IMG/VR virus record: IMGVR_UViG_3300031658_000012
Coordinates: 1 to 50,184 of that record
Reading direction: 5' to 3' (one strand)
Source of the DNA: a virus
DNA length: 50,184 nucleotides
Shown here piece by piece: positions 1-50,184 of this stretch. The number at the start of each line of letters is the position of its first letter. Position 1 is the first letter of the stretch. Both the position numbers and the translations under genes were made by a program. The notes under the pieces are model-generated. The model was not told the origin of the DNA, did not search any database, and saw only the letters and a list, made by a program, of their open reading frames with translations.

Positions 1-99
1 CCGGCCAGCTCCCGGCCAGCTCCCGGCCAGCTCCCGGCCAGCTCCCGGCCAGCTCCCGGCCAGCTCCCGGCCAGCTCCCGGCCAGCTCCCGGCCAGCTC
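1..99. repeat. 11-bp tandem repeat, nine perfect copies
   Basis: The unit CCGGCCAGCTC is repeated nine times without a mismatch from base 1 to base 99. It is at the extreme left end of the window, so the true copy number is unknown. It may be a terminal or packaging-related repeat, a collapsed assembly join, or coding repeat. In one frame it is open and encodes an 11-residue Pro/Ala/Ser/Gly unit three times, joining the frame left open at the right end. Confidence 0.95.
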
Positions 100-135
100 G
101 GATATGCGATACCTGGGGGGTAGATCGCATATCCG
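99..135. other. Perfect 12-bp inverted repeat with 13-base loop
   Basis: The arms are CGGATATGCGAT (99-110) and ATCGCATATCCG (124-135), around a G-rich 13-base loop. No T-tract follows, so it is not a typical terminator. It lies just after the tandem repeat and upstream of the terminase gene, so a packaging, replication or protein-binding site is possible. That role is inference. Confidence 0.85.
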
Positions 136-358
136 GGTCCCTTGCCCGGGGCCCGTGGCTATCGGGTCAAAAACGGCGGAAATCCGCCAATCTGGCCGCG
201 ATCCGGCCCGCCGCCGCCCGCCGCCCGGGGGGATCGGGTATAAGACCATGTTTATCGCAAACGATTAGTGATATTTTTTGTATCGACACAAATAACTTAT
301 ACTACTAAGATACATCGCATACCCCGTAGCTAGAAACTTTCTCTGGGTCCCCCGAAAG
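136..358. other. Leader region before terminase, no gene seen
   Basis: The first half is very GC-rich, with CCGCCGCCCGCCGCCC near 208-223 and a small GCGG/CCGC hairpin near 176-187. The second half, from about 260, is AT-rich. A TATACT hexamer at 298-303 could be a -10 element, but no good -35 is spaced correctly. I see no convincing coding frame here. Confidence 0.5.
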
Positions 359-1819
359 ATGTCGAACAACCTGTCTCCCGAAGCGGAATCAAAAAGGTTA
401 AAGCTACAACTTCGTTTGGCGCAGCTCGAACGTAACGAAAAATGCCAGAATGACTTTTTAACCTTTGTCCGCGCCATGTGGCCCGAGTTCATCGCAGGGC
501 GACATCATAAAATTATTGCAGAAAAATTCGAACGCGTAGCGCGGGGCGAGTTAAAGCGCCTGATAATCAACATGGCTCCGCGGCACACGAAGTCTGAGTT
601 CGCATCTTTTTTGTTTCCCGCATGGATGATGGGCCGCGTTCCGCGAATGAAGATCATTCAGGCGACACATACGACTGAGCTTGCGGTAAACTTTGGCCGT
701 AAGGTTAAGAACCTGATCGAAGCTGATGAATACCGGGAGGTTTTCCCTGATGTAAAGCTGGCTGTTGACAGTAAGGCTTCTGGTCGTTGGGACACGAACA
801 AGGGCGGGATGTATTACGCTGTTGGTGTTGGTTCGAATCTCGCGGGCCGCGGCGGTGATTTGGTGATTATTGATGATCCTCATTCGGAGCAGACTGCGAT
901 GTCTGCGAATGGTTTTGATGATGCGTGGGATTGGTACACTGGGGGCCCTCGGCAGCGTCTCCAGCCCGGAGGTTCCATTGTTTTGGTCCAGACTCGGTGG
1001 TCTGAGAAGGATATGACGGGTCAGTTACTTCGTTCTATGGCGAAGGACCCTTTGGCGGATCAGTGGGAGGTTGTTGAGTTACCGGCTATTTTTGAAAGTG
1101 GGGAGCCTTGTTGGCCGGAGTATTGGTCTCTTGAGGATTTAACCGCGGTCAAGGCGTCAATTCCGACTTCCAAGTGGAATGCTCAGTATCAGCAGAACCC
1201 TACGGGTGATGACAACGCTATTATTCCTCGGGAGCAGTGGAAGCGGTGGGATAAGACCGTTGTCCCGCAGTTAGAATTTGTCATTCAGAGTTATGACACG
1301 GCGTTTAGTAAGCGTGAGACGGCGGATTATTCGGCAATAACGACGTGGGGTGTTTTTTATCCAGATGAGGACGGCATCCCGAATTTAATTTTATTAGATA
1401 GTAAGAAGGGCCGTTGGGATTTTCCGGAGTTGAAGCAGGTTGCTTTTGAGCAATATGGTTACTGGGACCCCGACACCGTCATAATCGAAGCTAAGGCGAG
1501 TGGTATGCCTTTGACGCAGGAATTACGTCAAACGGGTATCCCTGTTGTAAATTTTACGCCGTCTAAAGGTGCGGACAAGGTCACGCGGGTTCACGCGGTT
1601 TCTCCTTTATTTGAGGCTGGGATGGTTTGGGCCCCCGACGAGGTGTTCGCGGAAGAGTTAATAGAAGAAGTTGCAGCTTTTCCCAATGGAGAATATGATG
1701 ATTTGGTGGATAGTATGACGCAGGCGTTGATGCGCTACCGTCAGGGCAACTTTGTGCGGCTTCCGACGGATGAGTATGAAGACGAGCCGGTCAATCTGAA
1801 GGTCATGGCGTATTACTAG
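359..1819 (+). CDS. terL: Terminase large subunit
   Basis: 486 residues, a normal length for a phage packaging motor. It would couple ATP hydrolysis to DNA translocation into the prohead and cut the concatemer. The ATPase half shows a Walker A-like loop, MAPRHTKSE, with Thr where many relatives have Gly, and a Walker B strand ending VIIDDPHS. The C-terminal half has the nuclease-type start YDTAFSKRETADYSA and later acidic residues (IIEAKASG, YDDLVDSM). It is followed after 11 bases by the next gene, whose start falls just downstream. The ribosome binding site is weak (GAAAG). No separate small terminase subunit was recognised nearby. Confidence 0.95.
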   Translation: MSNNLSPEAESKRLKLQLRLAQLERNEKCQNDFLTFVRAMWPEFIAGRHHKIIAEKFERVARGELKRLIINMAPRHTKSEFASFLFPAWMMGRVPRMKIIQATHTTELAVNFGRKVKNLIEADEYREVFPDVKLAVDSKASGRWDTNKGGMYYAVGVGSNLAGRGGDLVIIDDPHSEQTAMSANGFDDAWDWYTGGPRQRLQPGGSIVLVQTRWSEKDMTGQLLRSMAKDPLADQWEVVELPAIFESGEPCWPEYWSLEDLTAVKASIPTSKWNAQYQQNPTGDDNAIIPREQWKRWDKTVVPQLEFVIQSYDTAFSKRETADYSAITTWGVFYPDEDGIPNLILLDSKKGRWDFPELKQVAFEQYGYWDPDTVIIEAKASGMPLTQELRQTGIPVVNFTPSKGADKVTRVHAVSPLFEAGMVWAPDEVFAEELIEEVAAFPNGEYDDLVDSMTQALMRYRQGNFVRLPTDEYEDEPVNLKVMAYY

Positions 1820-1830
1820 GGCGGAGACGT

Positions 1831-3474
1831 ATGGGCGAATCAAAGGTTGATCTAGGCGCGGGTAGTCCTTCTTTTGGAATTGGCGGTTATCAGGTAACCC
1901 CCCGAGTGTTTTTTGAGGGCTCTCAGACGGGTCGTACGCCAACGGTCTCGTTGCCCGAGGGGGACGTCCTTTATGACCAGCAAGATTTTAATGTTTCCGG
2001 GAAACTTGGCGCGGACGTCCAAACCCCCGGAGGAGACACGTTCGGCGCAAGTGCCGCGGGCTATGCTTATCGTGGCGGGATAGAGTTCCCGGATGCGATG
2101 AAGAATTATGGTGCCGAAGACCTTACGTATAACTCTCGCGGCGTGGAACCTTCCGAGTACCGCGGTTACTACCAGATGAAAGACGGCCCGCGGGCCGAGG
2201 GCTTTTATCGCCCGTCTGCGGACCCGACGCGTGAGGATGAGTATGGTGGCCGTGTAAGTTACACCACCAGCTTTGAAGATGGCGGAGAGGTCGGATATTA
2301 CCCGGATGGCCCCAAGGTTGATCTAGGCGATGGAGCCGCGAAAGTCGCAGCGGACATCGCGGACCTCGGGCCTTATCTTGAAGGCAACTATATAGCTCAG
2401 TTGGGTCTGGATTCGCTTCCTCTGGATCGTATTTTTGAGCTTAAAGGAAAGTACAATACAGCCGGTTTCTATTCCCCCCAAGACGCTTCAGCCCGACGGC
2501 TCAGCATATCCGACAGGTTTGCTTTGGAGGAGATGACTGCTCAAGGTCGAGACCCTTCTTCACTTTTTGACCCTAGTCTTAGGGGGGTCGTTTCAAATCC
2601 TCTCAAGGATTATTTGTCTTACAGCTATCCCGATGCCTCTTCGGGAGACACGTACGTTGAGCCTTTTGATACAAAGATTGGAAGCCGTTTTTCGCGGCCC
2701 GGGGAAGAGTTTCCGAGACCAAAGGAAGAAGAGTACCTAGACCGCGATCTGACTGAAGAGGAATCCCGCCGCCAAGCGCTAGGAACTCTAGTACACGAAC
2801 TGACACACGCGGGGGACGTTGCGTTAACCAGAACGCTTCAAGCAGACGACGAACCCTATAACGCGGGACGTGACCTTGGCGAAAATTATGCCAGACTTAT
2901 TGATATAATGAACAGAGACAGGGGCATTGGCACTCTTCAATCCGATCTAGGCAGGGAATATGAGGGACGGGCCGTGTCCAAGGGCATTCAAGGGCGGTAC
3001 ATTGGCGACCCGTTTGAGACAAGTGTACGAAAAGACGGGTTCTTTAATACGCGAGAGCGGCTTGACCCGAAAGACTTTGAAAAGGCTGTATTGGGCATTC
3101 CTGCTCAGGATGCAGCAAGGCGCGAATTATTTCGGCGCATGGCCGAGAGAACACCTACGGGTGGATATGCAGAAGGCGGCCCGGTGTCCGCGGGCCTTGG
3201 CTCGTTGCCCGCGTCCGAGAACATTCTTACAAGTGGATCAATCAGTATGTCGCCGTCCAAGTATCCGAACGTAGACCCGCGGACCGCGGCCCTTGGCTCA
3301 CAGATACTCAAGAAGGCCAAAATACCCGGCAAGTTCCCCGATATGCTAAGTAACGCGGACCCTAAAGTTATCGGCCAGATCAACCGGATCATGGCTCGTC
3401 CCGAAGGGAAGCGTTTGCAGTCCCCCACCGAAGGCATTTCTTTGCTCATGCCGTCTGGAAAAAAAACAAGTTAG
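1831..3474 (+). CDS. Large protein with HELTH zinc-metalloprotease motif
   Basis: 547 residues, unrecognised as a whole. Residues 1-160 are Gly- and Tyr-rich and look beta-rich. A charged region follows, then VHELTHAGD with HELTH at residues 322-326 (bases 2794-2808), which fits the HExxH signature of zincin proteases. A downstream Glu-rich stretch (GENYARL, REYEGRA) could supply the third zinc ligand. The C-terminal part carries a GGYAEGGPV motif like those in other proteins of this genome. It sits between terminase and portal, where a head protease is sometimes found, but it does not resemble the usual ClpP- or S78-type head proteases. The protease role is inferred from the motif only. Confidence 0.75.
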   Translation: MGESKVDLGAGSPSFGIGGYQVTPRVFFEGSQTGRTPTVSLPEGDVLYDQQDFNVSGKLGADVQTPGGDTFGASAAGYAYRGGIEFPDAMKNYGAEDLTYNSRGVEPSEYRGYYQMKDGPRAEGFYRPSADPTREDEYGGRVSYTTSFEDGGEVGYYPDGPKVDLGDGAAKVAADIADLGPYLEGNYIAQLGLDSLPLDRIFELKGKYNTAGFYSPQDASARRLSISDRFALEEMTAQGRDPSSLFDPSLRGVVSNPLKDYLSYSYPDASSGDTYVEPFDTKIGSRFSRPGEEFPRPKEEEYLDRDLTEEESRRQALGTLVHELTHAGDVALTRTLQADDEPYNAGRDLGENYARLIDIMNRDRGIGTLQSDLGREYEGRAVSKGIQGRYIGDPFETSVRKDGFFNTRERLDPKDFEKAVLGIPAQDAARRELFRRMAERTPTGGYAEGGPVSAGLGSLPASENILTSGSISMSPSKYPNVDPRTAALGSQILKKAKIPGKFPDMLSNADPKVIGQINRIMARPEGKRLQSPTEGISLLMPSGKKTS

Positions 3475-3837
3475 ATGGACGGCGTAATCGACATTAGATT
3501 ATTGATTACACTGGGCGGGATATTGTTTTCCGTAGCGGGGGCGGCAGCCGTTGGAAAGATGCAGATTTCCAGCATTCTTAGCAGTTTGGGGGATATTGAG
3601 AAGCGCCTCCGCGCTGTAGATAAAAGGATTGACCTTTTGGAGACGTCAACGGAGACTCAGGAGCAACGGTTAAAAATCTTGGCAGCGATGTCCAGTCCGG
3701 AGAACATGCGCCGCGACCACATGCAGATTGCTGAAGTGTTGGCAAACGTAAATTTCCTTCGTGAGGAGGTAGAGCGTTTAAGAAAGCTACATAACGGCGC
3801 TCATCCGCCGGTTGCTTCAGAACGGCACGGCGTGTGA
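3475..3837 (+). CDS. Membrane-anchored coiled-coil protein
   Basis: 120 residues, starting one base after the stop of the previous gene. Residues 8-27 form one hydrophobic membrane segment (LLITLGGILFSVAGAAAVG). The remainder is a heptad-like coiled coil (LGDIEKRLRAVDKRIDLLE and later VNFLREEVERLRKLH) with a short tail. This plan, one N-terminal anchor and a periplasmic coil, matches inner-membrane spanins, but similar small proteins of unknown role are common in phages. No second outer-membrane spanin gene was recognised. Confidence 0.7.
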   Translation: MDGVIDIRLLITLGGILFSVAGAAAVGKMQISSILSSLGDIEKRLRAVDKRIDLLETSTETQEQRLKILAAMSSPENMRRDHMQIAEVLANVNFLREEVERLRKLHNGAHPPVASERHGV

Positions 3838-3912
3838 GCCGTGCAAGGAAAAGTAGTGATTATCCGGATACAAGGGTATAAGATAAGACACTTTTTGAAA
3901 GGTAAGTGATCC
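3838..3912 (+). promoter_or_regulatory. Portal leader with 10-bp palindrome and -10-like hexamer
   Basis: This 75-base gap holds a perfect palindrome TATCCGGATA (3861-3870) and a TATAAG hexamer at about 3877-3882. The hexamer 17 bases upstream (TAGTGA) is a poor -35. A weak or activated promoter for the portal gene is possible. GAAAGGTAAGTG just before the ATG serves as ribosome binding site. Confidence 0.3.
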
Positions 3913-6366
3913 ATGGCTATCGAACCGCGGCCCATGGCGGGCCTTATGGACACTAATGTCCCTTCTCAGTTAGACGAGGAAGACCTCGCGGCGGAGATTG
4001 AAATCGAGCTTCCGGGTTCGATGGACAACAACGTTATAGAGATGCTTTCGGAGGAACCTCCGGAAGAAATAGAAATTTACGAAGACGGCGAAGACACCAT
4101 TGTTGACTTCGAACCCAGCGACACGCGTGGGGAGAGCGAAGAATTTTTTGAGAATTTGGCCGAGGAGCTTCCCAAATCAGAGCTTGGGTATATTTCCGGG
4201 CAGCTTCTGGACGAGTACGAAGGAAACCGTTCTAGCCGTCAGGAGTGGGAAGACGCGTACGCTGACGGTTTGGAGCTTCTTGGGTTTTCGTATGACGAGC
4301 GCACGCAACCGTTCCGCGGGGCTTCCGGCGTAACCCATCCTCTCTTGGCAGAGGCTGCTACACAGTTTCAGGCTCAGGCGTTCAACGAAATGCTTCCAGC
4401 CAGTGGCCCTGTTCGGGCGGCTGTTTTGGGGTCAGAAACCTCTGAAAAAGAAAAACAAGCGGGCCGCGTCCAAGAGTTTATGAATTATTACATCACTAAC
4501 GTGATGGAAGAGTATACGCCTGAGTTCGACCAGATGATGTTCTATCTACCGCTGGCGGGCTCGACCTTCAAAAAGGTGTATTACGACGAGATGCTAGGAA
4601 GGGCCGTAAGTCGGTTTATTCCGGCGGAAAACCTTATTGTACCGTACAACACGTCGGACCTAGAGACGTGCCCGAATATTTCTCAGGTCGTCAAGATGTC
4701 CTTGAACGACTTACGCAAGTTTCAGGTTTCGGGGTTCTATCGGGATGTCCCGGTTATTCCCGGGGAGCCTGAAGACAACAGCGTACAGAACGAAATCGAC
4801 CGCATAGACGGCAGCTCACCTTCCCAGACAGACTACGACTGTACCCTTTTGGAAAGTCATGTTGATCTTGACTTGGAGGGCTACGAAGACCTTGACGAAG
4901 ACGGTGAGCCAACCGGAATTAAACTGCCGTACATCGTAACTCTGTCCATGGACAACGGTCAGGTTCTTGCTGTCCGCCGTAACTTCCGCGAGGAAGACGA
5001 GCTTCGTAAGAAGATACAGTATTTTGTACACTACAAATTCCTTCCGGGGTTCGGCTTCTATGGTCTTGGACTAATCCACACTATTGGCGGACTATCCCGG
5101 ACGGCCACTGCGGCGTTACGTCAGCTAATTGACGCGGGCACTCTCTCTAACCTGCCAGCCGGGTTCAAGGCCCGTGGTATGCGGATAAGGGACGACGATG
5201 ACCCGCTCCAGCCCGGTGAGTTCCGGGACGTTGACGCGCCCGGTGGTCGCATTTCCGACAGTTTAATGGCCCTCCCGTTCAAAGGTCCGGACCAGACACT
5301 GTTCCAGCTTCTCGGTTTCGTTGTGGACGCCGGACGTCGCTTTGCGACAATCACGGACATGAAGGTAGGGGACGGGAACCAGCAGGCTGCGGTCGGTACG
5401 ACGGTTGCTCTTCTGGAACAAGGTTCGCGGGTAATGTCCGCGGTCCACAAACGTATGCACTACGCCATGCGTCAGGAGCTAAAGCTTCTTGCAAGCGTTG
5501 TTTCCGAGTACCTTCCGCAGGAGTACCCGTATAGCGTTGAGGGTGCAGAATCCTCGGTCATGTCAAAAGACTTTGACGACCGGGTTGACGTTGTACCGGT
5601 TTCGGACCCGAACGTGTTCAGTCAGGCGCAGCGTATTGCGTTGGCACAGGCGAAGTTGCAGTTGGCTCAGTCGGCCCCTGAAATGCACAACATGTACGAA
5701 GTCCTTCGTGGCATGTACGACGCGTTGGGTGTGCGGGATACCGACAAAATTCTTCGCCGTACTACGGACGAAGAGCCTGTTCCGTTGGACCCTGCTCAAG
5801 AAAACATAAACGCTTTGGACATGATACCTCTGAAAGCTTTTGAGGGTCAGGACCATCAGGCTCATATTATGGCCCACATGGTTTTTGGTTCGACACCGTT
5901 GGTGGGGTCCTCCCCCACAATCGCAGTGTCTCTCCAGAAGCACATCATGGAGCATGTCCGGCTGGAGGCGTCTGAAGCGGCCCTTGTACAGTACATGCAA
6001 CAGGTTGGTGCGCGACAGGGCCAGCCTTTGTCCGAAGAAGAGATGTTGCAGGTAGAGGCTCTTACGGCTCAGCTTATCGCCCAAGGTATGCAGATGCTCA
6101 AGCAGCTTAGTCAGAAAGTTTCTGGCGGGGACGCACCTGACCCGGTTGTTCAGCTTAAAGAGCAGGAGCTTCAGATCAAGGCCAAGGCAGAAGAGAATGA
6201 CGCTGCGGTGGATCAGGCCAAGCTTGCTCTGGACCAGCAGAGTTTACAGGTTCGTAACCAGCAGTTTAACCAGCGCCTTCAGAGCCAAGAGCAGCAGACG
6301 CAGTCTCGCATTCAGGCGGCGATGGACCGTGAGTATTTGAAACAACAGACGAAAAGGGGCCAATGA
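3913..6366 (+). CDS. Portal (head-to-tail connector) protein
   Basis: 817 residues, in the large portal class seen in short-tailed phages such as P22 and SU10-like viruses. It would form the dodecameric vertex ring through which DNA passes. An acidic N-terminal region (residues 1-95) is followed by the conserved core with RSSRQEWEDAYADGLELLG, PFRGASGVTHPLLAEAATQ and YLPLAGSTFKKVYYD, then FLPGFGFYGLGLIHTIGGL. The last 130 residues are Gln-rich coiled coil, as in portals with a long barrel. It follows terminase by two genes, the usual order. The next gene overlaps its stop by four bases (ATGA). Confidence 0.93.
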   Translation: MAIEPRPMAGLMDTNVPSQLDEEDLAAEIEIELPGSMDNNVIEMLSEEPPEEIEIYEDGEDTIVDFEPSDTRGESEEFFENLAEELPKSELGYISGQLLDEYEGNRSSRQEWEDAYADGLELLGFSYDERTQPFRGASGVTHPLLAEAATQFQAQAFNEMLPASGPVRAAVLGSETSEKEKQAGRVQEFMNYYITNVMEEYTPEFDQMMFYLPLAGSTFKKVYYDEMLGRAVSRFIPAENLIVPYNTSDLETCPNISQVVKMSLNDLRKFQVSGFYRDVPVIPGEPEDNSVQNEIDRIDGSSPSQTDYDCTLLESHVDLDLEGYEDLDEDGEPTGIKLPYIVTLSMDNGQVLAVRRNFREEDELRKKIQYFVHYKFLPGFGFYGLGLIHTIGGLSRTATAALRQLIDAGTLSNLPAGFKARGMRIRDDDDPLQPGEFRDVDAPGGRISDSLMALPFKGPDQTLFQLLGFVVDAGRRFATITDMKVGDGNQQAAVGTTVALLEQGSRVMSAVHKRMHYAMRQELKLLASVVSEYLPQEYPYSVEGAESSVMSKDFDDRVDVVPVSDPNVFSQAQRIALAQAKLQLAQSAPEMHNMYEVLRGMYDALGVRDTDKILRRTTDEEPVPLDPAQENINALDMIPLKAFEGQDHQAHIMAHMVFGSTPLVGSSPTIAVSLQKHIMEHVRLEASEAALVQYMQQVGARQGQPLSEEEMLQVEALTAQLIAQGMQMLKQLSQKVSGGDAPDPVVQLKEQELQIKAKAEENDAAVDQAKLALDQQSLQVRNQQFNQRLQSQEQQTQSRIQAAMDREYLKQQTKRGQ

Positions 6367-6557
6367 TGGCTAGTGTCAAGATTGTAAGCAACAAACCGGA
6401 AAAATCCCCCAAGGCTGTCGCATATGCGGACATTAAGGGGCAGGGCCGCATTCCGTACGGCAAGACGCAGGACGTAAAAATCCCGGACTCCATGAAAAGA
6501 GCCACGGCCCGCGGCATGGGTGCCGCGCAGCGTGGGGGTGGCTACTGGTCCTGCTAA
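6363..6557 (+). CDS. Small conserved basic protein, unknown function
   Basis: 64 residues. The start ATG overlaps the portal stop codon, and a second ATG three bases on is equally possible. The sequence has many Lys, Gly and Arg residues and ends in GMGAAQRGGGYWSC. It looks like a small virion or assembly protein of the kind found next to portal genes in marine phages. I recognise the pattern but not a function. Translational coupling with the portal is likely. Confidence 0.75.
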   Translation: MMASVKIVSNKPEKSPKAVAYADIKGQGRIPYGKTQDVKIPDSMKRATARGMGAAQRGGGYWSC

Positions 6558-6613
6558 GGTCGGACCTAACAGCCCCCAACCCAAGAAACCCTAACTGTAC
6601 AAAGGTGAATCCA

Positions 6614-6703
6614 TTGACTCAAATGATCGCGATGTCCTACGGTGAAGTGTTTATCATTGCAATAGTGGTCGGGGGACTATTGTTTGCCGCGTTTAAAAAG
6701 TGA
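6614..6703 (+). CDS. Tiny single-span membrane peptide
   Basis: 29 residues from TTG at 6614, or 26 from ATG at 6623. An AAGGTG ribosome binding site at 6602-6607 favours the TTG start. Residues 10-25 are a membrane span (VFIIAIVVGGLLFAAF) followed by a Lys-Lys end. Its stop overlaps the GTG start of the holin-like gene (GTGA), so the two are probably co-translated. Such a peptide beside a holin could tune lysis timing, but that is inference. Confidence 0.6.
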   Translation: MTQMIAMSYGEVFIIAIVVGGLLFAAFKK

Positions 6704-7095
6704 TTGGCATAATAGGGTCGATACTCGGCCCGCTTATTGGTGGCGTCAGGGACTACGTCAGTACCGGACAGGAAATCAAGAAGGCCGAATCCGCTAATAA
6801 GGCCCGGCTGCTCCTTGATAGTCAGTCGAACAACTCTGAGTGGGAAATGGCCAGTCTCACAGACAAAGACCGCTGGTTGAGGCGAGGGTCTTTTTCCATG
6901 TTTGCCGCACCTTTTTTCTGGGCACTATACGACCCGGCGGCTGTCGAGCAATACTTCACTATAGCGCTAGCGGCGATGCCGGACTGGTATATAAAAATGT
7001 TTGGAGCAATGGTGGGGGGTGTTTGGGGCATCTCAGCCTTAAAAAACACCGCGCCTGCTCTAGTTGGTGGAATACTAAAGGCCATCAAAAAGTAA
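6700..7095 (+). CDS. Holin-like membrane protein, GTA-type (three spans)
   Basis: 131 residues from a GTG start that overlaps the upstream peptide. The plan is a Gly/Ile-rich N-terminal span, a short charged stretch, RWLRRGSFSMFAAPFFWALYD, then hydrophobic segments through MFGAMVGGVWGISAL and a Lys-rich end. This resembles the family of three-span holins first named from gene transfer agents of alphaproteobacteria. Holins form inner-membrane lesions that trigger lysis. It stands apart from both cell wall hydrolases (near 36.1 and 45.2 kb). The assignment is by overall pattern. Confidence 0.7.
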   Translation: MIGIIGSILGPLIGGVRDYVSTGQEIKKAESANKARLLLDSQSNNSEWEMASLTDKDRWLRRGSFSMFAAPFFWALYDPAAVEQYFTIALAAMPDWYIKMFGAMVGGVWGISALKNTAPALVGGILKAIKK

Positions 7096-7096
7096 A

Positions 7097-7408
7097 GTGT
7101 ACTCCGAGAACCAGAGACTGGGGAAGCTGGGAGAGACAATCCTTCAAATGACCCTTTTAGAAAAGGGCTTCATGGTTTTTTTCCCAATCTCCTCTCAGGG
7201 CCCTGTTGATCTTGTCGCTATAAGCTCTGAGGGGGTCACTCACTTCTTTGACGCTAAGGTTGATCGAGCCCGTATTAACCCGGGAAGGCTAAAAGCTGAA
7301 CGGATTTACCGAGTCCGGAGCAGGCTCCAGAAAAAGCTGGGTGTCCATATAGCGTATGTAGATATATACAAAAAAACCGTCCACTTCGTACCCCCTCTCA
7401 AGGTTTGA
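7097..7408 (+). CDS. PD-(D/E)XK nuclease, Holliday-junction-resolvase-like
   Basis: 103 residues from GTG at 7097. The core pattern GKLGE...GPVDLVAI...HFFDAK gives Glu13, Asp38 and Asp52-x-Lys54, the catalytic layout of small PD-(D/E)XK enzymes such as archaeal-type Holliday junction resolvases, with Asp in place of the more common Glu in the last pair. It would cut branched DNA, which is useful before packaging. The setting, between a holin and the head genes, is unusual for a replication enzyme. Its stop codon lies inside the -35 element of the next promoter. Confidence 0.75.
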   Translation: MYSENQRLGKLGETILQMTLLEKGFMVFFPISSQGPVDLVAISSEGVTHFFDAKVDRARINPGRLKAERIYRVRSRLQKKLGVHIAYVDIYKKTVHFVPPLKV

Positions 7409-7434
7409 CCTAGTGTCACCTAGTGTCGTATAAA
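7405..7434 (+). promoter_or_regulatory. Sigma-70-type promoter with direct repeat in the spacer
   Basis: TTGACC (7405-7410) and TATAAA (7429-7434) are separated by 18 bases. The interval contains the 9-bp sequence CCTAGTGTC twice, at 7409-7417 and 7419-7427, ten bases apart or about one helical turn. That is what an operator for a dimeric or tandem-binding regulator could look like. It would drive the co-chaperonin, scaffold and capsid genes. Confidence 0.65.
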
Positions 7435-7474
7435 CTCCCATTCAACTTTCCCTTAAAAGCGGATAAATATCATA

Positions 7475-7672
7475 ATGAATGAGATATTTCTTGCAGAGGC
7501 AACCTTTCGTCTGATAAAAGAGAGACGCTCTCTCGTACTGGACGTCCTTCAATACAACAACGTCAAATCAATGGAGCATTACCGAGAACTCATGGGTGAG
7601 TTAAAAGCCCTAGAGTTGATTGAACAGGAACTCAAGGGCCTGCTAGAAAAACAGGAGCGACAAGATGACTAA
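7475..7672 (+). CDS. Small coiled-coil protein, unknown function
   Basis: 65 residues, highly helical, with a Leu/Glu/Lys-rich C-terminal half (LMGELKALELIEQELKGLLE). There is no obvious ribosome binding site. The start lies about 40 bases after the -10 element. It overlaps the co-chaperonin gene by eight bases, so the two are likely co-translated. No family recognised. Confidence 0.65.
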   Translation: MNEIFLAEATFRLIKERRSLVLDVLQYNNVKSMEHYRELMGELKALELIEQELKGLLEKQERQDD

Positions 7673-8117
7673 AACGGCAACCGCTAACTTCTCCGACGTT
7701 GGAGAAGCTGCGGAAAAAGTAGCTTCCGCGTATGTTAGTAAAGAAGAAAGGGTCTTAGACCCTACCCTCCTTGATAAAGCTCTTATAGAGCGTATCCCCA
7801 ACCCAACGGGCTGGAGACTTGTTGTCCTCCCGTATCGTGGAAAAGGGAAAACCGAAGGCGGGGTTTTGCTTCCGGACAAAATAGTCGATGACAACCAGAT
7901 TGCCACGCAAGTCGGTTATGTTCTTAAAGTAGGCCCTCTGGCTTACAAGGACACTGACAAGTTTTCGGGACCCGCGTGGTGCAAAGAAACCGACTGGGTA
8001 ATGTTTGCGCGTTACGCCGGTTCCCGTTTTCGCATTGACGGTGGGGAAGTTCGAATCCTCAACGATGATGAGGTTTTGGCGACTATTTCCGATCCGGAAG
8101 ACGTTTTACACATGTAG
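7665..8117 (+). CDS. GroES-like co-chaperonin
   Basis: 150 residues with a cpn10-type beta barrel from about residue 45. Diagnostic stretches are PTGWRLVVLPYRGKGKTEGG, VLLPDK, TQVGYVLKVGPLAYKD, and VMFARYAGSRFRIDGGEVR followed by LNDDEVLATI, which match the order of strands in GroES. The roughly 40-residue N-terminal extension is not part of GroES. Phage co-chaperonins such as T4 gp31 replace GroES on host GroEL so that large capsid proteins can fold. The position directly before scaffold and major capsid supports that role here. The mobile loop that would touch GroEL is KGKTEGGVLL. Confidence 0.85.
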   Translation: MTKTATANFSDVGEAAEKVASAYVSKEERVLDPTLLDKALIERIPNPTGWRLVVLPYRGKGKTEGGVLLPDKIVDDNQIATQVGYVLKVGPLAYKDTDKFSGPAWCKETDWVMFARYAGSRFRIDGGEVRILNDDEVLATISDPEDVLHM

Positions 8118-8126
8118 GAGGCCTTT

Positions 8127-9005
8127 ATGGCAGACGATCAGGTTGAGTTTGATACCGACGAAGAAGAGGTGTCGATTGAAATCGAAGAAACCGCTTCAAA
8201 CGAAGACGGCGTTATCCTTACGGAAAGCGGCGAGGCTGATGAGTTTGACAAGGCTCAAAACGCGACACAGAAGCGAATCAATCAGCTTACGAAGAAAATG
8301 CGTCAGGCAGAAAGAGAGAAGGACGAAGCTGTCCGTTACGCTCAGACTGTTCAAGGTGAGGCAAATACCCTAAAGGCCCGTGTAGACGAGCTAGATAGCG
8401 GTTATGTTAATGAGTTTAGCGGAAGGGTTCAAAGCGAGCTTTCTTCCGCAGAGAATGATCTCAAGAACTCAATAGAGATCGGCGACACGGACGGTGTTGT
8501 GTCCGCGCAGCGCAAGATAACGGCGCTTGCCATTCAAGCGGATCGAGCGTCTCAGGCACAACGCAACAGTGAAATGCAGCGCCAGCACGCCGAGTTGCAA
8601 CGTCAGCAGATGCAGCAACAGGCGCAGCGGCCCGCTGCCCAACCCCAACCTCGTAGACCGGACCCTAAAGCAGAGTCGTGGGCCGCGGAGCGTGAGTGGT
8701 TTGGTTCTGACGAAACAATGACGTACGCGGCGTTTGGAATCCATAAAACTCTCATAGAAGATGAGGGGTTTGACCCCAGTAGCCAAAACTACTATGATGA
8801 GCTTGATAAGCGTATGGCGGATAACTTCCCCCATAAGTTTAATAACGGACCCACTGGCAAACGACCCGCTCAGACGGTTGCCTCTGTTAACAGGTCTGCA
8901 TCTGGGCGCGGAAAGAAACAGGTTCGACTCTCCCCTACCCAAGTCACGATGGCGAAAAAGCTGGGAGTGCCACTAGAAGAATACGCGAAATACGTGAAGG
9001 ATTGA
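8127..9005 (+). CDS. Capsid scaffolding protein
   Basis: 292 residues with a strong AGGAGG ribosome binding site (8117-8122). The N-terminus is very acidic, residues 55-200 are predicted long helix rich in Gln, Ala, Glu and Arg (QRNSEMQRQHAELQRQQMQ), and the C-terminus is basic (GRGKKQVRLSP...YAKYVKD). Acidic helical body plus basic C-terminal tip is the classic scaffold plan, where the tip binds capsid protein. It lies between co-chaperonin and capsid genes. The call is from composition and position, not sequence identity. Confidence 0.8.
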   Translation: MADDQVEFDTDEEEVSIEIEETASNEDGVILTESGEADEFDKAQNATQKRINQLTKKMRQAEREKDEAVRYAQTVQGEANTLKARVDELDSGYVNEFSGRVQSELSSAENDLKNSIEIGDTDGVVSAQRKITALAIQADRASQAQRNSEMQRQHAELQRQQMQQQAQRPAAQPQPRRPDPKAESWAAEREWFGSDETMTYAAFGIHKTLIEDEGFDPSSQNYYDELDKRMADNFPHKFNNGPTGKRPAQTVASVNRSASGRGKKQVRLSPTQVTMAKKLGVPLEEYAKYVKD

Positions 9006-9009
9006 ACAA

Positions 9010-9498
9010 ATGAGTGACGAAAACGTTATGAACGATAGTAGCCCCTCTGACCGCACTCCTCGCGCTAAAAAATCCCGGAGTTCAACGGCCCGGCGTAAGC
9101 CGTGGGCTCCACCGTCAATGCTCGAAGCTCCCCCCGCACCCGACGGGTTCAAACATCGTTGGATTAGGGCTGAAACTCGCGGTTATGATGACCGTAAGAA
9201 CATCAGCGCGAAACTTCGCGAAGGCTGGGAACTTGTCCGTGAGGATGAATACCCGGATTTTGAATCACCCGTTATTGAGAGTGGTAAATACGAGGGGGTA
9301 TTTGGAGTTGGCGGTTTGCTTCTCGCACGGATTCCCGTGGAAACGATTGCAGAACGGACCGATTATTTCCGGCAACGGAACTCGGACCAGATGCAGGCTG
9401 TGGATCACGATATGATGCGCGAGAATGCACATTCATCGATGACGATCAATCAACCTGATCGTCAATCTCGTGTAACCTTTGGTGGTTCCCGGAAATAG
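9010..9498 (+). CDS. Conserved head-cluster protein, unknown function
   Basis: 162 residues. The first 40 residues are disordered and basic (PRAKKSRSSTARRKPW), followed by a compact domain with FKHRWIRAETRGYDDRKN, GWELVREDEYPD and FGVGGLLLARIPVETI. It ends with basic residues. Similar proteins accompany capsid genes in many marine phages, and a minor head or decoration role is plausible. It starts four bases after the scaffold stop. I cannot name a function. Confidence 0.75.
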   Translation: MSDENVMNDSSPSDRTPRAKKSRSSTARRKPWAPPSMLEAPPAPDGFKHRWIRAETRGYDDRKNISAKLREGWELVREDEYPDFESPVIESGKYEGVFGVGGLLLARIPVETIAERTDYFRQRNSDQMQAVDHDMMRENAHSSMTINQPDRQSRVTFGGSRK

Positions 9499-9526
9499 GG
9501 GCCACCTCCTTTAGGAGTGATCCAAA

Positions 9527-10177
9527 ATGGCAAATCAGTCAACTGCCTACGGTCTTCGTCCTATCGGTCTAGTCGGCTCGGGCGCAAACTCGACGGGTCT
9601 TACGACCTACGAAATTGCGTCTAATAACACCGATGCCATCTTTAATGGCTCTATCTGCGTTCCCCTCGCCGCTGGCGTGATTGGGCAAGCAGGAGCTACA
9701 AACGGTGGTACCACTCAGGCGCTTGGCGTTCTGATGGGTGTTGAGTACGTAGACTCAGTGACGAAGAAGACGACCTTCCTTAACTACTGGCCCGGTTCCG
9801 GCTCGGTTAGCGTTGACACGAATCATCCTGTCAAAGCTCTCGTTGCCGACGACCCAAATCAGTTGTTCAAGGTTGCTAGTGATGCGACGCTTACGGATCG
9901 TGCTACTGCTGTAGCCGCGATTTTCGCGAACGCCTCTCTCGGCACTTCGGCCCGAACCGGTTCTACCGATACGGGTCGTTCAAACTCCGCGCTTGGAGTT
10001 AGTACAATCGCTACTACGGCTACCCTTCCGCTTCGTATTGTTGGCATCCTCGACGATGCCGGTAACGAAGACTACACGGCGGCAGGTATCCCTCTGATTG
10101 TGCGTTTGAACGCTCATTTCAACGCGGGAACGCGGGGGTTTGCTTCGCAGACCACTGCCGACTCCACCGGCATCTAG
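9527..10177 (+). CDS. Probable head decoration or structural protein
   Basis: 216 residues preceded by a good TAGGAGTGA ribosome binding site. The sequence is beta-rich, low in charge and begins MANQSTAYGLRPIGL, which then runs into a Gly/Thr-rich domain with TTFLNYWPGSGSVSVD. It lies immediately before the major capsid gene. Small beta-rich proteins here are usually decoration or head fibre proteins. The high expression expected of a structural protein fits the strong ribosome binding site. Confidence in the exact role is modest. Confidence 0.7.
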   Translation: MANQSTAYGLRPIGLVGSGANSTGLTTYEIASNNTDAIFNGSICVPLAAGVIGQAGATNGGTTQALGVLMGVEYVDSVTKKTTFLNYWPGSGSVSVDTNHPVKALVADDPNQLFKVASDATLTDRATAVAAIFANASLGTSARTGSTDTGRSNSALGVSTIATTATLPLRIVGILDDAGNEDYTAAGIPLIVRLNAHFNAGTRGFASQTTADSTGI

Positions 10178-10189
10178 GGGGGCATATAG

Positions 10190-11098
10190 ATGGCTATTTC
10201 TCGTTCACAACTGGCGAAAGAGCTTGAGCCCGGACTTAACGCTCTTTTTGGTCTGGAATACGACCGATACGAACAAGAGTCTTCGGAAATCTTTGAAGAG
10301 GAGTCTTCGGACCGCGCCTTTGAAGAAGAAGTGATGCTTGGCGGCTTCTCGACCGCTCCCGTGAAAAACGAGGGCAGTGCAATCACGTTCGATGACGCGC
10401 AGGAAACCTATACTGCACGTTACACGCACGATACGATTGCGTTGGCCTTTTCGATCACGGAAGAGGCTATCGAAGACAACCTTTATGACCGGCTTGCTAG
10501 CCGGTACACTAAGGCTCTTGCTCGTTCGATGGCGCAGACGAAGCAGATCAAGGCGGCGGGCGTTCTGAACAACGCGTTCAACACCGCTTTTGCGATTGGC
10601 GATGGTGCGGCCCTTTGTTCGGCGGCTCACCCATCCCTTTCAGGCAACCAGCGTAACCAGCTTGCTGTAGCAGCGGATCTCAATGAGACCTCGCTGGAGC
10701 AGATGCTGATCGACGTTGCTAGCCTGACTGACGAACGTGGTCTGAAGATTGCGGTTCGTGGCATGAAGCTCATTATTCCGAAAGAGCTTCAGTTCATTGC
10801 GGAGCGTGTCCTTAACAGTAACCTGCGTAGCGGGACGGCTGATAACGATACGAACGCGATGAAATCGATGGGGATGATCCCGGAAGGTGCGGTGGTTAAT
10901 CACTTCCTCACGGACTCGGATGCGTTCTTCATCAAAACCGATGCCCCGAACGGGTTTAAATACTTCAACCGTTCTGCGCTCAAAACGGCGATGGAAGGTG
11001 ACTTCGACACGGGTAACATGCGCTTCAAGGCGCGTGAACGCTACTCGTTCGGTGTTTCCGACTGGCGTTGCGTTTACGGCACCCCGGGTGCTGCGTAA
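10190..11098 (+). CDS. Major capsid protein (HK97-fold)
   Basis: 302 residues. Features typical of a major head protein are an acidic helical N-terminus (residues 1-60), a long middle with TIALAFSITEEAIEDNLYDR, then AAHPSLSG..N, GLKIAVRGMKLIIPKELQF, and a C-terminal RYSFGVSDWRCVYG. The AHPSLSG pattern recalls the Mu gpT-like branch of HK97-fold capsids. It directly follows the scaffold cluster and is closed by a strong terminator, consistent with the most highly expressed virion gene. No clear cleavage site for a head protease was seen. Confidence 0.88.
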   Translation: MAISRSQLAKELEPGLNALFGLEYDRYEQESSEIFEEESSDRAFEEEVMLGGFSTAPVKNEGSAITFDDAQETYTARYTHDTIALAFSITEEAIEDNLYDRLASRYTKALARSMAQTKQIKAAGVLNNAFNTAFAIGDGAALCSAAHPSLSGNQRNQLAVAADLNETSLEQMLIDVASLTDERGLKIAVRGMKLIIPKELQFIAERVLNSNLRSGTADNDTNAMKSMGMIPEGAVVNHFLTDSDAFFIKTDAPNGFKYFNRSALKTAMEGDFDTGNMRFKARERYSFGVSDWRCVYGTPGAA

Positions 11099-11118
11099 GT
11101 TTTAAAAAACTTTCCGAC

Positions 11119-11148
11119 AAAGGGCGGCCTTTGGGCCGCCCTTTTTTT
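11119..11148 (+). terminator. Strong rho-independent terminator after capsid gene
   Basis: The stem GGGCGGCC (11122-11129) pairs perfectly with GGCCGCCC (11134-11141) around a TTTG loop and is followed by seven T. A-T pairs extend the stem at its base. It would end or attenuate transcripts of the scaffold-capsid unit. Confidence 0.93.
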
Positions 11149-11236
11149 CTGTTCTATTGATGACAAACTGTGTTAAAAGAAGACATCCCTGACAGCCGCA
11201 CTGAGCGTCTGACACAACCCACGACAGGAGATACAA

Positions 11237-11713
11237 ATGGGTATCACTACTTTTTCAGGCCCGATTAAGGCCGGAACAATCAAATCCACGACGGGCACGA
11301 CCCTTGGCACCGATGTTAAAAACACCGGTCAAGTTGTTATGGCGCAGACGTTTAGTACGGGCACGGACCTTGCTGCGGGCGCATCTGCCGCAAACACGAC
11401 AAATGTCATTATCCCCGCCAACTCCCAGATCATCGATTGTGTTATTGACTGCCCGACCGCCATGGCTGGAGCCACAGCGGTTCTGAGTATTGGCGACACG
11501 GTCGGCGGGAATGCAACGTACGTCAATGCTTTTTCGATCACCGCGGCTTCCGGAGTGGGGCGTAAATACCCGACGACAGAGGCGGGCGGCGCACTGGCGT
11601 GGGCGGACACAGGAACTTCAGACGAGCGGGTCACATGGACAACCACAGGCGCTACCAGCGCTGGTGAAATCCGAGTTACCATCCTGTATCAGCAGAACTC
11701 TAATCTCGCTTAA
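11237..11713 (+). CDS. Structural protein, possible decoration or neck protein
   Basis: 158 residues with an ACAGGAGAT ribosome binding site. It starts MGITTFSGPIKAGTIK and is Thr/Ala/Gly-rich with alternating hydrophobic residues, so mostly beta. A repeated cysteine pair (DCVIDC) sits near the middle. Proteins beginning with MGITTFSGP are found after capsid genes in marine phages, where they are listed as structural proteins. The exact place in the particle is unknown. Confidence 0.7.
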   Translation: MGITTFSGPIKAGTIKSTTGTTLGTDVKNTGQVVMAQTFSTGTDLAAGASAANTTNVIIPANSQIIDCVIDCPTAMAGATAVLSIGDTVGGNATYVNAFSITAASGVGRKYPTTEAGGALAWADTGTSDERVTWTTTGATSAGEIRVTILYQQNSNLA

Positions 11714-11726
11714 TAGGTGATTTTAA

Positions 11727-11999
11727 ATGGCTGGTTCTGACGTAAAATCAAAAAGATTGACGAGTGCGACTTCCGCGGGCGTTGGCCCTGCACGTATTCG
11801 ACAGCTTCAGATTAAAACAACTACAGGTACTCCCAGACTCACTGTTAGCGACGGGGACGGAGGGGCAACCGTAATTGATATGGACCTGAACGCGTCGGAC
11901 ACGCATTCGGTAAACATCCCGGACGATGGTATACGGGTGAGCGATATCTTTATCGCAACGTTTACCGGTTGTACGTCTGTCACGGTCTTTTACAGCTAA
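11727..11999 (+). CDS. Small beta-rich structural protein
   Basis: 90 residues. After a basic start (GSDVKSKRLTSA) the sequence is an alternating beta pattern (RIRQLQIKTTTGTPRLTVSD, VNIPDDGIRVSDIFIATF) ending in VTVFYS. It follows the previous gene by 13 bases with an AGGTG ribosome binding site. It is probably a virion protein partnered with its neighbour. No named family recognised. Confidence 0.65.
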   Translation: MAGSDVKSKRLTSATSAGVGPARIRQLQIKTTTGTPRLTVSDGDGGATVIDMDLNASDTHSVNIPDDGIRVSDIFIATFTGCTSVTVFYS

Positions 12000-12011
12000 T
12001 CCGAGGGTCAA

Positions 12012-12083
12012 ATGGTTCGTCAACGGTGGTCCCTAAACCCCACAACGTTTTTCGAAACATTTGACCCCCTGATTCTCCTGTAA
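12012..12083 (+). CDS. Tiny ORF, 23 residues
   Basis: Starts at ATG 12012 behind GAGGGTC and ends in a TAATG overlap with the next gene. The peptide MVRQRWSLNPTTFFETFDPL plus three residues has no recognised motif. The overlap suggests translational coupling, but a chance ORF cannot be excluded. Confidence 0.4.
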   Translation: MVRQRWSLNPTTFFETFDPLILL

Positions 12084-12253
12084 TGGTTGTCTCCGGGTTT
12101 TACGTTGCCGCAATAGAGGACTCCGAAGAGCCGGACTTGTTCCTGCAATTCACGGGTTTTTCTTCGGCGCATGAAGCCGGGTGTTTTCTTGAGTGGTTGG
12201 ACGAGGTCTTGCAAGACCCTTTTTCCGGCATAAACGAAGATATAAAGCATTGA
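12083..12253 (+). CDS. Small acidic protein, unknown function
   Basis: 56 residues starting within the TAATG overlap. It begins MVVSGFYVAAIEDSEEPDLF and ends with an acidic amphipathic helix (LEWLDEVLQD). No motif was recognised. It sits in a tight series of small genes between the head and adaptor genes and is followed two bases later by a membrane protein. Confidence 0.55.
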   Translation: MVVSGFYVAAIEDSEEPDLFLQFTGFSSAHEAGCFLEWLDEVLQDPFSGINEDIKH

Positions 12254-12255
12254 AC

Positions 12256-12486
12256 ATGGGAAAAACCCTTACCCTCACCCTTATCCCAGCCGTTGCGGCA
12301 GTCTTTTTTTCTTTCTTAGCGTGGGTAAGTCTTACTTTAATCGAAGTGGACAAAAGAACCGCAACCACTGTTGTTAAAGTCGAACAGAACTACGATATGA
12401 TTAAACCGATGTGGGAAGCGTTTGTTCATTCCCGCAAGATCGCGAGGGCACATGCCGAAAGTTCGCACCGGCCCGAAACCCGGTAA
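12256..12486 (+). CDS. Small membrane protein with one N-terminal span
   Basis: 76 residues from ATG 12256, two bases after the previous stop. Residues 4-29 are hydrophobic (LTLTLIPAVAAVFFSFLAWV region), followed by a charged helix that includes KRTATTVVKVEQNYDMIK and a basic tail. Its last 35 bases overlap the next gene. A spanin-like or membrane-adapter role is possible. Nothing more can be said. Confidence 0.65.
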   Translation: MGKTLTLTLIPAVAAVFFSFLAWVSLTLIEVDKRTATTVVKVEQNYDMIKPMWEAFVHSRKIARAHAESSHRPETR

Positions 12487-12682
12487 GCCTAAACTTACTT
12501 ATTTCCGCAAAGGTGGGTCGGTTTCGGCTAAGAGCCGGGGCAGCAAAATATGCCCGGCGGGCAAGGCTTGGGCAAAACGCACGTTTGACACGTACCCGTC
12601 GGCTTATGCAAACTTAGCGGCTTCCAAATACTGCAAGGACCCCAACTATGCGAAAGCTTCGAAGAAAAGGAAGAAATCGTAA
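12452..12682 (+). CDS. Small basic protein with SKICPAGKAWAKRTF motif
   Basis: 76 residues from ATG 12452, chosen over an earlier in-frame codon because the conserved-looking part begins there. It is Lys/Arg-rich with SKICPAGKAWAKRTFDTYPS and AASKYCKDPNYAK, so two spaced cysteines and many aromatic and basic residues. Proteins with this motif recur in marine phages, usually near the next gene's family. The N-terminal part contains YFRKGGSV, one of several GGxV motifs in the genome. A DNA-binding virion component is a reasonable guess. Confidence 0.7.
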   Translation: MPKVRTGPKPGKPKLTYFRKGGSVSAKSRGSKICPAGKAWAKRTFDTYPSAYANLAASKYCKDPNYAKASKKRKKS

Positions 12683-12684
12683 TC

Positions 12685-13023
12685 ATGGGAAAGTTACAGG
12701 AGTGGTTGGATGAAGACTGGGTCCGAATTGATAGCCGTGGTAACATCGCGGGTGAGTGCGGCACATCAAAGAATAAAAAAAACCCTGACAGATGCTTACC
12801 TAGAGCTAAAGCATCCTCTATCTCTAAGTCTCAGCGTGCCTCTACGGCTCGTAAGAAAAAGCAGGGCGCTTCTAGCGGCAAAACTGCTGTGGCTAATACA
12901 AAGGCTGCAAAAGTTACACGAGCGGCTGCGGGTGGAGTAGTTGTAGGTACTCCTTACCGTAAGCTTAACAAGGGATGTGGTGCGGTGATGTCGAACCGCC
13001 GTAAAAGAACGCTTTATACCTGA
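12685..13023 (+). CDS. DUF5872-like basic protein
   Basis: 112 residues, two bases after the previous stop. The N-terminal part reads WLDEDWVRIDSRGNIAGECG, then NPDRCLPRAKASSISKSQRA, followed by a Lys/Ala-rich tail with repeated KKK and AAK. The pattern of Trp, GxCGT and RCLP followed by a basic tail resembles what I know as DUF5872. Its function is not established. The strong positive charge suggests nucleic acid binding. It belongs to the run of small basic genes from 12.4 to 13.7 kb. Confidence 0.7.
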   Translation: MGKLQEWLDEDWVRIDSRGNIAGECGTSKNKKNPDRCLPRAKASSISKSQRASTARKKKQGASSGKTAVANTKAAKVTRAAAGGVVVGTPYRKLNKGCGAVMSNRRKRTLYT

Positions 13024-13024
13024 C

Positions 13025-13588
13025 ATGCTTGAACAAGAGATAAAAACTGAGCTAAGAGAGTGGTCTAAGCACGCCTTAGAATCACCTTCTCCGTTTTTTA
13101 ACAACCTCCCTGCATGTCCTTACGCAAAAACAGCGTGGGACGAGGACCGAGTTGGCTTTGTTTTTAAAACGGAAGACGATAGCCTCTCTCTGTACCAAAC
13201 CATCGCAGGTTTCGATGACCGGTTTGATGTCACCTTTGTGGTTGATCTGTGCTATCGAAAAGACCCGAAAGATTTTGAGGATTTTCTTCACGCGTTGAAC
13301 GAAGCCATTGCCGACGGCATGTTTGGTCAGCGAGATGTTTGGGTTATGGGTTTTCATCCTGATGATGATCCGGAGGATTTCCTAGATGACGGGTCTTTTT
13401 CCCCTTTAGTAAGAGAAAAGTATGCTATCATCTTTGTACAGCGGCTAAAGAATCTTCACGAAAAGTCTCAGGCTCTGAAGGCTTTGGGTTACTACGATGA
13501 AAGCTTTGAAGTTTTTGAAAACACTGATCTCTACGCGAGTAGAGAAAACCTCTATAGGAGATTAATCGATGGCAATGAAACCACGTAA
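13025..13588 (+). CDS. Hypothetical protein, unknown function
   Basis: 187 residues, an acidic soluble protein with many aromatic residues. Notable stretches are PACPYAKTAWDEDRVGFVF, a Cys-containing motif near residue 37, and VMGFHPDDDPEDFLDDGSFS. It overlaps the next small gene by 20 bases. The Cys-Pro-Tyr motif and aspartate-rich loop are conserved-looking, but I do not recognise the family. It is not obviously structural. Confidence 0.65.
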   Translation: MLEQEIKTELREWSKHALESPSPFFNNLPACPYAKTAWDEDRVGFVFKTEDDSLSLYQTIAGFDDRFDVTFVVDLCYRKDPKDFEDFLHALNEAIADGMFGQRDVWVMGFHPDDDPEDFLDDGSFSPLVREKYAIIFVQRLKNLHEKSQALKALGYYDESFEVFENTDLYASRENLYRRLIDGNETT

Positions 13589-13697
13589 GAAAAAACCCAT
13601 AAAGAAGCTGCGCGGCGGCGGCATGGTTAAGAAAATGCGCGGCGGCGGAATGGTTAAGAAAATGCGCGGCGGCGGAATGGTCAAAAAAAGAAAGTGA
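13569..13697 (+). CDS. 42-residue basic peptide of KMRGGGMVK repeats
   Basis: It starts at ATG 13569 inside the end of the previous gene. After a Lys-rich leader, a nine-residue unit (RGGGMVKKM) is repeated, encoded by a 27-bp DNA repeat with copies at 13611-13637, 13638-13664 and a partial one at 13665-13686. The peptide contains no acidic residue. A role in DNA condensation or as a carried-in basic peptide is possible. The GGxV core is shared with much larger virion proteins here. Confidence 0.65.
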   Translation: MAMKPRKKKPIKKLRGGGMVKKMRGGGMVKKMRGGGMVKKRK

Positions 13698-13701
13698 TTA
13701 A

Positions 13702-14604
13702 GTGGCGGTTTCTTCCAGCAAGGATTTCCAGCTTGATGTAAACGAGCATATCGAAGAGGCTTTTGAGCGGTGCGGCTTGGAAGCAAGGACGGGTTATGAC
13801 TTGAGAACGGCGAAGCGTTCCCTGAACCTTCTTTTTGCGGAGTGGGCCAATCGGGGGATTAACCGTTGGACGATTGAGCAGAAGACTGTGGTCCTTGCTA
13901 GCGGGGTTTCTGACTATCCTATTGGAACGGTCACCTTGAAGGTGAACGCTTCCGCAGGGTTTGTGGGCGGGGAAACAATTACAGGTGGAACCAGTGGAGC
14001 CACCGCGCAGGTAACCAACGTTAACTCTGCTACGGTGCTAGCCATAAACGTCCCGGTAGGGGCGTTTTCAGTAGCCGAAACAATTACAGGGGGCACTAGC
14101 GCCACAACGGCAACAGTTGGGGCCGTTGTTTCCCTAGAGGATGTCCAAGCAACCATTGATATTTTGTCGGCAACAATCAGACAAAATACGGGGACGGCTA
14201 GCCAGTCGGACATTCAAGCAACCCGCATAGGCCGGGACGCGTACCTTGGTCTTACAAACAAGAACTCCACCGGTCGTCCTGTCCAGTTTTATGTAGACCG
14301 GCTGATTACCCCGGTTGTCCGCCTTTGGCCCGCCCCCAACGCTAACGACTCTTACTCGCTGGTGTTTGACCGCTTGACGCGAATAGACGACGCGGACACT
14401 CAAATTAACTCGCTGGAGGTGCCTTTCCGGTTTTACCCTTGTGTTTCAGCAGGGTTGGCGTACTACCTCTCCGTTAAGTTCGCCCCCGAAAGGGTTTCTC
14501 TTCTGAAGACCTTGTACGAGGAAGAGCTTCAACGTGCGATGGACGAGGACCGCGATAGGGCGTCCCTTCAGATTTCTCCTTACTCTTCTTTTTACGGGAG
14601 GTAG
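13702..14604 (+). CDS. Neck or tail adaptor-type protein with inserted beta domain
   Basis: 300 residues from a GTG start. The N-terminal helical part (VNEHIEEAFERCGLEARTGYD followed by RSLNLLFAEWANRGINRW) and the C-terminal part (YYLSVKFAPERVSLLKTLYEE) match the plan of connector and tail-tube proteins that attach below the portal. Between about residues 75 and 150 there is an inserted beta domain made of two similar halves, each with ETITGGTSGATAxV. It precedes the SU10-type adaptor gene by one small ORF. The exact ring position is inferred. Confidence 0.7.
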   Translation: MAVSSSKDFQLDVNEHIEEAFERCGLEARTGYDLRTAKRSLNLLFAEWANRGINRWTIEQKTVVLASGVSDYPIGTVTLKVNASAGFVGGETITGGTSGATAQVTNVNSATVLAINVPVGAFSVAETITGGTSATTATVGAVVSLEDVQATIDILSATIRQNTGTASQSDIQATRIGRDAYLGLTNKNSTGRPVQFYVDRLITPVVRLWPAPNANDSYSLVFDRLTRIDDADTQINSLEVPFRFYPCVSAGLAYYLSVKFAPERVSLLKTLYEEELQRAMDEDRDRASLQISPYSSFYGR

Positions 14605-14606
14605 GT

Positions 14607-14909
14607 TTGGCTCGTTACGCTTCTGGCAAGAAATCACAAGCAATCTCTGACCGGTCCGGGTTTCAGTACCGGTACAACGACATGCGAAAAGAATGGACAG
14701 GGGCGCTTGTTGGAAAAGACGAGTGGGAGCCCAAGCAGCCTCAGTTAGGGCCGTTCAAAGAGGTTTCCGACGCGGAAGCCTTAAAAGACCCTCGTCCCGA
14801 CCGCATAGAGCCAATGGTTGTTTTTGTAGGGGCTTCTTCTTTTCCGCCGGGTAGGCAGGCAACAAACGCCGTTGGAAGTACCGGCTTTGTTTTGGTGGTG
14901 ACGACATGA
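14607..14909 (+). CDS. Conserved small virion-cluster protein
   Basis: 100 residues from a TTG start with a GGGAGGTAGG ribosome binding site. It begins ARYASGKKSQAISDRSGFQY, then RKEWTGALVGKDEWEPKQPQ, which is a recurring arrangement in marine phage genomes directly before the adaptor gene. Its last four bases overlap the adaptor start. The function is unknown. It is probably a minor head-tail joining component. Confidence 0.7.
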   Translation: MARYASGKKSQAISDRSGFQYRYNDMRKEWTGALVGKDEWEPKQPQLGPFKEVSDAEALKDPRPDRIEPMVVFVGASSFPPGRQATNAVGSTGFVLVVTT

Positions 14910-15553
14910 GTTTCACGTACGCAGAGCTTAAAACAGCAATACAGGATTTTACAGACAACACGGAGACTAGTTTTGTAAGCAACCTCCCTGTTTTTATAAG
15001 AACGGCAGAAGAGCGTATCTTCAAGCTGGTTGACCTTGAAAATTTTCGAATCAACCAAAGCGCAAGCATGTCTACAGGAAACAGGTTTTTTGGGGCCCCT
15101 CCGCACTTTTTGGCGTCTTTTTCTCTGTCTATCTCGGTTAATGGCTCTAAGCAATTCCTTCTTCAGAAAGACGTTAACTTCCTACAGGAATACTGGCCCG
15201 ATTCTTCAGAACGGTCCGTTCCGGAGTTTTACGCCCTTTTTGATGACTCGAACTTTCTCATAGCCCCGACTCCTGACGCGAATTACGACGCGGAGCTACA
15301 CTATTACTACCGCCCCACAAGTTTAACCGCGGGTGCGGCAGGCGGGACAACGTGGTTAAGCGTCAACGCTCCGAATGCACTTCTGTACGCTTCCTTGACC
15401 GAAGCCTACATTTACATGAAGGGTGAGCAGGATGTTCTGGCGTTGTATGAGCAGCGTTTTCAAGAATCACTTATGCGGCTTAAAAACCTTGCGGAAGGGC
15501 GCGAGAACAACGATGCTTACCGCAAAGGATTGCCGACACAGGAAAGAACTTGA
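14906..15553 (+). CDS. Head-tail adaptor protein, SU10-type
   Basis: 215 residues. It starts MSFTYAELKTAIQDFTDN, has LPVFIRTAEERIFKLVD and a beta region with ISVNGSKQFLLQKDVNFLQE, then LHYYYRPTSLT, and ends in helices containing ALLYASLTEAYIYMKGEQD. This matches the adaptor family named from phage SU10, which forms a ring between portal and tail. It supports a short-tailed particle. It overlaps both neighbours (ATGA before, and its stop overlaps the next ATG), which suggests coupled translation. Confidence 0.82.
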   Translation: MSFTYAELKTAIQDFTDNTETSFVSNLPVFIRTAEERIFKLVDLENFRINQSASMSTGNRFFGAPPHFLASFSLSISVNGSKQFLLQKDVNFLQEYWPDSSERSVPEFYALFDDSNFLIAPTPDANYDAELHYYYRPTSLTAGAAGGTTWLSVNAPNALLYASLTEAYIYMKGEQDVLALYEQRFQESLMRLKNLAEGRENNDAYRKGLPTQERT

Positions 15554-15846
15554 TGTTTGAACTAAAAGCCAACGTCACCCCCAGTTACAGCGTCACCGTA
15601 CACACAACGAACTACCGAGGCTCTACGCCGGAAGAGGTAGCACAGAGGTGCGCTGATAGAATAATCTCCGTCTCGGACGGAGCGCCTCCGGTTATAAGAG
15701 ACCAAGCCTTTGCATACAAGGCTCAGCTAGAAAAAACGTTGAGTTATTATATGCGAGAGGCTATAAAGAGTGATAGGACAACCGTTTGCAACGCCTTGGC
15801 TAGCGCTGGGCACCCGGAACTAGCCAAACTCGTAAAGGAAGTTTAA
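15553..15846 (+). CDS. Small hypothetical protein
   Basis: 97 residues from ATG 15553, which overlaps the adaptor stop. A TTG codon one position earlier is the alternative. Sequence features are a beta-like start (NVTPSYSVTVHTTNYRG) and a helical, basic C-terminal half (YMREAIKSDRTTVCNALASA). No family recognised. It is probably part of the adaptor-tail operon. Confidence 0.65.
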   Translation: MFELKANVTPSYSVTVHTTNYRGSTPEEVAQRCADRIISVSDGAPPVIRDQAFAYKAQLEKTLSYYMREAIKSDRTTVCNALASAGHPELAKLVKEV

Positions 15847-15847
15847 A

Positions 15848-16276
15848 GTGGCAATTACGCAGGCAATGTGTACGTCGTTCAAAAAAGAATTGATGACCGC
15901 TACACACAATTTTACCAACGGTGCTAACAGCTTTAAACTTGCGTTGTACACGAGCAGTGCCACGCTGAGTGCCGCAACTACCGCTTACTCTTCCACGAAC
16001 GAGTCGAGCGGGACGAACTACACTGCGGGGGGAGCGGCTTTGACGAATGTCACGCCCACCACCAGTGGGACAACGGCACTAACGGATTTTGCTGACCTGA
16101 CGTTTTCTAATGCAACCGTTACTGCTAATGGAGCATTGATTTATAACGACACGGCGAGCGGTGATCCGGCAGTTGTTGTACTGGCGTTTGGTGGTGATAA
16201 AACGTCCACCGCGGGTGACTTTACGATTCAGTTTCCTACGGCGGATGCAAGCAACGCCATCATCCGTATCGCTTAG
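15848..16276 (+). CDS. Structural protein, Thr/Ala-rich beta
   Basis: 142 residues from a GTG start. Begins MAITQAMCTSFKKELMTATH, then NSFKLALYTSSATLSAATTA, a pattern common in marine phage virion proteins near tail genes. The rest is beta-rich and low in charge, ending FTIQFPTADASNAIIRIA. It is probably a tail or fibre-base component. The role is inferred from composition and position. Confidence 0.7.
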   Translation: MAITQAMCTSFKKELMTATHNFTNGANSFKLALYTSSATLSAATTAYSSTNESSGTNYTAGGAALTNVTPTTSGTTALTDFADLTFSNATVTANGALIYNDTASGDPAVVVLAFGGDKTSTAGDFTIQFPTADASNAIIRIA

Positions 16277-16295
16277 GTAGGAAGCTTCCTCCCCC

Positions 16296-17192
16296 GTGTC
16301 TGATTTCAGCGGCTGGGGCCGTGCGGATTGGTCCGAGGGCGCTTGGGGTGTAAGTTTACCTAACCCCTATATAACCGGCTGGAGCCGTGGAAGTTGGGGT
16401 GAGGGTGCTTGGGGCTCCGCCCTACCTGTAGCCGTTTCAGGTGTTTCGGCGTCTTCGGGCGTTGGAAGTGTGACGGTTACAGGCGAGGTAAACATCCCGG
16501 TATCGGGCCTCGCTGCTACCGGCGGCGTTGGCTCTGTTATAGTAGCCGCTGCCTCTGATATATCTGTAACGGGTCTTGCAGCCACTGGCGGTGTCGGTTC
16601 TGTTACAGTAGATGCAGCCTCGGATGTATCTGTTACCGGCATAGCGGCTACCGGTGCAGTTGGTACTATCGATGTAAAAATAGGCTTGCTTGTAGTTGTA
16701 TCCGGTGTCTCCGCTACGGGTGCAGTTGGTTCCGCCACAGTAGAAACCGACCAAGTTCTATCCGTAACGGGCATTGCGGCAACAGGGGCTGTTGGTAGCG
16801 TTACGGTAGATGCGGCCTCAAATGTATCTGTATCAGGCCTCGCAGCCACGGGGGGTGTTGGCTCTGTTTCGGTACAAACCGATCAAGTTATAGTCGTATC
16901 GGGCTTAGCGGCTACAGGTAGTGTTGGTTCTGTTGTAGTAGCCGCTGGCTCCGACATACCCGTAACAGGTGTTGCGGCTGTAGCGGCTGTCGGATCGGTA
17001 ACCGTTACCTCTACCAACGTAATCGCAGTAAGTGGTTTGTCGGCTACGGGTTCTTCTGGTAAAGTAACCATATGGCAGGACATCGTTCCTACCCAAGACC
17101 CTGACTGGCAGAATATTACACCGGGTCAGGCGGCTGACTGGCAGGACATTACACCAAATCAAGTACCGAATTGGGTAAAAATAGCGGCATAG
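16296..17192 (+). CDS. Repeat protein: ten 22-residue beta repeats, tail-associated
   Basis: 298 residues from GTG 16296. The N-terminus holds a duplicated Trp motif (GW.RG.W.EGAWG..LP, residues 6-22 and 28-44). Residues 47 to about 261 are ten units of 22 residues with the core V(S/T)G(L/I/V)(A/S)ATGxVGS. The C-terminus repeats W..I(T/V)P.Q three times. The regular V-x-V pattern suggests a beta-helix or beta-solenoid stalk. It lies before the tail fibre genes, so a fibre or spike component that can vary in length is likely. Confidence 0.8.
   Translation: MSDFSGWGRADWSEGAWGVSLPNPYITGWSRGSWGEGAWGSALPVAVSGVSASSGVGSVTVTGEVNIPVSGLAATGGVGSVIVAAASDISVTGLAATGGVGSVTVDAASDVSVTGIAATGAVGTIDVKIGLLVVVSGVSATGAVGSATVETDQVLSVTGIAATGAVGSVTVDAASNVSVSGLAATGGVGSVSVQTDQVIVVSGLAATGSVGSVVVAAGSDIPVTGVAAVAAVGSVTVTSTNVIAVSGLSATGSSGKVTIWQDIVPTQDPDWQNITPGQAADWQDITPNQVPNWVKIAA
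16434..17078 (+). repeat. 66-bp degenerate tandem repeat array in the repeat-protein gene
   Basis: About ten units of 66 bases encode the 22-residue repeats. Units differ at synonymous and some amino acid positions, so they are old, but several share blocks such as GGTGTTGGCTCTGTT. Copy number could change by recombination. Confidence 0.8.
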
Positions 17193-17201
17193 GATAAAAC
17201 G

Positions 17202-18485
17202 ATGACTTCAAGTTACACATCAAATACCGGAATTGAGAAGCCCGCAACAGGCGACCAGTCTGGTACGTGGGGCGACACCGTAAACGTTAACATGGACATT
17301 ATTGACCGTGTTTTGAACGGGGTGGGCGCAATCAGTCTTAGTGGAACGACCCACACCATTACTACTTCGGACGGGTCTCTTAGCGACGGGATGTACCGAG
17401 TCTTGGTTCTGGGGGGAAGCCCTTCCGGAACAAACACAATTACCGTTAGCCCAAACGACCAAGACAAGGTGTTTTTTGTTAAAAACGGCAGCGGCCAATC
17501 AGTGGTGTTCACTCAAGGTAGTGGGGCAAATGTCACCATTGCCAACGGGGACACTAAAATTATTTACTGCGACGGGGCAGGCTCCGGAGCCGCGGTCGTT
17601 GATTTCACTAACGACCTTTCCATGTCTTCGGTCAGCATCACGGGCGGCACCGTCACAGGAATTACCATAAACAGCTCCGCTATCGGCGGTTCCACCCCGG
17701 CGGCGGGTGCCTTTACCACTCTTGACGCTACGGGCGATGTAACGGGAGCTAACTTTCAGCCTGACGGCGATACCGCAGCGGGCGATGACGCGGCAATAGG
17801 GTACACCTCTGCGGAGGGTTTGATCCTTACCGGACAGGGCAGCACCAACGACGTTACTATCAAGAATGACGCCGATGCCGACGTTTTAGAGATTCCCACC
17901 GGAACCACCAATGTTACGGTTGTTGGAAACGTAACCGCAGGTGGAAATTTAATTTCTACAGGTACGGTAGAACCGGCTGGCGACACGGCTGCGGGTGACA
18001 ACGCCGCGATTGGTTACACCTCGGTAGAAGGCTTAATCCTTACGGGGCAGGGTTCCACTAACGACGTTACCATCAAGAACGACGCGGATGCCGACGTAAT
18101 TGAGATTCCTACCGGAACAACAGATGTAACTGTTGTGGGTAAGTTTACGGGTGGCAAGATTGTCCTAGCCGCCACGGACACCGACACGTCCAACACAGGT
18201 AGCGTTACCATCGATTTCTCGGCTCACCAGAACTTTGTACTGACGCTTACGGGAAACGTAACTCTTGCAAACCCGTCTACTGAGGCGGTTGGTCAGGCAG
18301 GCGTGTTTGTCTTTATTCAGGATGGGACGGGATCAAGAACGATCAGCCTTGGGACGGACTACGAAAGTCCTGCCGGTGCAGGGATAGTTCTAAGCACGGC
18401 AGCGGCGGCGGTTGATGTGGTGCCATACTTTGTCAAAGCATCTGGCTCCATCCAACTGGGTGCGCCGCAGTTGGCGTTCGCCTAG
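17202..18485 (+). CDS. Tail fibre protein
   Basis: 427 residues. It starts SSYTSNTGIEKPATGDQSGT followed by WGDTVNVNMDIID, an N-terminal pattern typical of phage fibres that attach to the virion. Later it has GAFTTLDATGDVTGANF, a fibre motif, and a C-terminal beta domain with SVTIDFSAHQNFVLTLTGNV. A block of about 53 residues (DTAAGD.AAIGYTS.EGLILT and following) is present twice, at residues 189 and 260, a 71-residue offset. It overlaps the next gene's GTG start by one base. It would recognise the host surface or carry the larger receptor-binding protein. Confidence 0.8.
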   Translation: MTSSYTSNTGIEKPATGDQSGTWGDTVNVNMDIIDRVLNGVGAISLSGTTHTITTSDGSLSDGMYRVLVLGGSPSGTNTITVSPNDQDKVFFVKNGSGQSVVFTQGSGANVTIANGDTKIIYCDGAGSGAAVVDFTNDLSMSSVSITGGTVTGITINSSAIGGSTPAAGAFTTLDATGDVTGANFQPDGDTAAGDDAAIGYTSAEGLILTGQGSTNDVTIKNDADADVLEIPTGTTNVTVVGNVTAGGNLISTGTVEPAGDTAAGDNAAIGYTSVEGLILTGQGSTNDVTIKNDADADVIEIPTGTTDVTVVGKFTGGKIVLAATDTDTSNTGSVTIDFSAHQNFVLTLTGNVTLANPSTEAVGQAGVFVFIQDGTGSRTISLGTDYESPAGAGIVLSTAAAAVDVVPYFVKASGSIQLGAPQLAFA

Positions 18486-21436
18486 TGACTATGTTCGGAT
18501 CACAGTGGCTGGCTAACGCTGGCGGTGCTACCTACGAGATTGATCAGTCGATCCGGTTTAACGACGATGACGCTGCCTACCTGTACCGGGACAACACCTC
18601 AGCCCAGACAGACACCAAGAAATTCACTTATTCAGTGTGGATAAAAAAGGGGTCGGTAACTGGTGGGACAAATGTTGGGTTGCTAAGTGGAGGCTCTGGC
18701 ACAACGTCCGGTCGCTCTGATTTTACCTTTACTGCTGGTGCAGCTACAGGCGATAGCACTAACGATGCTCTAAAATTTGATATTTATACGGGTGGCTGGA
18801 CGCAGCGCAGGACCACTGCACTGCTTCGTGACCCATCCGCTTGGTATCACATAGTGTTGGTTTATGATGCGGCAAACGGAACCGTTAACGATACGTTAAT
18901 TGTTTATCAGAATGGCACCCGTTTAGCACTTGATTCAACCAGCGGAGTTCCAAACAACCTGAGCTTGGTAAATGCCAATTCCCAACGAACAAAAGTTGGC
19001 GCAGATGCCTCTGGAACACCTGTTGAGTTTGACGGCTACATGGCCGAAATAAACATGATAGATGGTCAGGCACTAGCCCCAACCAGCTTCGGTGAGTTCA
19101 ACGACGACGGTGTTTGGATACCCAAGGCATACAGCGGCAGCTACGGCACCAACGGCTTCTACATTGATGGTGCTACCTCTACTTTCTTGGGCAAAGATGC
19201 AAAAGCTACTTCAGCAGCGGTAACAAATAAAGCAAGCACGTCTTCTGAATGGGGCGGCACAACAGGAGCGTATACTTTTGCCACGAACGAAATAGATCGT
19301 AGTTCCACAGTCAACGGAATCATATCGACTGATCTGCTCTCAGGTGATTTCAGCTTCGATTTTACTATGACTTCTGCTGGCGGTGCTTTGCGTGTTGGCG
19401 TAATTGACGACCAAGAATTTAATACCTTCAACGGTACTGGCGATGATGGCGGCATGGATAGCATGACGAACAGTTGGTATCTGGATAAGGGTAACAACCA
19501 GTTCCGTTATGGTGGCGCATCACAGGGTAGCGCATCTGGTATTGCAAATGGTGCTGCCGTCACGATTGAGCGGACAGGCTCAACGATTAAAATTACAGAT
19601 GACGGCTCTGACGCACACACATTTTCTCAGACCTTCAGCGGACCTGTGCGGGTTGTAATTTCTGGTGGTGGTGCAGCCTTTAACCTAGACAGCGTGCAAT
19701 ACACTGCCGATGGTGCGTCTGGAAATGACAACTCATATTTCTCATCTGGGCTAACCACCGCAGATCAGATGCTGGATACGCCGACTCTGAACAAAGCAAC
19801 CTTTAACCCGTTACAATCCGGGGTTGGGCAAACGCTTAGTGATGGTAATTTGGTTGATAGTATGAGCGGGACCAGTGGTTTCTGGAATAGGACTATGGCT
19901 ACACAGTCCCTAACATATAAAACCTATTGGGAGATTCACGTTGATACCTATTACGCCCTGAATATAGGTATATCTCGTATGGATAACTCGGTTACAGGAC
20001 AAAACGCTCCGGCAGGGCTATTCGGGGCAGGCCTAAACAACAACGAAGCGTTTGTATCGGGTTCGTACGTAAACGAAAGTAGTGGTGGGAGAACATTTCC
20101 TGTAGCTAACGGTAATTATATTATGCTTGCATATGACCCAGCAAGAAACGCTCTATGGATGGGCAATGAAGGAACTTGGAAAGACGGCACAGGATCATCT
20201 GCATCAAGTTCAACTATTTTATCTGAGATAGAAGGCAGTGGAACTTCTTACGCTATCTTTACTGGGATAGGCACGGAACCTGTTCCCTTTGTTGGGGGGT
20301 ATAGCACCAATAAATGCACTGCACGATTTAGTTCTGAAGATTGGGAAGGAACAGTACCAACAGGTTACGAAGAATTAAGCACAGCCTTCATAGCCACACC
20401 ATCGATCACAGACGGCTCTGCCCACTTCCAGACCACACTTTACACGGGCAATGGATCAGCCCTTGAAGTAAACCAAGCTGGAAACAGTACTTTTCAACCG
20501 GATTGGCTCTGGGTAAAAAGCCGTTCGTTAGGCGCTGGAGGCAACCATGTTTCTTATGATGCTGTTCGGGGTGTGACCAACGAGATTTACCCTAATTTAA
20601 CCAACGCCGAAGGAGCAACAAACGCACTAACATCATTTGATGCTAATGGCTTTACGCTCCAAGGGGCGTCAAGTGGCTCAGAGAGATTTAACAAGTCAGG
20701 AGCCACCTATGTCGGCTGGCAGTGGGCAGCTAACGGCGCTGGCAGCAGCAACACTGATGGTTCACTTTCCAGCACTGTTTCAGCTAATCAAACAGCAGGG
20801 TTTTCAATCGTAACGGCAACTCCCGGCATAGTAGAAACAGCAGATACTATTGGTCATGGTTTGGGAATAGCACCTAAAATGATCATCGGTAAAAACACTA
20901 ATTTAGCTGATAATTGGCATGTTTATCATTCTGCAATTTCACCTGCGACTGAAGTGCGACTAAATACAACAAGTGCTGCAACAACATCGTCGTGGCAATC
21001 CGCCACAACCAGTTCTGTTTTTCAAATTAAAAATGGTAATTGGACAAACGGTGGTCAGGTTTGCTTGTTTTACTGCTTCGCAGAAATCCCCGGCTTTAGT
21101 TCTATCGGGAGTTACACGGGGAATTCAAGCACCAACGGAACCTTTATTTACACAGGTTTCAAACCTGCCTTTGTCCTGACGAAGAACATCAATACAGCAG
21201 ATCAGTGGGGTATCCGAGACGCTACCCGAAACCCACACAACGTTACTGATTTCCTGATTAATCCCAATGCCGATACAGCCGAAACCAGTTCTAGCACAGG
21301 GTACATCGATATCCTCTCAAACGGGTTTAAGCCTCGTAGTGCTGACTCAAATATAAACACTCAAACCATGATTTACATGGCCTTCGCAGAACACCCATTC
21401 GGCGGTGACGGCGTTGCTCCAGCGACAGCAAGATAA
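18485..21436 (+). CDS. Large lectin-like tail fibre / receptor-binding protein
   Basis: 983 residues from GTG 18485, or ATG 18491. The first 220 residues form a concanavalin-like (LamG) fold, seen in FTYSVWIKKGSVTG and WYHIVLVYDAANGTVNDTL. A second jelly-roll of SPRY type follows near residues 440-620 (SLTYKTYWEIHVDTYYALNI, NYIMLAYDPARNALWMG). The C-terminal 330 residues (YTGNG, FQPDWLWVKSRS, GFKPAFVLTKN, MAFAEHPFGG) match a domain common in marine phage fibres. It is probably the main host-range determinant. Codon use looks less GC-biased than its neighbours, which suggests a separate history, but I did not compute this. Confidence 0.85.
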   Translation: MTMFGSQWLANAGGATYEIDQSIRFNDDDAAYLYRDNTSAQTDTKKFTYSVWIKKGSVTGGTNVGLLSGGSGTTSGRSDFTFTAGAATGDSTNDALKFDIYTGGWTQRRTTALLRDPSAWYHIVLVYDAANGTVNDTLIVYQNGTRLALDSTSGVPNNLSLVNANSQRTKVGADASGTPVEFDGYMAEINMIDGQALAPTSFGEFNDDGVWIPKAYSGSYGTNGFYIDGATSTFLGKDAKATSAAVTNKASTSSEWGGTTGAYTFATNEIDRSSTVNGIISTDLLSGDFSFDFTMTSAGGALRVGVIDDQEFNTFNGTGDDGGMDSMTNSWYLDKGNNQFRYGGASQGSASGIANGAAVTIERTGSTIKITDDGSDAHTFSQTFSGPVRVVISGGGAAFNLDSVQYTADGASGNDNSYFSSGLTTADQMLDTPTLNKATFNPLQSGVGQTLSDGNLVDSMSGTSGFWNRTMATQSLTYKTYWEIHVDTYYALNIGISRMDNSVTGQNAPAGLFGAGLNNNEAFVSGSYVNESSGGRTFPVANGNYIMLAYDPARNALWMGNEGTWKDGTGSSASSSTILSEIEGSGTSYAIFTGIGTEPVPFVGGYSTNKCTARFSSEDWEGTVPTGYEELSTAFIATPSITDGSAHFQTTLYTGNGSALEVNQAGNSTFQPDWLWVKSRSLGAGGNHVSYDAVRGVTNEIYPNLTNAEGATNALTSFDANGFTLQGASSGSERFNKSGATYVGWQWAANGAGSSNTDGSLSSTVSANQTAGFSIVTATPGIVETADTIGHGLGIAPKMIIGKNTNLADNWHVYHSAISPATEVRLNTTSAATTSSWQSATTSSVFQIKNGNWTNGGQVCLFYCFAEIPGFSSIGSYTGNSSTNGTFIYTGFKPAFVLTKNINTADQWGIRDATRNPHNVTDFLINPNADTAETSSSTGYIDILSNGFKPRSADSNINTQTMIYMAFAEHPFGGDGVAPATAR

Positions 21437-21447
21437 GGATAGATAAA

Positions 21448-22017
21448 ATGTGGAAATACGGCAGTAAAAACATCCGCGAACACAAATCGTGGACCGATGA
21501 CAATGGGATTACGCACCCGAAAAATTGGAATATCTGGTCTGCTGCGGATAAAGAAGCGGCGGGGCTAACCGAAGTCCTGCCGGAGACGCCGCCCGACAGC
21601 CGACTATACAACTGGTCGCAGAACGCTGATGGTACAATTAGCAGCACGGCAAAGGCGGTGGACGACGTAAACGAAGTCGATGAAAACGGCGATCCTCTGC
21701 TGGATGACGACGGTGTGCAGATGGTTACGTTAGGCGTCAAGTCCAACCTGAAAGGCGAGGTCAAAGCGCAGCAATCATCGCTGCTGGCACAGACTGATTG
21801 GGCCTTGGTTCGCTTTGTTGACACTACGGTAGCCGTACCGGTTAATATCCAGACATGGCGCGATGCTATCCGAGCTAAAGCCACAGACATGGAAGCCGCT
21901 ATAACAGGCGCGGCTGATACGGATGCCGTAGCTGCATTGTTCGTAACATATACAGTTGAAGATGACGGCAGCATCACGAAATCCGGTATCCTGTACGACT
22001 GGCCTGAGCTAGGCTAA
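21448..22017 (+). CDS. Putative tail fibre assembly or fibre-associated protein
   Basis: 189 residues, 11 bases after the large fibre gene. It has an N-terminal Trp-rich segment (WKYGSKNIREHKSWTDDNGI, THPKNWNIWS), an acidic middle (DDVNEVDENGDPLLDDDGVQ) and a helical C-terminal half with TDWALVRFVDTTVAVPVNIQ and TWRDAIRAKAT. The TDWalvR...v...i..WR.a.R pattern is the hallmark of fibre assembly and DUF4376-like proteins. It probably helps trimerise or attach the fibre. Confidence 0.72.
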   Translation: MWKYGSKNIREHKSWTDDNGITHPKNWNIWSAADKEAAGLTEVLPETPPDSRLYNWSQNADGTISSTAKAVDDVNEVDENGDPLLDDDGVQMVTLGVKSNLKGEVKAQQSSLLAQTDWALVRFVDTTVAVPVNIQTWRDAIRAKATDMEAAITGAADTDAVAALFVTYTVEDDGSITKSGILYDWPELG

Positions 22018-22051
22018 CGACTACGCCGTCTTCCGATTGGAATAGAGTACA

Positions 22052-23869
22052 ATGCCGTTAAACAAGCTCCAGTTTAAACCCGGAATCAATACCGAACTGA
22101 CCGCTTACGCTAACGAAGGTGGTTGGCTGGATAGCGATAAGGTTCGGTTCCGTTTTGGGTACCCGGAGAAGATAGGCGGCTGGACAAAATACTCAGTTAA
22201 CGCGTTTCTAGGGTCCTGCCGTTCTCTCCACAACTGGAGGGCTTTAGACAACTCGGAGTTTTTGGGTGTCGGAACAAACCTCAAGTTCTACATTGAGGAG
22301 GGTTTGACTTTTTATGACGTCACCCCTATTCGCGCCACCACTGCAAACGCGGCAACCTTTTCCGCAACAAACGGTTCCACAACACTTACGGTTACGGACA
22401 ACACCCACGGGGCCATCACAGGGGATTTTGTAACCTTTAGTGGTGCAGCGACTTTAAGCGGAGCTATTACCGCGGCGGTCTTAAACATTGAGTACAAAAT
22501 CGCCTCAGTGGTGAACAGTAACAGCTACACGATAACGTCTGCGGTTGCGGCGAACGGGTCAGACACCGGAAACGGTGGCGGTTCTGTTACAGCGGCTTAC
22601 CAGATAAACGTCGGTATAGACACCGTTGTTCCGGGGAATGGCTGGGGCGCAGGGTTCTATGGCCGCGGTACGTGGGGGTCTGGCGCGACAGTGGTTGCGG
22701 GGGGCGAAAACATAAGAATATGGAGTCAGGATAACTTCGGCGAGGACCTTTTGTTTTGTATCAGGGACGGAGTCACTTATTACTGGGATAAAACTAACGG
22801 AGTGAACACGCGGGCTGTGACCTTGGCGAGTGTTTCTTCTTCAGCACCAACTATCGCCCGTCAGGTCGCTGTCTCGGATCGGGACAGACACGCCATTGCA
22901 TTTGGCTGTAACCCGTTCGGGAGCGCTACCCAAGACAAGCTGTTGATACGCTTTTCGGACCAAGAAAACTTAACTGATTGGGAGTCCACCGCAACTAATA
23001 CTGCCGGGGATTTGGTTGTAGGTACCGGTTCTGAGATTGTCGCAGCGGTAGAGACCCGCCGCGAGATTGTCATACTCACCGACGCCTCTGTCCACTCAAT
23101 GCAGTACATAGGGCCGCCCTTCACTTTCGGCCTCAGTCAGATTTCATTAGGCACTAGCGTTGCTGGAGCAAACTCCGCCGTCGCGGTTAACGATTCGGTC
23201 TTCTGGATGGGAAATGACCGATTCTACCTCTATGACGGACAGGTTATAACGCTCCCGTGTACTGTTTTAGACACCGTTTTTGATGACTTTAACTACACTC
23301 AGTCCGACAAGGTAGACGCGTCAGTCAACTCTAAATTCAACGAAATAACATGGTTTTACCCGTCGGGGGGCTCTAATAGCAACGACCGTTACGTCACCTT
23401 TAACTACCAAGAAAAGGTCTGGTATTACGGTTCTTTGGGCCGTAGCGCGTGGCTTGACCGGTCTATTAAGGAGTTCCCGATAGGTGCTTCCACGGACGGC
23501 TATTTGTACAACCACGAAAACGGAGTGGACGCTGACGGTCAGCCCCTGACCGCGTACATTGAATCCAGCCCGGTTGACATCCAAGATGGTGAAAACTTTG
23601 CTTTTGTACGCAGGTTATTGCCGGATATTAGCTTCCTGAACTCCACTTCCGGGGCGAATAAAGAGGTCACTTTTACCCTCAAGATGGAGAACTTCCCCGG
23701 AACCGGGTACACACAAAGCTACGCGTCGAACGTAACAGACAGCGCTACACAGAACCACGTCCGTATTCGAGGTCGATCTGTCGGTTTGAGACTGGAATCA
23801 GACAACCTTGGTGTTACGTGGCGTCTCGGCAACCCACGGATTGATATACGTCAGGATGGCCGTCGATGA
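22052..23869 (+). CDS. Tail nozzle / DNA stabilisation protein (P22 gp10-like)
   Basis: 605 residues. Key segments are LQFKPGINTELTAYANEGGW, VRFRFGYPEKIGGWTKY, then after residue 190 ATQDKLLIRFSDQENLTDWE and VWYYGSLGRSAWLDRSIKEF. This is the layout I associate with gp10-like packaged-DNA stabilising proteins, which close the tail below the adaptor. Residues 95-190 are a Thr/Ala-rich Ig-like insertion (NAATFSATNGSTTLTV). The following gene overlaps by four bases. Nozzle identity is inferred. Confidence 0.78.
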   Translation: MPLNKLQFKPGINTELTAYANEGGWLDSDKVRFRFGYPEKIGGWTKYSVNAFLGSCRSLHNWRALDNSEFLGVGTNLKFYIEEGLTFYDVTPIRATTANAATFSATNGSTTLTVTDNTHGAITGDFVTFSGAATLSGAITAAVLNIEYKIASVVNSNSYTITSAVAANGSDTGNGGGSVTAAYQINVGIDTVVPGNGWGAGFYGRGTWGSGATVVAGGENIRIWSQDNFGEDLLFCIRDGVTYYWDKTNGVNTRAVTLASVSSSAPTIARQVAVSDRDRHAIAFGCNPFGSATQDKLLIRFSDQENLTDWESTATNTAGDLVVGTGSEIVAAVETRREIVILTDASVHSMQYIGPPFTFGLSQISLGTSVAGANSAVAVNDSVFWMGNDRFYLYDGQVITLPCTVLDTVFDDFNYTQSDKVDASVNSKFNEITWFYPSGGSNSNDRYVTFNYQEKVWYYGSLGRSAWLDRSIKEFPIGASTDGYLYNHENGVDADGQPLTAYIESSPVDIQDGENFAFVRRLLPDISFLNSTSGANKEVTFTLKMENFPGTGYTQSYASNVTDSATQNHVRIRGRSVGLRLESDNLGVTWRLGNPRIDIRQDGRR

Positions 23870-24165
23870 GCAGTCGAGGGCTTGTACCCCCTCTATTTGC
23901 AATTCCGCCTACGCAGTACGAGCAGTCATACTTTGCCGACATTATCCGAGCCTTTTCCTTCTATGTTGTACAGCAGCAACAGGCAGGGGAGGGGCGAAAC
24001 ACGTCTCTTGTTCTAACCGCTTTGCAGTCAAATGACGTTGGGTTGGAGCCGGGAGCTTTGTTTGAGGTAGACGGCTTCGTTAAGATTTCGCGTTTATCTT
24101 GTTCTAACCCTGCCGGAACCAGTGCTACAGGCTCTGTCGGCACAACAACAGTAGTAACACCATGA
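23866..24165 (+). CDS. Small virion-cluster protein
   Basis: 99 residues, starting inside the nozzle stop codon (ATGA). It begins SSRGLVPPLFAIPPTQYEQS and has a helical middle (FADIIRAFSFYVVQQQQAGE), ending in a short beta part. It may be a small tail-hub partner of the nozzle. No named family recognised. Confidence 0.65.
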   Translation: MSSRGLVPPLFAIPPTQYEQSYFADIIRAFSFYVVQQQQAGEGRNTSLVLTALQSNDVGLEPGALFEVDGFVKISRLSCSNPAGTSATGSVGTTTVVTP

Positions 24166-24386
24166 GCGATATTATTACGATGCCTAACGGAAGCCGGTGG
24201 CTTCCTTCGAAAAGCAAAGAGAATATTAAGTGTGCCTCTTGCGAAAACCTTGTTGATACTCCAGAGGAGCTGTTATCTTACCCCTCCGGAAACTGCCCTA
24301 ATTGCGGCAATTCTTGGACTGGTGCCGAGGGCCGCGGTACGGTAATATATGTAACATCCCCCGAAGAGATTACCGGGGAATCGTGA
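24162..24386 (+). CDS. Small zinc-ribbon protein
   Basis: 74 residues with two cysteine pairs, CASC (near residue 26) and CPNC (near residue 45), which form a zinc-ribbon-like site. The start overlaps the previous stop (ATGA). Such small ribbons can bind nucleic acid or proteins. Here it lies among internal virion genes, so either a packaged protein or a regulator is possible. Confidence 0.65.
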   Translation: MSDIITMPNGSRWLPSKSKENIKCASCENLVDTPEELLSYPSGNCPNCGNSWTGAEGRGTVIYVTSPEEITGES

Positions 24387-24393
24387 GGGCACA

Positions 24394-26364
24394 ATGGCTT
24401 CCAATCTTGCTTTAAAAGAAGAGATGACCGAGGGCTTGGGCAGCTTTGCCTTGGGTGAAGCGGACGCCGAGTCGTACCTTGCGGAAGGGGTAGACTCTGG
24501 GGGGATCGCGGACCTCGGGGCTATTCGGGAGCGCATGGCGAAGGCGGGTCGTTTTGACGACGACCATGTCGGTCATTTGGCTACAGGTGAGCTTGTTGTT
24601 CCCGCGCCTCTTCTTGAGAAGCTGCCGGAGCTTCGGGAGTCCATCCTCGGCCACCTTCGGGAGATGGGTGTAGAAGACCCGGAACGCTATATTGTCGGCA
24701 ACAAGCTTAACTCCGTCAACCCTGAAACGGGAATGGTGGAGTTCGGGTTCTTCAGTAGTGTTGGCAAGGCCTTTAAGAGCATTGGTAAGGTTCTCAAAAA
24801 AGTTGCGCCCCTGATAATTACTGCGGCAGTTGCCGCGATTCCCGGGGTTGGTCCTATTGCCGCCGGAATGATTGGTAGCGGCCTCGGTACACTGGTGCAG
24901 GGCGGTAGTTTTAAAGACGCGATTATCTCTGCTGGAATAGGGGGAATTACCGCGGGTATTGCCCCGTCTGTCGGGGACATAGGCGCTCAAGCGCTTGGTG
25001 GCATGGCCCAGTCCGCCGTTGCGGGTGGAGACATGAAAGACATTCTAACCGGCGGGGCTATAGGTGCCGCTGGCGCGGGTCTTGGTAAATTTGCTAAGGC
25101 TAATTTTGCGGGGCCAGATGGGCTTCTTGGTTATGATCTCGGAATCGATCAGGTCTTTAAGGCAGACGGTGTAACGCCAGCCAGTACTTTTGACCTTATA
25201 AGTGCAGATTTGGGCAAAACCGGTAATTTTGCGTCGAGCATCGTAGGCGGGAACGTTAGTGAGGCGTTCAAAGCTTCGGGGACAAAGTTTAACGAGGAGT
25301 TTGGCAACGTATTTGGTACGTCGCCAGCAGCAACAACTGCCGCGGTGACCCCGACATCCAACGCTCCCCTTACAATGGGGAAAGGCCCCGGTGCGGGACA
25401 ATACCTGCAAAATAGGTTTAGGACTGGCACTGCGCTGGGCTCTGACTTTGAAGGCATTGACTTTGGCGGTACTTCCGGCCCGGCTCCCACGACCTACGAA
25501 TTTACAGACGCGGACTTTGGGGGCACCGGAGCCCCGGCTCCCACGACCTACGAATTTACAGACGCGGACTTTGGGGGCACCGGAGCCCCGGCTCCCGAGT
25601 CCAGCACATGGGCGGGGCGGCGCATGGAAGCGAACTTCCCAGAGACAACGAAAGCATACAGGACGGACCCCGCGGGAGCCGCGTACGACCAGTTCCTTGG
25701 CGGCAAGGAACGGCTCACAGTGCCCCAAAAAGCTGCTATTGAAGCAGCGGCAAGAGCCGAATTTCTCGCTCAAGATGGGGTTGACGCGACAAACCCTGCT
25801 TATATCAAAGAGAGTATAGCCCGCGGAAAAGCAGCCGTCGCAGCCAAAGACCCCGGGTTCTTTGCAAGAAACCCATATGCGTTAACCGTCCCCGCCGTAG
25901 GTGCCCTTGCCTTCTCCGACACGCTTTTCGGAGAAGAGATACCCGGCGAAGGCGACCCCAACGTCCTGCCGGGAGACTTCTCTCCCGGAGGACCCTCACA
26001 GGAGGCTATTGCAGCAAACCGGTTGGCCTCGATCTCCGGCAACCCCGACGCGTTGAAGCCCCTTACGTTTGCCAACAGGCAAACACGCGTCAACCCTGCA
26101 ATTAATGAAGACCTCCGCCGACGGTTCCCGGAAATGTTCGCCGAGGCAGGCGGAGAGGTGTTTCCGCGCCGCACTGGTGGTATAATGCCTGACGAGGGAG
26201 TACCGGGGAAAGACAGTGTCCGAGCCCTTGTTATGCCGGGCGAGTTTATCCTTACGACAAACGCGGTCCGCGGAGCGAGCCCCGACGGAAGCCTTGAGGG
26301 AGGCATAAACAACATGTATTCGGTTATGCGAAACCTTGAGACTCGCGGAAGAAGGATGGCCTAA
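24394..26364 (+). CDS. Internal virion (ejection-type) protein 1
   Basis: 656 residues. A disordered start (LALKEEMTEGLGSFALGEAD) precedes DDHVGHLATGELVVPAPLLE, then a long Gly/Ala-rich hydrophobic region at about residues 125-245 (LIITAAVAAIPGVGPIAAGM) able to insert in membranes. A tandem 18-residue repeat lies near residues 362-400. The C-terminus has AEAGGEVFPRRTGGIMPDEG and LVMPGEFILTTNAVRGAS, motifs recurrent in marine phage virion proteins. It is the first of four large genes in a row. An ejection or channel role is inferred from the hydrophobic region and position. Confidence 0.68.
   Translation: MASNLALKEEMTEGLGSFALGEADAESYLAEGVDSGGIADLGAIRERMAKAGRFDDDHVGHLATGELVVPAPLLEKLPELRESILGHLREMGVEDPERYIVGNKLNSVNPETGMVEFGFFSSVGKAFKSIGKVLKKVAPLIITAAVAAIPGVGPIAAGMIGSGLGTLVQGGSFKDAIISAGIGGITAGIAPSVGDIGAQALGGMAQSAVAGGDMKDILTGGAIGAAGAGLGKFAKANFAGPDGLLGYDLGIDQVFKADGVTPASTFDLISADLGKTGNFASSIVGGNVSEAFKASGTKFNEEFGNVFGTSPAATTAAVTPTSNAPLTMGKGPGAGQYLQNRFRTGTALGSDFEGIDFGGTSGPAPTTYEFTDADFGGTGAPAPTTYEFTDADFGGTGAPAPESSTWAGRRMEANFPETTKAYRTDPAGAAYDQFLGGKERLTVPQKAAIEAAARAEFLAQDGVDATNPAYIKESIARGKAAVAAKDPGFFARNPYALTVPAVGALAFSDTLFGEEIPGEGDPNVLPGDFSPGGPSQEAIAANRLASISGNPDALKPLTFANRQTRVNPAINEDLRRRFPEMFAEAGGEVFPRRTGGIMPDEGVPGKDSVRALVMPGEFILTTNAVRGASPDGSLEGGINNMYSVMRNLETRGRRMA
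25477..25596 (+). repeat. 54-bp tandem repeat inside virion protein gene
   Basis: Two near-identical 54-base units (25477-25530 and 25531-25584) and the first bases of a third encode the 18-residue unit APAPTTYEFTDADFGGTG. The near-identity of the copies suggests a recent duplication. Confidence 0.9.
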
Positions 26365-27365
26365 TGGCTGAACCCACAATCACAGAACAGGTTGTCCGCG
26401 AAGCCCCGGACATTGAAGCCATTAAAATTGCGCTCCTCCGGGACGCGCAAGAACTTTCGGCTACACCGGTTGACCTTGCTGACTATCAGGTCGCAGGACT
26501 TACGGACCTTCAGAGGGTAGCGCAGGGCCGGGGCGAAGCAGGTATTGGAGGTTTTGAACCTTACATAGCGGCAGGCTCCCAGCTAATGGGTCAGGCAGCT
26601 ACACCTGTTCAGGGCGCGCTTCAAGCTGCGACCCCGTCCATAACCGGTGGCATTGGCAGCGGTCAGGCCCTGATGGGCCAAGGCGCGCAAGGCTTTACCG
26701 CTGAACAGCTTGCGGGTTACATGAACCCGTTCCAGCAAGCTGTATCAGACGAGATTAACCGTTCTTATGACATATCTTTAAATAACGCCGCCGGTCAGGC
26801 TGTCGGTCAGGGCGCTTTTGGAGGATCACGGGGCGAGGTTGCCCTACAGGAAATTAACCGCAATCGCGCCACGGCTCTTGCACAGGCGCAGGCGGCTAAC
26901 TTTGGTCAAGCTTCCCAGCAGGCCGCGGCAGAGCGCCAGCGCCAGATAGCTGCGGGCCAAGGCATAGGTACACTTGGTATACAGGGTGGTCAGACGCTTG
27001 GTCAGCTTGGTATCGCGCAGGGCGAGGCTCTCAGTAACCTCGGTATCCGTCAGGCTGCTCTTGGCGAAACGCAGCAGAAACTTAATCAGGCTGATACGCA
27101 GTTTGGCTTTGATCTTGGCGAGCGTGACCGTATGCTGAACCAGATGACTATCGACGCAGAACGCCGCAGTCAGATTGAAGAAGCTTACGAACCGTACCAG
27201 CGTCTTGGCTTCTTGAGTGATATATACAAAGGTGCGCCCTCTACGCAGATGAGCCTGACGGGTGCTTCTACCCCTACGGCGTCACCCTTCCAGCAGATTG
27301 TCGGTAGTGTTGGCGCTATCGGCTCTACCGCGGCAGCGGCAAATAAAGCAGGATTATTCGGATGA
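26364..27365 (+). CDS. Internal virion protein 2, Gln/Ala-rich
   Basis: 333 residues, helical and very rich in Gln, Ala and Gly (AQAANFGQASQQAAAERQRQ). A conserved-looking core reads YMNPFQQAVSDEINRSYDIS followed by GAFGGSRGEVALQEINRNRA. The C-terminus is PFQQIVGSVGAIGSTAAAAN. Its start overlaps the upstream stop (TAATG) and its stop overlaps the next ATG. YMNPFQQ and FGGSRG-type motifs are typical of internal proteins of marine short-tailed phages. Exact role unknown. Confidence 0.7.
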   Translation: MAEPTITEQVVREAPDIEAIKIALLRDAQELSATPVDLADYQVAGLTDLQRVAQGRGEAGIGGFEPYIAAGSQLMGQAATPVQGALQAATPSITGGIGSGQALMGQGAQGFTAEQLAGYMNPFQQAVSDEINRSYDISLNNAAGQAVGQGAFGGSRGEVALQEINRNRATALAQAQAANFGQASQQAAAERQRQIAAGQGIGTLGIQGGQTLGQLGIAQGEALSNLGIRQAALGETQQKLNQADTQFGFDLGERDRMLNQMTIDAERRSQIEEAYEPYQRLGFLSDIYKGAPSTQMSLTGASTPTASPFQQIVGSVGAIGSTAAAANKAGLFG

Positions 27366-30300
27366 TGAACAGAGACCTTATGGCCCGGCAGATGTTTGAG
27401 GACGGCGGTACTGTTAACGAAGAGGTGTCGGGCGAAGCCAGAGTAAGCAGCCTACCCTACGAAGACAGAACAGCTATAGGGCAGTTTTTGGAAAAATATG
27501 GTCCCCTCTCTAACCTGATGAGGATGACCGGAACACGTTATCCGGACCCTGTTTCTGAAGAATACGACTTGCTGACCCGGTACGGAAATCCAAAAGCAAT
27601 GGTTTATGGCGGCGGAACAGCCGCCACAACCGGGCCAATTCCGCCCGTGTCCGTCAATTCTGTTTTGGGCCGAGCATTGGCTGCCGAGGGTGCCGCAAGT
27701 GCAGACGTGAGCCCGGGATACGGTGGCCCGCCTCCCGCAGCGGCTGCCGACACGGGTGCGCCTCCGGCCTCAGAAACCTCTCGTAGTCTCCAGCGGTTGC
27801 AGGAAATGAATAGAGACGCCACCAGAAATGTTATCGAAGCCTTGCGAAATGCCGCAAGCGGCGGCACTACGTCCATCAGGAAATTTATGATGGAAAATCC
27901 CGATGCGATTGACTCCGCCGTGGGCTCCAGTCCGGAGGCGGAAGCCATTATTAGGGAAATTATTGAAGCCGCAAAAGCCGCGGATGGCATCCCGATGGCG
28001 ATGGGCGGCGAGCCGATGGCCGCGGCCATGGATCAGATGGGCGCTGACCCGATGGCTGGAATGATGGGTGGCGAGCCGATGGCTGGAATGATGGGTGGCG
28101 ATCCGATGGCCGCGATGGGCGCTCCGCCGCCCGCGGACCTTGGACCGGCTACCACGGAAGGCATTGCGTCACAGATTGATCCGCAGATTGCTCAGATTAT
28201 TCAGGGTGCGGCGCAGAACTTTGGTGATCCGGAGACTGCGGAAAACGCTGAACAGATGATGAATATGGTCCGCGGAGATCAGGCCACGGTAGAAGAGCGC
28301 CGTATGGAGCTTGGCGAGATGGTTGGCCCGGAAGACGCAGCGCAGACCCCGGAATCGGTTCTGACGCTTGTGCAGCCGGTTCTAATGATGGCTTCGATGG
28401 ACACGGACACGGGCGGAATTGGCCCGATGGCGCAGGAAGCTATGAACGTCCCTGTCACGGGTGAAATGGCTGGTGGCATTATGTCTATGGCGGGCGGTCC
28501 GCCCGAACCGGAAGGGGGAGTGCCCCCCGTAAATTTTAACCAAGGCGGGGTAGTCCTCCGCTTTGATAACGGGGGCGGTGTCTCGGAGGAAGACTTTTTC
28601 CTTCCAACCCCCGAGCAGCTTTCCCGAGAGCGGGCCGGAGACCTCGCTATGGGAGAAAATATTATGTCTGGGGTACGCCTGCCCGTCGCTCCCCCGCTTA
28701 CACGCCAGAATGTCCAAACCCCCGCGGCGGCTGCGGCACCGCCCGTGGTTTCGTCTTCGCAATCAACGAAGCGTTCGACTAGCGGAGCAGGACGACCGGC
28801 TGCCGGTATAATGACGCCAACTTCTCTTGGGGCGGAACTTACCGCCCGTCAAGCTATATACGACCGGCTGCTTGGGAAGTCAGAGGCTGCGACAAAAACA
28901 GAGCTTCAGGTAGACGCTTTAAACCGTGCGGCCAAGGCTTTTGCTAATTTCGCGCAACCCACCGCTCCGGGGCAGTCCGTTTTCTCAAAGTTTGCAAAGG
29001 ACTTGGCCGACGCGGACATCCCCGGCGGTCAGGCAAAAATACTCGCGGCTAACAGGCAAGGTAAAGACGCTCGAAATCTTGCCGCTTTGGCGGCATCTGA
29101 AAACTCGCTGACCGCGGACAGGGATTTCAGGTACACGCTCGCACAAGATTCCGCAAAAGGCGTTCAAAGCCTTCTTGAGCAAACAAACAAGTTTAAGTAC
29201 GACAGTGGAATGTTTAGGAGTAAGGCCGCGCAAGAGATCGAGATGGAGGAATTTAAAAGCAACCTACTGATGGCGAGAGAAGAACTAAAGGACAAGCGCG
29301 GCCTATATTCGAAGACGCAATTAAAAGCTATGCAAGCGGATATTGACACCAGCCTCAAAAGACTTGATTCGGATTTGGCTTCGGGCCGCGATGCCGCGAA
29401 GGCGGAACGGCTGCTTGAGCAATTAAATTTAAAGTCTGTTTATGACTTGGGCCTCCAAGACGAAAAGTTTATTCAGGAAGACAAAACGCAAACGAACAAG
29501 TTTAATCAGGAAAACAAAAAACAGCTTGTAAGATATGACCGGGAAGAAAAAATCCAGATTGCGCGGGAGCAACACGCTCTCGCCATTCAAGATAACCAGT
29601 TAGCTGCTGACGAAATTGAAAGAGACCTCAAAACGGCGAACGAGCAGGATAAGCTCGTTCTTGACAAAAGAAGAGTTGATCTCCTAGAGGAGAAAAACGC
29701 TATTCAGGCAAGCGCGTCGAAACTGGAAGCCGCGTCTAATATGGTGGGCAACCCCAGTAAATATCTCCCTGTTATGCTGGAGCGGACACAAACGATCACC
29801 GCGCCAAACGGGGTAGTCAAGGACTTCACAACTCTTGACCTGTTTACAGCGAACCGGTTAGACCCCAGTTCGGGGCGACTGATAAACTCTTCACTGGTAA
29901 ACATGTACCGGGGGAAAATGACGTGGGACGACGCCACCTCTAGTTACAGACTCACACCTGCGGGCCGTCTCCCCAAAGAAACGGAGCTTAAAATCCTGCT
30001 ACGGCATCAGGCCGCAGGGGACGTTGACCCTTCAGTCTTAGGGGCTATCAAAGCTCGTTTGGTAACTTCCGGCAACGCGGACGCCGCAAACAACATCAAG
30101 ATTCCTACTTACTTAGATTCCCACGCTAAGGGCTTGGGTGTGACGAAGGCCGCGTTGCTTGACAATATTTATGCCGCTACGGCTACGGGCGGTGCGCTTA
30201 AAAACCTTGGCAACAAAGTCTTTGGGACTATTGGTTACACCGTGGCGGAAGGTACGCAGATGGGTAAAGACACGGGACAGATGCTGGAAGGCAGTACCTT

Positions 30301-30607
30301 AATCGCGCTCCTTAACATGCACCCCAGCGGAAAGCCCCCGGTTTTATTCCAAGCGAAAATGGAGAAGTTAGTACCGAAAATAGCCAAGGTCGGGGACGCC
30401 ACGGCCTACGCTTCTAAAGCGGATGCACTTGTTGGCATTTTAAGAGCAAATATGGAGAAGGCAAAAGCAACGATTTTGCTTCCTTCAACGGTCCGCGCAA
30501 CCAAACAGAAGCTACAAGCGGGTATTTATGCAGCCCAAGAGTCCATCAAAGACTGGTCCTCTATCAGCAAGTACGTAAAAACAAAACAGAACGTCGAGAG
30601 CGAGTAA
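27362..30607 (+). CDS. Internal virion protein 3, large
   Basis: 1081 residues. It starts MMNRDLMARQMFEDGGTVNE, a start I associate with marine phage virion proteins. Residues 215-260 hold Met-rich repeats (EPMAGMMGG). FNQGGVVLRFDNGGGV follows near residue 394. The middle (about residues 620-810) is a long charged coiled coil, and the C-terminal 270 residues are a mixed domain containing HPSGKPPVLFQAKMEKLVPK. It overlaps its upstream neighbour and is followed four bases after its stop by the next large gene. A structural ejection protein is the best guess. Confidence 0.68.
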   Translation: MMNRDLMARQMFEDGGTVNEEVSGEARVSSLPYEDRTAIGQFLEKYGPLSNLMRMTGTRYPDPVSEEYDLLTRYGNPKAMVYGGGTAATTGPIPPVSVNSVLGRALAAEGAASADVSPGYGGPPPAAAADTGAPPASETSRSLQRLQEMNRDATRNVIEALRNAASGGTTSIRKFMMENPDAIDSAVGSSPEAEAIIREIIEAAKAADGIPMAMGGEPMAAAMDQMGADPMAGMMGGEPMAGMMGGDPMAAMGAPPPADLGPATTEGIASQIDPQIAQIIQGAAQNFGDPETAENAEQMMNMVRGDQATVEERRMELGEMVGPEDAAQTPESVLTLVQPVLMMASMDTDTGGIGPMAQEAMNVPVTGEMAGGIMSMAGGPPEPEGGVPPVNFNQGGVVLRFDNGGGVSEEDFFLPTPEQLSRERAGDLAMGENIMSGVRLPVAPPLTRQNVQTPAAAAAPPVVSSSQSTKRSTSGAGRPAAGIMTPTSLGAELTARQAIYDRLLGKSEAATKTELQVDALNRAAKAFANFAQPTAPGQSVFSKFAKDLADADIPGGQAKILAANRQGKDARNLAALAASENSLTADRDFRYTLAQDSAKGVQSLLEQTNKFKYDSGMFRSKAAQEIEMEEFKSNLLMAREELKDKRGLYSKTQLKAMQADIDTSLKRLDSDLASGRDAAKAERLLEQLNLKSVYDLGLQDEKFIQEDKTQTNKFNQENKKQLVRYDREEKIQIAREQHALAIQDNQLAADEIERDLKTANEQDKLVLDKRRVDLLEEKNAIQASASKLEAASNMVGNPSKYLPVMLERTQTITAPNGVVKDFTTLDLFTANRLDPSSGRLINSSLVNMYRGKMTWDDATSSYRLTPAGRLPKETELKILLRHQAAGDVDPSVLGAIKARLVTSGNADAANNIKIPTYLDSHAKGLGVTKAALLDNIYAATATGGALKNLGNKVFGTIGYTVAEGTQMGKDTGQMLEGSTLIALLNMHPSGKPPVLFQAKMEKLVPKIAKVGDATAYASKADALVGILRANMEKAKATILLPSTVRATKQKLQAGIYAAQESIKDWSSISKYVKTKQNVESE
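28046..28108 (+). repeat. 27-bp tandem repeat encoding DPMAGMMGG units
   Basis: Units at 28046-28072 and 28073-28099 differ by one base in the first codon, and a partial third follows. They encode a nine-residue Met- and Gly-rich unit. Length changes by slippage or recombination are likely. Confidence 0.8.
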
Positions 30608-30611
30608 GGGC

Positions 30612-33600
30612 ATGGTTGACGTAAACGAGTGGTTACAGAAAAACAACGCAGTAGCGGCACCCGAGGGTCAGTCCTCCGCTCCCGCATCTTCTGACGACGC
30701 CGGAAATGTTTTCTCAGAAGACGGAGCGCTTATTGTCCGCGTTGGGCGTGGGCCGGAAGAGCAGGACGTACCGCTATCCGACGCCGCGGTCGATCTTATG
30801 GACCCCGGGTTTGTCGGGTTAGATGCCGCGGGCATGGAGCCCGATCCCCCGCCGTTACCGGCTTTGGAGCCTTATGTTTTTGCGGAAGGTGAAATTGAAA
30901 ACACCTTCCGGGAGTTTAAAAGTTCCGCGCCGGTTGTCTTGGCCGCTCAACTTGCCACTGAGATGGGCAACAGGGCTGGAGGGGATGTAATATCTTATGA
31001 AGGTCTAAGGGACGGAACGGCCCCGTACTTTGACAGGAACTCAGAAACGCGTGATTTGTCGCCCGAAGAGCGCCGGATGTCCGACCGAGAGATACTCAAC
31101 AGGTTTTCTAACGCGAAAGACCGTAGTTTTTTGCAGTCGTTGGCCGACCAGTTTCCCGGGGCCGTGGGCACTATAGGCGGCGCGTATTCCGGAGGTAAGA
31201 CCGGTGCGAAGGCAGCGCGGTTTGTACCTCCGATTCCCTACGTAGGACCGGTAGCACGAATTGTCCTCCCTATTGCAGGAACATTGGGGGGCGCTTATTA
31301 CGGGAAAGAGGCCGTTGAAGAACTGGAAGAAGAGCTTTTTGGGGCGAAGGACCCTGTAAACCCTTTCGACCGCAGAAAACAGAAGATGGCCGAAACCGCT
31401 ATGGCGGCAGTGGAGGGGGCCGGGATGGTTCGCACCATAGGGAAAAAGGGCATTAACCTAACCTCCGCCGCTATCGTAGATAGGGCTAAGGAACTGTCCG
31501 AGCAGGTTGGGCCAAACCTCCGTAGAAGAGGCGACGAGACGGTCGCTGCTTTTGAAAATCTGGTTGGGAGTGTGGGTAAACGAGCCGCGGAAAAGCCTGT
31601 TTCTTTTGCCGCAGGCGAAGGGGCGATGGCAACCGCAGCCACTCTTGCAAGAGGTGTTCAAGAAAATGTCGCCACCGGTTCGACCGCGGGGCAACTAGCG
31701 GCGGAGGCGGGTGTTCCAATATTAGGGGCCCTGAGTATTCAAGGGCTTGCTGGACGCTTTGCTTTGGGCGCGCTTGGGGACCTTAACCAGTACCGAAAAA
31801 GCCTTGCACAGGTGTCCGCAGAAGACGCCGGACGTGAGAAACCCAACCTGCGCGACAGCGTCACCGGTATACTGGGGGCTGTCCGAGAGCGTCGAGACAT
31901 GCAAGCGGGCAAATTCCTGATGGAAGCATTGAAATCCCGAGATATAAAACCAGAAGACCTTGACACGCTTATAAAAGAACTCGGGGAAGGGACCAAAGTA
32001 CCTTTGTTTGACCCCCGTTTCAAGGGACTCGGCGACGTCCGGCGGATGCTGGAAGCTCTTGGAAAAGATTTTACAGAAGAGGGTGAGGGAGCCAAAGACG
32101 CTATAAAAGTCGGTCTTTTGGAAATGATGCGGCTTTCGTTTGCGGACGGCACGGAGGAGGGCTACCTGTTCGGGTCCTCCCTTGCAAAAATGATCGCCGA
32201 GGCTGATATTTCGAAAGGTGTGGTTGACGGGGTCAACCGGGTCACTTCCGCATATAAACAGGTTAAGGGTTCGGGAGGTAATTCCGAAGAGTTGGCTACG
32301 GCTCTTATTAATAACGCCTTGAAACCTTATCTTGAAGCCACAAGATTAACAGCGAAAAAGCTTTACGACCGCGTCCCCGAACACAATATCTTGTTTGATT
32401 TAGACAGCCCCCCGGTTTTGGTTGGTGCTTTGGAGAGGGTACGGTATCCCGTGGGGGACGCCGCAGAAGGTATTGACCCTCTGTTGAAAAGAGTTGCCGC
32501 TAATATTCGTAGAAGAGAGGACGAACTTAGCAACATGACGCCCGTGAACCCGTCACAGGGGGATTACGGGGACATGGGGGAAATGTCGTTTGAGGAACTA
32601 AACGGCTTGCAGTCTCAACTGGGGGACCTTGCCCGGAGCCCAACGACCCCGCCGGGAGAACGTCGATTGGCTCGTGAGTTAAAACAAGAACTTAAAGATC
32701 AGATGAATGACTTGTCGGCTAGGCGAGACATTTCAGATGAGAAATCTGCCGAGATCGTATCGGCGTTGTCTGTGGCTAGTTCATACGTCGCCGCGAGGTC
32801 TAAGATTTTTCGGGGCGGTGTTTGGAAAGACATGGTTAAAAAGACGGACGTTGGGGACGAGGATTGGGAGACGGCGTTAATTGATGCCCTTGCATCAAAC
32901 TCCTCTAAAGGTGGCCCAAAAATTAAACTTCTCCAGCAGGCGGCGCGTTTTGCAGAAGACCCGATAAACACGCCCGCCCCCAACGCCCCAGACCTGCAAA
33001 AATTTGAAACAGAAATTACCGCGGACCTTGTATATCCAGAATATCCCCCTCCAAGCACCTCCGCGGCGTTTGGTGACGCGCTGGACGCTGCTATTGCTTC
33101 GTCTAAAGGTGTCGGGAGCGGCGATCCGCGGACCGTGGTTCTCCCTGATGGTCAAGAGATGGAGATGCCCACCTCAACCACGGATGCCGCTAAGTTGTTA
33201 CGTCTTTTGGCGACACCAAAGGGTCAACCGGTTGACCCCGCAAATCCGCGCCCCCTTGATCTTGTCCCGGAGCTAAAGCGCGGACTTGAAGAAATTGCAG
33301 AAGCGGAAGCAGCGCTTAATCAAAGAAGCCCTGATTCCAAAATGTTTAATTTAAACCTTCAAGGTATTCTCCAGCGCAGTGAAGGCGAGTTGAAAAGGGC
33401 AGAAGATCAAAACCTGTGGTGGATGTTGTCCGGAGAAGAAGTTGGGGACGGCTTCATAAACATTGTCAGTAAAGGTCTTGAAGGTGGTAAGACCCGAGAC
33501 TTGAAGTCAGTTTACGACAGTCTTCTGACGCCTATCCGGCGCATTCAGGAGAAGGCTGCACAAGACCCGGTAGGTCTTGTTCAAGGGTTAAAAGAATCGG

Positions 33601-34691
33601 GTAATTTCCCGCGCCTGTTTGACGACATCACCCAAGAATTGGGCGACGACCTGTCCCCCGAGCAAGCGGCACAGGCGGCAGAAAGGTTAGTCGAGGCCGC
33701 ACGAGGAGGTCTAAAGGCGATGATGTTTGACCTTTTGAAAAACAAATCGCTCCCCGCAAACGCAGGGGGTAGCCAGCAAGTAGACTGGGCGAAGTTTTCG
33801 CAGCTTTTAAACGATTCGCCGACGCGTGGTTCACAAAAACTTACGAAGATGCCTTCGATTGCCGACTGGATGGTCCGCAATCGGTTAGCTTCTCCTGAAG
33901 AAATGAAAACCCTCAAAGTAAGCTTGAAAGCACTTTCCGACCTAGAAGCGGAAGTTTTAGGGAAAGACGTGGCAGAAAAGCTTCTTGGCAAGGACCGCTT
34001 AAAGAGCGCCATGGCGGGTATTTTTGGAGCCGCGATAGGGTCCAAGATGTCTACTCTTATGTCAAAAATCCCGGGTATGGGTAACACAGGCTCTATTCAA
34101 GTTCCCGGAATTGTCGCGAACGTTTCTAGGGGAGTGTTAATTGATGCTAAGGCCGCGGCGCTCCAAGACCGCCTGTTTAGCCTGTTGCAGAACCCGCGGG
34201 ACGCTGCTCGCATTCTTCAGGGTCTTCGGGCCGAGGCTTCAGGTAAGGGTGCGGGTGACGCCACACTCAACTATTTCAAAGATAAGTTTGGCGATATTCT
34301 TATCACGCCTCCACGTCGCGCCGCGGCCTACAGTATGTCACCGGGTTCTGAAGAAACAGAGATGGACCCCGCGAGGCCTGTCCTTCCTCCGGTTCCGCGA
34401 AGCGTAGAAGAGGAAAACCCTGCACTCGTAAAGCCGCAGGCCTCCCTCTACGGCCAGCGGTTCTCGCGCAAGGCAAACCAACCGGTGGCGCAGGTGGCGC
34501 AGGTGGCGCAGGCCCCGCAGCCAGAACCGTTCTTGGCGAAGATCGCTCAAGCGGCACAACCCGCACAAGCCCCGGCCAACGCTCCGCGGCCCGCGGGCCA
34601 GTCAAACCCGGAAATGCGCCAGCGCATGGCCGCCGCCTTCCCTGAAGACAGGGATTTGATGAGCGGTGGAATTGCTTCTATGATGGGCTGA
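30612..34691 (+). CDS. Internal virion protein 4, very large
   Basis: 1359 residues, the largest protein here. Residues 185-240 include a Gly-rich hydrophobic stretch (AVGTIGGAYSGGKTGAKAAR, VARIVLPIAGTLGGAYYG) suitable for membrane insertion. The remainder is mainly charged helix, with several Glu/Lys-rich segments. The C-terminus is Pro/Ala/Gln-rich and ends FPEDRDLMSGGIASMMG. The size and helical build fit the largest ejection protein of short-tailed phages (T7 gp16 class). I see no lysozyme or transglycosylase motif. Its stop overlaps the acyltransferase start. Confidence 0.7.
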   Translation: MVDVNEWLQKNNAVAAPEGQSSAPASSDDAGNVFSEDGALIVRVGRGPEEQDVPLSDAAVDLMDPGFVGLDAAGMEPDPPPLPALEPYVFAEGEIENTFREFKSSAPVVLAAQLATEMGNRAGGDVISYEGLRDGTAPYFDRNSETRDLSPEERRMSDREILNRFSNAKDRSFLQSLADQFPGAVGTIGGAYSGGKTGAKAARFVPPIPYVGPVARIVLPIAGTLGGAYYGKEAVEELEEELFGAKDPVNPFDRRKQKMAETAMAAVEGAGMVRTIGKKGINLTSAAIVDRAKELSEQVGPNLRRRGDETVAAFENLVGSVGKRAAEKPVSFAAGEGAMATAATLARGVQENVATGSTAGQLAAEAGVPILGALSIQGLAGRFALGALGDLNQYRKSLAQVSAEDAGREKPNLRDSVTGILGAVRERRDMQAGKFLMEALKSRDIKPEDLDTLIKELGEGTKVPLFDPRFKGLGDVRRMLEALGKDFTEEGEGAKDAIKVGLLEMMRLSFADGTEEGYLFGSSLAKMIAEADISKGVVDGVNRVTSAYKQVKGSGGNSEELATALINNALKPYLEATRLTAKKLYDRVPEHNILFDLDSPPVLVGALERVRYPVGDAAEGIDPLLKRVAANIRRREDELSNMTPVNPSQGDYGDMGEMSFEELNGLQSQLGDLARSPTTPPGERRLARELKQELKDQMNDLSARRDISDEKSAEIVSALSVASSYVAARSKIFRGGVWKDMVKKTDVGDEDWETALIDALASNSSKGGPKIKLLQQAARFAEDPINTPAPNAPDLQKFETEITADLVYPEYPPPSTSAAFGDALDAAIASSKGVGSGDPRTVVLPDGQEMEMPTSTTDAAKLLRLLATPKGQPVDPANPRPLDLVPELKRGLEEIAEAEAALNQRSPDSKMFNLNLQGILQRSEGELKRAEDQNLWWMLSGEEVGDGFINIVSKGLEGGKTRDLKSVYDSLLTPIRRIQEKAAQDPVGLVQGLKESGNFPRLFDDITQELGDDLSPEQAAQAAERLVEAARGGLKAMMFDLLKNKSLPANAGGSQQVDWAKFSQLLNDSPTRGSQKLTKMPSIADWMVRNRLASPEEMKTLKVSLKALSDLEAEVLGKDVAEKLLGKDRLKSAMAGIFGAAIGSKMSTLMSKIPGMGNTGSIQVPGIVANVSRGVLIDAKAAALQDRLFSLLQNPRDAARILQGLRAEASGKGAGDATLNYFKDKFGDILITPPRRAAAYSMSPGSEETEMDPARPVLPPVPRSVEEENPALVKPQASLYGQRFSRKANQPVAQVAQVAQAPQPEPFLAKIAQAAQPAQAPANAPRPAGQSNPEMRQRMAAAFPEDRDLMSGGIASMMG

Positions 34692-35173
34692 TGTACGTAC
34701 AACGAAAAGAGTTTTGCGACGCTATCAGTCTGTTTTGTCAGTCGGAGCTTCATCGCCGCTGGTTTTTGGAAGATATCCCAAGGCTGGTCACTGCTCCATT
34801 GCAGCACGGTAAGATGAAGATTTTCTACTCTGAGCTGGGTGTGCCGGAAGGTTTGTTTTCGCACCTTTTCTTTGACGACAAGGATCAGGTCGGGTTTTTG
34901 GAAGGCAGCCGCCGCATACAACCGGAGGACTGGGCCAAAGGTCCGGGCGAAGGCACGCTTTGGGTCGTTGACATGATCGCTCCCTTTAACAACAACGGTT
35001 CTAAAATAGCCCGGAGGGTTCAGAAAGACCTGAGCGACCTTTATTATCACACGTATGACAAAGATGGCGCTTGGATGCGCCGTCCTGCTAAAGGGGGACA
35101 CCCTCGCTGGGTTCCCGGCGTGCTGAGTAAAGTGGAGAAGCGCAAGAAGGAAAGACTTTCACATGTCGCTTGA
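34691..35173 (+). CDS. HlyC-type toxin-activating lysine acyltransferase
   Basis: 160 residues. The sequence follows E. coli HlyC closely in order: SELHRRW (HlyC SPLHRNW), then a strand region, a Trp following acidic residues (PEDWAKG, HlyC AEDWTSG), and LWVVDMIAPFNNNGSKIARR (HlyC KWFVDWIAPFGDNGALYKYM). The catalytic His is His21 (His23 in HlyC) and the catalytic Asp is Asp94 (Asp92 in HlyC). HlyC moves fatty acyl chains from acyl carrier protein to internal lysines of RTX toxins. Here the gene starts within the stop of the largest internal virion gene and overlaps the next gene by 11 bases. The target could be one of those proteins. No RTX toxin repeat is present in the window. Confidence 0.85.
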   Translation: MYVQRKEFCDAISLFCQSELHRRWFLEDIPRLVTAPLQHGKMKIFYSELGVPEGLFSHLFFDDKDQVGFLEGSRRIQPEDWAKGPGEGTLWVVDMIAPFNNNGSKIARRVQKDLSDLYYHTYDKDGAWMRRPAKGGHPRWVPGVLSKVEKRKKERLSHVA

Positions 35174-36122
35174 ACGCCAGCCGTGGTCCGACAGTCTGGA
35201 ATCCGTTGTCCACGGGAAGGGCTTTTACGACCAGTTCGATTGTGATTACTGGAAGAACAAATATCGCTGGTGCTTTGGTGGTGACGGCGGCGGCGGCGGC
35301 GGTAGTGGCGGCGGTGACGAGTCAGAAGCGACTAGTCAAGATGCCCAAGACGAGCAAGACGCAACCGCAGAAGCCGCCGCCGCCGATGCAGCCGCAACCG
35401 AAGAAGCCGCAACGATGGCCCCCGGATTTATGGGTTGGGGACTTTCAGGGCGTGCTGGACCCGGGGAAACAGAAGACAGTTTTGGTTTCACCGGGATAGC
35501 GGACCCTGAAACGGGCTTTGTGGACCCTGCCGGTTTTGCGACGGACCAGCAAGGAAACACGGTTGCCCCGGGTAGTCCGGAGGTAGACGGCTTTTTGTCC
35601 GCCGCCTTAAACTCACTTACCGATCCCGTTGGGCTCGCGTCACTGGCTTTCGGACTTCCCGGCATTGTAGGTTTTGGTATCTCCAAAGGATTGGAAGCCG
35701 CGGGACTCGGTATACCCTCTCTCGCCAATATGGCGGGAGTCACGGAGAATAGCACGGGCCTCGCGGACCTTGGACTCAATGCTGCACAAAACGCGGCTAC
35801 CGATCTTGGTATAACTGATGCTTTTAGCGGTTTATCTACCGATCTTGGTGTGACTGATGCTTTAGACTCCGTCACCTCGGGTATAGCGGGTTTAGGTCTA
35901 AGTGGTCCGGCGCAGTCCGGAATCGACGCTACAGGGTTTTCTGGTAACTCCGTGGGCACCGGAATAGCGAGCTTCAGTGGAGCACCCATGGGTCTGTCGT
36001 CCCTCGCGCCCGGCACGAGTCTGGCGGTGGCTGACACCACAAACCTCAATGACGTGACCCCTTCGTGGAGCCCCGCAAAGTTCCAACAGTATAGCGGCAT
36101 CGGAGGTTTGCAGAATGTCTAA
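35163..36122 (+). CDS. Gly/Ala-rich hydrophobic virion-cluster protein
   Basis: 319 residues overlapping the acyltransferase by 11 bases. After a short N-terminal domain with HGKGFYDQFDCDYWKNKYRW comes a poly-Gly linker (residues 39-55) and an acidic Ala-rich stretch. From about residue 145 it becomes hydrophobic and glycine-rich (LTDPVGLASLAFGLPGIVGF). Two similar units (TDLGITDAFSG and TDLGVTDALDS) sit near residue 220. Amphipathic and hydrophobic helices suggest membrane contact. As the direct neighbour of the acyltransferase it is a candidate substrate, which is inference only. Confidence 0.65.
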   Translation: MSLERQPWSDSLESVVHGKGFYDQFDCDYWKNKYRWCFGGDGGGGGGSGGGDESEATSQDAQDEQDATAEAAAADAAATEEAATMAPGFMGWGLSGRAGPGETEDSFGFTGIADPETGFVDPAGFATDQQGNTVAPGSPEVDGFLSAALNSLTDPVGLASLAFGLPGIVGFGISKGLEAAGLGIPSLANMAGVTENSTGLADLGLNAAQNAATDLGITDAFSGLSTDLGVTDALDSVTSGIAGLGLSGPAQSGIDATGFSGNSVGTGIASFSGAPMGLSSLAPGTSLAVADTTNLNDVTPSWSPAKFQQYSGIGGLQNV

Positions 36123-36570
36123 ACACTTTTCCCTCCGGGAACTGACAAAAAGCCAGACCGCCGAGCGGTTGGGGATCAACAACACCCCAGACGCTTTTGC
36201 CGAAGCTTACCTTGAGATGCTCTGTGAAGAGATACTGGAACCTGTCCGCGCTCACTACGGTATTCCGTTCTCCCCGTCTTCCGGGTATCGGTCCGTGGAA
36301 CTTTGTGAAGCAATCGGTAGTAGCGCAAAATCCCAGCACGCTAAAGGGCAAGCCGCCGACTTTGAAGTACCCGGAATCGACAACTACGATCTTGCCACTT
36401 GGATCAAAGACAACCTCGACTTCGACCAGCTTATTTTGGAATGCTACACTTCGGGACAACCGAAGTCCGGTTGGGTGCATTGCAGTATCGCAACGAGTAT
36501 GGACGCGCAGCGGAACGAGGTCCTGACTTACAACAAGTCTGACGGGTACAAAAAAGGCCTTTTACGCTAG
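36115..36570 (+). CDS. M15-family peptidase (endolysin or virion lysin)
   Basis: 151 residues. The zinc-binding pattern of M15A peptidases is complete: SSGYRS near residue 57, then SQHAKGQAADFE with His75 and Asp82, and GWVHCS with His122. The family cuts peptide cross-links in peptidoglycan. It may serve as an endolysin or as a virion enzyme that helps DNA entry. It is the last gene of the plus-strand structural series. It ends by overlapping the convergent helicase gene by nine bases around GCTAGC. A second, unrelated wall hydrolase lies at 45.2 kb. Confidence 0.85.
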   Translation: MSKHFSLRELTKSQTAERLGINNTPDAFAEAYLEMLCEEILEPVRAHYGIPFSPSSGYRSVELCEAIGSSAKSQHAKGQAADFEVPGIDNYDLATWIKDNLDFDQLILECYTSGQPKSGWVHCSIATSMDAQRNEVLTYNKSDGYKKGLLR

Positions 36571-38010
36571 CCAGTTCTTCACCTCTTCGCCAAGAACCTT
36601 CCCGGCCAGTACGTTTTTGTCGTAAAGAGCGTTCAGTATCTTCTCGTCAATAGTCCCCCGCGACACAAGATCAACATAGGTCACGGCCTTCTTCTGCCCG
36701 ATCCGATGTGCGCGGTCCTCGGATTGCAGTCGAATCTCCAGATCATAACTGTTGGAGAAGTAAACCACTGTCGTCGCCTCCGTCAGAGTGATCCCGTAGC
36801 CGCCGGTCCGCGGCTGGCCGACGAAAAACCGCAATGGGTCGTCCGGGTCTTGAAAACGCGTAACAATATCCTGTCTGTCTTCCTGCGGCGTCGCACCATA
36901 ATAGGTAGCCACGGACCGCGGACCGTAGGCCGAGGTTATTTCTCGCTCAATCTGCTTCAAACTGTGCGTAAACGTAGCCCAGATAATCGCCTTGCCGCCA
37001 ACGTCCTCCAAAACCTCCATAAGCTCTGTAATGCGGTTGCTTTTGATCTCTTCCAGAGGCTTCTCGTCGGGTTGGAAAAAGCCGCAACAAATTTGTTGCA
37101 GGCGCATAAGCTGTGTTAATACACTCTGCGTCGTAGCCATATTCCCGTTCTCTAGCACAGCCAGAGCGAGTTTTTTCATTTGATTGTATACACTCTCCTG
37201 TTCAGGCGTCAGCGCGACATCCCGGCGGATAAAGAGCTTTTCAGGGAGGTCAAGGCAATCGACCTTCAAAACACGGCTCGAAAAATCCTCCAGTTTTTCC
37301 GTAAGTTCGTCTAACCGCCGGTAGCCGACAATCTCCTGAAACGAGCGGTGCCCCATGGCTCGCCGCTGAACTACCGCGTACCGGTTCTGAAAAGCAAAAA
37401 AGCTGTCTCCGCCCAAAGCCTTTAGGCTCAGGAAGCTGCACTGAGAAAAAAGGTCCATGGGACTTTTTGTGATAGGGGTACCCGTCAGGATACGGCGGTA
37501 TTTCGCAATGGCCCGAGCTTGAACAACATTCTTTGTACGCATCGCCTTGCGGTTTTTAATAGTAGTGGACTCATCGACCACCATCATATTGTTCGGGTTT
37601 TGCTCTAAGAAAGAGTACGCGGCCTGCGCCCCGCGTCCCGAGCTAAAGGCTTCTATGTTCACAACAAAAATCTTGAGGCCGTCGTACGGGTTCATCACCA
37701 AGTCGTACAGCTCCTCTTCGAACTTCTTTGTCTTGGCCGGAATCCAGCGCACCATCTTCCTTTGTATCCGGTCGGGCAAATGCTGCGGAATCTCTTTTTG
37801 CAGCCAGTTGTCGTACACACCCTTTGGGGCTACAACAAGAGCCGCGTTTATTTCTCCTGACTCAAACAACTTGCCTATCGTATCTACGATCACTTTTGAC
37901 TTACCTGTGCCCATTTCCATGAACAGCGCGTGGTAGGGTTCGGACCACGAGGCGTCTAACGCTACCCGCTGGTGGTCAAACGGTTCCGTTTTGAATGCGT
38001 AAGTTTTCAT
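36562..38010 (-). CDS. SNF2-type superfamily 2 helicase
   Basis: 482 residues, the only confident minus-strand gene. It has the two-domain SF2 layout: MEMGTGKSKV (Walker A), VAPKGVYDNW (motif Ia), VVDESTTIKN (motif II, DESx), ILTGTPITKS (motif III), and C-terminal QPRTGGYGITLTEATTVVYF plus QSEDRAHRIGQ (motif VI). The last motif is typical of SNF2 proteins. It would translocate on double-stranded DNA, probably in replication or recombination. It faces the replication genes across a 96-base divergent promoter region. Convergent overlap with the M15 gene may couple their expression. Confidence 0.9.
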   Translation of the reverse strand: MKTYAFKTEPFDHQRVALDASWSEPYHALFMEMGTGKSKVIVDTIGKLFESGEINAALVVAPKGVYDNWLQKEIPQHLPDRIQRKMVRWIPAKTKKFEEELYDLVMNPYDGLKIFVVNIEAFSSGRGAQAAYSFLEQNPNNMMVVDESTTIKNRKAMRTKNVVQARAIAKYRRILTGTPITKSPMDLFSQCSFLSLKALGGDSFFAFQNRYAVVQRRAMGHRSFQEIVGYRRLDELTEKLEDFSSRVLKVDCLDLPEKLFIRRDVALTPEQESVYNQMKKLALAVLENGNMATTQSVLTQLMRLQQICCGFFQPDEKPLEEIKSNRITELMEVLEDVGGKAIIWATFTHSLKQIEREITSAYGPRSVATYYGATPQEDRQDIVTRFQDPDDPLRFFVGQPRTGGYGITLTEATTVVYFSNSYDLEIRLQSEDRAHRIGQKKAVTYVDLVSRGTIDEKILNALYDKNVLAGKVLGEEVKNWLA

Positions 38011-38025
38011 GGTTTAATTTCCCTG

Positions 38026-38054
38026 TTGACTATGCAAACTTATCTGAGTATATA
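38026..38054 (+). promoter_or_regulatory. Sigma-70-type promoter for the replication operon
   Basis: TTGACT (38026-38031), 17-base spacer, TATATA (38049-38054). It lies 52 bases before the first replication gene and overlaps a minus-strand promoter candidate for the helicase. Confidence 0.8.
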
Positions 38055-38065
38055 GGTTCAGTCAA
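38037..38065 (-). promoter_or_regulatory. Candidate minus-strand promoter for the SNF2 helicase
   Basis: Read on the minus strand, TTGACT (38065-38060) is followed 17 bases later by TAAGTT (38042-38037), with GATAAG as an alternative -10. It overlaps the plus-strand promoter, so the two could compete for polymerase. The -10 is weak. Confidence 0.4.
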
Positions 38066-38106
38066 GTCTCGACAGAGGCTCTAACCACGGACTAAGGAAA
38101 CTGAAA

Positions 38107-38700
38107 ATGAACGATTTTAATATGCTAGGTGTTCTTGAAGAGGAACATGAAAAGACCGCAGCGAGCGGTGTCGAGGGCATAGGTCAGAACGCACTTGCGA
38201 GTGTAGCTGACGTCGCCCGCCAGATGCGACTCCAAGAGCAGGAAGTTGGGTTGGCAAAAGAAGCTCTCAAGCAGGCTGAAACAGAAATGCGACGGTTGAC
38301 AGATGACGTCATGCCGACACTGTTTTCGGAGCTTGGCTTACAGTCTTTTAAGTTGGAAGACGGTAGCGAGCTAAAGGTCAAGCAGACCTATTCAGCGACC
38401 CCGCTGGTCGCGAATCGCCCGCAAGTGTATCAGTGGTTACACGACAACGGGTACGGAGACCTCATCAAGAACACAGTGTTCTGCACCTTCGGTCGCGATG
38501 AGGAAGAGGATGCCAAGCAGTTTTATAGCATGGCAGAAAGCCGCGGCTACTGCGCCGAGACAAAAAGAGAGGTCCACGCATCGACCCTACGCGCGTTCGT
38601 CAAAGAACGTGTTGAGGCTGGAGACGAATTTCCCATGGAGCTTTTTGGCGCATGGGTTGGACAACGCGCTACCGTTTCAAAAACCAAAGGAGTTAAATAA
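38107..38700 (+). CDS. Coiled-coil replication-cluster protein, unknown function
   Basis: 197 residues. Residues 35-75 are a coiled coil (MRLQEQEVGLAKEALKQAET), then a domain with FSELGLQSFKLEDGSELKVK, VYQWLHDNGYGDLIKNTVFC and FGRDEEEDAKQF. It ends with VGQRATVSKTKGVK. It is the first gene behind the strong promoter and sits two bases before the SSB-like gene, so it may act in replication or recombination. I do not recognise a named family. A Gam-like end-protecting role was considered but not supported by a clear motif. Confidence 0.65.
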   Translation: MNDFNMLGVLEEEHEKTAASGVEGIGQNALASVADVARQMRLQEQEVGLAKEALKQAETEMRRLTDDVMPTLFSELGLQSFKLEDGSELKVKQTYSATPLVANRPQVYQWLHDNGYGDLIKNTVFCTFGRDEEEDAKQFYSMAESRGYCAETKREVHASTLRAFVKERVEAGDEFPMELFGAWVGQRATVSKTKGVK

Positions 38701-38702
38701 TC

Positions 38703-39503
38703 ATGGCTACAGCAGTTGCAGAAAAGAAGAAGAACGAGATTGCCGCGGCAGACGCTCTTCTTACAATGTTCGAAGCGTCTTCCTCGGAAGGCCTTGAGAA
38801 CCTCACGCAGGACGATCTTGCCCTACCTTTCCTGAAAATCCTGTCCGGGCTTGACCCGATTTTGGACGACAGGGAGGAAGCTCGTAAGGGCGACATCTAT
38901 AACACCGTCACTGGTCAGATTTACAAAGGTAAGGAAGGCGTCCGCGTTATTCCGTGCGCCTACCAGAAGAAGTTTATTCAGTGGGCTCCTAGAGGCTCCG
39001 GAAGTGGCGCACCGCTGAACGTGTACGCCACCTCGGATGTGATGCCGAAAACGGAGCGCTCTTCGGAAGACAACAAAGAGTACGTAGTTGGTGGAGATGG
39101 AGACTACATTGAAGAGACACATCAGCATTTTGTTGTTCTCTTGAATGAGGAGGGCGGTGCCGAACCGGCTTTGATTGCTATGAAATCGACGCAGTTGAAG
39201 AAGTCACGGAAGTGGAACTCCATGGTCGCCGCGGTTCAGTTGCGCGGCCCCAACGGTAACGTGTTTACCCCGCCACGCTTCTCGCACGTCTACCTTCTGA
39301 AGACACATTCTGAAGAAAACTCGAAGGGTTCTTGGCACGGGTGGGACGTTTCCCGCGAAGAGCTGGTGGGTTCGGAAGAACTCTTCCGGCGGGCTAAAGA
39401 CTTCCATGACACCATCATGGCCGGAGACATTGTCGTCAAGCATGAGGGTGAAGGCGCTGGCGCTGGCGCGGGCTCAGGCGGGTCAGACGACATCCCGTTT
39501 TGA
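38703..39503 (+). CDS. Single-stranded-DNA-binding-like protein with SSB C-terminal tip
   Basis: 266 residues. The core (about 45-235) is beta-rich with aromatic residues suited to ssDNA contact (KFIQWAPRGSGSG, SWHGWDVSREELVG). It ends in a Gly/Ala-rich flexible linker and the acidic tip SDDIPF, nearly identical to the DDDIPF tip of bacterial SSB, which docks replication and repair proteins. This build, ssDNA-binding core plus flexible acidic tail, is shared by T7 gp2.5 and SSB. The gene is followed by its own terminator and then by a primase ending in the same DDIPF tip. Core family identity not certain. Confidence 0.72.
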   Translation: MATAVAEKKKNEIAAADALLTMFEASSSEGLENLTQDDLALPFLKILSGLDPILDDREEARKGDIYNTVTGQIYKGKEGVRVIPCAYQKKFIQWAPRGSGSGAPLNVYATSDVMPKTERSSEDNKEYVVGGDGDYIEETHQHFVVLLNEEGGAEPALIAMKSTQLKKSRKWNSMVAAVQLRGPNGNVFTPPRFSHVYLLKTHSEENSKGSWHGWDVSREELVGSEELFRRAKDFHDTIMAGDIVVKHEGEGAGAGAGSGGSDDIPF

Positions 39504-39510
39504 TACCTTT

Positions 39511-39535
39511 GGGGCGGCGGTTGCCGCCCCTTTTT
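39511..39535 (+). terminator. Rho-independent terminator after SSB-like gene
   Basis: Stem GGGGCGGC (39511-39518) and GCCGCCCC (39523-39530), loop GGTT, five T after. It probably sets a higher level of the SSB-like protein than of the downstream primase and helicase. Confidence 0.9.
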
Positions 39536-39551
39536 CTGCCAAAGGAATGAC

Positions 39552-41081
39552 ATGGACCACGCAAAAAAGTTTGCGTCGGCCTTCGAAGGATTGTCGTCTG
39601 CGTATTTGACGATGGTTCAAAAAGGACAAAACGGCGCGGGAAAAAACGAAGCGGCCTACGACACCAAACGGAGCCCCCTTACGATAGAAACATACCGAAG
39701 GCACCTTGACGGGGTCGGTAGTCTGGGGATTTTCCTCTTAAACCCAGACTCCTTAGTCAAGTTTGGGTGCATCGATATCGACCAGTACCCGCTAGAGCAT
39801 AAGAAAATTATAGATTTCTTCTTGGAAAAGAAGCTTCCGATAGTGGTGGATCGGTCAAAATCAGGCGGCGCACACTGCTATTTGTTCAGTAAAGAATGGA
39901 TGCCCGCCTCTGAAATGCGGACCGCGCTACGTAAGATTGCCGCAGGTATGGGCCTTGGTGATGCCGAGATATTTCCTAAGCAAGACGTCATTGATGTCGG
40001 TAGAGGAGATGTAGGTTCCGCCATAAACCTGCCGTATTTTGGGCACGAAGACAGTCTGAGACACGCATTTAACGAGGACGGTAGCGCCGCTACCCTCGAA
40101 GAGTTCTTTAAGCTGTACGAGAAGAACGTGCAGACCCCGGAACAAATCGCCGCCCTGTCTCCTATTGAGAAAAAAGAGTTTCTCAAAGACGGACCGCCCT
40201 GTCTCCAAGTGCTTTTGCCCAAGAAGATAAGCGAGGGTGGCCGCAATAACGGGCTGTTTAGTGTCGGTGTTTATCTGCAAAAAGCCTATCCGGACTCATG
40301 GGAAACGGAACTGATGCAGTGGAACATGCAGTATTTCAACCCGCCACTAAGCCTCTCTGAGATGGGTGTGGTGGTGAACCAGTTGAAGAAAAAAGACTAC
40401 ACATACAAGTGTAACGATTCACCGATCAACGCATACTGTGACAGGCCTACATGCCTAACACGAAAGTTCGGGGTCGGCGGTGCCGCTAACGCAACTATGG
40501 CAAACCTCCGCAAGTACGACTCCCTGCCTCCGGTCTGGTTCCTCGACGTAAACGGTACGCCAATCGAACTGGACACCGAGGGCCTGATGTCTCAGCCAAA
40601 CTTCCAGAAGGCCTGTATGGAGCAGGTCAACTTCCTGCCGCCAACGTCTGCGAAGCCTGTCTGGGAAACGCGGATCGCGGCCCTTCTAGGAGAGCTTCGT
40701 AACAACAGCTCCGCCATCATCCCAGTGGCCGAAGAGGAGAGTACGCGAGGTATTTTCTACGAGTACCTGCGAGACTTCTGTGTCCACTTTCAACAAGCGC
40801 AGAACCGGGAAGAAATCCTTCTCGGCAAGCCTTGGACGTCTGACGAAGAAGGTCTTACTTATTTTCGTCTAAGGGACCTCGAAAGCTACCTGCAACGTAA
40901 CAAGTTTTTTGAGTACAAACGTAACCGACTAGCGCAGCGTCTACGTGAAATAGGGGGCGAACACAGTAAGCTCCGCGTCCAAGACAGCACGGTTAACGTC
41001 TACAAGATTCCTTGCTTTCAAGAAGACCGTGTAAAAATAAGGAGCCCGTTCGATGGAAACAACGACGACATCCCCTTCTAA
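39552..41081 (+). CDS. Primase of archaeo-eukaryotic type (TOTE-like AEP)
   Basis: 509 residues, start set by AAAGGA at 39541-39546. The catalytic domain shows motif I FGCIDIDQY (Asp75, Asp77), motif II SKSGGAHCYLF (GGAH at 105-108) and motif III region DVGRGDVGSAINLPYF. This order matches AEP primases of the type found in TOTE conflict systems and some mobile elements. A later Cys cluster (YKCNDSPINAYC, then C five residues later) may bind a metal. The protein ends NNDDIPF, an SSB-like tip, unusual for a primase. Its stop region overlaps the start of the UvrD-like helicase by 29 bases. It would make primers for the family A polymerase. Confidence 0.85.
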   Translation: MDHAKKFASAFEGLSSAYLTMVQKGQNGAGKNEAAYDTKRSPLTIETYRRHLDGVGSLGIFLLNPDSLVKFGCIDIDQYPLEHKKIIDFFLEKKLPIVVDRSKSGGAHCYLFSKEWMPASEMRTALRKIAAGMGLGDAEIFPKQDVIDVGRGDVGSAINLPYFGHEDSLRHAFNEDGSAATLEEFFKLYEKNVQTPEQIAALSPIEKKEFLKDGPPCLQVLLPKKISEGGRNNGLFSVGVYLQKAYPDSWETELMQWNMQYFNPPLSLSEMGVVVNQLKKKDYTYKCNDSPINAYCDRPTCLTRKFGVGGAANATMANLRKYDSLPPVWFLDVNGTPIELDTEGLMSQPNFQKACMEQVNFLPPTSAKPVWETRIAALLGELRNNSSAIIPVAEEESTRGIFYEYLRDFCVHFQQAQNREEILLGKPWTSDEEGLTYFRLRDLESYLQRNKFFEYKRNRLAQRLREIGGEHSKLRVQDSTVNVYKIPCFQEDRVKIRSPFDGNNDDIPF

Positions 41082-42645
41082 GTGGTTTCGCATCTTCGGA
41101 CCTCCCGGTACCGGTAAAACCACTCGACTACTAAACGAGATTGACGACCTGATCGTAAAGGGTGTTCGACCTGATCGAATCGGGTTTTTTGCTTTTACCA
41201 AGAAAGCGGCGAACGAAGCAAAAGGTCGGGCGCTGACCCGTTTCGCCTTGGAGCCGGAGGACCTGATCCATTTCCGTACGTTGCATAGTTTCTGCTTCCG
41301 GTACTCCGGTATTCGTTTTGACCAGCTTCTCAGTGCAGAAAACTGGAGAGAGTTGTCCAGTCAAACGTCTTTTGACTTCGGTTGGGACCAAAAAGACCCT
41401 GAGATGGTCGAGGACCCGTCAACCGCGTTGCCCGACAAGAAGACAGTACTTGGCCTGATAAACACAGCACGTATTCAGCAAATCACTCTGCGCCAAGCGT
41501 ACGACTCTTGGAACGGGGCGTATGAACACCCGTGGCAGCAAGTACTATACCTGTTCATGGCGTATGAGGGTTATCGGAAGAAGCAACAGGTCTTTGACTT
41601 CACAGATATGCTGACCGAGTTCTTGGAAAACGCCGAACAAATGTGCCCCACGTTCGACACTGTCTTTGTGGACGAAGCGCAGGACTTGTCGCGGCTTCAG
41701 TGGAGCGTGGTGCGGGCTATTGCTGAGAAGACGGATCGCATCATTATCGCAGGCGACGACGACCAAGCTATCTTTCGGTGGGCTGGAGCGGACGTTAATA
41801 CTTTCTTAGAACTGGACGGTACCTCCGAAACCCTGACACAAAGTTGGCGCGTACCGGCAACTGTCCATCGTCTTGCGGAGTCCGTTGTCCGTAACATATC
41901 CGACCGGTACCCTAAGAAATATCTCCCGCGAAAGGAAGAGGGTGAAATTGAATGGGTTTCCGGGGTTTCCGACCTGCTTGAGGAAATACAAACAGAGGGG
42001 ACTTGGCTCATCTTAGCCCAGTGCGCTTACATGCTGGATAACGCGGAAGAGGTACTGCGAGCCGCGGGCGTTTTCTACGAGATGAAGAACCGCAAGAGCA
42101 TCCCCGAGAAAGTGCTTTTAGCGGTGTTCGCGTGGCAGAAGCTACAGGAAAACAAAGAGGTAAACGGCAAGGAGGTGAGAGCTTTGTATGGTTTCCTCCG
42201 CAGCGGCCCAGACGTACGCCGGGGTTTTAAGACGGCGGTAGGGTTAGACGACGACGATTTGGTGTCGTACGACGACCTGTGCCGAGATATTGGTCTTCTG
42301 GTCCCGATAGACGAACCGTGGTCCGCGGCTCTTTCTAAAATGCCCGAGGCTCACCGGGTGTATCTGAGCGCCATTGAAAACAGGGGCCAGTCTTTTGAGG
42401 GTAAGCCCCGCGTGACACTTTCTACGATACACGGTGCGAAAGGCGGTGAGGCGCAGAACGTAATTCTGTATACTGATCTCTCCTACGCCTCGACCCGAGA
42501 GGCTTTCGCTAGCCAAGAGGGCTCCGACGACCTTCACCGGACGTTCTACGTTGGCATCACGCGGACAAAGGACCGCTTGTTCCTTGTCCTCCCTCGTTCA
42601 GAAAAGGAATCTTTTCGCCTTGACACTGATTATCGTTACGGATGA
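41053..42645 (+). CDS. UvrD/Rep-like superfamily 1 helicase
   Basis: 530 residues. SF1A motifs appear in order: GPPGTGKTTRLLNEI (Walker A, residues 16-23), AFTKKAANEA (motif Ia), FVDEAQDLSRLQ (motif II), IIAGDDDQAIFRWAGAD (motif III), LSTIHGAKGGEAQNVILY (motif V) and YVGITRTKDRLFLVLP (motif VI). It is shorter than bacterial UvrD because accessory domains are reduced. It would unwind DNA 3' to 5' during phage replication. It starts inside the primase gene and ends at the small ORF before the polymerase. Confidence 0.92.
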   Translation: METTTTSPSKWFRIFGPPGTGKTTRLLNEIDDLIVKGVRPDRIGFFAFTKKAANEAKGRALTRFALEPEDLIHFRTLHSFCFRYSGIRFDQLLSAENWRELSSQTSFDFGWDQKDPEMVEDPSTALPDKKTVLGLINTARIQQITLRQAYDSWNGAYEHPWQQVLYLFMAYEGYRKKQQVFDFTDMLTEFLENAEQMCPTFDTVFVDEAQDLSRLQWSVVRAIAEKTDRIIIAGDDDQAIFRWAGADVNTFLELDGTSETLTQSWRVPATVHRLAESVVRNISDRYPKKYLPRKEEGEIEWVSGVSDLLEEIQTEGTWLILAQCAYMLDNAEEVLRAAGVFYEMKNRKSIPEKVLLAVFAWQKLQENKEVNGKEVRALYGFLRSGPDVRRGFKTAVGLDDDDLVSYDDLCRDIGLLVPIDEPWSAALSKMPEAHRVYLSAIENRGQSFEGKPRVTLSTIHGAKGGEAQNVILYTDLSYASTREAFASQEGSDDLHRTFYVGITRTKDRLFLVLPRSEKESFRLDTDYRYG

Positions 42646-42817
42646 TGGAAAAGAAGAGCCCCTCAAGGTCCGGGTTTTAGACCGACGCAAAGGCCTCGAT
42701 TTCATGGTTCCCATCTCAACGAAAAGCGCGATACGTCTAGCAGAGTCCTTACTGACGTCCGTCAGGCGGCGTCATAAGGGCAAGAGAAAACCTTTAAAAC
42801 CGAAGGACGACGAATGA
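42620..42817 (+). CDS. Small basic protein between helicase and polymerase
   Basis: 65 residues if translation starts at TTG 42620 behind AAGGA (42604-42608). A farther upstream TTG at 42551 is possible but lies deep inside the helicase gene. It reads LTLIIVTDDGKEEPLKVRVL, then a helix (SAIRLAESLLTSVRRR) and a basic tail KGKRKPLKPK. The gene is tightly packed, with its stop overlapping the polymerase ATG. No family recognised. The start is uncertain. Confidence 0.5.
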   Translation: MTLIIVTDDGKEEPLKVRVLDRRKGLDFMVPISTKSAIRLAESLLTSVRRRHKGKRKPLKPKDDE

Positions 42818-44715
42818 CTGTTCTACAAATGGCTTTGTTCGCTTCTGACTTAAAAACAGAGTGGGTACCGCCCGCAGAGCTACCTGACATCTTCGACGCG
42901 AAGACTATTGCCATAGATGTCGAGACTCGTGATCCAAACCTTATGACACGCGGCCCCGGCTGGTCGCGTAAGGACGGTGAGATTGTTGGCTATGCCGTCG
43001 CCGTGGACGGCTGGGCTGGTTACCTTCCCATTAACCACTTTGGCGGCGGTAACCTAGACAAGCGCCTTGTTGAGCGCTGGATGAAAAAGGTCTGTGCCAC
43101 TCCTGCCGACAAGGTTTTCCATAACGCGCAATACGACGTTGGCTGGCTCAAGGCACACGGGATAGAAGTGAACGGTCGGATCATTGATACAATGGTCGTC
43201 GCAAACCTACTAGACGAGAACCGTCGGTCGTATTCGCTCAACGCGATAGCATACGCCTATCTCGACAAGGTTAAGTCTGAGAAGGGTCTTGTTGAGGCTG
43301 CGCGGGAGTTCGGCCTCGACCCAAAGGCTGAGATGTGGAAAATGCCCGCAATGTTCGTTGGGCCGTACGCACAGGTTGACGCCGAACTGACCTTGGAGCT
43401 TTGGAACTTCTTCCGGGTCAAGGTTGGTCAAGAAGGCATACAAGGCATCGTTGACCTCGAACTGAAGCTGATACCCTGTCTGGTCGAGATGACATGGCGT
43501 GGGGTTCGTGTAGACCTTGATGCCGCCGAGCGGGCCAAAGTCGGTTTGATGAAACGCGAGAACCAAGTCAAAAAACGCATCAAAGAACTGGTGGGTTCCC
43601 CTGTTGAAATTTGGGCGGCGACAAGCCTCTCCGCAGCTTTCGACAAACTCTCTGTCCCCTATCCGCGGACCGAGCTTGGTGCGCCGTCGTTCACAAAAGG
43701 TTTCCTTGCAGATCAGACACACGAACTCCCCAAGCTTGTGGTCGAAGCGCGGACCTTGAACAAAATCCAAGGCACTTTCATCTCGTCCATTTTGAAGCAC
43801 GTCGGTCCTGATGGCCGTATCCATGGCAACATCAACCAGATACGAGACGGCCAAGGCGGAACAGTCTCGGGACGTATATCGATGTCCAACCCCAACCTAC
43901 AACAAATCCCGGCCCGCGACCCGGAACTCGGACCCCTGATCCGGTCCCTGTTCTTGCCGGAAGAGGGAGACCAGTGGGCGTCTATTGATTTCTCGCAGCA
44001 AGAGCCGCGCATCTTGGTTCACTATGCGAGCGTCTTTGGCAAATCCCGTGACCTCCCGCTGCGCGGAGTCGAAGAGTTTGTAGACGGATACCGAAACGAC
44101 CCCGACATGGACTTCCACACTATGGTCGCTGAAATGGCCGGGATTAACCGGAAGCAGGCAAAAACCATCAACCTCGGCATGATGTACGGCATGGGTGTTA
44201 ACAAGTTATCAGAACAACTGGACATCCCGCTCGACGACGCGAAAGACCTGATTGCTCAGTATCACGAACGGGTACCCTTCGTGAAAATGCTTATGCGCGG
44301 GGTGACAGACAGGCTCAACGACAAGGCCAGCGGGGGTGCGATACGGTCTTTGAAGGGTCGCAAGTGCCGTTTCGACCTGTGGGAGCCCGACACGTTTAAG
44401 ATGACGAAGGCCATGCCGTATCAAGAAGCTGTACTGGAGTACGGTGCCACCGCCCGATTGAAAAGGGCTTACACTTACAAAGCTTTAAATCGACTGATCC
44501 AAGCGTCTGCCGCCGACATGACAAAGCAAGCTATGGTTAACGTGTATGAAACCGGCAAGGTGCCGCTCATCCAAATCCATGACGAATTGGCCGTCTCGGT
44601 AAAAAACAAAGAGGAAGCGGAAGGGATAGCTGCTATCATGCAAGCTGCTGTTCCCATTGAGGTACCCAGTGTTTGCGACATCGAAATTGGCGCAAGCTGG
44701 GGAACGGCAGCGTAG
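42814..44715 (+). CDS. DNA polymerase, family A, with 3'-5' exonuclease
   Basis: 633 residues. The N-terminal exonuclease has IAIDVETRD (Asp35, Glu37), FHNAQYDVGWL and YAQVDAE, the three proofreading motifs. The polymerase domain has motif A IDFSQQEPR (Asp392), with Pro where most relatives have Leu, motif B RKQAKTINLGMMYG with Lys450 and Tyr458, and motif C IQIHDELAV. The residue matching E. coli Phe762 is Leu454. There is no 5'-3' exonuclease domain, usual for phages. It ends the replication operon before a strong terminator. In marine viral polymerases, Leu at this site has been linked to slower, more accurate synthesis. Confidence 0.95.
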   Translation: MTVLQMALFASDLKTEWVPPAELPDIFDAKTIAIDVETRDPNLMTRGPGWSRKDGEIVGYAVAVDGWAGYLPINHFGGGNLDKRLVERWMKKVCATPADKVFHNAQYDVGWLKAHGIEVNGRIIDTMVVANLLDENRRSYSLNAIAYAYLDKVKSEKGLVEAAREFGLDPKAEMWKMPAMFVGPYAQVDAELTLELWNFFRVKVGQEGIQGIVDLELKLIPCLVEMTWRGVRVDLDAAERAKVGLMKRENQVKKRIKELVGSPVEIWAATSLSAAFDKLSVPYPRTELGAPSFTKGFLADQTHELPKLVVEARTLNKIQGTFISSILKHVGPDGRIHGNINQIRDGQGGTVSGRISMSNPNLQQIPARDPELGPLIRSLFLPEEGDQWASIDFSQQEPRILVHYASVFGKSRDLPLRGVEEFVDGYRNDPDMDFHTMVAEMAGINRKQAKTINLGMMYGMGVNKLSEQLDIPLDDAKDLIAQYHERVPFVKMLMRGVTDRLNDKASGGAIRSLKGRKCRFDLWEPDTFKMTKAMPYQEAVLEYGATARLKRAYTYKALNRLIQASAADMTKQAMVNVYETGKVPLIQIHDELAVSVKNKEEAEGIAAIMQAAVPIEVPSVCDIEIGASWGTAA

Positions 44716-44744
44716 GTTTTCTCCCCCTGCGCTGCGGTTAAACT

Positions 44745-44771
44745 GCCCCGCCCTTGTGGCGGGGCTTTTTT
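44745..44771 (+). terminator. Rho-independent terminator after DNA polymerase
   Basis: Stem GCCCCGCC (44745-44752) and GGCGGGGC (44758-44765) with loop CTTGT and six T. It ends the replication operon. Confidence 0.93.
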
Positions 44772-44835
44772 CTTGCAGGTCTGCCTTTAGTCCTATATGT
44801 TCGCGTATAGTCATAGTCACTAAAAGGAGTTAAAA

Positions 44836-45027
44836 GTGGATCAGACTAAATGGAAATCCGTTTTGGTGCCGATAGAGGTCTATCGGGAAATCCGAGAACG
44901 GTCTAAGCGCGAAGGCCGCACAATCAGTAGCGAACTGCGATTGATCTATGCGGAATCTGAAAAACTGCGCGGCAGCTACCCGGAAGTTGCGGGCGACGTC
45001 GTCTACGAAGCGTTCAACAATGGCTAA
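44836..45027 (+). CDS. Ribbon-helix-helix-like small regulator
   Basis: 63 residues from GTG 44836 with an AAAAGGAG ribosome binding site. The stretch KSVLVPIEVYREIRERSKRE followed by GRTISSELRLIY is the beta-helix-helix pattern of Arc/MetJ-type DNA-binding proteins. It would act as a dimer on operator DNA. It follows the terminator, with a TATAGT hexamer upstream as part of a possible promoter. The next gene begins inside its last codons. Confidence 0.7.
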   Translation: MDQTKWKSVLVPIEVYREIRERSKREGRTISSELRLIYAESEKLRGSYPEVAGDVVYEAFNNG

Positions 45028-45160
45028 AAAGCCTAGTGTTATAAGCAAAATGACTAACACTGTTCGAAAAAAGACGTCCATAGGCCAGAGCGTTCGTTCG
45101 CGGCCCTTGAACAAAGATAAGAAACGGTCTTTTAAAAGGTACCGCGGACAAGGGAGATGA
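45020..45160 (+). CDS. 46-residue highly basic peptide
   Basis: Starts at ATG 45020 within the previous gene and ends in an ATGA overlap with the hydrolase gene. It is nearly all Lys, Arg, Ser and Thr (SIGQSVRSRPLNKDKKRSFK), ending YRGQGR. It has just one acidic residue. Similar basic peptides occur in marine phages, and a nucleic acid or ribosome-contact role is plausible but unproven. Confidence 0.6.
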   Translation: MAKKPSVISKMTNTVRKKTSIGQSVRSRPLNKDKKRSFKRYRGQGR

Positions 45161-45585
45161 ACCTGACCGCGGCGCTAATATGTCTTGCCCAAACGGTCTT
45201 CTTTGAGGCCCGGGGCGAGCCGTTTCTGGGAAAAGTGGCTGTCGCATCTGTCGTAATGAACAGAACTCTCGACGGGCGCTTCCCCGACAACGTATGTGAC
45301 GTTGTCAAGCAAGGCCCGACGTACAAGAGCAGACCCGACATCCCCGTTAGGCACCGATGCCAGTTTTCTTTTTATTGCGACGGAAAAAGCGATAAGCTAA
45401 ATTATAGGCTGCTGTCCGTGCAGGAATCCGTGGGCGTTGCGTATAAAGTACTTACCGGCCAATTGCCCGACGTCACGGGTGGCGCTACTTTCTACCATGC
45501 GACCTACGTTCGTCCCGAATGGGCTTCATACAAAAAGAAGACTGTGAAGATTAACAACCACTTTTTCTATAAGACTAGACCGTGA
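45157..45585 (+). CDS. SleB/CwlJ-type cell wall hydrolase
   Basis: 142 residues. The start TAALICLAQTVFFEARGE contains the conserved Glu of the SleB-type hydrolase family, followed by GKVAVASVVMNRTLDGRFPD, CQFSFYCDGKSD and GATFYHATYVRPEWA. The family includes spore cortex-lytic enzymes and phage endolysins that cut peptidoglycan glycan strands. A short hydrophobic N-terminus (ALICLAQTVFF) is part of the fold rather than a clear signal. It overlaps both neighbours by four bases. With the M15 peptidase it gives the phage two different wall-cutting activities. Confidence 0.86.
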   Translation: MNLTAALICLAQTVFFEARGEPFLGKVAVASVVMNRTLDGRFPDNVCDVVKQGPTYKSRPDIPVRHRCQFSFYCDGKSDKLNYRLLSVQESVGVAYKVLTGQLPDVTGGATFYHATYVRPEWASYKKKTVKINNHFFYKTRP

Positions 45586-45902
45586 ACAGGCCTCGGAAAT
45601 TTTGGACAAAACAAAGAGTTTGTCAGGCCCGAGAGATGCTTGAAAAAGGGGTGGCTGTACGGGAGATAGCTTACCAAATGGGAACTACCCGAAATGCCGT
45701 TCTAGGGATGAAATTTCGGAACCTGCCTGAAATGCATATTGAGGCTCCTCCACGCGAAAAGGCTCCTCCACCGCCTCCCCCGGAGGGTAACTTCCGTTAC
45801 CGTAAATGCCTGAAATGCCAGAAGACAAAGCTTCTGGAAAAGCCCATGTACATCTGCAAAGAATGCAAGGACGGCGACATTTTTGGGAGCGTTTTCGGAT
45901 GA
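45582..45902 (+). CDS. GcrA-like transcription regulator with C-terminal zinc ribbon
   Basis: 106 residues, starting in an ATGA... overlap with the hydrolase gene. Residues 8-48 (FWTKQRVCQAREMLEKGVAV, REIAYQMGTTRNAVLGMKFR) match the GcrA N-terminal helix-turn-helix, including the TRNAV.G signature. A Pro-rich linker follows, then CLKC (near residue 79) and CKEC (near residue 93), a zinc-ribbon pair not typical of GcrA. GcrA works with sigma-70 at promoters methylated by CcrM at GANTC in alphaproteobacteria. The phage copy could redirect host polymerase. Followed by a terminator. Confidence 0.78.
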   Translation: MNRPRKFWTKQRVCQAREMLEKGVAVREIAYQMGTTRNAVLGMKFRNLPEMHIEAPPREKAPPPPPPEGNFRYRKCLKCQKTKLLEKPMYICKECKDGDIFGSVFG

Positions 45903-45983
45903 GGCCGCTTGACACGTATCAGGCAAGGAAGTAGTTTTAAACGGTCGCTTCAGTGGTGAGTTGCGACAGTTTTCCTTTGGTTG

Positions 45984-46032
45984 AAAAGACCCTCTAATTT
46001 TCGCTTTGCCGATGTTAGGGGGTCTTTTTTTT
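45984..46032 (+). terminator. Rho-independent terminator before the small-gene operon
   Basis: GACCCTCTAA (45988-45997) pairs with TTAGGGGGTC (46015-46024), one pair being T-G, with flanking A and T runs. Eight T follow. It separates the GcrA-like gene from the promoter directly downstream. Confidence 0.85.
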
Positions 46033-46033
46033 G

Positions 46034-46061
46034 TTGACGAGGTCGTATGCGATAATATACG
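46034..46061 (+). promoter_or_regulatory. Promoter abutting a terminator
   Basis: TTGACG (46034-46039), 16-base spacer, TATACG (46056-46061). The -35 begins directly after the T-tract. A strong AAAGGAG ribosome binding site at 46077-46083 follows for the gene at 46093. Confidence 0.6.
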
Positions 46062-46092
46062 CTGTCTTCCTAACCAAAGGAGATGAACCGCT

Positions 46093-46287
46093 ATGACCAA
46101 ACAAATTACGCAAGACTTTGTCCCCGAAAAACCAGTTGTTCAGGACTGGCAAGAGGCCGTGCGCTGGGTATCCCACGCGATAGACGTGGAGTCCGGACGG
46201 CTGATGGACGCCGGACACGAAAACCCCGATTCCTTTCTCAAGGCAGAAACCCTGCGGGCATCATGGAAGCGTGTGTTGCGCGGATGA
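46093..46287 (+). CDS. Small hypothetical protein
   Basis: 64 residues behind AAAGGAGATGAACCGCT. It begins MTKQITQDFVPEKPVVQDWQ and continues with WVSHAIDVESGRLMDAGHE. Acidic and helical. It is the first gene of a chain in which each stop overlaps the next start. Another frame also reads through from 46083, but the strong ribosome binding site and coupling favour this one. Function unknown. Confidence 0.65.
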   Translation: MTKQITQDFVPEKPVVQDWQEAVRWVSHAIDVESGRLMDAGHENPDSFLKAETLRASWKRVLRG

Positions 46288-46469
46288 AACTGTACACAAC
46301 CGAAGACGAGTACCGCAAAATCTGTGCGGATTCCGAAGAGGGCCGCTCGCGGACCGTGGCCCTCTCCCGGAAGCTCGTCCGTAACCTGATCCTCGATCAC
46401 ACGCGTATGGCTGTTAAGCTGGACAAGTTGGGCGAGGGTATAGAAAAAGGTAAACCAAAAGATGGCTGA
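46284..46469 (+). CDS. Small hypothetical protein
   Basis: 61 residues from ATG 46284 in an ATGA overlap. It reads MKLYTTEDEYRKICADSEEG, then a helix with SRKLVRNLILDHTRMAVKLD and a Lys-rich end. No known motif. It may be an early host-interaction protein by its place in a small-gene operon. Confidence 0.6.
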   Translation: MKLYTTEDEYRKICADSEEGRSRTVALSRKLVRNLILDHTRMAVKLDKLGEGIEKGKPKDG

Positions 46470-46521
46470 CGTATTTGTGAAAATATTCATCGAAGCGTTC
46501 TTGAAGGTGCTTTTCGGATGA
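46462..46521 (+). CDS. Possible 19-residue peptide
   Basis: ATG 46462 lies inside the end of the previous gene and the stop overlaps the next start at 46518. The peptide MADVFVKIFIEAFLKVLFG is amphipathic and hydrophobic. The perfect chain of overlaps supports translation. The size leaves doubt. Confidence 0.4.
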   Translation: MADVFVKIFIEAFLKVLFG

Positions 46522-46748
46522 CGAGGCATACAATTAAAGAGAGAGAGAACCACATGGTTTTGCTTATCACACTACCTTGCCCGGTTTGCGACGGGGAAGG
46601 TACCGTTGACCGCGGACCGTGGATAGAGGGTCTGTGTTTCGAATGCCTCGGGGAAAAGTATGAGGAAGTCTTGGAAACAGGTTGCGAGACCAAAGCTGAA
46701 GCGCGTCTGAATTATCCAGACGCCGTAGACATGGAGATAATAGAATGA
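46518..46748 (+). CDS. Small zinc-ribbon-like protein
   Basis: 76 residues from ATG 46518. ATG 46554 would give a shorter 64-residue form starting just before the ribbon. CPVCDGEGT and CFEC near residues 21 and 41 form a DnaJ-like or zinc-ribbon cysteine pair. The C-terminal third is acidic. Such ribbons often bind RNA or protein. Function unknown. Confidence 0.65.
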   Translation: MTRHTIKERENHMVLLITLPCPVCDGEGTVDRGPWIEGLCFECLGEKYEEVLETGCETKAEARLNYPDAVDMEIIE

Positions 46749-46921
46749 AGATTCCAGCAACCATACTTGTTGCGGGTGAAAACGTTCGCGTAATGATAAC
46801 CACGGCCCGCGGCCCGGGAGGAGAAGCAACGTACGAGCTATTCGACCCCGAAAAATACAACGGTCAAAAGGACCTTTATAAGGACCCCTTGTTGCAAAAA
46901 TGGCTGTCGGAGCAGAACTGA
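46745..46921 (+). CDS. 58-residue hypothetical protein
   Basis: From ATG 46745 (ATGA overlap) to TGA 46921. It starts MKIPATILVAGENVRVMITT and contains YELFDPEKYNGQKDLYKD. Beta-rich N-terminus and helical C-terminus. It links the zinc-ribbon gene to the DUF3310 gene without a gap. No motif recognised. Confidence 0.6.
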   Translation: MKIPATILVAGENVRVMITTARGPGGEATYELFDPEKYNGQKDLYKDPLLQKWLSEQN

Positions 46922-47193
46922 TGAAGAAAGTCACCGGCGGTAAGTCACCCACTGACCTTGAGAACCCAGAACACTACGCGCAGCAAGCCATTCAGCCTGC
47001 TGAATACATCATGCAAAACGAGATGGACTGGTGGCGTGGAAACACAATAAAATATGTCAGTCGCGCGGGCCTCAAAGTCGGCCCCGGTTCTACCGCGGAA
47101 GAAGCCGAGATAGACGACCTGATTAAAGCGCGGCGGATGATCGAGATGCGGTTGAACCAGCTCCGGGGGGTCCGTATTGATTTTCAAGGGTAA
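46921..47193 (+). CDS. DUF3310 protein
   Basis: 90 residues from ATG 46921 in a TGATG overlap with the previous stop. The pattern PEHYAQQAIQPAEYIMQNEM, then WWRGNTIKYVSRAG and EIDDLIKARRMIEMRLNQL is diagnostic for DUF3310. The domain occurs in many phages and forms part of the T7 gp1.7 nucleotide kinase. Here it stands alone, so a kinase activity is only a possibility. Its gene context is early or host-takeover genes. Confidence 0.85.
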   Translation: MKKVTGGKSPTDLENPEHYAQQAIQPAEYIMQNEMDWWRGNTIKYVSRAGLKVGPGSTAEEAEIDDLIKARRMIEMRLNQLRGVRIDFQG

Positions 47194-47314
47194 CGACCTG
47201 TTTAGCAGGCGGCGGCGCTCTCAGTTCCACACTTGGGACGAGATATGGCGCGTGCTTTACATGTTCCCCCCCGCAACGTGGTGGGAGGCTTTGTTCCCGC
47301 GAAAGAAGGACTAA
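47177..47314 (+). CDS. Small hypothetical protein, Trp-rich
   Basis: 45 residues from a TTG start at 47177 overlapping the DUF3310 gene. It has RRRRSQFHTWDEIWRVLYMF and ends WWEALFPRKKD. The dense aromatic pattern looks conserved rather than random. The start codon is uncertain because no ATG is available in a suitable place. Confidence 0.45.
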   Translation: MIFKGNDLFSRRRRSQFHTWDEIWRVLYMFPPATWWEALFPRKKD

Positions 47315-47318
47315 GGAC

Positions 47319-47399
47319 ATGGAAACAGAAAAAACGCTTGCGGTGATCCTGCTTGTTGTAGTCTTCTTGGTTACTCTCAAAATAATCTTAGGACCGTAA
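47319..47399 (+). CDS. 26-residue single-span membrane peptide
   Basis: ATG 47319 with a CTAAGGAC ribosome binding site. After METEK comes one hydrophobic span (TLAVILLVVVFLVTLKIIL) and GP. It could be a lysis-timing or membrane-modifying peptide. It ends four bases before the next gene's ATG. Confidence 0.55.
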   Translation: METEKTLAVILLVVVFLVTLKIILGP

Positions 47400-47403
47400 G
47401 AAG

Positions 47404-47676
47404 ATGGCTGTAGAACGCGCAGGAGAAAAATTCTCCGGTTACAACAAGCCAAAGCGCACGCCCGGGCATAAGACAAAGTCTCACGCGGTCTTGGCAAAAA
47501 AAGGAGACACCGTAAAGCTGATCCGTTTCGGTCAGCAGGGTGTCTCCGGTGCCGGTAAAAGCCCAGACACCACGAAAGGTAAAGCCCGGCGCAAGTCTTT
47601 TAAGGCTCGCCACAAGGCGAATATTGACCGGGGAAGCATGTCTGCGGCGTATTGGGCCAACAAAGTTAAATGGTAA
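47404..47676 (+). CDS. Basic conserved protein ending SAAYWANKVKW
   Basis: 90 residues, Lys/Arg-rich, with GEKFSGYNKPKRTPGHKTKS, KLIRFGQQGVSGAGKSPDTT and a C-terminal RRKSFKARHKANI...SMSAAYWANKVKW. The FKARH and SAAYWA stretches recur in marine phage and giant-virus basic proteins and are related in style to the DUF5872-like gene at 12.7 kb. A nucleic-acid-binding or virion role is likely. It is the last gene of this operon. Confidence 0.7.
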   Translation: MAVERAGEKFSGYNKPKRTPGHKTKSHAVLAKKGDTVKLIRFGQQGVSGAGKSPDTTKGKARRKSFKARHKANIDRGSMSAAYWANKVKW

Positions 47677-48004
47677 GCTTTTTATAGACCACGATTAACG
47701 GGCTGTTTTCGCCACTGAACTCTTGCTTTTCACCCGTCTGTACGGACGCGGTTTCCGGTTCCCCCCTTCTTGCTCAGGGCACGCTGACTCAGCCCTTTGT
47801 TTTCGCGGGCTTTCCTCAAGGTTTTAGCTATATATTCCGTCATGTAGCTCATTTGATCTGCTATTCTATATCTTATAATATTTTTGATATGTATTAATAT
47901 ATCATTCCTGAATACCAACATCTTATTTTGCGTTAACCGTAACGATACTCTCGCGTTCGGAGGGTCAGTCGAACGCTTACCCTTGACTCCACGCAGAAAA
48001 GGGG
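47677..48004. other. AT-rich control region without intact gene
   Basis: Bases 47855-47935 are much richer in A and T than the rest, with TATAAT at 47874-47879 (TTGATC 15 bases before it). A perfect 7-bp inverted repeat, GCGTTCG (47953-47959) and CGAACGC (47970-47976), lies 28 bases before the promoter at 48005 and could be an operator. The left part holds a broken minus-strand HTH gene. An origin or a regulatory switch is possible. Confidence 0.5.
47730..47852 (-). pseudogene. Truncated XRE-type HTH gene, probably frameshifted
   Basis: On the minus strand from ATG 47852 the protein reads MSYMTEYIAKTLRKARENKG, then LSQRALSKK, which is the first half of an XRE-family helix-turn-helix (helices 1 and 2). 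It then reads GGTGNRVRTDG and stops, with no recognition helix. The break falls in a run of six G. Removing one G would open a frame that continues into SGENSPLIVVYKK. Hence a frameshift or decayed repressor gene, or a genuine short protein. Longer starts up to 47921 exist. No strong ribosome binding site. Confidence 0.45.
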
Positions 48005-48034
48005 TTGACGCACATAAAGCCTTTTATGTATAGA
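48005..48034 (+). promoter_or_regulatory. Sigma-70-type promoter of the right-end operon
   Basis: TTGACG (48005-48010), 18-base spacer, TATAGA (48029-48034). An AAGGAAAGG ribosome binding site for the first gene lies at 48049-48057. The upstream inverted repeat could regulate it. Confidence 0.75.
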
Positions 48035-48065
48035 TAATGGCGCATACCAAGGAAAGGCACAGAAA

Positions 48066-48230
48066 ATGCAGAAACCCGACACCGACCACACCTTTAACGG
48101 TCGCCTCGTGTCCGACAAACACCGCGAGAAGTTTCCGACATGCTCCAAGTGCGGCATGTCAACGTGCATGTACAACCACCTGATTTACCTGCGCGCAAAC
48201 CCACCAAATAAGGAAAACTACAATGCTTGA
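48066..48230 (+). CDS. 54-residue zinc-binding protein
   Basis: ATG 48066 with an AAGGAAAGG site, ending in an ATG...TGA overlap with the next gene. It has CSKCGMSTC near residues 26-34 followed by YNHLIYLRANPP, a cysteine/histidine cluster that would bind zinc. It is the first gene behind the right-end promoter, and so probably an early protein. No family recognised. Confidence 0.65.
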   Translation: MQKPDTDHTFNGRLVSDKHREKFPTCSKCGMSTCMYNHLIYLRANPPNKENYNA

Positions 48231-48531
48231 CGCTATCATCGACGCACTCTTCCCAAAGCAGAAATCGCGGATCGCGGACCTTGACCAGAAGGTCGATATG
48301 CTTCTCGAAGACCTTTACCGTAGAGCAGAAGGTAAATTTTCGGCAGCAGGCACCAACGAATTTATCCCCGTGCCAAAATTTACGCAGGGCTCAAAGAAGG
48401 GGAAGGTCATCTTCTGTCCCCGTTGCAGCCATAGCCACAAGGTACACAATTTCGCGTGGAACGCGCTCAAGTGCCTTAGCTGCGGCACCCCTACCACCAA
48501 ACATAATTGGCTGATGCGGAGGGCAAAATAA
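48223..48531 (+). CDS. Zinc-ribbon protein with N-terminal coiled coil
   Basis: 102 residues, starting eight bases before the previous stop. Residues 1-35 are helical (MLDAIIDALFPKQKSRIADL), then a linker, then CPRCSHSHKVHN and CLSCGTP, a classic zinc ribbon, and a basic C-terminus. It probably contacts nucleic acid or RNA polymerase. It ends in a TAATG overlap with the next gene. Confidence 0.68.
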   Translation: MLDAIIDALFPKQKSRIADLDQKVDMLLEDLYRRAEGKFSAAGTNEFIPVPKFTQGSKKGKVIFCPRCSHSHKVHNFAWNALKCLSCGTPTTKHNWLMRRAK

Positions 48532-48830
48532 TGGGCACGTCAAAAGTTAATGCGGTAGAAAAATACGTAAACACCAAAAAGAAAATGCGGAAAAAAATCA
48601 GCGTCGCGGAGGCCACTGCGCGATTACAATCGGTGTTCACTTGGCGCGGCGATACCGTCCTCCCCGAAGAGTGGATCGAAAAGGTCACCGAAGCGCTGAT
48701 AAACCCTATTAACACAATGCGCGAACTGGACGGCGACATGTATGTGTCGGATTACAATAAAATTATCGGCATCCTCTACGAACTGGAGAAAGCCAACACG
48801 GCCATAAAGAAGGAGCGCTGCGATGACTGA
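48531..48830 (+). CDS. Hypothetical protein with basic N-terminus
   Basis: 99 residues from ATG 48531 (TAATG overlap). It begins MGTSKVNAVEKYVNTKKKMR, then ISVAEATARLQSVFTWRGDT and a helical C-terminal half (DYNKIIGILYELEKANTAIK). The N-terminal basic part may bind DNA. It overlaps the next gene by eight bases. Unrecognised. Confidence 0.65.
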   Translation: MGTSKVNAVEKYVNTKKKMRKKISVAEATARLQSVFTWRGDTVLPEEWIEKVTEALINPINTMRELDGDMYVSDYNKIIGILYELEKANTAIKKERCDD

Positions 48831-49233
48831 GGACAAAAGACCCCTCAATAAAGAAAACACCGCCCGTCTTTTGACGTTTATTTCAACGGTTTCGCTTACC
48901 CCGATAAGCGTACTTGCGGCCAAGGCCGGTGTCGCCAAAAGCACCCTCACCCGGGTTTTCGACCCGAAAAGCCCGTATCTGCTGCGGCGCAAAAATCTGC
49001 AGATAGTCATCAACGTCGCCGAAGCAGTTGTGGGTGCGCGTGTCATGCTTTGCTGCGGGAAAGTGAGCCAATCTCTTTACAACAGGGAAGTAGAAGACCT
49101 CCTTGCGTACAACAAAGTGGTCGCGGCGTTACTCCTCTACCGAGACGATGACGTTCGCATCTTTAACGAACTGGAAAACAACGCATGGGCCCCGGTGTTG
49201 AGGCTGGTGAAACACGCAAAGGGAATACAATGA
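48823..49233 (+). CDS. Helix-turn-helix regulator-like protein
   Basis: 136 residues. Residues 28-45 (PISVLAAKAGVAKSTLTRVF) form a LacI/XRE-like helix-turn-helix, followed by a helical hydrophobic segment (NLQIVINVAEAVVGARVMLC) and an acidic C-terminal half. It could be a phage repressor or antirepressor, or act on host promoters. No protease or dimerisation domain was recognised. Starts within the previous gene. Confidence 0.65.
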   Translation: MTEDKRPLNKENTARLLTFISTVSLTPISVLAAKAGVAKSTLTRVFDPKSPYLLRRKNLQIVINVAEAVVGARVMLCCGKVSQSLYNREVEDLLAYNKVVAALLLYRDDDVRIFNELENNAWAPVLRLVKHAKGIQ

Positions 49234-49412
49234 AAACCATCGAAGAAACACTCGGCCTCGAACTCGTCACCAACGAGTACCTCGTCCGCAAACTCCGCGA
49301 ACGCGCAGCAGACGAAGAATGGACCAACGGCGACGAAGCAGAAGCAGCGCGCCTTAGATCGCGGGCCGCGGAACTCGAACAAAGCTGCTCGAAAGTCGAA
49401 TGGGTGATCTAA
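49230..49412 (+). CDS. Small acidic helical protein
   Basis: 60 residues from ATG 49230, overlapping the previous stop. It is highly charged (EEWTNGDEAEAARLRSRAAE) and helical throughout, so a coiled coil is likely. It ends in a TAATG overlap with the XRE gene, so the two are co-translated. An antitoxin-like or regulator-partner role is possible, but nothing proves it. Confidence 0.55.
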   Translation: MKTIEETLGLELVTNEYLVRKLRERAADEEWTNGDEAEAARLRSRAAELEQSCSKVEWVI

Positions 49413-49636
49413 TGAAAAAAGACTGGATCAGGACCGAGTTTAAACTCATACGAAAAGAGGCGGGGGTTTCAGCAAAAACCCTCGCTTCGCGGACCGGGAC
49501 CGGAATGAACACCATCTACAATTTCGAAAAAGGGAGAACCAACCCGGCCCTCGAAACTTTCGAGAAGTGGCTCAACGAACTCGGGCACGAACTAGAAATC
49601 CTGCAAATCGACCCAGAAACCCCAAACGCCTCTTAA
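49412..49636 (+). CDS. XRE-family (Cro/CI-like) DNA-binding protein
   Basis: 74 residues from ATG 49412 (an in-frame ATG lies at 49400). It reads WIRTEFKLIRKEAGVSAKTL, then ASRTGTGMNTIYNFEKGRTN, PALETFEKWLNELG, the standard five-helix XRE fold. It consists of the DNA-binding domain alone, in the size range of Cro. It ends with a TAATG overlap to the last complete gene. It may control the right-end operon or host genes. Confidence 0.82.
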   Translation: MKKDWIRTEFKLIRKEAGVSAKTLASRTGTGMNTIYNFEKGRTNPALETFEKWLNELGHELEILQIDPETPNAS

Positions 49637-49929
49637 TGCTTGTTTACCGAAATAACAGTCCCTACGCCAAACTGGTGCGTAACATGTCGGCCCGGGCATA
49701 CGACAACACCTCGGACACGTTCGAAGACGACCGGCGGCTAATAAAAGCCATCCAACGGGAAAACTCGGTCGGGTTCGAGGCTTTTTACGAAAGCGCGTCA
49801 GCCGCAAACAGGGAAAAAATATCCGACGCCTTACGTTGGGGGCCGCCACTCCGCAAAGAACGAAACACCAAACCCCTACCGCTGTCCAAGGTATTCCATC
49901 CACGATGCAAACCAAGGTATTCGAAATAA
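49636..49929 (+). CDS. Hypothetical protein, 97 residues
   Basis: From ATG 49636 in a TAATG overlap with the XRE gene. It is helical and basic, with KLVRNMSARAYDNTSDTFED, IKAIQRENSVGFEAFYESAS and a Pro/Arg-rich C-terminus (LSKVFHPRCKPRYSK). It is the last complete gene before the right end. No family recognised. Confidence 0.6.
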   Translation: MLVYRNNSPYAKLVRNMSARAYDNTSDTFEDDRRLIKAIQRENSVGFEAFYESASAANREKISDALRWGPPLRKERNTKPLPLSKVFHPRCKPRYSK

Positions 49930-50025
49930 ATTGGGTGCGACACTAACTAACCACCACCCACGGCCCGCGGTTCGACAAAGCAATGGAACAACGGAACAGG
50001 AACGGATCGGGAAAAAGGACTGAAA

Positions 50026-50184
50026 ATGGGGGAAAATAAGGAAGCGGCTAAAGGGCCGGTTAAGCGCGTGAGAGGGGAGGATTCGGGTGCGGCGGCTATG
50101 GGTATACCAAAAAGGGGTGGAAGTCGCTTGGAGGCGCTTCTAGGGCCGTTTACGGAGGGTGAGGGGGTGAGGCGGGGGGCGGAG
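50026..50184 (+). CDS. Partial ORF running off the right end
   Basis: From ATG 50026 the frame stays open for 53 codons to the last base, beginning MGENKEAAKGPVKRVRGEDS, a basic Gly-rich sequence. A GGGAAAAAGGA site lies upstream. If base 50184 is joined to base 1, the same frame continues through the nine 11-bp repeats as three 11-residue units and stops at TAG 121-123, giving about 93 residues. Composition is unusually G-rich near the end. It may be a real repeat protein or non-coding end DNA. Confidence 0.4.
   Translation, partial: MGENKEAAKGPVKRVRGEDSGAAAMGIPKRGGSRLEALLGPFTEGEGVRRGAE

Follow-up and report, generated by a model that had tools for sequence, protein, structure and literature searches.

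A phage protein that joins a GcrA-type helix-turn-helix to a zinc ribbon, and its relatives in alphaproteobacteria

Few bacterial regulators are known to read adenine methylation, and GcrA is among them. The protein, about 170-200 aa long, begins with a helix-turn-helix (HTH) that carries the signature TRNAV.G, followed by a disordered linker; it occurs in alphaproteobacteria (Caulobacter) and in phages (gp222 of phage phiCbK). The sigma-interacting domain occupies residues 108-173 of Caulobacter GcrA (PMC7403470). Phage homologues are already known from phiCbK (PMC3556154) and have been reported in a brucellaphage (PMC11836647).

Two other groups of alphaproteobacterial proteins, both unnamed, resemble the one described here. 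One, which came to light in this analysis and is encoded upstream of dotI/icmL, comprises an HTH, a linker, and a C-x2-C-x12/13-C-x2-C ribbon, and has no sigma-interacting domain. The other is a stand-alone ribbon of about 60 aa (CLxC...ERICxxCKxSxxWR), homologous by profile to the phage ribbon, and without a DNA-binding domain. The open-licence literature searched contained neither the ribbon-bearing variant, nor its alphaproteobacterial ribbon family, nor the link to dotI/icmL.

The window analysed here is a viral record of 50,184 nucleotides (IMGVR_UViG_3300031658_000012). Behind the terminator of its DNA polymerase gene lies a gene set comprising a ribbon-helix-helix (RHH)-like gene, a short basic ORF, and a cell-wall hydrolase gene (Table 1). 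The HTH-ribbon gene comes next. Its reading frame is open throughout, and its GTG start overlaps the hydrolase stop (45585) by 4 nt (GTGA); this overlap with the hydrolase's last codon suggests translational coupling to the upstream gene. A probable terminator hairpin lies on its 3' side. (A second conserved element of unusual spacing, TTGAC...TATGCGATAATAT, is found at 46034-46060, 5' of the next gene set. It is present in the closest phage relative, L001, is less exact in a more distant one, L010, and is possibly a phage-specific promoter.)

Table 1. Features of the HTH-ribbon gene and its surroundings in the window
Feature	Position	Strand	Details
Intrinsic terminator 3' of DNA polymerase gene	44745..44765	+	same position in relatives
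Promoter-like element TTGC...TATATGTTCGC.TAT	44773..44808	+	invariant in five phages
RHH-like small protein, first gene of set	44836..45027	+	weak RHH/Arc matches; kept in L001, L003-L010
Short basic ORF, member of hydrolase gene set	45020..45160	+	kept in L001, L003-L010
Cell-wall hydrolase (Hydrolase_2) gene	45157..45585	+	PF07486, 91 bits
HTH + zinc ribbon protein	45582..45902	+	106 aa, GTG start
GcrA-type HTH, residues 7-46	45600..45719	+	PF07750 match; GcrA structures 5yiu/7ye1 by sequence; AlphaFold helices
Proline-rich linker, residues 47-70, probably disordered	45720..45791	+	pLDDT <50 at residues 47-63
C4 zinc ribbon, residues 71-106; Cys 76, 79, 92, 95	45792..45899	+	Cys invariance; L001 copy
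Probable terminator hairpin, T run, long loop	45984..46032	+	read from sequence; kept in L001

The reading favored here, which is reasonably probable, is that the protein serves a lytic-type phage as a small, accessory regulator that binds DNA, its GcrA-type HTH and C4 ribbon together tuning transcription. The HTH would bind a DNA site; the zinc ribbon would serve as a dimerisation or protein-contact part; and the regulator would most likely tune transcription of the phage (or host) in the stretch that separates the replication genes from the small-gene region. Directly observed are the anatomy in two domains, how each half is related, the neighboring genes, and the modular make-up; we infer that the protein binds DNA and zinc, that it regulates, and what it targets.

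An earlier, sequence-only reading had described a GcrA-like regulator fused to a zinc ribbon, citing the motifs TRNAV.G, CLKC, and CKEC. All three are present (residues 36-42, 76-79, and 92-95, respectively), and the junction of the two halves recurs: L010 has the same architecture. As for the GcrA likeness, kinship of the HTH survives; the regulator that the name implies does not, with the sigma-interacting domain absent and TRNAV lost in L010. The GcrA profile search gave a borderline match, confined to the DNA-binding part: residues 8-64 align to positions 3-59 of the 155 in PF07750 at 27.3 bits, just over the cut-off of 26.9, whereas a six-frame search yielded 25.5 bits, under it. The NCBIfam GcrA equivalog (NF050816) was not reached (17.8 bits; cut-off, 280). 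True phage GcrAs score far higher on PF07750: 66.6 for Phaeobacter phage MD18 and 51.3 for Rhizobium phage RHph_X2_30.

Might the window protein contain an ordinary phage HTH, its likeness to GcrA reflecting convergence or a generic Myb/resolvase-like pattern? A control HTH protein from a Firmicutes phage, Exiguobacterium phage vB_EauM-23, scores 27.8 bits on PF07750, more than the window protein, so that the bare match proves neither GcrA nor host. Moreover, the L010 orthologue prefers the resolvase family HTH_7 (20.4) to GcrA (16.8), and a Foldseek search of the PDB returned only generic HTHs, from recombinases and transposases, with none at E <= 0.001. However, a model built from host GcrA HTHs gives 35.8 bits for the window and 21.8 for the Firmicutes control. 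Among Pfam families, GcrA ranks first for the window protein, for a second phage protein of this architecture (L092), and for both secretion-linked host proteins tested. The ribbon partner and the host range, too, are alphaproteobacterial. An ordinary HTH is therefore rather unlikely. With a profile of six HTH-ribbon proteins, the top match among solved structures is GcrA (E 9e-11), although four of the profile's rows come from other lineages and the window protein alone reaches GcrA at E 0.009. Because L010 keeps both halves and the family profile retrieves GcrA structures at this level, the likeness exceeds chance, and the HTH half is, as judged by profile, kin to the GcrA DNA-binding domain.

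AlphaFold predicts helices at residues 10-21, 26-33, and 37-41 (pLDDT about 83), then a disordered linker and, at lower confidence, a two-stranded ribbon. The run used seven sequences in a shallow alignment; its mean pLDDT of 64.7, like the Foldseek result, counts against the favored regulator. (A phmmer match of the window protein to PRDM9 proved to be a repeat artefact.)

The PF07750 match ends well short of the sigma-interacting domain, and the sequence contains no counterpart of its motif, CxWP...FCG...YC..H (neither CxWP, FCG, nor YCxxH). Lacking that domain, the window protein is not a GcrA: as an account of where the HTH domain came from the GcrA reading stands, but on the defining mechanism it fails. 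The proposal that the protein redirects host polymerase is thereby reduced to conjecture. A working GcrA would bind methylated GANTC and recruit the host sigma-70 polymerase, the ribbon replacing the sigma-interacting domain. Consistent with this, a comparison with 87 host GcrAs shows W, T, V, G, IA, TRNAV.G, and R in common, and the distribution of the ribbon tracks the alphaproteobacteria, which carry GcrA. Against it, L9, W13, K, H, and LGL, all near-invariant in host GcrAs, are missing from the window protein. Of 14 near-invariant residues in the recognition region (TRNAVIGKVHRLGL) of this reference set, which is mostly from Rhodobacterales, 7 are shared. The L010 orthologue reads TRGAV, having lost the N, so the TRNAV.G signature is not conserved there. 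The protein also is shorter than GcrA, and its C-terminal cysteines follow another pattern.

Nor do GANTC sites support the further proposal, that the protein reads host methylation. Between genes in the window there are 9 sites against 7.4 expected (p=0.32), which is no enrichment; none lies in the intergenic stretches flanking the gene set or in the promoter-like element upstream of it. The GcrA-preferred form YGAKTCG is below expectation (11 versus 27), and the window encodes no CcrM-type methyltransferase. A working GcrA is, on this evidence, quite improbable.

Across the whole window, GANTC occurs 113 times where 184 are expected (O/E 0.62), the lowest value among the 16 palindromes of that form. 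This depletion was considered as a host marker and rejected: it falls between the values for a Pseudomonas phage (0.53) and E. coli (0.74), and so is not diagnostic; lambda stands at 0.82 and a Planktothrix phage at 0.00. (The latter, Pag-Yong1, L189, has 0 GANTC in 50 kb, positions 1-50000, where 249 are expected.) The DNA-polymerase relatives of the phage (L011-L082) look alphaproteobacterial by their GANTC depletion, with a pooled O/E of 0.26; Rhodobacterales loci stand at 0.24. In these relatives CCNGG is at 0.49, with single loci down to 0.04, which suggests that GANTC/CCNGG sites are methylated or restricted in their hosts.

The ribbon is the more informative half. It has the form C-x2-C-x12-C-x2-C within the broader pattern R.CL.C-x12/13-C-x2-CK. 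C76, C79, C92, and C95 are invariant in 15 relatives (alignment A3), and presumably bind zinc. No Pfam or NCBIfam family covers the ribbon in the copies tested. A phage-only profile, A2, retrieves the stand-alone alphaproteobacterial proteins, in which SEWxGERIC stands where the phage version has EKxxYIC. Profile A3, some of whose rows came from the A2 search and which therefore carries some ascertainment bias, finds the ribbon in 55 of 289 alphaproteobacterial genomes and in 0 of 217 GcrA-less Pseudomonadota genomes (p=4e-15). In a draw of 299 Pseudomonadota genomes it finds three, all among the 82 with GcrA (Fisher p=0.02 within the draw); a phage-only ribbon profile, A4, finds one, again a GcrA carrier. 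(Comparison of A3 with A4 was set aside, as the two share rows and are not independent.) In the genomes sampled, the ribbon family is confined to alphaproteobacteria and their phages. The alphaproteobacterial host previously proposed is supported, mainly by the ribbon; the HTH match, equalled in a Firmicutes phage, is not by itself indicative.

Host copies of the ribbon are mostly about 50-70 aa long and without other domains, although some lie C-terminal to apparent winged-helix domains. This raises the question of whether the ribbon is the working part, mimicking or capturing a putative partner of the host's stand-alone ribbon protein, with the HTH optional. The phage relatives speak to both sides. 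L001 has lost the HTH and encodes in the same slot a ribbon alone (52 aa, 87.5% identical), which also ill suits a role by DNA binding alone and so counts against the favored regulator. L010, however, has a two-domain gene in that slot behind the hydrolase, with 43% identity in each half, and the HTH is retained in L092/L095 as well. We regard the ribbon as sole working part as unlikely. In a further phage group (L092/L093/L095) the HTH-ribbon gene is immediately 5' of a Hydrolase_2 gene, and L003-L009 have the hydrolase with neither HTH nor ribbon. Loss of the HTH in L001 and absence of both halves from L003-L009 mark the gene as accessory. A tblastn search with the window protein and its L010 orthologue against 50,697 phage records detected no record with both halves. 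Megablast gave no match to phage records for the first 20 kb, and a scan of genome contigs with alignment A1 (three rows) gave none either.

Full-length HTH-ribbon proteins were identified by profile search in 8 of 385 alphaproteobacterial genomes. Seven of the eight genes share a strand with dotI/icmL and directly precede it, at a distance of 10-294 bp, in a type IVB secretion cluster (L217, L218, L276-L279, L281); in the cluster that was typed with Pfam, dotH/icmK comes next. IcmL is present in all eight of these genomes and in 3 of 62 others (p=2e-8). The first ~70 positions of the architecture profile, its GcrA-type HTH, match many alphaproteobacterial genomes; when the matches of the phage-only profile were read residue by residue, such genes proved to be full GcrAs.

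The HTH-ribbon architecture probably regulates the dot/icm operon that follows it in alphaproteobacteria. The secretion-linked proteins differ from the window protein in this operon link, in their longer linker, and in their HTH, which belongs to another subgroup (RLGL kept, TRNAV not): a model of the secretion-linked HTHs gives 9.8 bits for the window and 38.6 for L092. Since the window HTH reaches 35.8 bits on the host-GcrA model and only 9.8 on this one, the window gene may have arisen by a fusion of its own, and the analogy with secretion may not hold for it. A bolder conjecture, and a very remote one, sees a GcrA-derived family in which the alphaproteobacteria-specific ribbon, standing in for the sigma-interacting domain, makes a second class of RNA-polymerase cofactors that depend on methylation: a type IVB operon switch in alphaproteobacteria, taken up by phages for timing their genes to the host's cell cycle.

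The best reading of the window gene remains an accessory phage transcription regulator drawn from alphaproteobacterial stock. Its recurrent architecture, in which the GcrA DNA-binding domain is kept and the polymerase-contacting part exchanged, would show how that domain is reused, and whether methylation reading travels with it. The ribbon represents an uncharacterised family present in about a fifth of the alphaproteobacterial genomes sampled, and the dotI/icmL link leads directly to a hypothesis of how type IVB secretion is regulated in those alphaproteobacteria that carry the HTH-ribbon gene.

Elsewhere in the window, two further small Cys-rich proteins are encoded at 46518-46748 (CPVC...CFEC) and 48223-48531 (CPRC...CLSC), neither matching a Pfam family above its cut-off. 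The replication region includes, on the minus strand, an SNF2-type helicase (36562-38010); it also encodes a primase (39552-41081) with a match to the primase family of TOTE conflict systems.
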